Source: a virus. Taken from it: 35,214 nt of DNA. The stretch lies in IMG/VR virus record IMGVR_UViG_3300046804_000305, positions 1 to 35,214 of that record; one strand, 5' to 3'. The position numbers were made by a program, and so were the translations under genes. This document shows positions 1 to 35,214 of the stretch, one piece after another. The notes under the pieces were generated by a model. That model was not told the DNA's origin. It saw only the letters and a program-made list of their open reading frames with translations, and did not search any database. The stretch's first letter is position 1. The number at the start of each line of letters is the position of its first letter.

Positions 1-45
1 AATAGAGGCTGAGCCTCCTGGATATGCAGCTTGAGTTAAAGCCAT
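1..45 (-). CDS. Probable major capsid protein, N-terminus only
   Basis: An ATG at 45-43 is followed by 15 sense codons (MALTQAAYPGGSASI) before the window ends. A good ribosome binding site, AGGAG, lies about 8 bases upstream. It is the next gene after the scaffold-like gene in the same leftward operon, and coat almost always follows scaffold in tailed phages. The identification is therefore by position only; 15 residues are too few for family recognition. The rest of the gene lies outside the window. Confidence 0.55.
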   Translation of the reverse strand, partial: MALTQAAYPGGSASI

Positions 46-71
46 TTTTAAAATCTCCTAAATTAAAATTA

Positions 72-905
72 TTAACGTACCCTGCCTTCTGCGTAAGCTT
101 GGAGAATCTCGTCTGCCATGCTTTCGTATCTGGCTGGGTCTTGCATTCTTAAGCGAATAAGATCTGCACGACGATAAACAGGTTTGGTTGACTCGCCTGT
201 ACCACCTTGTTGTACTGCAGCAGTTTTAAGTGCCTTGCTACGGTTTTCTTCTTCGACCTTCTTCAGCGACTCGTCAGCAGCTTTAGTAGCTTCTGCTTTT
301 TGTTGTTTGACGCTGCGTAAAGACTTGTAGGTCTCTAGCAGTTCTAACGCTGAATCAACATCGTAGTTGTTTGCCTTAGCAAAGAGCTCCATCCGAACCT
401 TTGATCCTTGAATCCAAGAAGCAAAATCCTCAGACTGAGCAATACTTAAATAATCAGGATGAGCTTTCTCAATCGTCTGCATCGCAACCAACTGAGCTTG
501 TTGAGCCTGTTGTTCTTGCAATTGCTTTAAGACTGGGTTGTTTGCTACAGCCTGGTTTACTGCCTTTGCGGGGTCTTCAAACCAATCAATCTCTTGTGCT
601 TTACTTGGCTGTGTGTCGTGCTTCGATTCGAGTTGTTGTTTTAGAAGCGAGTCAGCTAACTTACGTACTTCACCAACCTCTTGTGCCTGTCGTCCGATTA
701 ACTTCTCGGCTTCTTGATGCATCTTAATAATCTCATCAAGAGATTTATTACGATACTTCTCAGGTAGTTCTGGTTGTTGAGCAGCCTCTTCAGGTTGTGC
801 TGCCATTTGTTCAGCAGCGTCTGGGGTTGTACTTCCGTCTTGTGTTGGGTCAGTAAACTTCTCGTTAGTATCTTCTTCTTGCAGTTCGATAAAATTAGCA
901 GCCAT
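72..905 (-). CDS. Scaffolding protein-like capsid assembly protein
   Basis: This 277-residue protein is highly charged and almost entirely helical in appearance. It has an acidic N-terminus (residues 1-40), long Gln/Lys/Glu-rich coiled-coil-like stretches and a short basic C-terminal helix ending AYAEGRVR. This architecture is typical of phage scaffolds, which use a basic C-terminal helix to contact coat subunits inside the prohead and are then expelled. Its place between portal and the putative coat gene supports the call. The start at 905 has an AGGAG site 8 bases upstream. No protease motif is visible in it. Family-level function is inferred from composition and order, not from a catalytic signature. 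Confidence 0.75.
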   Translation of the reverse strand: MAANFIELQEEDTNEKFTDPTQDGSTTPDAAEQMAAQPEEAAQQPELPEKYRNKSLDEIIKMHQEAEKLIGRQAQEVGEVRKLADSLLKQQLESKHDTQPSKAQEIDWFEDPAKAVNQAVANNPVLKQLQEQQAQQAQLVAMQTIEKAHPDYLSIAQSEDFASWIQGSKVRMELFAKANNYDVDSALELLETYKSLRSVKQQKAEATKAADESLKKVEEENRSKALKTAAVQQGGTGESTKPVYRRADLIRLRMQDPARYESMADEILQAYAEGRVR

Positions 906-971
906 GTATATTCTCCTGTCGCAATGCGATTTTAGGACATTTAAAAAATAGCTCGGTGGTCAAGAGTCCAT

Positions 972-1217
972 TTACGAGCCGTGGTTTGCTGTTGTTTTTC
1001 TTTCCAATGCCAGCTTCTCAGCTCTCATCTTCGCCCATCGTGCCGTAGCACTAGGGAAATCTCCACAGATAGGATCTAGTCCTAACCGAGGAGAGGAAAG
1101 AATGCGAGTAGCAATCTCGCCACACTCACCACACTGAACTTCTTTTGTGTCTACATCGACGAAGGCTTCAGTGTTGTGTGAATTCGTACATACAAAGTCA
1201 AACAGTCGTCTTGGCAT
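972..1217 (-). CDS. Small zinc-ribbon protein (FmdB-like)
   Basis: This 81-residue protein begins MPRRLFDFVC and carries a second cysteine pair, CGEC, at about residues 29-32. The pattern resembles the FmdB-type zinc ribbon that many phages encode near the portal and scaffold genes. The N-terminal cysteine (residue 10) lacks the usual close partner, since the neighbouring residues are TNSH, so a histidine may complete the site. Its start overlaps the end of the preceding gene by 20 bases, implying coupled translation. Role unknown; it may bind DNA or a structural partner. Confidence 0.6.
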   Translation of the reverse strand: MPRRLFDFVCTNSHNTEAFVDVDTKEVQCGECGEIATRILSSPRLGLDPICGDFPSATARWAKMRAEKLALERKTTANHGS

Positions 1218-1455
1218 TCTCAGATTCCTCCTGAAGTTGCTCGTAGACTTCTTCGCTTGACTGTCTTAAGTTCTTTAGCCACGTCATGATAGAGATTTCT
1301 CCCTTCCTGAAGTGGAGCTGCTCTACAGTTTCTACACCTTTGACGGTGTCTGTGGAGCTAAGCATTAAATCTATGTCTTCTAACAGATCCTGCCACCCTT
1401 GGGTAGCCATCATAGCGAATCTGTTCTCGTAATAATCCTGTAATTCTCTGTTCAT
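1198..1455 (-). CDS. Hypothetical helical protein between portal and scaffold
   Basis: This is an 85-residue acidic, helical protein (MNRELQDYYENRF...). I prefer the ATG at 1455 over an in-frame TTG at 1473 because AAGGA lies about 8 bases before it. It is the first gene downstream of the consensus promoter at 1503-1531. It contains two Trp-containing segments (QGWQDLL and MTWLKNL) and ends in a Glu/Gln-rich helix. I do not recognise a catalytic motif. Position suggests a head-assembly accessory role. Confidence 0.65.
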   Translation of the reverse strand: MNRELQDYYENRFAMMATQGWQDLLEDIDLMLSSTDTVKGVETVEQLHFRKGEISIMTWLKNLRQSSEEVYEQLQEESENAKTTV

Positions 1456-1502
1456 ACTCTTTTTCCTTGACAAGGAGAGTTTATTGTGTTAGTATAGTAA
1501 AT

Positions 1503-1531
1503 ATTATACCATATTTTTACAGATTTGTCAA
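1503..1531 (-). promoter_or_regulatory. Consensus sigma70 promoter for the scaffold/coat genes
   Basis: Read on the minus strand, TTGACA (1531-1526) and TATAAT (1508-1503) are separated by exactly 17 bases. The bases before the -10 are TATGG, giving an extended -10 type TGG-TATAAT. It sits just after the portal stop codon and about 45 bases before the ATG at 1455, so it would boost the scaffold and coat genes separately from the terminase-portal transcript. Confidence 0.85.
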
Positions 1532-1535
1532 GAGT

Positions 1536-3488
1536 TTATTGCATTTTCGTAGCAGTTTGCAACATAGCAATACGCTCATTGGACAGCATATCAGCCTCTT
1601 TAAGGGCTAAATTAGCAATTTTCTCCACTTGGGTGAAGGGATCAGTACCCTGAGGCTTATTCGCAGCCTCTACAGCCTTAATTTGGGTTTCAATGGGGAT
1701 TACCTGAGCCTGAGCACCAGCCTTCTGAGCCTCAGCCATAGCCTTAGAAGCCTCAGCTTGGGTTTTCTGGAGCTCTGCCTGAGCAGTAGCTAGGGCAATC
1801 TCTTGTAATTGCTGTTGCAGTGGGTCAGGTTGGCTCATTTGCTGCAGTCCAACAATGATTTCCTCACGATTAGAGACGCTTGAACCCTGAATTACACCCT
1901 GTAATAGCAGAGGAACGATAGGAGATTGAGCTCCTAAGGTCGACATTAAACCCATCATCTGCTGTTGTTCGTACTCACGAGCCACCATTCCTAGGGTAGA
2001 TACTGGGAGGAATACAAAATCCTTCACTGGATAACGCTCTGGGTCGAACTGCATAAAGCGATAAGCAGATTTAGTAATGAAAGGGATTAAGAAGTCCTCT
2101 TGGAAGTTAATCAGGGTACGCTTGTTCTTCTTCATCAAGCCCGATAGAGCCATCGATAAGCCAGCACCTGAGGCTTCCCCTGCAGCTACCTTGTCAGGCA
2201 TAGAAGCAGTATCCATTGTTCCTGTAGCTTGGAGGAGCATGGATTGGAAAGCCTGAGCAGTTCCCATGTTCATTGGATCTGTGTTGCCAAACTTGAATGG
2301 CATCATGATCTCGTTGGGGTTACCATTAACGAGGAGGTTCTTACCAGGCTTCACATCGTACTTTGCACCACGAGGTAGACGAGTAGCGTCCATCGCCATC
2401 ATCGGAGCAGTGGTCAAAGCAAGGCTATCTAAGTGAGCACGAATCTGTGCGTCGATAGCTTTCTGCATGTTGTAGCCCTTCTCAGCAGTACCACGACCCC
2501 AGAAACGACCAGGCATCGAGTCAGCTTGATAGGCGACAATAGGACGATCCTTCATCATATAAGGATTCTCTTCAGCTTTTAAAAGCCACTGATCGTCAGC
2601 GATAACGACCAATGCTTCAACCATGTCTTGATAATCTTCAGCTTCTGAGCCTTCAGGGAAAAGATCTACAATCTCTTCTCCGTCTTTCTTTTGTAAGTTC
2701 TCTAAGTATTCACGAGGAACTTTACCGTACCAGCGGATAACTCGTACTTTACCGTCTTGCTTAGGAGACATCTCTTGGACAGGCTCTAAGTCCATGTCGT
2801 TGTAGCTAGGAGTGATTCCTACTTTACGGTATGTACCGTCTACCATTCCTTCAACAATCTTGAAGTAAGGCATGTACTCCTCAATCGCTACACCAAGTGA
2901 AGACTCAACATCACGAGCGTTAGGATCGATGAGGAAGTTACGAGGATTGATTGGGTTAAGGTGTACCATGAACTTCTTCTGCTCTGACACACCAATCGCT
3001 GCCATGCTAGTGCCTGGGATAGGCTGGGTAGAAGGAGACATCACAGTCTTCTCTTCAATGGTAATCTCTCCGATACCAGTGCCGTAGAGCTCTGCTAAGA
3101 GAATGATATCATCAATTGCTTTCTTGACTTTAGTAAACTTAAAGTCCTCGTGCATCTGCTGACGTACTAATGGAATGTCAGTCTTGTCTTGATCTTGTCG
3201 ATCATCCGCAATATCGAAGAACTCGCCACGACCAAAAACAGCTTCAGAGATCTCAGCTTGTTTTCCCTCGATCGCTTGTTGGAGCGAAGGAGTAATAATA
3301 CGAGATCTCTCGGACTCACGTGTCTTGTCAGCCCCATCCCAGATTCCCCGCCATAGTCTTTCATACTCTTCCCATTTATCTAAATAATTAACATCCCGAT
3401 GATCTCTCCATCGAGTCGTATGGTCGACGATGAAAGATACTAATTCTTTATCAGATTCAGTAACTGGATCTTCTTTAAATTCTGCCAT
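1536..3488 (-). CDS. Portal protein (head-to-tail connector)
   Basis: This 650-residue protein fits the P22-like portal type: length close to P22 gp1 (about 725), an N-terminal wing with LWRGIWDGADKTRESERSRI, and a central FWGRGTAEKGYNMQKAIDAQ segment of the kind seen in long podovirus portals. The C-terminal 90 residues are a Gln/Ala-rich helical stretch, consistent with the barrel that enters the capsid. Portals form the dodecameric ring through which DNA is packaged and ejected. The gene lies downstream of terminase and the peptidase-like gene in one leftward operon. The start at 3488 has AGGA about 10 bases upstream. Confidence 0.88.
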   Translation of the reverse strand: MAEFKEDPVTESDKELVSFIVDHTTRWRDHRDVNYLDKWEEYERLWRGIWDGADKTRESERSRIITPSLQQAIEGKQAEISEAVFGRGEFFDIADDRQDQDKTDIPLVRQQMHEDFKFTKVKKAIDDIILLAELYGTGIGEITIEEKTVMSPSTQPIPGTSMAAIGVSEQKKFMVHLNPINPRNFLIDPNARDVESSLGVAIEEYMPYFKIVEGMVDGTYRKVGITPSYNDMDLEPVQEMSPKQDGKVRVIRWYGKVPREYLENLQKKDGEEIVDLFPEGSEAEDYQDMVEALVVIADDQWLLKAEENPYMMKDRPIVAYQADSMPGRFWGRGTAEKGYNMQKAIDAQIRAHLDSLALTTAPMMAMDATRLPRGAKYDVKPGKNLLVNGNPNEIMMPFKFGNTDPMNMGTAQAFQSMLLQATGTMDTASMPDKVAAGEASGAGLSMALSGLMKKNKRTLINFQEDFLIPFITKSAYRFMQFDPERYPVKDFVFLPVSTLGMVAREYEQQQMMGLMSTLGAQSPIVPLLLQGVIQGSSVSNREEIIVGLQQMSQPDPLQQQLQEIALATAQAELQKTQAEASKAMAEAQKAGAQAQVIPIETQIKAVEAANKPQGTDPFTQVEKIANLALKEADMLSNERIAMLQTATKMQ

Positions 3489-3491
3489 GTT

Positions 3492-4643
3492 TTAAATTCC
3501 TGGAATAGTTGATTGTGGAACTTGCATCTGAAACGGATCTGCTACACGAGGAGCAGTCATGTTGTCGATGGTTATACCTGCTCTAATGTTTGCTGGGTCA
3601 GTCTCAATGGCTTGCATTGCAGGACTAGCAATACGTTCTGCTACACTCATACCACGACGCTGCTCAGTTTGACGAGCGAACACTTCTCCTGCTACCCTCA
3701 TATAGTCTGCCACCGATTGTTGATAAGCTTGAGTGCTTATGTCTTTTGCTTTTACTGCTGCATCTAAAGCTGGGTAGTTCTGAGCATTAGCAATAAACTT
3801 ATCAGCCATGTCTTTGCTGCCAAATGCCTTAGCTAAACTAGCACGAGCTGAGATACCATCTTTTGCTGATAAGCCAGCCACTGCATCAATTACTGAGTCC
3901 TTATCAAATCCAATGCCTTTGTACTTCTTAGCAAACTGTAAGGATTCTGGTACGGACTGAGCGATAACTTGGGATAGAGCCTGAGAAGAATCTTTGTAAA
4001 GCTGATTTTCGTTTAGAGTCCTAGCAAAACTTTCACCCATTGTGAACAACTCTTTACCTTGTACAAAGTGTTGTACTTCGTGGAGTGCAGTCTTTACTGG
4101 TGCGTCGGAGTTCTTCCAGTCAGGATGCTGACGATTGAATAGGATCATGTTCTGCTCAGGAGCAAAGGCTGCTAAGCGAGAAGAAGTAGGATCATCTAAG
4201 AAAGAAACAGTTAAATCGTTTAGATCAGGATAGGCTTTCTTTAGCGTATCTGCTTTAAAAACTTCGTCGAATGCTAAGACTTCATTCTCAGGAATCTTAT
4301 TTAGATCGACACCACGACGTAGATCAACATTCTTGTCGCTGATCTCCATCATGGACTTGTTAGCCACTGGATCAAATGCTATACCCTGACGAGCATAGGT
4401 TTCATTCCACTGCTCAGCAGGTAATCTAAACCAATCACGCTGGGCATCTTCTAATGTTTTTAACGCAGCAGGAGCATCCATCACACCTGCTTCGCCTAGA
4501 TTCGTAATTCCTTCCCTACCGATGAACATCTCTGGTACAAGGCTAGGAGCAATACGAGTAGAGCTTCTAAACAAACCTTGTGCTTCTAGGTTATCCACTA
4601 ACGCAGGAGCAACTGTCCTAAATAAGCTTCCAACTATACTCAT
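3492..4643 (-). CDS. Zincin-like metallopeptidase-domain protein
   Basis: This 383-residue protein contains ALHEVQHFVQ, a canonical HExxH zinc-protease motif at residues 188-192. A later GEVFARQTEQRR segment at 319-330 contains Glu320, a candidate third zinc ligand. The pairing of HEVQH with a distal GEVxAR-type helix resembles the metallopeptidase domain found in large phage and plasmid polyvalent proteins, which are delivered into the host with DNA. Here the domain is a stand-alone gene between large terminase and portal. It ends 3 bases before the portal start and begins immediately after the terminase stop. It could be a prohead protease or an injected host-targeting enzyme; neither is shown by the sequence. 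Confidence 0.6.
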   Translation of the reverse strand: MSIVGSLFRTVAPALVDNLEAQGLFRSSTRIAPSLVPEMFIGREGITNLGEAGVMDAPAALKTLEDAQRDWFRLPAEQWNETYARQGIAFDPVANKSMMEISDKNVDLRRGVDLNKIPENEVLAFDEVFKADTLKKAYPDLNDLTVSFLDDPTSSRLAAFAPEQNMILFNRQHPDWKNSDAPVKTALHEVQHFVQGKELFTMGESFARTLNENQLYKDSSQALSQVIAQSVPESLQFAKKYKGIGFDKDSVIDAVAGLSAKDGISARASLAKAFGSKDMADKFIANAQNYPALDAAVKAKDISTQAYQQSVADYMRVAGEVFARQTEQRRGMSVAERIASPAMQAIETDPANIRAGITIDNMTAPRVADPFQMQVPQSTIPGI

Positions 4644-5897
4644 CTAATATCCTGTTATAAAGTCACTCGGTTCATATTCATCTTCCTCATGGTCTGTGAA
4701 GTACGACGTTACAGCCAATTGATCGACATAACTTAAAGCATCCACTAAGTCGTCATGCACCTGTGGAGTAGGGAACATTAGGAGCTGGTCAATGAATTGT
4801 GTCCAGTCCTCATCCTCATTCAGTACTACTTTACCGTGCTCGAATCGTCCTTGTAATGCCCAGACAATCCGTTCAGTCTTTTGTTTACCGCCATGCGTCA
4901 AGTCTTGTATATGAGCGTAGACGTTGTTAGAACGCATCAGATCGCTAAGATAGGGTAGTACAGCGTTACGAACTGTCCCTCGCTCAATCCCCACACCCAC
5001 TGGTTCAAAGTCTCGAATGTTCTTAAGAATCTTTGCTGCAGCTTCTTTAACATCCCACCGCCCATGTTCTATTTTTTTTATAAACCAGACACCATCATCT
5101 GTAACTTTCACCACAGCGATTGCTGATTCGTCTAGCTTCTTCGCTCTCGCAGAGGAGTAGTTCTCATTCTTAAATCCTGCTAAGTCGATTGCAATATGGT
5201 AGACTCCATGACTGGGCTCTTCTCCGTATTGAATCCACTCTTCTTTAAATAAATCTGTTCCAGCATTATCGAAGCTTGCTTCGTATTCCTGCTTAAACGC
5301 AAAAGAAGAGAGTGTCTTTTTAGCTCCTTCAATTTCTTTCGGATCGATAAGCGGGTTATCTTTGGTAGTAAAATGCCACGATTTCCACTCCTCATCCTCT
5401 TCCGAGATTCCGAGATTGTACATCTCGTAAAACCAATTTCTGCCCTTAGGTGTTCCGATAAAAAGTGCTTTTCCTTTCTTATCTGATAAGGCAGCACGGA
5501 GTACCTTCTCCCACGTCTCACTTTTGATATCCGCTACTTCGTCGAGGACAAGAAAAGTAAGGCTAACACCACGTAAGGTATCAGGACGATCAGAACCACG
5601 GACATAGATCTTAGCACCATTGATGAGCGTGATGTCCATGTTATTCACATGACTACCACTGATTACATCCCTACCTAAGTCCATGAGCAAGTCCCAGATA
5701 ATCTGTCTTGCTTGCCCTTGCGTAGGAGCTACATACATCACTGCTGAGCCTGGAGGACACCTCAGACCCTCTACCAAAAGGGATACTGCTGAGAGTCTAC
5801 TCTTACCACAGCGTCGCCCTGCTACAATTACCTTGAATCGTGTAGGGTCACTGAATACTTGTTTCTGCCAAGGTAGAAGCTCGAAATTAAGATTCAT
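4644..5897 (-). CDS. terL: Terminase large subunit (DNA packaging ATPase/nuclease)
   Basis: This 417-residue protein shows a Walker A motif GRRCGKS at residues 27-33, a Walker B FLVLDE with Asp119/Glu120, and the coupling motif IGTP at 147-150. The C-terminal RNase H-like nuclease domain begins at HIAIDLAG (Asp238) and ends near HDDLVDAL with a second acidic pair. It pumps DNA into proheads through the portal ring and cuts the concatemer. Its start overlaps the small terminase gene by 11 bases. Length and motif order are normal, with no sign of disruption. Confidence 0.95.
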   Translation of the reverse strand: MNLNFELLPWQKQVFSDPTRFKVIVAGRRCGKSRLSAVSLLVEGLRCPPGSAVMYVAPTQGQARQIIWDLLMDLGRDVISGSHVNNMDITLINGAKIYVRGSDRPDTLRGVSLTFLVLDEVADIKSETWEKVLRAALSDKKGKALFIGTPKGRNWFYEMYNLGISEEDEEWKSWHFTTKDNPLIDPKEIEGAKKTLSSFAFKQEYEASFDNAGTDLFKEEWIQYGEEPSHGVYHIAIDLAGFKNENYSSARAKKLDESAIAVVKVTDDGVWFIKKIEHGRWDVKEAAAKILKNIRDFEPVGVGIERGTVRNAVLPYLSDLMRSNNVYAHIQDLTHGGKQKTERIVWALQGRFEHGKVVLNEDEDWTQFIDQLLMFPTPQVHDDLVDALSYVDQLAVTSYFTDHEEDEYEPSDFITGY

Positions 5898-6336
5898 CCG
5901 AGTTTCCTTCGAACATGTCGATTATCTCAACATCTTCCACAGCCTCTACCTTAGTCTCACCTAAACCAGTGATGTTAATGGTTACAGCATTCCGCTGACC
6001 TTTAGCATCTTTCTCGAATAGGGAGACAGGTAGAAGTCTGTCCATGCACATCTTCAGACATGCTACCTGGTCTTTATCGTTATCGTCTAAGGCTTTCCTT
6101 AAGACAGTATCGATTACCTTTGTTCCTGTTGTACTGAGGAGTCTAGCTTTAAATTCAGCTATCCTGCCTGTATCTCCTAAGGGTCTACCAACTTTTCCTC
6201 GGTTACCCTTCTTCTTCGCTTCTACGACAGCCTTAGGTGGACGACCCCTACGAGGGATAGACACAACAACTGAATTGTTTTCTTTATCTTCTAAGTCCAC
6301 TTCTAAGCCTTTTCCTACGTAAGTAGAGACTAACAT
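5887..6336 (-). CDS. Probable terminase small subunit
   Basis: This 149-residue protein lies directly upstream of the large terminase and overlaps it. The N-terminal third has two AT-hook-like elements, RRGRPPK (about 29-35) and GKVGRPLGD (about 47-55), suited to minor-groove DNA binding. A helical middle follows, then an acidic tail (EDVEIIDMFEGNSDES) that could bind the large subunit. Small terminases recognise packaging sites, so identity is inferred from position plus DNA-binding features. The ATG at 6336 is preceded immediately by an in-frame stop. The nearest AGGAG is unusually far away (about 17 bases). Confidence 0.7.
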   Translation of the reverse strand: MLVSTYVGKGLEVDLEDKENNSVVVSIPRRGRPPKAVVEAKKKGNRGKVGRPLGDTGRIAEFKARLLSTTGTKVIDTVLRKALDDNDKDQVACLKMCMDRLLPVSLFEKDAKGQRNAVTINITGLGETKVEAVEDVEIIDMFEGNSDES

Positions 6337-6365
6337 TTAATTATAACTTATAACTCCTAAGTTTT

Positions 6366-6386
6366 CTTCTAAGTTAAACTTAGAAG
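6366..6386. repeat. Perfect inverted repeat in the terminase leader
   Basis: CTTCTAAGTT, a central A, then AACTTAGAAG form a perfect 10-base-arm palindrome. It lies between the leftward promoter at 6475-6503 and the small terminase start, hence in the predicted 5' leader. It could be an operator or an RNA hairpin. Confidence 0.8.
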
Positions 6387-6389
6387 TTA

Positions 6390-6440
6390 TACTAAGTAGT
6401 TTTATATAGTAGTGTATTCTATATCTTCTTTACTTAGGAG
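6390..6440 (+). repeat. Dispersed leader repeat, copy 1
   Basis: This stretch aligns with 10766-10831 in the same orientation. Shared words are TACTAAGTAGTT, TATATAGTAG, GTATT-TATAT and TACTTAGGAG, with a shorter middle here. A small hairpin (TACTA...TAGTA) is conserved in both. Copy 2 is the leader of a gene; copy 1 has no gene behind it on the plus strand. Confidence 0.65.
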
Positions 6441-6474
6441 TATTACGAAGCAGCTTTTTCTCCTTAGTACAACT

Positions 6475-6503
6475 ATTATACCATACTTCTTAGATTTTGT
6501 CAA
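6475..6503 (-). promoter_or_regulatory. Consensus sigma70 promoter for the terminase-portal operon
   Basis: On the minus strand TTGACA (6503-6498), a 17-base spacer and TATAAT (6480-6475) match the sigma70 consensus exactly. The -10 is preceded by TATGG, as in the promoters at 1503 and 31009. Transcription would start near 6468 and give a leader of about 130 bases before the small terminase ATG. Confidence 0.87.
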
Positions 6504-6533
6504 GTAATATTTTACTATGATGCTCACTATGTA

Positions 6534-6575
6534 GCACATTATGTACAATAAGTAGCTTCTTTGTCTACAATGTGC
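6534..6575. repeat. Inverted repeat GCACATT/AATGTGC
   Basis: Seven-base perfect arms at 6534-6540 and 6569-6575 are separated by 28 bases. An outer TGATGC/GCATCA pair (about 6519-6524 and 6574-6579) flanks them. It lies upstream of the leftward promoter. Function unknown. Confidence 0.5.
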
Positions 6576-6793
6576 ATCACATCTCCAGCGGGTCTACCCA
6601 GTAAACTAGCACGTGTTCCGCAAGTGTAGCTAACTAGCCTTTATTATTCACTATCGTAGCTCATCTTCTGTTATCTTCTTAGATTACTAAGTCATTGATT
6701 TATATAGCATTCCTTATCTGTTGTCTTCTGTCGTTAACTTCTTTTAATTTCTTTAATTTTATAGTCTTCTTATTTTAACTTTTTAGGTGTTTC

Positions 6794-6811
6794 AGAGGGT
6801 TATAACGCTCT
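6794..6811. repeat. 18-base imperfect palindrome, operator-like
   Basis: AGAGGGTTATAACGCTCT reads the same on both strands except for one mismatched pair, with GTTATAAC at its centre. The symmetry and size fit a dimeric repressor site upstream of the rightward early promoters. No regulator gene is identified. Confidence 0.45.
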
Positions 6812-6905
6812 AATTTGTTTGTGTAGCCCCTCCCCCTAGCATACTTCAGAGCATATGTCAATAGGTAGTTTCCCTAATAGACAAACTAGCTAGAATCTGC
6901 TAAGT

Positions 6906-6963
6906 GAGGGTATGATAGTGTCCCTCTATAGACTACCAGGACTCGATAGCCTAAACCTATAAT
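6906..6963 (+). promoter_or_regulatory. Degenerate stem-loop promoter-like element
   Basis: GAGGG (6906-6910) pairs with CCCTC (6922-6926). TAGACT (6929-6934) follows at the same distance as in the other members of the family. The best -10, TATAAT at 6958-6963, is 23 bases away, too far for normal use, so activity is doubtful. Confidence 0.35.
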
Positions 6964-6965
6964 AC

Positions 6966-7009
6966 TAGGGTTTTCCCTAATAGACTTCTTCCTAGACCTG
7001 CGATATACT
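6966..7009 (+). promoter_or_regulatory. Stem-loop early promoter 1
   Basis: TAGGG-TTTT-CCCTA forms a 5-base stem with a 4-base loop (6966-6979). The -35 TAGACT at 6981-6986 follows at once, then a 17-base spacer and the -10 TATACT at 7004-7009. A transcript would begin near 7016, just before the AAAGGAGGT site of the first early gene. Confidence 0.72.
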
Positions 7010-7039
7010 AGACTCATAGTAACTAAAGGAGGTAATTAA

Positions 7040-7123
7040 ATGATCTACTTATTAGCCGTTATAGTATATGCACCTTTATATCTAATCATAGGTACGATCA
7101 TATACTGTGAATTAAAAAGATAA
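7040..7123 (+). CDS. 27-residue single-membrane-segment peptide
   Basis: A strong ribosome binding site AAAGGAGGT (7024-7032) precedes an ATG encoding MIYLLAVIVYAPLYLIIGTI followed by a short polar tail ending CELKR. Almost the whole peptide is one hydrophobic helix with a positive C-terminus. It is the first gene of the rightward early region, directly under stem-loop promoter 1, and its stop codon touches the next stem-loop. Early phage micro-proteins of this kind often act at the host membrane, but no specific role can be assigned. Confidence rests on the strong binding site and promoter context. Confidence 0.6.
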   Translation: MIYLLAVIVYAPLYLIIGTIIYCELKR

Positions 7124-7165
7124 GGGTTTGCCCTAGTAGACAAATCCAGTTTACTAGGGTATTCT
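7123..7165 (+). promoter_or_regulatory. Stem-loop early promoter 2 with operator-like repeat
   Basis: AGGG-TTTG-CCCT (7123-7134) is followed by the -35 TAGACA (7137-7142), a 17-base spacer and the -10 TATTCT (7160-7165). In addition CCCTAGT (7131-7137) is matched by ACTAGGG (7153-7159), a 7-base inverted repeat with a 15-base centre that straddles the -35 and ends at the -10. Confidence 0.75.
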
Positions 7166-7185
7166 AAACAAATGGAGGTGATCAA

Positions 7186-7362
7186 ATGGAATTAACTGTA
7201 AAAGTAAAACAAGTTTATGGCAATGATATGATTTATCCAGTAAACGATACGGCACAGAAGTTTGCTAATTTGATTGGTAAGAAAACTTTTAGTAAAGTAG
7301 ATCTTGCAATTATCAGTAATTTAGGGTATAAGATTACACAAGTACAGGAGGTTTTAATATGA
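7186..7362 (+). CDS. Small conserved-looking early protein, 58 residues
   Basis: This ORF starts at an ATG 7 bases after GGAGGTG and ends in an ATGA overlap with the next gene. The protein begins MELTVKVKQVYGNDMIYPVN and continues with a Lys-rich helical middle and a short ITQVQEVLI tail. Proteins of this size with a VKxVYG...IYPV opening recur in environmental phages. Function unknown. The tight overlap with the gene at 7359 and the promoter just upstream make it a real gene. Confidence 0.7.
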   Translation: MELTVKVKQVYGNDMIYPVNDTAQKFANLIGKKTFSKVDLAIISNLGYKITQVQEVLI

Positions 7363-7622
7363 AGCGGGAATACATTAAAGCATTTAATACACTGAAAAAG
7401 CTAGGCTGCCCAGTTTATGAACATCCAGATGATCGAGGTAATTTTAGTATCGATTTAGAAGCAGCTACAGAAGCTGGGGTAACATGGGCAGATTATTACG
7501 ATGGATATATGATACCTGGCTGGGATTTTGGAATTAACCCAGAGATTACGAAAGTATTAGACAATCAAGGGTTATTTGCAGAATGGCAAAATCCTGGAAG
7601 ACTAGTAGTATATCAGGTATAA
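7359..7622 (+). CDS. Hypothetical early protein, 87 residues
   Basis: The start overlaps the preceding stop (ATGA) and has an AGGAGG site at 7347-7352. The protein is acidic, with aromatic patches WADYYDGYMIPGWDFG in the middle, and a helical N-terminus (MKREYIKAFNTLKKLGC). No known motif. Translation is probably coupled to the 58-residue gene upstream. The stop codon lies in the first arm of stem-loop promoter 3. Confidence 0.72.
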   Translation: MKREYIKAFNTLKKLGCPVYEHPDDRGNFSIDLEAATEAGVTWADYYDGYMIPGWDFGINPEITKVLDNQGLFAEWQNPGRLVVYQV

Positions 7623-7664
7623 GGGTTTGCCCTAGTTTACAAATAAGTTAGACTAGGGTAAATT
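7622..7664 (+). promoter_or_regulatory. Stem-loop early promoter 3 with operator-like repeat
   Basis: AGGG-TTTG-CCCT (7622-7633), then TTTACA (7636-7641), a 17-base spacer and TAAATT (7659-7664). As in promoter 2, CCCTAGT (7630-7636) and ACTAGGG (7652-7658) form an inverted repeat with a 15-base centre. The -10 is weak. Confidence 0.68.
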
Positions 7665-7684
7665 TAACTTAATGGAGGTTTTAT

Positions 7685-7825
7685 ATGTACCAATTTACAG
7701 TAAACGGAAAAGACTTTAAATTTAAGACACTGAAGGAAGCAAGGTATTTTGCACAATTCAACGAAGGTATGACAATCATTAAAAAGGTAAATAAAAATGC
7801 AAGTACATTTAACACTAAAATCTAG
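7685..7825 (+). CDS. Small basic early protein, 46 residues
   Basis: GGAGG (7674-7678) precedes an ATG that opens MYQFTVNGKDFKFKTLKEAR, followed by about 26 residues rich in Lys and Asn. The pattern resembles a short beta-hairpin followed by one helix. It overlaps the start of the next gene by 29 bases in a different frame. It is served by stem-loop promoter 3. No function can be named; the binding site and promoter support its being translated. Confidence 0.6.
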   Translation: MYQFTVNGKDFKFKTLKEARYFAQFNEGMTIIKKVNKNASTFNTKI

Positions 7826-8474
7826 TAATACTAAAACTGGTAAGATACCAGTAAGCACTACTAGTAAGCACTCATGCCCAGATACATGCTCGTTTAAAGA
7901 AGGTGGTTGTTATGCATTAGACTATCACCTTAATATGCATTGGAATAAAGTAACCAATGAAGAGCGTGGTACTGATTGGAATACATTTTGCACTACTGTA
8001 TCAGGTTTTAAACCTAATCAATTATGGAGACACAATCAAGCAGGAGACTTGCCAGGTCAAAATAATATTATTGATACTGTAAAGCTTAAAGCACTAGTAC
8101 AAGCTAATCAAGGTAAAAGAGGGTTTACTTATACCCATTATCCTAGATCAGGTCAAAATGCTATAGCTATCAAGCAAGCTAATGCTCAAGGGTTTACAAT
8201 AAACGCAAGCACTGAAAGCATTACAGAAGCAGATCAAGCATACAATGAAGGGTATCCTACTACTGTAGTATTAGAAGGTCATAGCGACGCTGTAAGCACG
8301 TTTAAAACCCCTTCAGGTAATACAGTGGCAATATGCCCAGCACAATTAAAAGACAATGTAACTTGTGAGACTTGTGCATTGTGTCAAAAATCAGAGCGTA
8401 AAGTTATTGTAGGATTTATCGCTCATGGATCAAGCAAAGCAAAAGTTATTAAGATCTTAGCAGTTAAGGGTTAA
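7797..8474 (+). CDS. Eight-cysteine conserved phage protein, possible metal or Fe-S binding
   Basis: This 225-residue protein has eight cysteines in two groups: C27-x3-C31-x6-C38 (within CPDTCSFKEGGCYA) plus C65, and C180, C190-x2-C193-x2-C196 near the C-terminus. The CxxCxxC spacing and the CP...C...GCYA opening recall the mycobacteriophage Gp88-like family and related uncharacterised phage proteins. The arrangement suggests a metal or iron-sulfur cluster. The middle (about 70-165) looks like an alternating strand-helix fold. It has only a weak upstream binding site, since its start lies inside the 46-residue gene. It is the largest early protein. Function unknown; redox, nucleic-acid processing or host takeover are all open. 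Confidence 0.75.
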   Translation: MQVHLTLKSSNTKTGKIPVSTTSKHSCPDTCSFKEGGCYALDYHLNMHWNKVTNEERGTDWNTFCTTVSGFKPNQLWRHNQAGDLPGQNNIIDTVKLKALVQANQGKRGFTYTHYPRSGQNAIAIKQANAQGFTINASTESITEADQAYNEGYPTTVVLEGHSDAVSTFKTPSGNTVAICPAQLKDNVTCETCALCQKSERKVIVGFIAHGSSKAKVIKILAVKG

Positions 8475-8508
8475 TACCTATAGACAATGTAATAAATTGT
8501 AGTATACT
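8467..8508 (+). promoter_or_regulatory. Stem-loop early promoter 4 (short stem)
   Basis: GGT-TAAT-ACC (8469-8478) gives a short stem with the same 4-base loop size. TAGACA (8481-8486), a 16-base spacer and TATACT (8503-8508) follow. It overlaps the stop codon of the upstream gene and serves the gene at 8541. Confidence 0.68.
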
Positions 8509-8540
8509 TGTATCATCAACTAAGCAAAGGAGAATTAAAA

Positions 8541-8747
8541 ATGTTAGTATTCAAATACGCAAGTAAGAAAGATTTAAAAGCTAGTGTAGGTCAACGATTA
8601 AAGTATATAGAGACTAGTATTTTTGGTAATGAATATGTTAGTACAGGTAAAATAGTAGGTGCTAATCGTCCGCATATTACAGGAATGGGAAGAGAGTTTT
8701 TTGCCGAAGTTACTATGAATGATGGATTAATTGTAGGAGTTAAATAA
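8541..8747 (+). CDS. Hypothetical early protein, 68 residues
   Basis: I chose the ATG at 8541, preceded by AAGGAG at 8527-8532, over an in-frame codon at 8508 that lies inside the promoter. The protein (MLVFKYASKKDLKASVGQRL...) is small and basic with alternating strands. It ends in a region AEVTMNDGLIVGVK that looks like a beta-hairpin. It is flanked by stem-loop promoters on both sides and forms a single-gene unit. Not recognised. Confidence 0.7.
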   Translation: MLVFKYASKKDLKASVGQRLKYIETSIFGNEYVSTGKIVGANRPHITGMGREFFAEVTMNDGLIVGVK

Positions 8748-8751
8748 GATA

Positions 8752-8798
8752 CTATAGGGGTTTTCCCCTATAGACAATGCAGGAATTTATGATAGAAT
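8752..8798 (+). promoter_or_regulatory. Stem-loop early promoter 5 (longest stem)
   Basis: CTATAGGGG-TTTT-CCCCTATAG is a perfect 9-base stem with a TTTT loop (8752-8773). Its last three bases are part of the -35 TAGACA (8771-8776). A 16-base spacer leads to TAGAAT (8793-8798). Because no T-run follows, it is not a simple terminator. It serves the gene at 8824. Confidence 0.75.
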
Positions 8799-8823
8799 GT
8801 ATTTAACTTAGGAGGGTTTAATT

Positions 8824-9000
8824 ATGATGGATACTTATCAAGCAGTAGGATTAGCAGAAGGATTTATTGAAGCAGATACAGAAGAGCAAGTACTTGAAGC
8901 ATGGCAAACCTTAGTAGATACTGGTATGGCATGGCAGTTACAGGGATGGTTTGGACGTACTGCTAGACACTTAATTGAGGAGGGATATATCCATGAGTAA
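8824..9000 (+). CDS. Conserved small phage protein, 58 residues
   Basis: AGGAGGG (8811-8817) precedes the ATG. The protein contains AVGLAEGFIEADTEEQVLEA followed by a Trp-rich helix and GWFGRTARHLIEEGYIHE. This compact AEGF...W..L...G.AW.LQGWFGR pattern recurs in many tailed phages as an uncharacterised short protein. It starts the operon under stem-loop promoter 5 and overlaps the next gene by 8 bases. Confidence 0.75.
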   Translation: MMDTYQAVGLAEGFIEADTEEQVLEAWQTLVDTGMAWQLQGWFGRTARHLIEEGYIHE

Positions 9001-9154
9001 AGAAGAAAAGATTAGAAAGTTAGTACAGCATTGGGTATCTAATATGGATCTCTTAGAATTAGAAGACTTCTATACCGATATTAAAATGGAAGAGTTATCT
9101 TCCTGGGATGAAGAAGACTTAGACTATTACTTAGAAGGGAATCATATATCATGA
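8993..9154 (+). CDS. Small acidic protein, 53 residues
   Basis: The start lies within the end of the previous gene, with GAGGAGG 11-12 bases upstream, and the stop overlaps the next start (ATGA). The protein is strongly acidic in its C-terminal half (WDEEDLDYYLEG) and helical. Very acidic small early proteins in phages sometimes mimic DNA or bind host factors, but there is no direct evidence here. Function unknown. Confidence 0.65.
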   Translation: MSKEEKIRKLVQHWVSNMDLLELEDFYTDIKMEELSSWDEEDLDYYLEGNHIS

Positions 9155-9450
9155 GCGTGTGTAATCCGATTAAAGAGATTGTATTTGATGGTAAGAAACC
9201 TAGTTATGCCAGGGTCATGAGGGCAATAGGTGAAGAGATTAGCAAAGGGCATACAGATATTACGGTACACTGGGGAGAGAATTCAATAGACTTATACTTC
9301 GATCACAGGGTTAAGCAGTGGTTTGGTAGTGGATGGATTAGGGATATTGATGGCTCATATATCGCTGATGAGTTGAACGAGATCAGAGCAGAAGCACAAC
9401 AGTTTATTAAAGAACATTTTATTTTTGTTAACGTAGGAGGTACTAAGTAA
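9151..9450 (+). CDS. Hypothetical protein, 99 residues
   Basis: Overlaps its neighbours on both sides (ATGA at the start, TAATG at the end). The sequence has a helical N-terminal half (SYARVMRAIGEEISKG) and a strand-rich middle with a WGENSIDLYF segment and RVKQWFGSGW. It ends in a long helix. No catalytic motif is visible. Part of the same early operon as the two genes before it. Confidence 0.7.
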   Translation: MSVCNPIKEIVFDGKKPSYARVMRAIGEEISKGHTDITVHWGENSIDLYFDHRVKQWFGSGWIRDIDGSYIADELNEIRAEAQQFIKEHFIFVNVGGTK

Positions 9451-9650
9451 TGGGCAAACTAAAGAACAAATTGATTGATGAACAAGACGCTAAGATTATT
9501 GAGGCAGAGAAACAGCGAGAGCGTGTAAGACTTCAAGCAGTGAAGTGCAACGATCCTAAGATGATTGAGTGGTTAGATTCAGTTAACCGAGCAGAGGCTA
9601 TGTACAATGCTAGGATGGGTCGTAGTGGTGTGCGGTGGGCTGGAGACTAA
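9450..9650 (+). CDS. Hypothetical coiled-coil protein, 66 residues
   Basis: The ATG overlaps the preceding stop by one base (TAATG), with AGGAGG 9 bases upstream. The protein is charged, Lys/Glu/Arg-rich and mostly one long helix (DEQDAKIIEAEKQRERVRLQ), then a short MGRSGVRWAGD tail. Likely a binding or adaptor peptide; not recognised. Confidence 0.68.
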   Translation: MGKLKNKLIDEQDAKIIEAEKQRERVRLQAVKCNDPKMIEWLDSVNRAEAMYNARMGRSGVRWAGD

Positions 9651-9652
9651 CC

Positions 9653-9775
9653 ATGTATGATGATGATAAATTTATTAAGTATATTTTATTGTTAGCACTT
9701 GCATACTTTGGTGGACATGTGCTATACTATATCGGGTTAGAATTATCTTGTTACTTATATGGGATACTACAATGA
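9653..9775 (+). CDS. Small membrane peptide, 40 residues
   Basis: An ATG two bases after the previous stop opens MYDDDKFIKYILLLALAYFG, followed by a short segment with YYIGLELSCYLYG. It has one clear hydrophobic segment of about 20 residues and a hydrophobic C-terminus, and ends in an ATGA overlap with the methyltransferase-like gene. No good binding site is visible, so it probably depends on coupled translation. Function unknown. Confidence 0.5.
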   Translation: MYDDDKFIKYILLLALAYFGGHVLYYIGLELSCYLYGILQ

Positions 9776-10323
9776 AAGTCTTAGTCGCATGTGAATACAG
9801 TGGTCGGGTACGAGATGCCTTTACTAAACTAGGTCATGACGCTACATCGTGTGACTTGCTAGATACTGACACCCCTGGAAAGCATTACAAGGGAAACGTG
9901 CTAGACATCATTAACGATGGCTGGGATTTGATGATCGCTCATCCTCCATGCACACACTTAGCAGTATCAGGTGCAAGATGGTTTAAGGAAAAAGCGAAAG
10001 AGCAAGAAGAGGCATTAGAGTTTGTGCGGGTATTGCTTAATGCACCAATCGAAAGGATTGCATTAGAGAATCCGATTAGTGTAATATCGAGTAAGATTCG
10101 AAAGCCTGATCAGATTATCCAGCCTTGGCAGTTCGGTCATGGTGAAACTAAAGCTACTTGTTTGTGGCTTAAGAATCTACCTAAGTTAGTACCTACTAAT
10201 ATCGTTGAGGGTCGTGAAGCAAAGGTACATAAGATGCCTCCAAGTCCTGATCGATGGAAACTTAGGAGTACTACATACCAGGGTATCGCTGATGCAATGG
10301 CTCAACAATGGGGAATGTTATGA
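9772..10323 (+). CDS. DNA cytosine-5 methyltransferase-related protein
   Basis: I chose the ATG at 9772 (ATGA overlap) because MKVLVACEYSGRVRDAF is the expected start of the SAM-binding motif I region; an in-frame start at 9748 adds only 8 residues. The 183-residue protein has PPCTHLAVSG with Cys60 in the catalytic PC position and ENP at 99-101, the counterpart of motif VI. It is much shorter than a full cytosine-5 methyltransferase (usually over 300) and I see no target-recognition domain. It may methylate phage DNA, a nucleotide, or be a degenerate relative. It sits alone, with no restriction partner. Confidence 0.7.
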   Translation: MKVLVACEYSGRVRDAFTKLGHDATSCDLLDTDTPGKHYKGNVLDIINDGWDLMIAHPPCTHLAVSGARWFKEKAKEQEEALEFVRVLLNAPIERIALENPISVISSKIRKPDQIIQPWQFGHGETKATCLWLKNLPKLVPTNIVEGREAKVHKMPPSPDRWKLRSTTYQGIADAMAQQWGML

Positions 10324-10511
10324 GAAAGTTATATAAGGTTTTAGATGATGATGGATCAGTCGTAAGAATCTTTGGTTATAAAGAAGAGGCAGAGAGATTT
10401 AGTAGACTAGATAAATCCCTTAAGATTCAAGTAGTTATGATGGAACGAAAGCGTAACGCTGAGAATAAATTTCAGTGGGCTTATAAAATTTTAGGAGATG
10501 CACTACTATGA
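10320..10511 (+). CDS. Hypothetical protein, 63 residues
   Basis: The ATGA overlap at 10320-10323 and the alignment MRKLYKVLDDDGSVVRIFGY favour this start over an in-frame ATG 12 bases upstream. The protein looks like a short strand pair followed by two basic helices. It ends in another ATGA overlap. Not recognised; probably co-translated with the methyltransferase-like gene. Confidence 0.62.
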   Translation: MRKLYKVLDDDGSVVRIFGYKEEAERFSRLDKSLKIQVVMMERKRNAENKFQWAYKILGDALL

Positions 10512-10750
10512 GATGCTACTGCTGTAATAAAATATTGTCAGACTTTGAAGCTACTCGCAAGAGTGTACATACAAATGAATACTTAGACATGTGTAATAAA
10601 TGTTACGCTACTGTAAGTGATGACCTACTAACATACGAAAGGACAGACCTATATGATGAAGACGAAGATTACGAAGGAGACGAGGGATTGGATAGTAACG
10701 AGTACGATTCTTTTGGTCGTGTGGATAGTAGGCTTGACAATGATATTTAA
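10508..10750 (+). CDS. Small zinc-binding protein with acidic tail
   Basis: This 80-residue protein opens MRCYCCNKILSDFEA, with CYCC at 3-6 and CNKC at about 29-32. These four cysteines fit a zinc-ribbon or treble-clef site. The C-terminal half is extremely acidic (DLYDEDEDYEGDEGLDSNEY). Such combinations occur in small phage proteins that contact RNA polymerase or DNA enzymes, but the role here is not established. The promoter at 10734-10762 starts within its last codons. Confidence 0.7.
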   Translation: MRCYCCNKILSDFEATRKSVHTNEYLDMCNKCYATVSDDLLTYERTDLYDEDEDYEGDEGLDSNEYDSFGRVDSRLDNDI

Positions 10751-10762
10751 ATATGCTATACT
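10734..10762 (+). promoter_or_regulatory. Strong sigma70 promoter for the replication genes
   Basis: TTGACA (10734-10739), a 17-base spacer and TATACT (10757-10762) match the consensus in 11 of 12 positions. It lies at the end of the preceding gene and before the leader repeat and the gene at 10851, so it should drive the primase-helicase operon. It lacks the stem-loop of the earlier promoters. Confidence 0.85.
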
Positions 10763-10765
10763 ATC

Positions 10766-10831
10766 TACTAAGTAGTTAAACTATATAGTAGGTATTTTAT
10801 ATAATTATATTTATTAATATATACTTAGGAG
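10766..10831 (+). repeat. Dispersed leader repeat, copy 2
   Basis: Second copy of the element at 6390-6440, here in the 5' leader between the promoter and the gene at 10851. CTACTA (10765-10770) and TAGTAG (10786-10791) form a 6-base stem, and ACTTAGGAG ends the copy. The middle is expanded and very AT-rich. Confidence 0.65.
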
Positions 10832-10850
10832 TTTTAATTAAGGAGTAACT

Positions 10851-11015
10851 ATGGAAGATAACTACGAAGAAGAAATGCATTATCATTTCGTAATACAAAA
10901 TACTTTGGATGCTGCTGGTCGGTATGGTATTGATGTAGTCTTACAAGATATCATCGATGCCTGGAACTTTAGACTTAAGCAACACGATACTACTGCGGAG
11001 TTTGCGTATGAATAA
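10851..11015 (+). CDS. Hypothetical protein, 54 residues
   Basis: AAGGAG (10840-10845) gives the ATG at 10851 a good binding site. The protein is helical: MEDNYEEEMHYHFVIQNTLD, then a GRYGIDVVLQDIIDAWNFRL helix. It overlaps the next gene by 8 bases. It is the first gene of the replication operon. Not recognised. Confidence 0.68.
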   Translation: MEDNYEEEMHYHFVIQNTLDAAGRYGIDVVLQDIIDAWNFRLKQHDTTAEFAYE

Positions 11016-11217
11016 ACTAGTCGAAGAAGCACCGTATCATCCAGGCTATGAAGATGCAGTGGTGTCTCCTGCTCAGAAGTACAAGGGAGTTGATCCTGCT
11101 AAGATGATCTGGAAACCAAAGCCATTAAGTGATGAAGAAATAAAAGAACTTATTTCTAATAAAATAACTGATTCTGAATTGTGCAGAGCAATAGAAGAAA
11201 GGCATGGGATTAAATGA
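11008..11217 (+). CDS. Hypothetical protein, 69 residues
   Basis: The ATG at 11008, inside the end of the previous gene, is preferred over an in-frame codon at 10957 that would give a longer overlap. The protein begins MNKLVEEAPYHPGYEDAVVS and has a helical C-terminal half (SDEEIKELISNKITDSELCR). It precedes the primase-helicase in the same operon. No function assigned. Confidence 0.65.
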   Translation: MNKLVEEAPYHPGYEDAVVSPAQKYKGVDPAKMIWKPKPLSDEEIKELISNKITDSELCRAIEERHGIK

Positions 11218-11285
11218 CCCTATCGGGAAATACTGCTAAGGATGTAAGCAATACCATTACAAATTTACAGAACGGGAAAGAATGA
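11214..11285 (+). CDS. Possible 23-residue coupling peptide
   Basis: A tiny open frame joins its neighbours by ATGA overlaps on both sides (start 11214, stop 11283-11285 over the primase ATG at 11282). It encodes MTLSGNTAKDVSNTITNLQN plus three residues. Its main role may be to carry ribosomes to the primase-helicase start. Whether the peptide itself matters cannot be judged. Confidence 0.3.
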   Translation: MTLSGNTAKDVSNTITNLQNGKE

Positions 11286-12919
11286 AAACAGATAGTAACT
11301 TTTTAAAGCACATACCATGTACTAACTGCGGGTCTTCGGATGCCAACAGTTTATACGATGATGGGCATGAGTATTGTCACAAGTGTACAACCTATAAGAA
11401 AGGCTCAGAAGCGATGGTTCAGGCAGTCCTAAGGGAGGGTATTACCGCACCTACAAACGCTGCTCCTAAGCAGTTTAAATCAGTCCTAGAGGCATTGGCT
11501 AATGTAGAATCTACCCCAGTGGTGGAGCGTGGTATCACAACCCAGACTATGCACTTCTTTGGTGCAGGTTCTGATGGCTCAAGCTACTACTTTCCATATT
11601 GTGATATGACTGGTAAGGTGGTGGCTGCTAAGACTCGCTCGATGGTGGCTAAAGAGTTCAGCGTGGTTGGTGACTGGAAGAGTGCAGTGCTGTTTGGACA
11701 AAACAAATTCCCTCCAGGTGGTAAGGCTATCACGATTACCGAAGGTGAGTTCGATGCACTGGCATGCTATCAGTTGACAGGCTCTCGCTACCCAGTGGTA
11801 TCCATTCGTAACGGTGCGACATCCGCATTGAAGGATTGCCGAGCAAGCTTCGAGTACTTGGATTCCTTTGATAAGATTGTGATCTGCTTTGATAACGATG
11901 AGCCTGGACAGCAAGCAGCTAACCAAGTGGCTGAGTTGTTTGGTAGCAAAGCCCATGTGTTTCGATTCAAACAGGCTGAGCTCAAGGATGCTAACGATTA
12001 CCTGATTCGTGGCATGACAAAGGAGTTTGTTGAGCAGTGGTGGGATGCTGAGAAGTATGTACCCGACGGTATCGTAGCAGGGTCTACATTGTGGGAGCTA
12101 GTCAACCAACCAGTGGAGAAGGCTGAGGTGCAATATCCCTACGATGGGATGAACTATCTTACCTACGGTATCCGCTTAGGAGAATTGGTGACAGTGACTG
12201 CTGGATCAGGACTCGGTAAGTCTCAGTTCATGCGTGAGATTGTATGGCAGATTCTCAACAAGACTGAGGATAACATTGGTCTCATGTTCTTGGAAGAGTC
12301 GGTCAAGAAAACTGCTAAGAGTTTGATGTCACTTGCTGCGAACAAACCTTTGCACTTACCTGATTGTGATGTTGAAGAGGAGGAACTTAAACATGCCTTT
12401 GATGCTACCCTTGGAACTGATCGTGTATTTTTGTTTGATCATTTTGGGTCTACCGCCATTGACAATATTATCAACCGAGTACGCTTTATGGCAAAAGGTC
12501 TTAATTGTCGGTATGTATTCCTTGATCACGTATCGATTGTGGTTAGTGCTCAGGAGAACGGAGACGAAAGGAAAGCACTAGACGAGATCATGACTAAGCT
12601 TCGTACCATTGTGCAGGAGACTGGCATTGCATTGTTTGTGGTGTCTCATCTCAAGCGTCCCGAATCTAAGGGTCACGAAGAGGGAGCTGCTACATCACTC
12701 GCCCAGTTGCGTGGGTCAGGGTCGATTGCCCAGCTATCTGATATGGTCATTGGTCTTGAGCGTAATGGGCAGCATGAGGATGAGCAGGAACGCAATACGA
12801 CTTATGTGCGTATCTTGAAGAATCGTTTTAGTGGGTTAACTGGATTGGCTTGTCGTCTACTGTACCGTCGTGATACTGGTCGGATGTCAGAGCTACCACC
12901 TGAGGAGAAGACTTTATGA
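11282..12919 (+). CDS. Primase-helicase (T7 gp4-like)
   Basis: This 545-residue protein has the T7 gp4 order. An N-terminal zinc ribbon (CTNCGS...HEYCHKC, about residues 13-37) is followed by a TOPRIM domain with TEGEFDALA near 153-161 and CFDNDEPG at 202-209. A hexameric helicase domain has Walker A AGSGLGKS (307-314) and a FLDHVSIVVS Walker B region. Length is close to T7 gp4 (566). It unwinds DNA and makes primers for the phage polymerase encoded downstream. GGGAAAG lies before the ATG and the start overlaps a tiny upstream frame, so coupled translation is likely. Confidence 0.93.
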   Translation: MKTDSNFLKHIPCTNCGSSDANSLYDDGHEYCHKCTTYKKGSEAMVQAVLREGITAPTNAAPKQFKSVLEALANVESTPVVERGITTQTMHFFGAGSDGSSYYFPYCDMTGKVVAAKTRSMVAKEFSVVGDWKSAVLFGQNKFPPGGKAITITEGEFDALACYQLTGSRYPVVSIRNGATSALKDCRASFEYLDSFDKIVICFDNDEPGQQAANQVAELFGSKAHVFRFKQAELKDANDYLIRGMTKEFVEQWWDAEKYVPDGIVAGSTLWELVNQPVEKAEVQYPYDGMNYLTYGIRLGELVTVTAGSGLGKSQFMREIVWQILNKTEDNIGLMFLEESVKKTAKSLMSLAANKPLHLPDCDVEEEELKHAFDATLGTDRVFLFDHFGSTAIDNIINRVRFMAKGLNCRYVFLDHVSIVVSAQENGDERKALDEIMTKLRTIVQETGIALFVVSHLKRPESKGHEEGAATSLAQLRGSGSIAQLSDMVIGLERNGQHEDEQERNTTYVRILKNRFSGLTGLACRLLYRRDTGRMSELPPEEKTL

Positions 12920-13053
12920 AAAAGATTTTACTTGCAGTAACTGCTATGTTAGTGTATAATAGTAGCATGGCTTGTACGACTACGACTGTGATGTCTCCTG
13001 ACGGCAGGATTACAGTGTGTACTGTGTGTCCTCAGGTGGTGGTATGTCAGTAA
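12916..13053 (+). CDS. Secreted cysteine-rich peptide, 45 residues
   Basis: The start overlaps the primase-helicase stop (ATGA). A signal-like segment MKKILLAVTAMLVYNSSMA is followed by a short mature part beginning with Cys and containing CTTTTVMSP, CTVCPQVVVCQ. Cleavage before Cys20 could give a lipoprotein or a periplasmic disulfide peptide with five cysteines. The lipobox (SSMAC) is imperfect. A similar export peptide near replication genes is seen in other environmental phages. Function unknown. Confidence 0.6.
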   Translation: MKKILLAVTAMLVYNSSMACTTTTVMSPDGRITVCTVCPQVVVCQ

Positions 13054-13277
13054 TCAAATGGACAGGAACTGCACTATGCTTAATCGGAATAGCGTTAACT
13101 AGCTTCAATGTATATCCCCTTAATATATTATTTGGATTGGTTGGATCAGGCTTGTGGACTTATGCTGGTATATTGCAGCGTGATATACCTTTGATCCTGG
13201 TTGAAGCTGTAGCAGTTGCTCTGTATTTTGCAGGAGTAATCTCCTACATTACACATGAATTATATAAATGGTTATAA
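13044..13277 (+). CDS. Small multi-spanning membrane protein, 77 residues
   Basis: I chose the ATG at 13044 (MSVIKWTGTALCLIGIALTS) over a codon at 13017. The protein shows three hydrophobic segments, at about 6-22, 28-45 and 50-70, with few charges. It overlaps the secreted peptide gene by 10 bases. It is not beside the lysis genes, so a holin role is less likely; a membrane accessory role is possible. Confidence 0.65.
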   Translation: MSVIKWTGTALCLIGIALTSFNVYPLNILFGLVGSGLWTYAGILQRDIPLILVEAVAVALYFAGVISYITHELYKWL

Positions 13278-13286
13278 AGGAATGAT

Positions 13287-13457
13287 ATGAGTTTATTACA
13301 AATGCCTAAGGTTATCGAATCAGTTAACGAATTAGGACAACGAGTTGCTAAGTTAGAACTAATGGTGAAGGAGTTGCAAGACGCTTTCGTACTCGCTACC
13401 CAGCAGAATGTAGTCAATGCTGCTGAAGCAGTGGTGAAGAAAGCAAAAGCAAAATGA
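13287..13457 (+). CDS. Small coiled-coil protein, 56 residues
   Basis: AAAGGAA lies before the ATG at 13287; another ATG at 13282 is closed after two codons. The sequence MSLLQMPKVIESVNELGQRV continues as one long coiled-coil-like helix and ends in a Lys/Ala tail (AVVKKAKAK). It overlaps the next gene by ATGA. Probably an oligomeric adaptor; not recognised. Confidence 0.62.
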   Translation: MSLLQMPKVIESVNELGQRVAKLELMVKELQDAFVLATQQNVVNAAEAVVKKAKAK

Positions 13458-13678
13458 GATACTATTCGATTGTAGTTATTACGCTGCTGCTAGGAATGAC
13501 AGTGGGGTGGGTTGCTAATCAGTATCGACACATCCAAGATCATCTTGAATGCAACGACTACAACACCAAGCACTCCAAGTGGACAGGCTATGCATCTAAA
13601 GATATCAATGGAGATGTTCGCTGCTTCTGGCTTGAGCAGGAGTTTCCTAATCGTATCAGACAAGGAGTACCAGTGTAG
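13454..13678 (+). CDS. Membrane-anchored protein, 74 residues
   Basis: The N-terminus (MRYYSIVVITLLLGMTVGWV) is a single membrane anchor or signal sequence, followed by a polar domain with two cysteines (C33 and C57). That points to a periplasmic soluble part. It starts inside the preceding gene's stop. The gene just upstream of the polymerase gives no functional clue. Confidence 0.6.
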   Translation: MRYYSIVVITLLLGMTVGWVANQYRHIQDHLECNDYNTKHSKWTGYASKDINGDVRCFWLEQEFPNRIRQGVPV

Positions 13679-13737
13679 TGTGGCAATGTCCTCCATTAAA
13701 TTTATTTAATTGGAATAACTTTTGGAAATGGAAATCA

Positions 13738-15387
13738 ATGAGAAAGATTATTCTCGATATAGAAACTAACAGTACACACGATAAGATTTGGATGTGTGTT
13801 ACAAGAGAAGTCGGAGGAGAAGTAACAGTATGGAAGGAAGCAAGCGGATTACAAAAGTATTTGGACAGTTGCGATTTGATTATCATGCACAACGGAATAT
13901 GCTTCGATGCCCCAGTACTGAGAAGGAGTTGGAACATTACGATGAAGCAGAGCCAGATGTACGATACGCTCGTGTCAAGTCGATTGCTAAATCCAAGTCT
14001 AGAGGGAGGACATAGTCTCGAAGCATGGGGTCAACGCTTAGGTTTTCCTAAAGGAGACTTTAAAGATTGGGACGCTGGATATTCTCCTGAGATGGAAGCT
14101 TATTGTATCCAAGATACTTTGGTAACAGAGAAGTTATATAAACATTTAACTGCTGAACTTACAGCAAAGAAATTTGAAGAGAGGAGTATTAAACTTGAGC
14201 ACGATGTACAAACGATCATTGCAAAACAAGAAGAGAACGGTTTCAAGCTCAATGAGAAAGAAGCTATCACTTTATTATCAACGCTTCAAGCTAAGCTTGT
14301 TCTTCTTGAAGCTGAGCTACAAAGCATTTTTCCAACCAAAGTTACCCCACGAGTATCCGAAAAGACAGGTAAAGAACTCAAGCCACTCATCGAGCCCTTT
14401 AACCCAGGAAGTAGAAAACAAATTGGAGAACGACTTCAAGAAAAGGGTTGGAAGCCAGAGAAGTTCACGGAAACAGGGCAGCCAATCGTCGACGAAGGGA
14501 CGCTCGAAGGCTTAGATTTTCCTGAAGCTAAAGCTATCGCTGAGTACTTGTTACTACAGAAAAGAATAGCACAGATTGATTCGTGGTTAAAAGCAATAGG
14601 TAAAGATGGACGAGTGCATGGCAGGGTGATAACGAATGGTGCAGTCACTGGACGAATGACACACCACAGTCCGAACATGGCACAAGTACCTAGTTGTGGT
14701 AGCCCCTACGGAGAAGAGTGTAGGGATCTTTGGATTGTAGAGAAAGGATATAAGTTAGTTGGTATCGATGCCTCTGGATTAGAACTTCGTATGCTGGCTC
14801 ACTACATGAAAGACGATGCGTATATTTATGAGGTCACACAAGGTGATATCCACACAGCAAACCAGAAAGCTGCTGGACTCGAAACACGTGCTCAAGCAAA
14901 GACGTTTATCTATGCATTCCTCTATGGTGCAGGGGCTGCCAAGATCGGGAAAGTTGTGGGTGCTGGAGCACAAGAAGGACAAAAGCTTATTGATTCTTTT
15001 CTGGAAAACACCCCGAAACTACGAGTCCTTAGGGAGTCAGTGGCTAAGATCTGCAAGTCGTCGGGATCATTACCAGGTCTTGATGGACGCAGACTACACG
15101 TTAGGACTGACCATGCAGCACTCAACACACTTCTCCAAGGTGCGGGTGCGATTGTCATGAAGCAAGCGTTAGTCTTGTTAGACACAAGGCTGCAGCAATT
15201 AGGTATAGATTACAAGTTCGTAGCGAATGTGCATGACGAATGGCAGATTGAAGTAGCGGAAGACTACGCAGATATGGTAGGTAAATTAGGAGTACGAGCT
15301 ATCGAGGATGCAGGTCGTGTCTTGAATATGCGATGTCCCTTAACTGGAGAATATAAGGTAGGTAACTCATGGAAGGAAACACACTGA
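13738..15387 (+). CDS. DNA polymerase I family (T7 gp5-like)
   Basis: The 549-residue protein has a 3'-5' exonuclease domain (LDIETN near 6-11, MHNGICFDAP, YCIQDT) and a polymerase domain. Motif A is GIDASGLELRMLAHYM, motif B KTFIYAFLYGAG, motif C NVHDEWQI. It is collinear with T7 gp5 but about 155 residues shorter. The loop that binds host thioredoxin in T7 is reduced to a short PTKVTPRVSEKTGKELKPL segment. Tyr in TFIY matches position 762 of the E. coli enzyme. I prefer ATG 13738 by alignment; a GTG at 13678 with a better AAGGAG site would add 20 residues. Confidence 0.93.
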   Translation: MRKIILDIETNSTHDKIWMCVTREVGGEVTVWKEASGLQKYLDSCDLIIMHNGICFDAPVLRRSWNITMKQSQMYDTLVSSRLLNPSLEGGHSLEAWGQRLGFPKGDFKDWDAGYSPEMEAYCIQDTLVTEKLYKHLTAELTAKKFEERSIKLEHDVQTIIAKQEENGFKLNEKEAITLLSTLQAKLVLLEAELQSIFPTKVTPRVSEKTGKELKPLIEPFNPGSRKQIGERLQEKGWKPEKFTETGQPIVDEGTLEGLDFPEAKAIAEYLLLQKRIAQIDSWLKAIGKDGRVHGRVITNGAVTGRMTHHSPNMAQVPSCGSPYGEECRDLWIVEKGYKLVGIDASGLELRMLAHYMKDDAYIYEVTQGDIHTANQKAAGLETRAQAKTFIYAFLYGAGAAKIGKVVGAGAQEGQKLIDSFLENTPKLRVLRESVAKICKSSGSLPGLDGRRLHVRTDHAALNTLLQGAGAIVMKQALVLLDTRLQQLGIDYKFVANVHDEWQIEVAEDYADMVGKLGVRAIEDAGRVLNMRCPLTGEYKVGNSWKETH

Positions 15388-15554
15388 TGAAATTAGAAGA
15401 AGCATTTAATAGTGTTCACAAAGCAGTCTTAGTTCTGCTACGTAATGGACAGAGTATTGAAAATGTAAAGTACCTGCTGCGTCAAGAACTAGATAAACTT
15501 GAAGATGCTGCAGATTATTTGGAAGCCATGCATGATTCAGGGTTTCGACCATGA
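15387..15554 (+). CDS. Hypothetical helical protein, 55 residues
   Basis: The ATG overlaps the polymerase stop (TGATG), with AAGGAA 10 bases upstream; an in-frame ATG at 15369 would add six residues. The protein (MKLEEAFNSVHKAVLVLLRN...) is two amphipathic helices with an acidic middle. It ends in an ATGA overlap. Coupled to the polymerase, but no evidence of direct interaction. Confidence 0.62.
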   Translation: MKLEEAFNSVHKAVLVLLRNGQSIENVKYLLRQELDKLEDAADYLEAMHDSGFRP

Positions 15555-15730
15555 ACGAGATGCAGGAGTTACCTGAAGGAGTAAATGATTTAGTCGTCCT
15601 TGCTGAGAAGGATGGTTATTTAATGGTGTTCACTAGATTACCTGAATACGAGACGCTTGAATTACTTGAACGTACAATCGCTATCTTGGAAACAGACGGT
15701 CTAGATGAGAAGCAGTTGACAAAGCACTAA
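15551..15730 (+). CDS. Hypothetical acidic protein, 59 residues
   Basis: Begins in the preceding stop (ATGA). The sequence (MNEMQELPEGVNDLVVLAEK...) has strands followed by a Glu-rich helix. Its last codons contain the -35 of the next promoter. Not recognised. Confidence 0.6.
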   Translation: MNEMQELPEGVNDLVVLAEKDGYLMVFTRLPEYETLELLERTIAILETDGLDEKQLTKH

Positions 15731-15744
15731 TCGTAGTGTATAAT
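15716..15744 (+). promoter_or_regulatory. Perfect consensus sigma70 promoter for the SSB operon
   Basis: TTGACA (15716-15721), a 17-base spacer and TATAAT (15739-15744) match the consensus in all 12 positions. A transcript would begin about 20 bases before the AAGGAG of the ssDNA-binding protein gene. This would give strong expression of a protein needed in high amount. Confidence 0.88.
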
Positions 15745-15773
15745 ATATGTAGTTGTTTACTAAGGAGAAATAA

Positions 15774-16193
15774 ATGGAACAAGCAAAACCAGTACCAATC
15801 AAAGCCGATCTCTTCTGGGCTTCACTCAATGAGAAGAACAAGTACTCTGAGAAGTACCAAGTAGATCTTTGCAACCTCTCGAAGGATGCTATCAAGACTT
15901 TGATGGACATGGGTATCAATGTTAAGAACGATGCCAACAAACCAGATCAAGGCTTCTTCGTTACTGCTAAGAGCAAGTTATATCCTATCCTTGCAGTGGA
16001 TGAGAAGGGCAGCCCTATCAATGTTAAAGTTGCTAATGGCTCTAAAGGTGTAGCACTGATCAAGCCATACAATTATAATGTTGGTGGTAAGAAAGGTGTA
16101 GGAGTTGGTATCAGTAAGATCATCATTAAAGAATTGATCGAGTACAAACCACAAGGTGTTAACCTCGCTGACATCGAGGAAGAAGCTCTCTAA
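15774..16193 (+). CDS. ssDNA-binding protein (T7 gp2.5-like)
   Basis: A TAAGGAG site lies 7 bases before the ATG. The 139-residue protein starts MEQAKPVPIKADLFWASLNE and has an OB-fold-like strand pattern with FFVTAKSKLYPILAVDEKGS and Lys-rich surfaces. It ends in the acidic tail ADIEEEAL, the protein-docking tail of phage and bacterial SSBs. It would coat single strands and recruit polymerase and helicase. Its position directly before the exonuclease matches other T7-like replication clusters. The gp2.5-type family assignment is by pattern and context; the strong promoter upstream supports it. Confidence 0.82.
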   Translation: MEQAKPVPIKADLFWASLNEKNKYSEKYQVDLCNLSKDAIKTLMDMGINVKNDANKPDQGFFVTAKSKLYPILAVDEKGSPINVKVANGSKGVALIKPYNYNVGGKKGVGVGISKIIIKELIEYKPQGVNLADIEEEAL

Positions 16194-16963
16194 TGCATCT
16201 TGCCCTGATTGATGGGGACATCTTAGTATATCGCATTGGCTTTGCTTCTGAGGGTGAACCAGAGTCAATAGCGATTGCTAGATGTGGTGAGTTTCTAGAG
16301 AACCTAATCCTATTCAATGGCTTCGAGGATTACAAAGGATACTTAACTGGTGGTGGTAACTACAGGCACGAGATAGCTAAGACTGCTCCGTACAAGGGTA
16401 ATCGTAAAGCTGCAAAGCCTGAGCACTACGACCTACTCAGAGAGTACATGCAAACTGCATGGGGCTTTGAGATGATTGAAGGACAAGAAGCAGATGACGC
16501 TATCGGTATTGCAGCATATGCTCTTGAGCCAGGTGAGTATTGTATCTGTACCATTGATAAAGACTTAGATATGATTCGTGGTGATCACTTTAACTTTACT
16601 AAAGATCATCGCTACTTCGTTACTGAGGAAGAAGGGATTAGGAATTTTTATAAACAAATTTTAACTGGTGATAGGGTAGACAATGTTGTTGGGATTAAAG
16701 GCATTGGAGCAGTTAAAGCAGAGAGAATACTTAAAGAATGCAAAGACGAAAACGAAATGTATCTTGCTGTCCTGGAAGCTTACAAAGGAGACGCAGCAAG
16801 GGTGCTGGAGAACGGACAGTTACTGTGGATAAGAAGGCAGTCAAACGAGATTTGGATTCCTCCAAAGCTATCTACGTCCAGTGGGTCGACGCAGTTGCCG
16901 ACTCAGGATGGGAAGACGAAGTCAAAGCGGAAATCCACCTCTGCCACACCATCGGCTTCTTAG
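16193..16963 (+). CDS. 5'-3' exonuclease, FEN family (T7 gp6-like)
   Basis: The start overlaps the SSB stop by one base. The 256-residue protein has acidic metal-binding residues in order: IDGD (D7, D9), EGQEADDAIG (E99, D101, D102), CTIDKDLD (D122, D124, D126), and TGDRVDNVVGIKGIG (D160, D163) with a helix-hairpin-helix after it. It removes RNA primers and degrades host DNA. The usual family end is near residue 226 (NEIWIPPK). A 30-residue Ser/Thr/Lys-rich tail follows, read across the next gene in another frame, suggesting loss of an earlier stop codon. Confidence 0.9.
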   Translation: MHLALIDGDILVYRIGFASEGEPESIAIARCGEFLENLILFNGFEDYKGYLTGGGNYRHEIAKTAPYKGNRKAAKPEHYDLLREYMQTAWGFEMIEGQEADDAIGIAAYALEPGEYCICTIDKDLDMIRGDHFNFTKDHRYFVTEEEGIRNFYKQILTGDRVDNVVGIKGIGAVKAERILKECKDENEMYLAVLEAYKGDAARVLENGQLLWIRRQSNEIWIPPKLSTSSGSTQLPTQDGKTKSKRKSTSATPSAS

Positions 16964-17166
16964 TAAGCGAGACAGCCGACGCTTTATGTATTGCATCGAC
17001 AGTGTCTAAGGAAGATAGTAACGCTAGGATGCATATACCAAAGGCATGGATTAAGAAACGAAAGGTACTTAAAGTTGAAACCCCAGTCAGCAAAAGCAAA
17101 AGGAAGAAAGTTACAGCAGTGGGTGCGGGATCAGATACTCCAACGATTCCCTACGCTGAGCACTGA
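16825..17166 (+). CDS. Conserved phage hypothetical protein, 113 residues
   Basis: The conserved-looking part reads IYVQWVDAVADSGWEDE, then GFLVSETADALCIASTVS and NARMHIPKAWIKKRKVLKV. This has the feel of a strand-rich SH3-like small domain common in phage replication regions. No ATG fits; a GTG at 16825 is the best start, with GGAG 14 bases upstream, so the exact N-terminus is uncertain. It overlaps the exonuclease frame by about 139 bases and the next gene by about 92. Confidence 0.62.
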   Translation: MDKKAVKRDLDSSKAIYVQWVDAVADSGWEDEVKAEIHLCHTIGFLVSETADALCIASTVSKEDSNARMHIPKAWIKKRKVLKVETPVSKSKRKKVTAVGAGSDTPTIPYAEH

Positions 17167-17413
17167 TGATGTCAGAAGCACAAGCATGGGAGCGAGTGGA
17201 GAAGATGTACAGCTTAGTTCGGCTGCTCGTTTGGTTTTTCCTTTTCAGATTGAGTGCAAGAATCGTAAAGCTATTGCTGTCTTCAAGGATTATGAACAGG
17301 CTAAGACGCACGGATTAGTCGAGCCCCTCGTAGTCTTGAAGCAGAATAATAGTAAGCCTCTTGTCTTAGTAGATGCTGAATACTTTTTTGATTTAGTGAA
17401 GCGTGGTAGTTAG
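17075..17413 (+). CDS. Small PD-(D/E)XK-like nuclease, Holliday-junction resolvase candidate
   Basis: I propose a TTG start at 17075, with AAAGG 9-10 bases upstream, so that the protein opens MKPQSAKAKGRKLQQWVRDQ; an ATG at 16991 would add a junk-like stretch. The 112-residue protein contains ASGEDVQLSSAARLVFPFQI and ECKNR, giving Glu/Asp then Glu-x-Lys, the PD-(D/E)XK signature. Size and position next to the exonuclease fit a T7 gp3-like junction resolvase. The function is inferred from motifs, not certain. Confidence 0.72.
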   Translation: MKPQSAKAKGRKLQQWVRDQILQRFPTLSTDDVRSTSMGASGEDVQLSSAARLVFPFQIECKNRKAIAVFKDYEQAKTHGLVEPLVVLKQNNSKPLVLVDAEYFFDLVKRGS

Positions 17414-17463
17414 TTACAAGAAGTTCTTATTGTATCGACTGCTCCGCATACTTAGGAGAATAC

Positions 17464-17583
17464 ATGACACTGAACATAGTAGATTGGAAAGTGATCGGAG
17501 ATAACACTAACTTTACTGTCTTAGGAAAAGACGACAAAGGTTGGGTATATTATTGGAAGGACGCTAGATGGAACATCCTGTAG
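17464..17583 (+). CDS. Small hypothetical protein, 39 residues
   Basis: CTTAGGAG (17450-17457) precedes the ATG at 17464. The peptide is aromatic and strand-rich (MTLNIVDWKVIGDNTNFTVL then GWVYYWKDARWNIL), like a tiny beta-sheet. It overlaps the next gene by 16 bases. Not recognised. Confidence 0.55.
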   Translation: MTLNIVDWKVIGDNTNFTVLGKDDKGWVYYWKDARWNIL

Positions 17584-17825
17584 ATCGTATCAATCGATAC
17601 ACGTTTGAGTTCATTGAAGGTGGCGAAGTAGATGCAAGATATGGCTTTCCATTTAATAAAGAACTTAGACATGAGTTTGAGATCCCTGCTTCTCAGTCTT
17701 GGGATTATGTTATGAGGGAGTTTATCTCCTTCTTGTCTAACATTTATGGATATGAAATTAAAATAGAAGGATACAATGACGACCCACTTGATAATACCAG
17801 ACTGTCAGATCAAACCTGGTCATGA
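17568..17825 (+). CDS. Hypothetical protein, 85 residues
   Basis: Starts within the preceding small gene, with TTGGAAGGA upstream. The sequence (MEHPVDRINRYTFEFIEGGE...) has strands followed by a helix with SWDYVMREFISFLSNIYGYE. The last 50 bases overlap the phosphoesterase gene. No function assigned. Confidence 0.58.
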   Translation: MEHPVDRINRYTFEFIEGGEVDARYGFPFNKELRHEFEIPASQSWDYVMREFISFLSNIYGYEIKIEGYNDDPLDNTRLSDQTWS

Positions 17826-18540
17826 TTACAGTTACTTAAGATCGATTGGAAACTATATTGTTAAGAAGCGTCCTGATGTTATTATTAATATTGGCGACTT
17901 TGCGGACATGCCTTCACTATCAAGCTATGATAAAGGAAAGAAGTCCTTCGAGGGTCGACGATATAAACACGATGTAGCTGCAGTACACGAAGCAATGGAT
18001 ATTTTATTGAAACCCCTGCGTGACTTACAAGCAAGACAGCGGAGGAATAAAGATAAAGTATACAAACCACGGATGGTGTTAACGATTGGTAACCACGAGC
18101 ATCGTATTAATCGCGCAGTTGAAAACGATTCAATGCTTGATGGTACAATCTCGATTGAGGATTTAAATTATGCTAAAGCTGGTTGGGAAGTTATTCCGTT
18201 TGAGCAGCCTATCATTATTGATGGTGTTCTATATTCCCATTATGTTACTGCAGGAGCTCTTAATAGACCTGTTGGCTCGGCAGCCGCGATTATCTCCAAG
18301 AAACACCAGTCGTGTGTGGTGGGGCATCAACAAGGCAGACAAGTTGCTTACGCTACTAGAGCAGATGGGAAGACGCTTACAGCGATAATTGCAGGGAGTT
18401 GCTATGAACACGATGAAGATTACTTGGGAGCACAAGGTAATAACTATTGGCGAGGTATTGTGGTCTTACACGAAGTTCGTGATGGTTGCTTCGATGAGAT
18501 GTTTGTTTCCTTAGACTTTTTAAAGAAGAGGTATTTATGA
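17776..18540 (+). CDS. Calcineurin-like metallophosphoesterase
   Basis: The 254-residue protein has the metal-site motifs in order: PDCQIKPG near residue 8 (in place of the usual D-x-H), GDFAD at 40-44, GNHEHR at 105-110, SHYV near 154 and GHQQGR at 183-188. The substituted first motif suggests an atypical subgroup. Phage enzymes of this family are linked to nucleotide or nucleic-acid phosphate hydrolysis; substrate unknown. The start overlaps the preceding gene by 50 bases. GAAGGA lies upstream of the ATG. Confidence 0.85.
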   Translation: MTTHLIIPDCQIKPGHDYSYLRSIGNYIVKKRPDVIINIGDFADMPSLSSYDKGKKSFEGRRYKHDVAAVHEAMDILLKPLRDLQARQRRNKDKVYKPRMVLTIGNHEHRINRAVENDSMLDGTISIEDLNYAKAGWEVIPFEQPIIIDGVLYSHYVTAGALNRPVGSAAAIISKKHQSCVVGHQQGRQVAYATRADGKTLTAIIAGSCYEHDEDYLGAQGNNYWRGIVVLHEVRDGCFDEMFVSLDFLKKRYL

Positions 18541-18866
18541 TTTATGCTACACCAACAACCGTAGTGCCTGTGCCTGAGGAAAAAGAACTGACGCTTGAAG
18601 AATACTTTCGTAGGCTGCAAGTAGAAGAACCAGAACTAGACTCCTACATTCCTGAGTTAGATAAACCTAGGGATAAGCAGGTAGGTGGTAAGCACTATCA
18701 TCAAGGTAAAGGTATCCAGCCCTGGGATATTATCGAATCTTGGGAGCTTGACTTCTGGGAAGGAAACGTGGTAAAATATATACTGCGTTGGAAACATAAA
18801 GACGGAGTACAGGACTTAGAGAAAGCGAGACATTACCTTGACTACATCATTAGTAAAAATTCTTAA
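18537..18866 (+). CDS. DUF3310 protein (T7 gp1.7-like nucleotide kinase relative)
   Basis: The start overlaps the phosphoesterase stop (ATGA). The C-terminal 65 residues carry the family signature KQVGGKHYHQ, IQPWDIIESW, FWEGNVVKYILRWKHKDG and LEKARHYLDYII. T7 gp1.7 is a dGMP/dTMP kinase with this domain, so nucleotide handling is likely. The N-terminal 35 residues are a Pro/Glu-rich extension. The neighbouring ribonucleotide reductase fits a DNA-precursor function. Confidence 0.82.
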   Translation: MIYATPTTVVPVPEEKELTLEEYFRRLQVEEPELDSYIPELDKPRDKQVGGKHYHQGKGIQPWDIIESWELDFWEGNVVKYILRWKHKDGVQDLEKARHYLDYIISKNS

Positions 18867-18900
18867 CGACGCACACAAAATATTTAAGGAGCAGAAACCA

Positions 18901-19191
18901 ATGAAGACAGTAAAATTTAATAAGTTTTTCCCAGACGATAATGCATTCATCACAGTAGACGGACGCATGGATGACATTGATGACTGGCAAGTTAACATGA
19001 CAGTACAAGCGGATACCAAGAATGTAGTCAGCTTCTGGTGTAGTGATTGGAATCATAAAGAATCAGTTGCTCAGCTCAAAGCATTCCAAGACGCAGCACA
19101 AAAGACTATCGACTTTATCGAAGCATGTTTGACTCAGCCAGCTAAGGCTGCTAAGGTTAACGCTGCTAAGCGAACTGCTAAGAAAAAGTAA
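18901..19191 (+). CDS. Hypothetical protein with basic Ala/Lys tail, 96 residues
   Basis: AAGGAG lies 11 bases before the ATG at 18901, which I prefer to an in-frame codon at 18838. The N-terminal 60 residues form strands (FITVDGRMDDIDDWQVNMTV, FWCSDWNHKES), then a helix. The tail is Ala/Lys-rich (AKVNAAKRTAKKK), likely to bind nucleic acid. Not recognised. Confidence 0.68.
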   Translation: MKTVKFNKFFPDDNAFITVDGRMDDIDDWQVNMTVQADTKNVVSFWCSDWNHKESVAQLKAFQDAAQKTIDFIEACLTQPAKAAKVNAAKRTAKKK

Positions 19192-19192
19192 A

Positions 19193-19369
19193 ATGAATCG
19201 TACTCTTACACTGCCAGAGTTAAAAGAACGGTTGAAGAGTTTGGACGAGGTATTACTTCTGGAGCTACTCGACATAGCTTCAGAAGATTTAGTAGAAACT
19301 TTTAGCGACAATATCGAAAACAATTATAACAGACTTCTAAAAGAAGTAGATTGGGAAGAAACTGAATGA
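19193..19369 (+). CDS. Small helical protein, 58 residues
   Basis: Begins two bases after the preceding stop and ends in an ATGA overlap with the reductase gene. The sequence MNRTLTLPELKERLKSLDEV continues as amphipathic acidic helices. Short proteins of this LPELKERLK...LLELL...SEDLV pattern are found in several phages near replication genes. Function unknown. Confidence 0.62.
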   Translation: MNRTLTLPELKERLKSLDEVLLLELLDIASEDLVETFSDNIENNYNRLLKEVDWEETE

Positions 19370-21273
19370 CAGAATTTAACACACCGTTTAGTACCGTAGG
19401 ATATATTACATACAAAAGGACATATGCTCGTCGACTGAACGAAGCAGATCCTGGTAGTCCTACAGAAGAGTTTGAAGACACAGTGAATCGTGTCGTAGCA
19501 GCATCTAACGATCAGTTAGGTGTAGGCTTTACAGACGCTGAGAAGAAACGATTGAAGAAGTACCTGATGGAATTGAAAGGCACAGTCGCTGGTCGATTCC
19601 TCTGGCAGATGGGTACAGATACAGTTGGTCGTTTAGGCTTAGCAAGTCTACAGAACTGTGCATTTACTGTGATAGATCAACCAGTACGTCCATTCACATG
19701 GGCAATGGATCTATTAATGTTAGGCTCAGGTGTAGGCTACAACATCCAGCGAGAGCATGTGTCTAAGCTTCCTCCAGTAAATGTAAACTTCACTGCTCCG
19801 ACTCGTGTAGATAGTAACGATGCAGACTTCATCGTACCTGACTCTCGTGAAGGATGGGTTAAACTCCTAGGTAAGACATTGAAGGCAGCCTTCTTAGCTA
19901 ACACTGCTACAACATTTACCTATTCAACCAAGCTTGTTCGTGGTAAGGGTTCTCCTATCAAGGGCTTTGGTGGCACTGCTTCAGGTGCTGAGGATTTATG
20001 TTGGGGTATTGAGAAGATCAGCGAGATCTTAATGAAGAGAGCTGGAAGACAGTTGCGTTCAATCGACTGCTTAGATATTATGAACATCATCGGTGCTATT
20101 GTAGTTGCTGGTAATGTGCGTAGGTCTGCTCAGATTGCTATTGGTGATCCTGATGACGTTGAATACTTGCTGGCTAAACGGTGGGACATGGGTAACATTC
20201 CTTCATGGAGAGCTATGTCTAATAACAGCGTAGTATGTAACGACTTCAAAGATCTCCATGAGTATTTCTGGGATGGGTATGAAGGCAAGGGCGAGCCTTA
20301 TGGTTTAATTAACCTGAAGCTCAGCAGAAAGATTGGACGACTGGGAGAGACTCAGTATCCTGATCCTAAGGTGATGGGTTACAATCCATGTGCTGAGCAG
20401 TCCCTAGCTCCATATGAGACTTGTTGTTTGGCTGAGATATATCTGCCTAATGTGTCGAGTAAATCAGAATTCATCGACATCTGTAAGCTGCTATATCGAA
20501 TCAATAAGCATAGTCTAGCATTACCCTGCCATCTCGAAGAGACAGCAGATATTGTACACAGTAATATGCGAATGGGCATCGGAGTAACTGGAGTCCTACA
20601 AGCAAGTGACGAGCAGCGTAGTTGGTTGTCTGAAGCTTATCAAGAGTTACGAGCTTTTGATAAAGAGTATAGTGCTAAGCATGGCTTTCCTGAGTCAGTA
20701 AAACTTACCACTGTTAAACCTTCAGGCACTCTGTCGTTATTGCCAGGTGTTACTTCAGGTTGTCATCCTGCGTATTCTCGTTACATGATTCGTAGGATTC
20801 GTATCGCAGCAGACCACGCTTTAGTACAAGTCTGTCGTGATCACGGTTATCCTGTGGAGTATCAGCGTAACTTTGATGGTAGTGAAGATCATAGTACGAT
20901 GGTAGTTAGCTTCCCATTCTGTTATCCAGAGGGAACAAAGTTAGCTGCTGAGATGACTGCGATTGATCAGTTGGAAGTTGTGAAATGGTTGCAAGCTCAT
21001 TGGTCAGACAATAGTGTTTCCTGTACAGTGTACTATCGTAAGGAAGAACTACCTGAGATCAAGAAGTACCTTGCTAAGAACTACAAGAACAACCACAAGT
21101 CCTTGTCTTTCTTGCTACACAATGAGCATGGTTTCCATCAAGCACCTTTGGAGGAGATTACTAAAGAGCAGTATGAGGAGCTAGTTGCTAAGACTCGCTT
21201 GATTACTAAGATTGATGAAGCATCTTTTGATGGAGGGGACGAGTGTGCCAGTGGTGCATGTCCAGTTAAATGA
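19366..21273 (+). CDS. nrdJ: Adenosylcobalamin-dependent (class II) ribonucleotide reductase
   Basis: The 635-residue enzyme has LQNCAF with Cys98, NPCAEQ with N340/C342/E344, Cys353 eleven residues after Cys342, and a C-terminal Cys627-x4-Cys632 pair. These match the catalytic and redox cysteines of the monomeric class II reductase of Lactobacillus leichmannii, including the 11-residue and x4 spacings. It reduces ribonucleotides to deoxyribonucleotides using a B12-derived radical, so the host must supply or import cobalamin. No beta subunit gene is needed or seen. Length is somewhat under the usual 700-740. It overlaps both neighbours by ATGA. Confidence 0.93.
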   Translation: MTEFNTPFSTVGYITYKRTYARRLNEADPGSPTEEFEDTVNRVVAASNDQLGVGFTDAEKKRLKKYLMELKGTVAGRFLWQMGTDTVGRLGLASLQNCAFTVIDQPVRPFTWAMDLLMLGSGVGYNIQREHVSKLPPVNVNFTAPTRVDSNDADFIVPDSREGWVKLLGKTLKAAFLANTATTFTYSTKLVRGKGSPIKGFGGTASGAEDLCWGIEKISEILMKRAGRQLRSIDCLDIMNIIGAIVVAGNVRRSAQIAIGDPDDVEYLLAKRWDMGNIPSWRAMSNNSVVCNDFKDLHEYFWDGYEGKGEPYGLINLKLSRKIGRLGETQYPDPKVMGYNPCAEQSLAPYETCCLAEIYLPNVSSKSEFIDICKLLYRINKHSLALPCHLEETADIVHSNMRMGIGVTGVLQASDEQRSWLSEAYQELRAFDKEYSAKHGFPESVKLTTVKPSGTLSLLPGVTSGCHPAYSRYMIRRIRIAADHALVQVCRDHGYPVEYQRNFDGSEDHSTMVVSFPFCYPEGTKLAAEMTAIDQLEVVKWLQAHWSDNSVSCTVYYRKEELPEIKKYLAKNYKNNHKSLSFLLHNEHGFHQAPLEEITKEQYEELVAKTRLITKIDEASFDGGDECASGACPVK

Positions 21274-21431
21274 AACTAGAACTGCTAAGCTTAACTGAAA
21301 ATGAAGACGGATCTGCTGATTTAGATGTTGAAGTGGATGAGGAAGCAAAGAAGCTTCTGCTTCAGGTAGGCTTAGAAGCCCTCATCATCCGAGCAATTGA
21401 ACGATATAAGGAAAAACCAAATGAGTCTTGA
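21270..21431 (+). CDS. Hypothetical acidic protein, 53 residues
   Basis: ATGA overlap with the reductase stop. The sequence (MKLELLSLTENEDGSADLDV...) has an acidic strand followed by a helix, LLLQVGLEALIIRAIERYKE. It resembles small conserved phage proteins that end replication operons. Overlaps the next gene by 11 bases. Confidence 0.65.
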   Translation: MKLELLSLTENEDGSADLDVEVDEEAKKLLLQVGLEALIIRAIERYKEKPNES

Positions 21432-21549
21432 ACTATACTTCCTCACTGGATTTATGGTAGGCTTTGAATATATCTCTGATTATGATGATTGTCGACATCT
21501 AATCGTAGACTTAGGAATATTCAGGCTACTGTTTTCTTTTGAGATTTAA
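21421..21549 (+). CDS. Hydrophobic small protein, 42 residues
   Basis: The last rightward gene; AAGGA lies 10-14 bases before the ATG. MSLELYFLTGFMVGFEYISD and the C-terminal ILDLGIF-like segment (IVDLGIFRLLFSFEI) are hydrophobic, with a short polar centre. It may sit at a membrane. It ends six bases before the terminator stem. Confidence 0.58.
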   Translation: MSLELYFLTGFMVGFEYISDYDDCRHLIVDLGIFRLLFSFEI

Positions 21550-21555
21550 CTTAAG

Positions 21556-21579
21556 AGCCCTCTTCGGAGGGCTTTTTTA
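21556..21579 (+). terminator. Intrinsic terminator between convergent operons
   Basis: AGCCCTC-TTCG-GAGGGCT is a 7-base GC-rich stem with a TTCG tetraloop, followed at once by six T. It ends the rightward operon. The T-run overlaps the stop codon of the leftward endolysin gene. On the minus strand the hairpin is followed by CTTAAG rather than a T-run, so leftward termination is weaker. Confidence 0.93.
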
Positions 21580-22011
21580 TTGGAACGGACGAGTACCCTG
21601 ACGGTCTATAATCAGAGCCTGTTTCTTAGGTGGTTCAGAAGGGGTGTTAGAAACGCTTATATGAGTCCAGGAAGCGAATTCTTCGATGATCTGATGGTAG
21701 GGTATATCCGCTTTAATGCAAGCCTCTACGACCTGTTTAGGGGTCATTCCAGAGACTTTAAAATCAGCAGCACAACCTAGGGGATGTTGGGATTTATTGG
21801 TAGATCCAATGGCTAAGTTAACCTCAGCCGATCTATAACCTGAAGTTACTATGATTGGCTTACCGATTACTGCCCTGACCTGCTCCAGCAGAGCTGCCAA
21901 GCGAGTAAGGTTAGCAATCGCTGTAGCATTTGGGGTATTGTCTAATCCTTTACGGTCTGCAATCTGAGACGCTGTAAGTTCTTCTAAGGTAAAGTTAGGG
22001 CTTAGACGCAT
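21577..22011 (-). CDS. Endolysin, M15-type D-Ala-D-Ala carboxypeptidase
   Basis: This 144-residue protein has the peptidase M15A layout: SGYRS at 57-61, HPLGCAADF with His76 and Asp83 (H-x6-D), and WTHIS with His117 as the third zinc ligand. It would cut peptidoglycan peptide bridges at the end of infection. It has no signal peptide, so release needs the holin encoded just upstream. The start overlaps the holin gene by 17 bases. It is the last gene of the leftward late unit. Confidence 0.88.
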   Translation of the reverse strand: MRLSPNFTLEELTASQIADRKGLDNTPNATAIANLTRLAALLEQVRAVIGKPIIVTSGYRSAEVNLAIGSTNKSQHPLGCAADFKVSGMTPKQVVEACIKADIPYHQIIEEFASWTHISVSNTPSEPPKKQALIIDRQGTRPFQ

Positions 22012-22381
22012 TTAGACTCTTCTTGGCATAAAAGAGAGACCTGTCACCAAATAGATAAAAACCAATGGCAGAAGCAAAGTTGCTAACAGTATCATTCGCA
22101 CCTCCGTTAAGTTCTAAGAATGCCCAAGTACCTAATACAATCAATGCTATCGATGGACGCATTAGTCTTACGACTGCTTCGACCCAAGGATAGGATGGAT
22201 TAGTACCACCAGCATCATTCATGGCTTTGAACATGTCTAAGTCCAGCTGACGCATCTGTGTGTATTGTTCTATCGTAGCGGGTTTGAACTCAGCAGGAGC
22301 TACGAAGCGAGATATTAAAGACTTGCCTAAGTCTACGACTAACGGAGCAAAGGCTGCTAGTGCTGTGAACGGATCAATCAT
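21995..22381 (-). CDS. Holin-like protein (three-membrane-segment GTA type)
   Basis: The 128-residue protein has an N-terminal hydrophobic helix (DPFTALAAFAPLVVDLGKSL), a charged middle, then VEAVVRLMRPSIALIVLGTW and a further hydrophobic stretch (FASAIGFYLFG). The RLMRPSIA segment is typical of the three-TM holins first described in gene transfer agents. It lies directly before the endolysin and overlaps it, and overlaps the large protein upstream by 4 bases. It would form the lethal membrane lesion. Confidence 0.78.
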   Translation of the reverse strand: MIDPFTALAAFAPLVVDLGKSLISRFVAPAEFKPATIEQYTQMRQLDLDMFKAMNDAGGTNPSYPWVEAVVRLMRPSIALIVLGTWAFLELNGGANDTVSNFASAIGFYLFGDRSLFYAKKSLNASKP

Positions 22382-25300
22382 TCTTCCATCTCCAATCCTT
22401 TTTTACTTAGTTTAGCTCTTATAAACTGATCTCTAAATTCAGGATCTCTCATCTTATCCATGAGCATAATATTAGTAGCTATTTTTCTACCGTTTCTAAA
22501 TGCTCTTTCCAGCATTACTTTCTGCATAGATGTAGGAGCATTTTGATATCCAGCAGTTTGTATCAATCCAGATGCAGTTGCTTCAATTAGTTGACTAGAG
22601 ATAGCTTGATACTTTCCAATATCTTCTCCAGATAATTCCACACCACGAAGTGTTTTATTTGGTAGATTATAGTCTACTTTTGTTCTAGCAATTTCTTCCT
22701 GTAATTGATTACGTGCAGCAGGAGCTGTCTGCAGTCCAGTGTAGGCAGCTAAACCATAGGATGGATTTGCACGTTCTCCTCCAACTAACATAGACTGAAC
22801 AGGTAACTCTTGACGAGAAGGAACAGGTAAGCCTAAACCAAAGTCAGGAATACGAGCTTGTACTGCTTCTCCAAAATTAGTAACGACACGAGCATAAGGA
22901 TCTCTACCACGTGCAGGAGCTGCTATAATAGATGGAACTAGCAGTCCAGCAAAGCTATTAACAAAGCTACCACCATAACGATCTGGATCGTGCAGTGCTT
23001 GTAGTAAACCAGACACACCTTCTAAGTATGTTTTAGATACGATATTCTTAGTCACACCTGCCACGACATCAATAACTAAATCTTTTTCTTTTTTAGAATC
23101 GTATTTAGGTTTAGATACATAATCAGCTACTGCATTAATACCATCAACAGAAGAACCCATAATAGTTGCTAGTGGTTCAACACGAGCGTAAGAGTACCAA
23201 GTACCTCCAATTTTAATACTATATTCAGGAGTTTCGGTGGCAATCATAGCATTGCGTTTAGCAGCATCCTTAGGATATGAACCAGTGATATTACCTTCAG
23301 CTACTTGCTGAGCTAACGCAGCAGTAATACCCATACCGATAGCGATACGAGCAACCTTAACATCCGTAGGAGTATTCTTAGCAAAGACACCTAATGGTGT
23401 ATAAGACAGAGCATCCTTCATAATGTTAATAGGAGTCTTAACGAAAGGAATTACTGGAGCTACCCAAGGATGAGCTGCTCTAAGAGCTAATAACTTATTA
23501 CCAAAATTTCCTAAGTCTGCTTGGAATGTAGCTTGCTTAGCAAAGTTACGAACATCATCCACTAGTTTAGTACGAACATTGTCAGGAAGTCCTGCTAGTT
23601 CAGGAGCTTTGAGTATGTTATCTTTCCAGTCTGTAGTCTTTGTATTTACTTTACGTAACGCACTGTAGACAGCCTCAGCATCACCGTATTTACCAGAGGA
23701 AGCTAATCGATATGCCTGAGCATTGTACTCCATACGACGAAAGATAGACTTGAAAAACTCGTCAACACCCACGCTAAGACGACTAGGTACACGAACTGCT
23801 TGTCCTAATAGTTGCTCTGCTTTAGAAGCCCCTTCTTGAGCACCAATAGCTCCCTTAATTTCAGGCATTGCTGCATCTAATGGAGACCCACGTAGGAGTC
23901 CTTCTTTAGTAAAGTAAGCAGATTCTAATAATCCATCCATCAATCCTCTAAATGCTGGAAGAACTTCTCCAATCTTTACTTTAGAAAAGGGATTAGCTGC
24001 TTGTAAGATACGCTCAGTACCTAATAGACCTACTTTAGCAATACCAGAGAAAGCGTTAACTGCAGTTGTAGCAAGACCAGAAATGTAGGAGTTAACTACA
24101 AACTCACCAAACTTATCTGCCCAGCCTGGCTGTTTGACTGCTTCCTTAGTTAGGTTAGCAAGTGCTTCGTTCTTATTGAAGCTTGTGCCAGGAGCTGCCT
24201 TGATCTGAGACACAGCGTCACGCAGTGCAAAGATGTCAGTTAATTCTTTACCGCCATTCTGAGTTAAACCTTTGAGGATCTCCTCAGTAGAACCTAATAC
24301 TTTCTTCTGAGCTTTAGCTGCTGCTAAGGCACGACCAATATTAGATACGTTGCCGATAGCGGAGAAGAGAATAGGTTTGACTTCATCGAAGTCTTTCTTG
24401 AATACTGCAGCGATCTCTGCGTCAGTCATCCCTGCAGCACGACCATTCAAGAATAGTTCATCGATGGAATTGATAAGATCTACACCACGCTGCAGAGCAG
24501 GGATGTAAGCATTGATTAGATCACGACCACCTAGTTCTTGTACCTTACGGTTTAGCAAGAAGTTCACTGCAGAATCAGCAGGAATATTAATAGGTGTAGT
24601 ATCTAACTCAGTAGCGATAGCTCCTTTGTTAGCTGCTACGAGACGAGTTAATAACTTTTCTGGATCTTCTGCTTTGTAGCCAGCCTTGAGATATGCATCT
24701 AAGTTCTGTTGACGTAGGGGATTATCTGCACTGAATGCAGCAGTGAATCGAGACAGAGGAACATCGGTAAGTCTGAATGGAGCATCAGTAAAGAATGCAC
24801 GATAGTCTCCCTGAGCAATCTCAGTAGTTAGTTTCTGTGCTAGTTCACTGTCCTCTAATTGTTGGAGAAGAGGGACAATACTGTCTTGTAGTTCTACATT
24901 CTTAGCAGTACTAACTTGAGCAATCTCTTGGGCTAATGGACTTAATGGTACATTCTCCTGCACTGCACCAGTAGTTAATCCAGTCTTAGTAGCTTGTAGT
25001 TCTTTACCAGCTTGCTGAACTGCTTCACGACCTGTACGATTTACTAGTGCTCCGATTGTACCGCCTAGTGCCCCTCCTAATACAACACCAGCAGCACCAG
25101 AAGCTACTCTTCCTAGGTCTTCTTCAGCATAAATAGGCTGTAATGCACCAGCAGCTCCTCCACCTACTGCACCACCTACTGCTAATCCTTTTGCACCTTT
25201 TAATAATAATGATCCAGGGATTAACGTAGAAGGATTTACTAGACCTCCGACGAGTGTCCCTAATACACCAGACACTGGATTCTCTGCAGTCATTTGACGG

Positions 25301-25578
25301 ACACGAGATTCTTCAGCTACTTGCTCTGGGGTAAGTTCTTTACCTAATAACTGAGCAGCACCAGTGATTTCTGAACCTACAGCTTGACGAGCTGCTGCTG
25401 TGAAAGTTTCAAACGGAGTTGCACCAGTACGATTTAAGTACTCAACAATATCTTTATCTGACAGACCAGCTTTACGAGCACCTTCTAAATCATAATTAGT
25501 TCCTTGTGCTAAGTATTCTGCAATGTCAGTAAAGGACAAGCCAGCTTTTCTAGCTCCTAAAACATCATATGTAGCCAT
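22378..25578 (-). CDS. Large internal virion / DNA-ejection protein candidate
   Basis: The 1066-residue protein is the biggest in the window. It opens with two related 20-odd-residue helical repeats (DVLGARKAGLS..DIAEYL and DLEGARKAGLSDKDIVEYL). About residues 105-185 are Gly/Ala-rich and hydrophobic, like a membrane-inserting segment. Most of the rest is helical. Position after the tail genes and before lysis, and its size, fit a protein ejected into the cell like T7 gp16 or P22 ejection proteins. I see no lysozyme or transglycosylase motif. The AGGTAAC site before the ATG at 25578 supports the start. Confidence 0.62.
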   Translation of the reverse strand: MATYDVLGARKAGLSFTDIAEYLAQGTNYDLEGARKAGLSDKDIVEYLNRTGATPFETFTAAARQAVGSEITGAAQLLGKELTPEQVAEESRVRQMTAENPVSGVLGTLVGGLVNPSTLIPGSLLLKGAKGLAVGGAVGGGAAGALQPIYAEEDLGRVASGAAGVVLGGALGGTIGALVNRTGREAVQQAGKELQATKTGLTTGAVQENVPLSPLAQEIAQVSTAKNVELQDSIVPLLQQLEDSELAQKLTTEIAQGDYRAFFTDAPFRLTDVPLSRFTAAFSADNPLRQQNLDAYLKAGYKAEDPEKLLTRLVAANKGAIATELDTTPINIPADSAVNFLLNRKVQELGGRDLINAYIPALQRGVDLINSIDELFLNGRAAGMTDAEIAAVFKKDFDEVKPILFSAIGNVSNIGRALAAAKAQKKVLGSTEEILKGLTQNGGKELTDIFALRDAVSQIKAAPGTSFNKNEALANLTKEAVKQPGWADKFGEFVVNSYISGLATTAVNAFSGIAKVGLLGTERILQAANPFSKVKIGEVLPAFRGLMDGLLESAYFTKEGLLRGSPLDAAMPEIKGAIGAQEGASKAEQLLGQAVRVPSRLSVGVDEFFKSIFRRMEYNAQAYRLASSGKYGDAEAVYSALRKVNTKTTDWKDNILKAPELAGLPDNVRTKLVDDVRNFAKQATFQADLGNFGNKLLALRAAHPWVAPVIPFVKTPINIMKDALSYTPLGVFAKNTPTDVKVARIAIGMGITAALAQQVAEGNITGSYPKDAAKRNAMIATETPEYSIKIGGTWYSYARVEPLATIMGSSVDGINAVADYVSKPKYDSKKEKDLVIDVVAGVTKNIVSKTYLEGVSGLLQALHDPDRYGGSFVNSFAGLLVPSIIAAPARGRDPYARVVTNFGEAVQARIPDFGLGLPVPSRQELPVQSMLVGGERANPSYGLAAYTGLQTAPAARNQLQEEIARTKVDYNLPNKTLRGVELSGEDIGKYQAISSQLIEATASGLIQTAGYQNAPTSMQKVMLERAFRNGRKIATNIMLMDKMRDPEFRDQFIRAKLSKKGLEMEE

Positions 25579-25585
25579 GTTACCT

Positions 25586-26716
25586 CTACTGAATAACTAC
25601 TCGGTTACCGAAATTTGCTTGTATTTTTGTTTGTAATGCATTTATTCTCTGTTGAATCTCAGCCTGGAAAGCAGGATCAGTTTGTAATCTAGATAGATTC
25701 TGCTGAGCGTATGCTTGGATCTGTTGATACTCTGGATCTAAAGCAATTCGATAAGTTCCAGTTTCTTGATTATACGGACTAGCAGCTACAGGAGCTGCTT
25801 GAACAGGTGCAGCAGCAGGTGCTGTAGCAGACGCAGCAGGAGAAGCTGGAGCTGCAGGTTGAGTACGCTTATCAAACTGAGCAGCACTTGGCTTCTCTCC
25901 TGATGTAGTAGTTCCTGGTGCTCCTTTATTTTTATTTATATATTCCTGGATTACAGCACTGGTTACAACAATACGATCCACTTCTTTACGAGTTGCTGGG
26001 TCATAATAAACAATCGTACCTCCTCCGCTTTGATCAGGTATTGCCGTCTTATCTAATTTACCTGCAGCGGCTTGAGCATTAAGACTACGAATCTTAGCAC
26101 GTGCTTCTTCAGTCTGAGCAGTAAGAAGCTCAAGAGTAAGGTCATCTTTCCGACGCTGTCTATCGATATTAATTTGGATTTGACCACGCTGTTCAGCGAG
26201 ACGATTAGCTAGTTCATCGTTACCAGCAGCACGAGCTTTAGCAATACGATCGTCCAATATCGTAGGATTCTTGATAAATACTTCAGTCTCTAGAACTTCA
26301 TTACGTAGTTTATCGCCTTTAACTTTTTCTGCCTCTGCTTCTACTCGACGTAGTTCTTGAGTAGCCATCATAGCCTGTTGACCTAGACCAGCATCAGCGA
26401 ATCGTGTTTGTAATTCTTTATAGAAAGACAATGGATCATTAGGATCAGCAGCCTGCATAGCAGTGTTATATACATTCTGAATGGTAGTAAGCTTCTGCAA
26501 TACAGGATTAGTAACTTCAAAGAAGCCACGGTCTTGTGCTACGTTAACTAAACCACGACCAAGCAATGTACCGAGCTGAGCTCCTAATTGATTCTGAGCA
26601 GGTAACGCAGCAATACGCTGTTGTTCAGCTTGGATTAGTTGTTGACGATAAAGCTCAGGATCTGCTCCGAGCATTGTCTGTTGATTTCCTAAGAGATAAT
26701 TTACATTCTGTCCCAT
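25586..26716 (-). CDS. Structural or internal virion protein, Gln/Ala-rich
   Basis: This 376-residue protein begins MGQNVNYLLGNQQTMLGADP, has a long helical coiled-coil-like centre (about 130-215), then a Pro/Ala/Thr-rich linker (about 275-325) and a final helix. The linker is like those joining domains in tail and ejection proteins. It is 7 bases before the large protein gene, in one operon. No enzyme motif. Likely part of the virion; exact role unknown. Confidence 0.6.
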   Translation of the reverse strand: MGQNVNYLLGNQQTMLGADPELYRQQLIQAEQQRIAALPAQNQLGAQLGTLLGRGLVNVAQDRGFFEVTNPVLQKLTTIQNVYNTAMQAADPNDPLSFYKELQTRFADAGLGQQAMMATQELRRVEAEAEKVKGDKLRNEVLETEVFIKNPTILDDRIAKARAAGNDELANRLAEQRGQIQINIDRQRRKDDLTLELLTAQTEEARAKIRSLNAQAAAGKLDKTAIPDQSGGGTIVYYDPATRKEVDRIVVTSAVIQEYINKNKGAPGTTTSGEKPSAAQFDKRTQPAAPASPAASATAPAAAPVQAAPVAASPYNQETGTYRIALDPEYQQIQAYAQQNLSRLQTDPAFQAEIQQRINALQTKIQANFGNRVVIQ

Positions 26717-26725
26717 AACTATTCC

Positions 26726-27757
26726 TTAAATCTTAAATAAAGAACCGCTGAAATTACCGCCCATGCCAGTACTATATCCAGTAGTTGAACTTACTGGTAA
26801 TGCTTGAGTACCTCCTCCACCTCCAGCATATGCACCCATGCTAGCACCAATCAAACTAGACAAGAACTGATTATTCATCTGCTGAGCAGCTAAGTTAGCA
26901 CCGTACTGAGTCTGAGCTCCAGAGACAGCTCCTCCGTACAATGTCTGAGCACCTGCTGTTTGACCAGGCTGCTGAGCTTGACCTAATTGTAAACCTAATT
27001 GGTAAGGCTGCATAGCCATCTGCTCTACTTGACCTGACAAGCCTAACTGAGTTTGTAGCGGAGCGTAAGCACCAGCTTGTCCTTGTACTTGTGTACCGAG
27101 GAGTCCAGCACCAGTGCCTATTAAACTAGAACCAAACAGTGTTCGTTGACGAGCAGCCTGATCAGCTTCTGCAGCTAATTGAAGATCTTGTTGAGCTAGT
27201 GCATTGTAGTACGCTTGCATCTCAGGAGACGCAGGAGCACGACCTGTTCCAGTCTGAACTCCTAAGCCACCACGACCAGTAGCAAAAGTACGACTACGAA
27301 GACCAGCAAGTTGTTGTTCACGTAGAGGCTGTAGTAAACCTTGTCTTGATGAAATGTAATCTTGAGCAGCTTGCTCTGGAGAGGTTGCTAGATAGTCTTG
27401 ACCTAGACCAAACAAGCGTTGAGCAGCAGGAGTCAGTGGAGCATACTGACCTTGCATCTGTTCTGCTTGTGCTAGTGTAGGAGCGAATCTACCAAAGAGT
27501 TGTTCTTGTATCCCAGCAAGTTCAGGAGCTGGTGTGTATCCAGCACTAGAGATATAAGGCACACCAGTTGCAGGATCGACAGTACGAGTAAACTGAGACG
27601 TACCAAATCTCGTAGTCATTCCTACAGGACGGAATGCAGCGACATTGGCAGCATCTATACCAGCTTGTCGCTGTTGTGCTGCAGCTTGTTCTCCTGCTTT
27701 TCGTACCCCACTAGCCCCTGTAAAGGGATCTAATACTGCACTAACTACACTGCCCAT
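26726..27757 (-). CDS. Structural or internal virion protein, Gln/Gly-rich
   Basis: The 343-residue protein has an N-terminal Gly/Ser/Ala segment, an AAFRPVGMTTRFGTSQF element, a Gln/Ala-rich helical middle, and a C-terminal Gly-rich hydrophobic region (GASMGAYAGGGGGTQ). The FRPVGMTxRFGxSQF motif recurs in uncharacterised virion proteins of environmental podoviruses. It begins inside the end of the 98-residue gene upstream. Probably an ejection protein with the two downstream neighbours. Confidence 0.6.
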   Translation of the reverse strand: MGSVVSAVLDPFTGASGVRKAGEQAAAQQRQAGIDAANVAAFRPVGMTTRFGTSQFTRTVDPATGVPYISSAGYTPAPELAGIQEQLFGRFAPTLAQAEQMQGQYAPLTPAAQRLFGLGQDYLATSPEQAAQDYISSRQGLLQPLREQQLAGLRSRTFATGRGGLGVQTGTGRAPASPEMQAYYNALAQQDLQLAAEADQAARQRTLFGSSLIGTGAGLLGTQVQGQAGAYAPLQTQLGLSGQVEQMAMQPYQLGLQLGQAQQPGQTAGAQTLYGGAVSGAQTQYGANLAAQQMNNQFLSSLIGASMGAYAGGGGGTQALPVSSTTGYSTGMGGNFSGSLFKI

Positions 27758-28041
27758 GTTTTGCTCCTAATAAATATAGTGTATTTCTTATCGTTAACTT
27801 CTATTGGTTTTAAGACATCCCATCCTGTTATTAATCCAAACTTAGCAAGCTTAGTATTTTCTTCTTCGACTAATGCTAATAAAGGTACATTGTTAAGATA
27901 CTGCAATAAATCTAAGTCTTCTAAGTACTTCTTCTTTATTTCCTGCGACCACTTATGTACATCTGTATGAAACCATAACGCTCCATCGTGAAGCTCTAAG
28001 TACATCGTGTAGTCGTCACGCAAGACTACTGGAGTCTTCAT
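27745..28041 (-). CDS. Hypothetical tail-region protein, 98 residues
   Basis: The protein opens MKTPVVLRDDYTMYLELHDG and has WFHTDVHKWS followed by acidic helices and LAKFGLITGWDVLKPI. It appears to be a small globular alpha/beta protein. The order between collar fibre and internal proteins is kept in similar phages. It has no catalytic motif; a chaperone or tail accessory role is possible. Confidence 0.62.
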   Translation of the reverse strand: MKTPVVLRDDYTMYLELHDGALWFHTDVHKWSQEIKKKYLEDLDLLQYLNNVPLLALVEEENTKLAKFGLITGWDVLKPIEVNDKKYTIFIRSKTWAV

Positions 28042-28043
28042 CT

Positions 28044-28724
28044 CTACGTTTTCATTATGAACGCAAGGGCATAGTACGGAGGCAAGTTCTGATCTGTACC
28101 ACTAGAACCAGTTGATGCAATAGTAGTTGTAATATTTGCTGTTCCTGTTCCAGTTGTTGAACTACCAAAAATAGGAGTAGCCGAAGTCGTAGCACCTGGA
28201 GCAGAGCCACCAAAACCATTCTGTGTATGTGTATGTCCTGAGTCTGTCGATGTTGCCGTATGTGTGTGGCTAACAACGATAGCATCTTTAGTACCACCAG
28301 TTTGTGTATTACTTCCAGTTACAGTAGAATATGCCACACCAGCAGAATCGCTGTGAGCTCCAATAATAAATCTATTACGAAGATCAGGGGTGCTGTTAGA
28401 ACCGTTACACAATACCCAGCCTGTAGGAATAGTAGCAATTGTACCTGACCACATCATAATCATTCCGCTTGTAAACGCACTAGCAAGAGCTGTTTGTACA
28501 AACGCTGTAGTAGCTAATTGGGTTGTATTTGTATTAGCAGCAGCCGTAGGAGCAGTAGGAGTACCAGTTAAAGCAGGACTATTTAAGTCTGCTTTAGAAG
28601 AAATAGCAGAAGCTACCGCAGTTAATTCGGTATCAATCTCAGTGCCTTTAATAATCTTACCTGAGTTGCCAGAAGGTAGACTATCTTTGGCTGTAAAGTT
28701 AGTGGCTTTTACATAGTTACTCAT
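28044..28724 (-). CDS. Tail collar fibre protein
   Basis: The 226-residue protein has the phage tail-collar domain GMIMMWSGTIATIPTGWVLC followed by NGSNSTPDLRNRFIIGA and the terminal LPPYYALAFIMKT. Between them lies a HTHTATSTDSGHTHT-type His/Thr/Ser-rich section typical of metal-binding fibre tips. The N-terminal 80 residues are Thr/Ala-rich with a SPALTGTPTAPTAA segment. It starts in the stop of the gp10-like gene (ATGA). It is likely a receptor-contacting or short-fibre protein. Confidence 0.88.
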   Translation of the reverse strand: MSNYVKATNFTAKDSLPSGNSGKIIKGTEIDTELTAVASAISSKADLNSPALTGTPTAPTAAANTNTTQLATTAFVQTALASAFTSGMIMMWSGTIATIPTGWVLCNGSNSTPDLRNRFIIGAHSDSAGVAYSTVTGSNTQTGGTKDAIVVSHTHTATSTDSGHTHTQNGFGGSAPGATTSATPIFGSSTTGTGTANITTTIASTGSSGTDQNLPPYYALAFIMKT

Positions 28725-30346
28725 ACTAGTGTTTTCCCTTTTTTAATTCCTACGTCAATCTTTTGAATGGATAAAGGATTACCGTTGATGTCAGCTTCTA
28801 AACCTAGCTGAATTACTGTACCTGCTCCACCTGCATTAATACTAAATCTATCTAAGACAATACCTGAGGTATACTCAGCAATATTATACTCCGCAATTCC
28901 ATACTCATATACCACAGCAGTTTCTAAATTATAAGTAGTAGCTTGATAGCCTTCGCTATAATCAAAACCCCACTTAATAGCTACTGATTGATTAGTTCCT
29001 CCGATTAATACCCATCCTACTTTCTTTAATATCTTAATTGCTGTCGCAGCATCAAAGTCAAAGTAGTTAGTATAGTATTGTAATCGATAAGCTGTTCCGT
29101 TATCGGAATGTCCGTAATACTTTCCAATGTAGCCTGGCTTCCCTACGAATAGTTCTTTATTCTGTGTAACAAATAATGCTTTTGGTTCTAGGCTATCCCA
29201 GATAGTAACCCGCATTGCTCCGTCTTGTAGTGCAGCTCTTGTATCAAAACAATAGACAAACTTAGATGTAGGTAAAGTTAATAAATAAATAGCATCACGC
29301 TCAAAATAAATACTTTTAACTTTAGTTAAGTCTGTCTCAGAAGACACTGCAGACATCAAATCATCACGAACATTCTTAGAGATATCCCGCATTGGTAGAG
29401 ACTTCTCTTGGATTACTCGCTGTAAACTACGAACTCCTGCGTCTGATAAAAATAAAACATCTGTACCAATACTTTGAACAGAATCTCTGGCAACACATCC
29501 TACGTTATTCAATACTTCTACTAATGTTAACGAAGCAGTGTCTAAAGGATTAGCGTATATAGCTGTGTTTCTACGACCAAAGAATATAATATAACCGTTA
29601 TGAGCTGCAGCAGCTACTACTGGATCACCGTTAGGTAATACTTCTTGCAGGTTTAAATATCCAGCAGAACCGTTTAAAAAGTCAGTACCTGCTAAGAGAT
29701 CACTAAAGTATACTGTTTGTGTGTCGCCAGTAATACCACCACACCATATTCTACCGTAAGCAGACAACACCCAGCTAGGTGCAAAGGTTGAAGTGCTATG
29801 ATTAGTAGGTAACTTAGCGTCATCTCCTACACGCTGAAAACCAAATGTACCGCTATCGTGTGCATCGAAAGCACCACCAGAGACTGGTAGCTCATGATAC
29901 ACTAGCATTGGATGTCCAGCTTGTGCTAAATACACATGAGGCTGGAAATCGCTTACATCGCCATACGACAGAGCAGCACCTTGCCAGTTATTAGCAGTGA
30001 TGGTATACGTAGCGTTACCACTATTGTCTGCATTACGTACTGTCTTTGTAGTCATCGTAGTTGTTCCTACGAATAACTTATTGTTACCAGCACTGAGGAG
30101 ATCTGTACCTCCACCAGTAACTACTTCAAATAAAAACTCTACTGGATTCGCAGCACCTAAGTCTGTATTGACAGTGGTGTTTACTGGTGTCCACCCACGA
30201 CGAGCACCGATACGACCATACTTATCAATAACACAGTTCTGTGCCTTCAGAGCAAACCCTGAAGACAATGTAATACTAGACTCTTGGGTGTTTAACCCAT
30301 AGAATCCAGGAGCTGCTATCGAAGCTGTTTGTAGTGGACTTGCCAT
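28721..30346 (-). CDS. P22 gp10-like DNA-stabilisation / tail-needle adaptor protein
   Basis: The 541-residue protein starts with APGFYGLNTQESSITLSSGF and contains QNCVIDKYGRIGARRGW, followed by repeated beta strands consistent with a propeller-like fold. This opening is characteristic of the phage stabilisation family that includes P22 gp10 (about 470 residues), which closes the tail after packaging. It directly follows the adaptor gene, as in P22. The start at 30346 abuts the adaptor stop. Confidence 0.75.
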   Translation of the reverse strand: MASPLQTASIAAPGFYGLNTQESSITLSSGFALKAQNCVIDKYGRIGARRGWTPVNTTVNTDLGAANPVEFLFEVVTGGGTDLLSAGNNKLFVGTTTMTTKTVRNADNSGNATYTITANNWQGAALSYGDVSDFQPHVYLAQAGHPMLVYHELPVSGGAFDAHDSGTFGFQRVGDDAKLPTNHSTSTFAPSWVLSAYGRIWCGGITGDTQTVYFSDLLAGTDFLNGSAGYLNLQEVLPNGDPVVAAAAHNGYIIFFGRRNTAIYANPLDTASLTLVEVLNNVGCVARDSVQSIGTDVLFLSDAGVRSLQRVIQEKSLPMRDISKNVRDDLMSAVSSETDLTKVKSIYFERDAIYLLTLPTSKFVYCFDTRAALQDGAMRVTIWDSLEPKALFVTQNKELFVGKPGYIGKYYGHSDNGTAYRLQYYTNYFDFDAATAIKILKKVGWVLIGGTNQSVAIKWGFDYSEGYQATTYNLETAVVYEYGIAEYNIAEYTSGIVLDRFSINAGGAGTVIQLGLEADINGNPLSIQKIDVGIKKGKTLV

Positions 30347-31003
30347 TTAGACCCAGTCCCATTGCTGTTCTTCTAAGTAACGACCAGACTCAAGTGCAAT
30401 AGCGTCTGCTAAGCTTTGACGCATGAGCTGATATGTCTCGCCAGCTTGTACTCCACCGTCTTCGCCACGCTCTGCTTGAGCTCTTGCTAATGCTCCTAAG
30501 ATCACTGGCTCAGGAGGAACTAATAGAATATCAGCGTTAACTGTTAAAGGTTCTTGTGGTTTAATGATGTTAAAACGAATGTTATAAGCACCGTCAGGGA
30601 TAGGATAGAGATCTACTTGGGTATCTCCGTTAGCGTCTGTACCGTTAAAGTTATAGTACGCAGGAGAACCAGTCTGAGGAGTGGTCATTAAGAACTGCTG
30701 ATCCATCCATTTCGTAGCAGCTAGGTTTACAAAAGTATTCTGAGTGTCGTTAATGACATCAATAACCCTAAAACGCTGTCCTGAGCCTACTAAAACATAG
30801 TTGAATACCGAAGCAGTAGTCGTAGCAGATAGTGTCTCAGACAGGCTATTCCAGTTGTAGGAATCTTCTACGACACGCTTTGAATCATTGACAAACTTAG
30901 CGATAAGCTTGACATAGGCAGTGTCAGAAACCGAGGAAGCCTCTGGCTCACGCAGCCTGACAAGTACGTCATTTACAAGTTGGATATAGTTCATTGATGC
31001 CAT
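30347..31003 (-). CDS. Head-tail adaptor protein (P22 gp4 / tail tube A-like)
   Basis: The 218-residue protein has a helical N-terminus (MNYIQLVNDVLVRLREPEAS), a WNSLS segment and a C-terminal helical domain ending EEQQWDWV. This is the typical adaptor order in podoviruses. The ATG at 31003 lies only 5 bases after the -10 of a strong promoter, so its mRNA would be leaderless there. The fourth codon, also ATG (30994), may be the real start and matches the family N-terminus. There is no Shine-Dalgarno before either. Confidence 0.75.
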   Translation of the reverse strand: MASMNYIQLVNDVLVRLREPEASSVSDTAYVKLIAKFVNDSKRVVEDSYNWNSLSETLSATTTASVFNYVLVGSGQRFRVIDVINDTQNTFVNLAATKWMDQQFLMTTPQTGSPAYYNFNGTDANGDTQVDLYPIPDGAYNIRFNIIKPQEPLTVNADILLVPPEPVILGALARAQAERGEDGGVQAGETYQLMRQSLADAIALESGRYLEEQQWDWV

Positions 31004-31008
31004 AATAT

Positions 31009-31037
31009 ATTATACCATAAAATTGGTTAAAAGTCAA
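31009..31037 (-). promoter_or_regulatory. Sigma70 promoter abutting the adaptor start codon
   Basis: On the minus strand TTGACT (31037-31032), a 17-base spacer and TATAAT (31014-31009), preceded by TATGG, match the promoters at 6503 and 1531. The predicted start of transcription falls at about the adaptor ATG. Confidence 0.82.
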
Positions 31038-31041
31038 TACC

Positions 31042-31311
31042 CTACCACTTAACTTTATCTGCCCAGTACGCAGCAGACATCTTGCCTTTAGCGATATTCG
31101 CAGCATGGCGAGCTTTGAAGCTCTTCTGTCTAGCCTTCTCTCCTGGTGTCTTAGGATTTGAACCTGCTCCGCTTACACCTTGTTGACCAAAGCGAATAAG
31201 CTTCTCCTGAGTACCAGACTTAGCCAATACAGCATGGGACTTAGTTGGATGATTAGGAGTACGCTTAGGCTTATTGTAGCCAGAGAATGTTTCTTTACCT
31301 TTTTTAATCAT
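31042..31311 (-). CDS. Small basic protein (DUF6321-like), 89 residues
   Basis: This strongly basic protein begins MIKKGKETFSGYNKPKRTPN and continues with HPTKSHAVLAKSG, LIRFGQQGVSGAGSNPKT and KSFKARHAANIAKGKMSAAY. The pattern matches a conserved family of basic phage proteins (DUF6321). It overlaps the next gene upstream by 4 bases. Charge suggests DNA or RNA contact; it may be packed in the virion. Function unknown. Confidence 0.75.
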   Translation of the reverse strand: MIKKGKETFSGYNKPKRTPNHPTKSHAVLAKSGTQEKLIRFGQQGVSGAGSNPKTPGEKARQKSFKARHAANIAKGKMSAAYWADKVKW

Positions 31312-31538
31312 CTATAACTCGCTGTCTTCTTAGCAATCTTCTTCGGTTGCTTAACGAATTGTTTACCTGCTTTGTTACCTGCAGCCTTAGCTCTATTCGT
31401 AGCAGCTTTCTCTGCAGGGCTTAGTGCTTTCCATGCAGCATCTGGCAAGTAACGCTTCTTACCTTTACTAGGCGAACCGTCTGAAGTTCTCCACTTCTGT
31501 GCTGTCCAATCCTTCAGAGATTGTTGAGGATTCTTCAT
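31308..31538 (-). CDS. Small basic protein (DUF5872-like), 76 residues
   Basis: The sequence MKNPQQSLKDWTAQKWRTSD followed by SPSKGKKRYLPDAAWKALSP, and a tail FVKQPKKIAKKTASYR, fits the DUF5872-type phage protein. It is highly basic. It shares ATGA-type overlaps with both neighbours, so it is co-translated with the other basic proteins. DNA binding is likely but not shown. Confidence 0.75.
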   Translation of the reverse strand: MKNPQQSLKDWTAQKWRTSDGSPSKGKKRYLPDAAWKALSPAEKAATNRAKAAGNKAGKQFVKQPKKIAKKTASYR

Positions 31539-31720
31539 GACTTGTACCCACCACCTTTAGCTTTATATTCCTTAGCTAACATCTGAGCCTTCCTTGCTGA
31601 CCATTCACCAGGATCTCCACCTTTGCTACCTGCCTTAATCTTGTTAAACAAGTTCTTACGCATAGTAGGTTTGGTGTAAACCCCAGCTTGGTTGACTTTA
31701 GACTTTGGCTTAGTAGCCAC
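31535..31720 (-). CDS. Small basic protein, 61 residues
   Basis: I prefer a GTG start at 31720, giving MATKPKSKVNQAGVYTKPTM, over a GTG at 31729 that adds three residues. The remainder (RKNLFNKIKAGSKGGDPGEW, SARKAQMLAKEYKAKGGGYKS) is Lys/Gly-rich. Similar proteins with the KPxMRKxLFxxIKAGSKGG motif are encoded by many environmental phages beside DUF5872 and DUF6321 genes. Function unknown. Confidence 0.7.
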   Translation of the reverse strand: MATKPKSKVNQAGVYTKPTMRKNLFNKIKAGSKGGDPGEWSARKAQMLAKEYKAKGGGYKS

Positions 31721-31844
31721 GCTTAGCACCCATCTTCTTCATTGGTTTAGCCTTAGGAGTAGTGCCTACTTTCTTAGCATACTGCTTAGCTTCTTTTTTA
31801 CCCTTAGCAGTATATGGGAATTTCTTTTCTCCGACCATTGGCAT
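31710..31844 (-). CDS. Small basic protein, 44 residues
   Basis: AAAGGAAAG before the ATG at 31844 gives a good start; upstream in-frame codons lie in the preceding gene. The peptide MPMVGEKKFPYTAKGKKEAK continues with QYAKKVGTTPKAKPMKKMGA and is rich in Lys. Its end overlaps the next gene. A histone-like or nucleic-acid-condensing role is possible, but nothing is proven. Confidence 0.65.
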   Translation of the reverse strand: MPMVGEKKFPYTAKGKKEAKQYAKKVGTTPKAKPMKKMGAKRGY

Positions 31845-31845
31845 A

Positions 31846-31986
31846 TTACTTTCCTTTCTTCTTGGGTTTAACTTTAGCAGTCTGTAAAGCAATTGCTACG
31901 GCTTGCTTCTGTGGACGACCTTCTTTGACCAGCTTAGAGATATTCTTACTGATCGTTTTCTGTGATTTACCTTTAGCGAGTGGCAT
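31846..31986 (-). CDS. Small basic protein (DUF6496-like), 46 residues
   Basis: The peptide [20 protein letters not shown] is followed by [20 protein letters not shown] and a Lys-rich end. This matches a widespread short phage family (DUF6496-type: [30 protein letters not shown]). It is the first of five basic genes read leftward. The ATG at 31986 has AGGA upstream. Function unknown. Confidence 0.75.
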
Positions 31987-31994
31987 AATAATCC

Positions 31995-32345
31995 TTAATT
32001 AAATTGTTGCACAGTGCTGCGTTGCTCTAACTCTACAGTGACGATGCAAGTCGTTGTTGAACCTGTCTCGGATTGTACTCTAATCTCATCGCCTTCGTCT
32101 AACATTACATAAGCCTGTCCGTCGATTCTTAGGAATGTTTTAGCAGTAATAGGATATTGAGACAATACTTCAATCTCGGTATTTTCACTGGCATCATACC
32201 ACCAGACATTAAGCCATTTAGAGGATGTGCTGTGATTTGTAGCAAACAATAGCAACCACTTAGCCATGTTTCTAGTGGGAACTGTAAACATTGTGGTCTT
32301 AGTATTTGCTACTAAGTCTTTGCCTACGGAATGTGGTCGTCCCAT
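31995..32345 (-). CDS. Structural protein candidate, 116 residues
   Basis: The ATG at 32345 ([20 protein letters not shown]) is preferred to an upstream codon inside the previous gene. The protein is strand-rich: [20 protein letters not shown], then [20 protein letters not shown] and a basic tail end with [15 protein letters not shown]. It looks like an immunoglobulin-like or jelly-roll accessory protein of the head or tail. No family is certain. Confidence 0.6.
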
Positions 32346-32346
32346 G

Positions 32347-32553
32347 TTATTTCTTAAACACCAAGTCAGCAATCCAAGTTACAAAACCACCAAATACTGA
32401 GGCAGCTCCCATGATAGCCCACAAAGATCCTTTAGATCTCTCAGCCATTGCTACGAGTTTCTTGATGTCGTACTCCATCGTACTTACTTTGGACTCTAAG
32501 TTCTCTACTGCTTGTACGAGCTTGCCGTACTCTACTGGATCAATGTCAGCCAT
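32347..32553 (-). CDS. Small coiled-coil membrane protein (XhlA-like)
   Basis: The 68-residue protein has an N-terminal coiled coil (VEYGKLVQAVENLESKVSTM, then DIKKLVAMAERSK) and a single C-terminal membrane segment (WAIMGAASVFGGFVTWIADLV) ending in KK. This is the XhlA/holin-accessory arrangement. It lies far from the endolysin, so it could be a second holin, a regulator of lysis, or an injection aid. AGAGTT before the ATG at 32553 is a moderate site. Confidence 0.62.
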   Translation of the reverse strand: MADIDPVEYGKLVQAVENLESKVSTMEYDIKKLVAMAERSKGSLWAIMGAASVFGGFVTWIADLVFKK

Positions 32554-32565
32554 TTGTAACTCTTA

Positions 32566-32787
32566 TTAGATGGTGATTTGTTTTAATTCTTCAACCGTAT
32601 TTACTGCGTCAACTAATTTAGTAATATCACGCAAGCGTTGCTTCTCTGCTATAATCGCAGTAGTGTCTGCACCAGACTCTAATGCTCGTTGGAAAGCAAC
32701 ATCTTGTGCTTTTAGAAGCGGATCACGCTCAGCACGAAGACGCTCTTTAGTGATCTCTTTAGCTTTGTTAATGTTGATGGTAATCAT
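32566..32787 (-). CDS. Tail-assembly chaperone-like helical protein, 73 residues
   Basis: I chose ATG 32787 (overlapping the preceding stop) over a codon 15 bases upstream. The protein (MITININKAKEITKERLRAE...) has RDPLLKAQDVAFQRALESGA and an AEKQRLRDITKLVDAVNTVEELKQ segment. This RxxRDPLL...D..F.RALE...KQxLRD pattern resembles the C-terminal part of phage tail-fibre assembly chaperones. Its neighbour at 32784 may supply the other half. Confidence 0.62.
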   Translation of the reverse strand: MITININKAKEITKERLRAERDPLLKAQDVAFQRALESGADTTAIIAEKQRLRDITKLVDAVNTVEELKQITI

Positions 32788-32975
32788 TCTGCGTACTCCC
32801 ATGCGTTACGAAACTCTCTGTCGCTAGGAATGTCAGCGACATCTACAATCTTGTATGGCTTACCAGCAGGAACATCCTTCTTAGCGATCTCGTCAATCGA
32901 GAGACCACAGTTCGGTGCTGGGACAATGATGGAAACTCCACCGTCGTCGTTAGGGTATATGATTCGTTGATTCAT
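32784..32975 (-). CDS. Hypothetical tail-region protein, 63 residues
   Basis: The sequence MNQRIIYPNDDGGVSIIVPA is followed by CGLSIDEIAKKDVPAGKPYK and VDVADIPSDREFRNAWEYAE. It is conserved-looking and ends in ATGA overlap with the chaperone-like gene, suggesting a functional pair for fibre folding. AGGAGAG lies before the ATG. Not assigned to a named family. Confidence 0.68.
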   Translation of the reverse strand: MNQRIIYPNDDGGVSIIVPAPNCGLSIDEIAKKDVPAGKPYKIVDVADIPSDREFRNAWEYAE

Positions 32976-32996
32976 TTATTTCTCTCCTTGAATTAA

Positions 32997-33359
32997 TTAT
33001 CGGAATACAGCTACTGACATAAGGGTTGGATCATAGTAAGCAGCATTTGTACAGATAGCAGCATTGACTTTTACTGAACCAGTAGCAAGAGCATACGCTG
33101 TTCCTAAAATAGTTCTATCAGTTGTCGTAAATCCTCCGCTTGTTACGCTTGCAGAATAATTAGCGTCCGTTAAAGCGTTAGTAAAGTTTACCGTATAGTC
33201 ACCAGTTCCATTATCAGTAATGCTAGTAACATTAAAGCTAGCTCTGATAGCAACCGTACCAGTACCGTTAAAGTTAACCCATGCTTTAGCTGCACCGCTA
33301 ATTGATGGATCGCTAGTACCTGCTGCGTTCTGTAATGTATTGACTCGTAATGTAGACAT
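32997..33359 (-). CDS. Fibre-like paralogue 3 (120 residues)
   Basis: Starts MSTLRVNTLQNAAG (ATG 33359, with CTAGGA 9 bases upstream) rather than at an upstream codon that is the end of the previous gene. It has the core KAWVNFNGTGTVAIRASFNV shared by the three paralogues, then an ITDNGTGDYTVNFT strand block, and its own C-terminal half ending MSVAVFR. The core recurs in fibre or neck proteins of environmental phages. Likely a small fibre-associated or receptor-binding protein. Confidence 0.7.
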   Translation of the reverse strand: MSTLRVNTLQNAAGTSDPSISGAAKAWVNFNGTGTVAIRASFNVTSITDNGTGDYTVNFTNALTDANYSASVTSGGFTTTDRTILGTAYALATGSVKVNAAICTNAAYYDPTLMSVAVFR

Positions 33360-33367
33360 ATTAATTC

Positions 33368-33739
33368 CTAGCGGAAAACTGAAACACAAATTACTTCTGC
33401 ATCTTGTAATGAATTGCTAAGATTTCTAATTGCTATTCTAGTTGTTGTAGTGGTGTTACCTGAAGAAGCAGCCACTCTTAAACCACTTGTAGCAGCTCCT
33501 TCACCGCTTCCATAAACAGCAGAATAATTAACATCCGTCATCGCATTTGTGAAGTTTACGGTATAATCACCTGTGCCATTGTCAGTAATAGAAGTTACAT
33601 TGAAACTAGCTCTAATCGCTACAGTACTTGTACCATTGAAATTAACCCAAGCCTTTGCAGAACCATTGATAACTGTCTCTGATGGAACAGAGGCTGTGTT
33701 ACCTTGGTTAGCAATTGTAGTAAGTCTTAAAGTACTCAT
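33368..33739 (-). CDS. Fibre-like paralogue 2 (123 residues)
   Basis: Second of three tandem paralogues. The N-terminus MSTLRLTTIANQGNTASVPS is the most divergent of the three; the core KAWVNFNGTSTVAIRASFNV is nearly identical. The C-terminal half (AAASSGNTTTTTRIAIRNLS-like, ending ICVSVFR) is unique. Its stop codon forms part of the Shine-Dalgarno GCTAGGA of the next gene, as in the pair upstream, so expression is coupled. Confidence 0.7.
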   Translation of the reverse strand: MSTLRLTTIANQGNTASVPSETVINGSAKAWVNFNGTSTVAIRASFNVTSITDNGTGDYTVNFTNAMTDVNYSAVYGSGEGAATSGLRVAASSGNTTTTTRIAIRNLSNSLQDAEVICVSVFR

Positions 33740-33747
33740 TGTTTATC

Positions 33748-34101
33748 CTAGCGGAAAACTGAAACATTAGAATGCAAAGGATCAATCCCTGATACACCGT
33801 CTGTAACTACTAATCTAACAGAACTTGTAGTATAGGATCGTGGAGTAAACCCTCTATGTGTGTTTCCAGCTACAATTGAATCGCTTAAAGTACAAGCACA
33901 CACAACACAGTAGTTAGCATCCGTCATGGCATTTGTAAAGTTTACTGTATAATCACCTGTGCCATTATCTGTGATACTCGTTACATTACCACTAGCACGA
34001 ATAGCGACTGTGCCTGTTCCGTTGAAGTTCACCCAAGCCTTGCATAAATATTGTTCTACACCGCTGGCATTCTGTAGTGTGTTGACTTTTAGTGTACTCA
34101 T
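33748..34101 (-). CDS. Fibre-like paralogue 1 (117 residues)
   Basis: Starts MSTLKVNTLQNASG at 34101, in ATGA overlap with the tail fibre stop; an upstream in-frame ATG lies inside the fibre gene. Residues near 25-65 are the shared core; the C-terminal half (YCVVCACTLSDSIVAGNTHR then SYTTSSVRLVVTDG) is distinct, with three cysteines, and ends SNVSVFR. Position directly after the fibre suggests an attached tip, a chaperone or an alternative adhesin. Confidence 0.7.
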   Translation of the reverse strand: MSTLKVNTLQNASGVEQYLCKAWVNFNGTGTVAIRASGNVTSITDNGTGDYTVNFTNAMTDANYCVVCACTLSDSIVAGNTHRGFTPRSYTTSSVRLVVTDGVSGIDPLHSNVSVFR

Positions 34102-35214
34102 ACGATCACCCAATTAGCACCAGATTCTATTGTAACTGTATAACCTGAATTGATTGTGACAGGACCAGCAGATAAGCCGTTATTCCCTGTTGTTACAGTA
34201 ACATTTTCTGCAATAGTTTGTGAATTATATGCAATTGCTTTAGTTGTAGCAGATCCGAAGTACTGCCCACCAGCAACCGTAGCGGTAGATACTGCAGTGA
34301 TTAAACCTTTACCGTTAACTGTGATGACAGGAATAGAAGTAGAACCACCAAATGATCCAGTATTGCTATTTACTGTAGCAAGTGTTGCATTTGTAATTGA
34401 AGTGCCAGTATTACCTGACATTGTAAGATCACCGCCAGTGACAGAGATAGATCCTGAAACAGTAGCCCAAGAAGTATTTGTTCCATCTGTTGTTAAATAC
34501 TTACCTGAGTTACTTGTTTGAGACGGAACTAAAGCATTAAATGCAGCATTTGCTGTCGTTTGACCAGTACCGCCATTAGCGATTGGTAGAGTACCAGTAA
34601 TATCAGCGGTATTAATTTCAATCGCATCCCACGAAGTATTAGTACCGTCAGTCTTTAGATACTTTCCTGCGTTACCAGTTTGCGAAGGAGTATAACTTGC
34701 AGCGAGTGTAGCAGAAGCTGCAGCAGCCGTGGCAGAGTTAGCAGCAGAGGTCGCACTATTGGCAGCATTAGTAGCTGATGTTGAAGCTGAACTTGCTGAG
34801 TTACTTGCATTAGTTGCACTTGTTGCAGCAGCACTCGCTGAACTTGCAGCATTACTTGCTTGTGTGGTAGCTGTACTTGCTGATCCAGAAGCAGATGTTG
34901 CTGAAGACGCAGCATTGGTTGCTGAAGTACTAGCTGCCGAAGCTGACGATGCAGCATTAGTCGCTGATGTAGATGCAGCAGAGGCACTGTTGCTTGCATT
35001 AGTAGCTTGTGTCGTAGCAGTACTAGCACTTCCTGAAGCCGATGTAGCAGACGAAGCAGCATTAGTAGCGGATGTAGCAGCAGCAGTGGCTGAGTTCGCT
35101 GCATTAGTTGCTGAAGTCGATGCAGCAGAAGCTGAGTTGCTTGCATTCGTTGCTTGAGTCGTAGCAGTAGACTCAGAAGTAGAAGCACTGCTGGCTGAAC
35201 TAGCTGCGTTAGAT
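34098..35214 (-). CDS. Tail fibre protein, C-terminal part (cut by window edge)
   Basis: An open frame runs from the right edge to the stop at 34098 with no start inside, so the N-terminus is missing. Read from 35213, the first 170 or so residues are an Ala/Ser/Thr/Asn repeat (units like ATNASNSASAASTS), a probable trimeric coiled shaft. Then two copies of a GKYL-TDGTNTSW element follow, an ANGGTGQTT motif, and a beta-rich C-terminus ending GANWVIV. These are typical tail-fibre features. The first downstream paralogue starts in its stop codon. Confidence 0.78.
   Translation of the reverse strand, partial: SNAASSASSASTSESTATTQATNASNSASAASTSATNAANSATAAATSATNAASSATSASGSASTATTQATNASNSASAASTSATNAASSASAASTSATNAASSATSASGSASTATTQASNAASSASAAATSATNASNSASSASTSATNAANSATSAANSATAAAASATLAASYTPSQTGNAGKYLKTDGTNTSWDAIEINTADITGTLPIANGGTGQTTANAAFNALVPSQTSNSGKYLTTDGTNTSWATVSGSISVTGGDLTMSGNTGTSITNATLATVNSNTGSFGGSTSIPVITVNGKGLITAVSTATVAGGQYFGSATTKAIAYNSQTIAENVTVTTGNNGLSAGPVTINSGYTVTIESGANWVIV

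Follow-up and report, generated by a model that had tools for sequence, protein, structure and literature searches.

In promoter early stem-loop (PeSL) elements of T4-like phages, a short early promoter is combined with a stem-loop, is repeated before small variable genes and serves as a point of genetic exchange. They were reportedly described by Arbiol in 2010 and Comeau in 2014, and PMC4503421 describes them briefly. The early promoters of phage N4 depend on a specific hairpin and on a virion polymerase of giant size. In cluster K mycobacteriophages, the 17-bp ESAS repeats go together with a GGGATAGGAGCCC box at start codons (PMC3203893), and cluster O mycobacteriophages carry 17-bp palindromes in many copies, whose function is unknown there (PMC4351075). 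Many host-takeover and anti-defence functions come from small early phage genes, which are a main source of them. Outside T4-like phages, how such genes are shuffled is an open question.

The whole stretch of DNA analyzed here (the window) is a virus record of 35,214 bases (IMG/VR IMGVR_UViG_3300046804_000305, positions 1 to 35,214). Its plus strand encodes primase/helicase, a PolA-type polymerase, an exonuclease, a gp2.5-like SSB and ribonucleotide reductase, and its minus strand encodes terminase, portal and internal virion protein. The genome type is podovirus-like, of about 40 kb (primase/helicase, PolA, internal virion protein), and a 39.7-kb relative has largely the same gene set. Judged by ORF sizes, neither the window nor this relative contains an unexplained ORF of polymerase size; the longest window ORF (1066 aa) matches the internal virion protein. 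No integrase was found in the window. The early region begins at about 6.85 kb, adjoining the divergent late genes. At 10508-10750 lies an 80-aa protein, cysteine-rich at its start and acidic in its tail, that occurs in 30 of 31 relatives as well as in distant ones and may serve a core early function. At the end of the record, periodic repeats with units of 21 and 42 nt (34694-35174) lie within a long ORF, possibly a tail fibre gene.

Five predicted early promoters have their -35 boxes at 6981, 7137, 7636, 8481 and 8771, and AGGG-N5/6-CCTA abuts each box on its upstream side. These sites had been proposed in a first-pass annotation, and all of them were confirmed in the sequence. They are listed below together with their associated inverted repeats and with the scores of a clade matrix, which was trained on 84 clade sequences, the window sites among them.

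Cassette P1, 6966..7016, plus strand, from sequence, matrix score 35.7: palindrome TAGGGTTTTCCCTA at 6966-6979, -35 box TAGACT at 6981-6986, 17-nt spacer, -10 box TATACT at 7004-7009; predicted start A at 7016; a 27-aa ORF lies downstream at 7040-7123.
Cassette P2, 7121..7172, plus strand, from sequence, matrix score 39.2: palindrome AGGGTTTGCCCTA at 7123-7135, overlapped by the stop TAA of the preceding gene (7121-7123), -35 box TAGACA at 7137-7142, 17-nt spacer, -10 box TATTCT at 7160-7165; predicted start A at 7172; ORF at 7186-7362.
Second inverted repeat of P2, 7130..7160, plus strand: 7130-7142 pairs with 7148-7160, across the -35 box and spacer; predicted sense RNA fold -21.4 kcal/mol.
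Cassette P3, 7620..7671, plus strand, from sequence, matrix score 26.8: stem identical to that of P2 (AGGGTTTGCCCTA) at 7622-7634, overlapped by the stop TAA at 7620-7622, -35 box TTTACA at 7636-7641, 17-nt spacer, -10 box TAAATT at 7659-7664; predicted start A at 7671; ORF at 7685-7825.
Spacer hairpin of P3, about 7629-7660, plus strand: fold -20.2 kcal/mol.
Cassette P4, 8467..8515, plus strand, from sequence, matrix score 40.3: palindrome AGGGTTAATACCTA at 8467-8480, which includes the stop TAA (8472-8474) of a 225-aa DUF7227 gene, -35 box TAGACA at 8481-8486, 16-nt spacer, -10 box TATACT at 8503-8508; predicted start A at 8515; ORF at 8541-8747.
Cassette P5, 8752..8805, plus strand, from sequence, matrix score 36.3: perfect 22-bp palindrome CTATAGGGGTTTTCCCCTATAG at 8752-8773, overlapping the -35 box TAGACA at 8771-8776, 16-nt spacer, -10 box TAGAAT at 8793-8798; predicted start A at 8805; ORF at 8824-9000.
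Related sixth palindrome, 6856..6883, no strand: lies between two divergent -35 boxes, TTGACA on the minus strand (6861-6856) and TAGACA on the plus strand (6878-6883).

The next best matrix scores in the window were 10.3 (minus strand, 6861) and 9.0, against 26.8-40.3 for the five sites. Because the training set includes the window sites, their scores are not independent; the score gap and the relatives are. With a loose structural definition (GC-rich stem, -35 box and -10 box), five matches were found in the window versus a mean of 0.26 and a maximum of 2 in 300 dinucleotide shuffles. These five comprise four of the listed sites and an unlisted one at 6388, P4 being missed because its stem is poor. 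The inverted repeat, which had been described as common to all five sites, holds at P1, P2, P3 and P5 (hairpin energies with DNA parameters of about -3 kcal/mol at P1-P3 and -8.6 at P5), but P4 makes a poor hairpin (-1.0 kcal/mol), its arrangement being only GGT-TAAT-ACC / AAGG-N7-CCTA. It had also been claimed that no other promoter in the window has the stem-loop. Five further promoter-like sites that match the hexamers at 11-12 of 12 positions (10734 and 15716; minus-strand 6503, 1531 and 31037) indeed lack it, but the sixth palindrome, similar in most clade members, is an exception. Just beyond this divergent palindrome, CCCCTCCCCC at 6827-6836 (late strand: GGGGGAGGGG) is retained in nearly all relatives, including distant ones without cassettes. 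Two of the palindrome-free sites, at 6503-6475 and about 1531-1503 on the minus strand, are alike and precede late genes, each with a perfect TTGACA-17-TATAAT and TG ahead of the -10 box. The site at 10734-10762 (TTGACA-17-TATACT), upstream of the primase genes, is conserved in many relatives.

Relatives were fetched with early-region proteins and with primase, about 80 each and of varying closeness; the clade comprises about 75 loci, some of which are overlapping records of the same contigs. The clade matrix, searched in 40 loci, found 152 sites at a threshold of 10, and none in the reversed sequences at thresholds of at least 10. Some matrix hits were coding false positives (the start of a 46-aa gene; upstream of a 67-aa gene), and after their removal 97 distinct early cassettes remained in the clade loci, preceding about 31 unrelated gene families. 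The earlier proposal of a phage-specific family of early promoters is thus well supported, the family being specific to this clade: the one 20-nt pattern tried had no copies in bacterial genomes, and isolate phages gave only weak partial matches (E 0.2 or worse). Rfam offered no credible match. Motif matches in viral contigs outside the clade fell into three unrelated contig groups, none in a promoter-like context and one within a long ORF, and were rejected.

In nearly all of the 97 cassettes, AGGG stands 14 bp ahead of the -35 box. Spacers of 15-18 nt were permitted in the search, and those of the five window sites and of 96 of the 97 clade cassettes measure 16-17 nt. Of the 97 cassettes, 89 have hexamers that match at 9-10 of 12 positions, and the -35 box is TAGACA, TTGACT or variants. 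Moreover, an A stands 7 nt after the -10 box in 89 of 96 cassettes, including all five window sites, which fits a transcript start there. Hexamers and spacing thus agree with sigma70-type promoters (-35/-10 hexamers 16-18 nt apart). TAGACA, which had been singled out as an unusual -35 box, does differ from the standard but is not essential: relatives alternate TTGACT, TTGACA and TAGACA, so TAGACA can be regarded as a sigma70 -35 variant. Judged from sequence, the five sites are copies of one clade-specific cassette of predicted sigma70-type early promoters, a portable predicted promoter with a palindrome that serves one group of uncultured water phages before tiny early genes.

Each module consists of palindrome, -35 box, -10 box, leader, gene and stop. 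That the sites overlap or follow the preceding stop had been noticed, and this extends to the relatives: among all upstream gene ends found, 48 of 66 have the stop codon within the palindrome, for example the TAA within TAAGGG of P2 and P3, so each such gene comes with a predicted promoter of its own, and its end meets the start of the following module. What had been overlooked is that non-homologous genes are apparently exchanged at the cassettes. When cassettes of unrelated genes are compared, identity stays at background until about 17 nt before the -35 box, climbs sharply to 0.8-1.0 at AGGG and fades about 11 nt past the -10 box. Twelve of 16 recurrent cassette subtypes precede at least two gene families; conversely, at least two subtypes occur in 11 of the 31 families. 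Pairwise homology ends in cassettes at 2.8 times the by-length expectation over the early region and at 2.25 times within the cassette-bearing stretch, although these break-point counts are not mutually independent and gene boundaries attract breaks anyway. In the same stretch, homology ends at gene starts with a cassette had a median of 8 versus 6 at those without (p=0.0014). The clearest cases are hybrids: L179 and L111 join a P4-type stem to the spacer, -10 box and leader of P5; the genes behind them differ, the intervening gene is absent, and the crossover lies in or near CCTATAGACA.

The cassettes are apparently the seam where small early genes are swapped between phages, and the pattern points to recombination as the cause of the mosaic. 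Because many modules share a patch of about 50 nt, homologous recombination at this patch would add, delete or swap small early genes. In about 75 clade loci the seam is readable at single-base resolution, so promoter-mediated gene swapping becomes measurable; early genes of uncultured phages in this group could also be located with the cassette as a simple sequence tag.

By its features, the palindrome resembles a sequence-specific DNA site more than an extruded hairpin. It is the arm sequence that stays conserved, an invariance partly built in by how the sites were collected. P5 can form a 9-bp stem and the other four sites stems of 3-5 bp; in the ACCTA class the mean is -1.2 kcal/mol, and AGGG faces ACCT with a retained mismatch that leaves pairing incomplete. 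A palindrome of this type stands 11-12 bp further upstream of TTGACA or TTGACT in lineages L097, L108, L116, L143, L094, L174 and L186, a shift of about one helical turn. The 11 inserted nt resemble one another across lineages, so this shift may be a single ancestral event. Other palindrome spacings in the scan were reverse-strand readings, coding matches or weak boxes. The spacing also differs by 1 bp between classes, which is unusual for a rigid dimer. The cassette cores match 9-10 of 12 positions, versus 11-12 at the five palindrome-free window sites, a contrast that is suggestive only because the latter were chosen by that cut-off. Taken together, fixed arms, weak stems, the one-turn shift and weak cores favour a DNA site that would aid or control weak promoters. 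Regulation by a protein at the palindrome, raised earlier, is plausible, but no binder was found: a Pfam scan of 30 small or unassigned window proteins gave no HTH or similar domain, a search that a novel family could escape.

A second hairpin, overlooked at first in P2 and P3, lies between the -35 and -10 boxes of 34 of the 97 cassettes; about two thirds, including P1, P4 and P5, lack it. The spacers of these 34 end in TAGGG, mostly within ACTAGGG or TATAGGG, which are complementary to CCCTAGT and CCCTATA at the right arm and -35 box. For 31 distinct sequences, the sense RNA folds with a mean of -18.7 kcal/mol (mean z -3.6) and the antisense with -13.1. Across 25 gapless sequences, 91% of cells pair, more than in any column shuffle or slide; at three pairs both sides have changed, a covariation that is modest and inflated by related sequences. 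The hairpin is broken in the cassettes of one gene family, and some P4-type cassettes of relatives have an unrelated spacer hairpin of similar strength. A direct repeat in the spacer, considered in place of a hairpin, fits less well, the pairing being better kept. The -10 region that follows the hairpin is richer in T (4.35 versus 3.32 of 8 in other cassettes) and could weakly terminate RNA that reads through; as a U tract it is weak, and terminator calling on the plus strand of the window gave none at the cassettes.

We consider it probable that a clade-specific cassette, a palindrome acting as a double-stranded DNA site and recombination at the shared patch together account for these observations. 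A palindrome of 13-14 bp (AGGG...CCTA, centred near -43) adjoins a sub-consensus sigma70-type core, and host RNA polymerase would be expected to read this core because no RNA polymerase gene was found in the phage, judged by ORF sizes. The palindrome would most likely work in its double-stranded form, either as the binding site of a dimeric protein from host or phage or through contact with RNA polymerase, and would help or control the weak cores. The cassette might instead be a composite promoter-terminator that insulates modules at the RNA level: read-through RNA would fold the spacer hairpin with the T-rich -10 box as its U tract, weakly ending the upstream transcript where the next is started. 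The third TAGGG arm, the stronger fold on the sense strand, the kept pairing with its two-sided changes, the better fit than a direct repeat and the T content all agree with this; it is nevertheless possible rather than likely, given that most cassettes have no such hairpin, that the U tract is weak, that no plus-strand terminator was called in this region of the window, and that kinship inflates the modest covariation. It is similarly conceivable, but unlikely, that a phage repressor uses the palindrome as its operator to shut off early genes, with the 6856 site as a link from this shut-off to the late genes. In its favour, all early cassettes have the palindrome, which also lies between divergent -35 boxes, and a third TAGGG half-site does abut the -10 box in P2/P3-type sites; this half-site, however, is confined to a subset, and neither a repressor domain (Pfam, 30 proteins) nor an integrase was found in the window.

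We regard it as improbable that nothing binds the palindrome and that the cassette is no more than a homologous promoter sequence, which recombination has spread and recent descent has kept alike. The cassettes have clearly spread among unrelated genes, but AGGG and CC are fixed while spacers and leaders vary freely, and the palindrome persists beside diverged promoters and at the one-turn shift. Supercoiling-driven hairpin extrusion had been raised as a possibility by the first-pass annotation; with recognition of the hairpin by a polymerase, as in the N4 early promoters, it now seems very improbable indeed. Only the long P5 stem speaks for it; the remaining four sites have short stems, one class retains its mismatch, the arm sequence is fixed, the largest ORF leaves no virion polymerase, and normal -35 and -10 boxes make extrusion unnecessary. 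Compared with our preferred reading of a DNA site in an exchangeable cassette, a more specific version is speculative and rather unlikely: a dimeric protein at AGGG...CCTA would switch on the weak early promoters in step, and the hairpin subset would close the upstream transcript. If this is true, the patch of about 50 nt would be operator, promoter, insulator and recombination seam at once.

Among described systems, N4 shares an inverted repeat near an early promoter, but its giant virion polymerase and specific hairpin are both absent here. The literature searched, with the main PeSL papers outside it, contained no earlier description of this cassette, which is weak evidence of novelty. The SAS/ESAS of cluster K mycobacteriophages likewise recur ahead of many small genes and contain an inverted repeat, but ESAS tends to stay with a gene family (PMC3203893). 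Here, several cassette types can occur within a single family, and no match to GGGATAGGAGCCC with two or fewer mismatches was found at start codons here. The cluster O repeats are also short palindromes in many copies, but they are genome-wide, occur inside genes and are not fixed relative to a -35 box, unlike those described here (PMC4351075). Both are more distant analogues than the PeSL elements of T4-like phages, which by function are the nearest known system. As in PeSL elements, an early promoter is repeated before small variable genes and marks an exchange point between unrelated genes, with the excess of breaks (2.25-2.8 times) and the hybrid cassettes described above. In contrast to the intrinsic terminator formed by the PeSL stem-loop, the palindrome here has another sequence and stands directly before the -35 box without a U tract; a subset has the second hairpin inside the promoter, with a weak U tract, and no plus-strand terminator was called. 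The phage genome here is podovirus-like, of about 40 kb, and belongs to another phage group than the T4-like myoviruses. Since it differs in terminator and phage group, the cassette is PeSL-like, not a PeSL.
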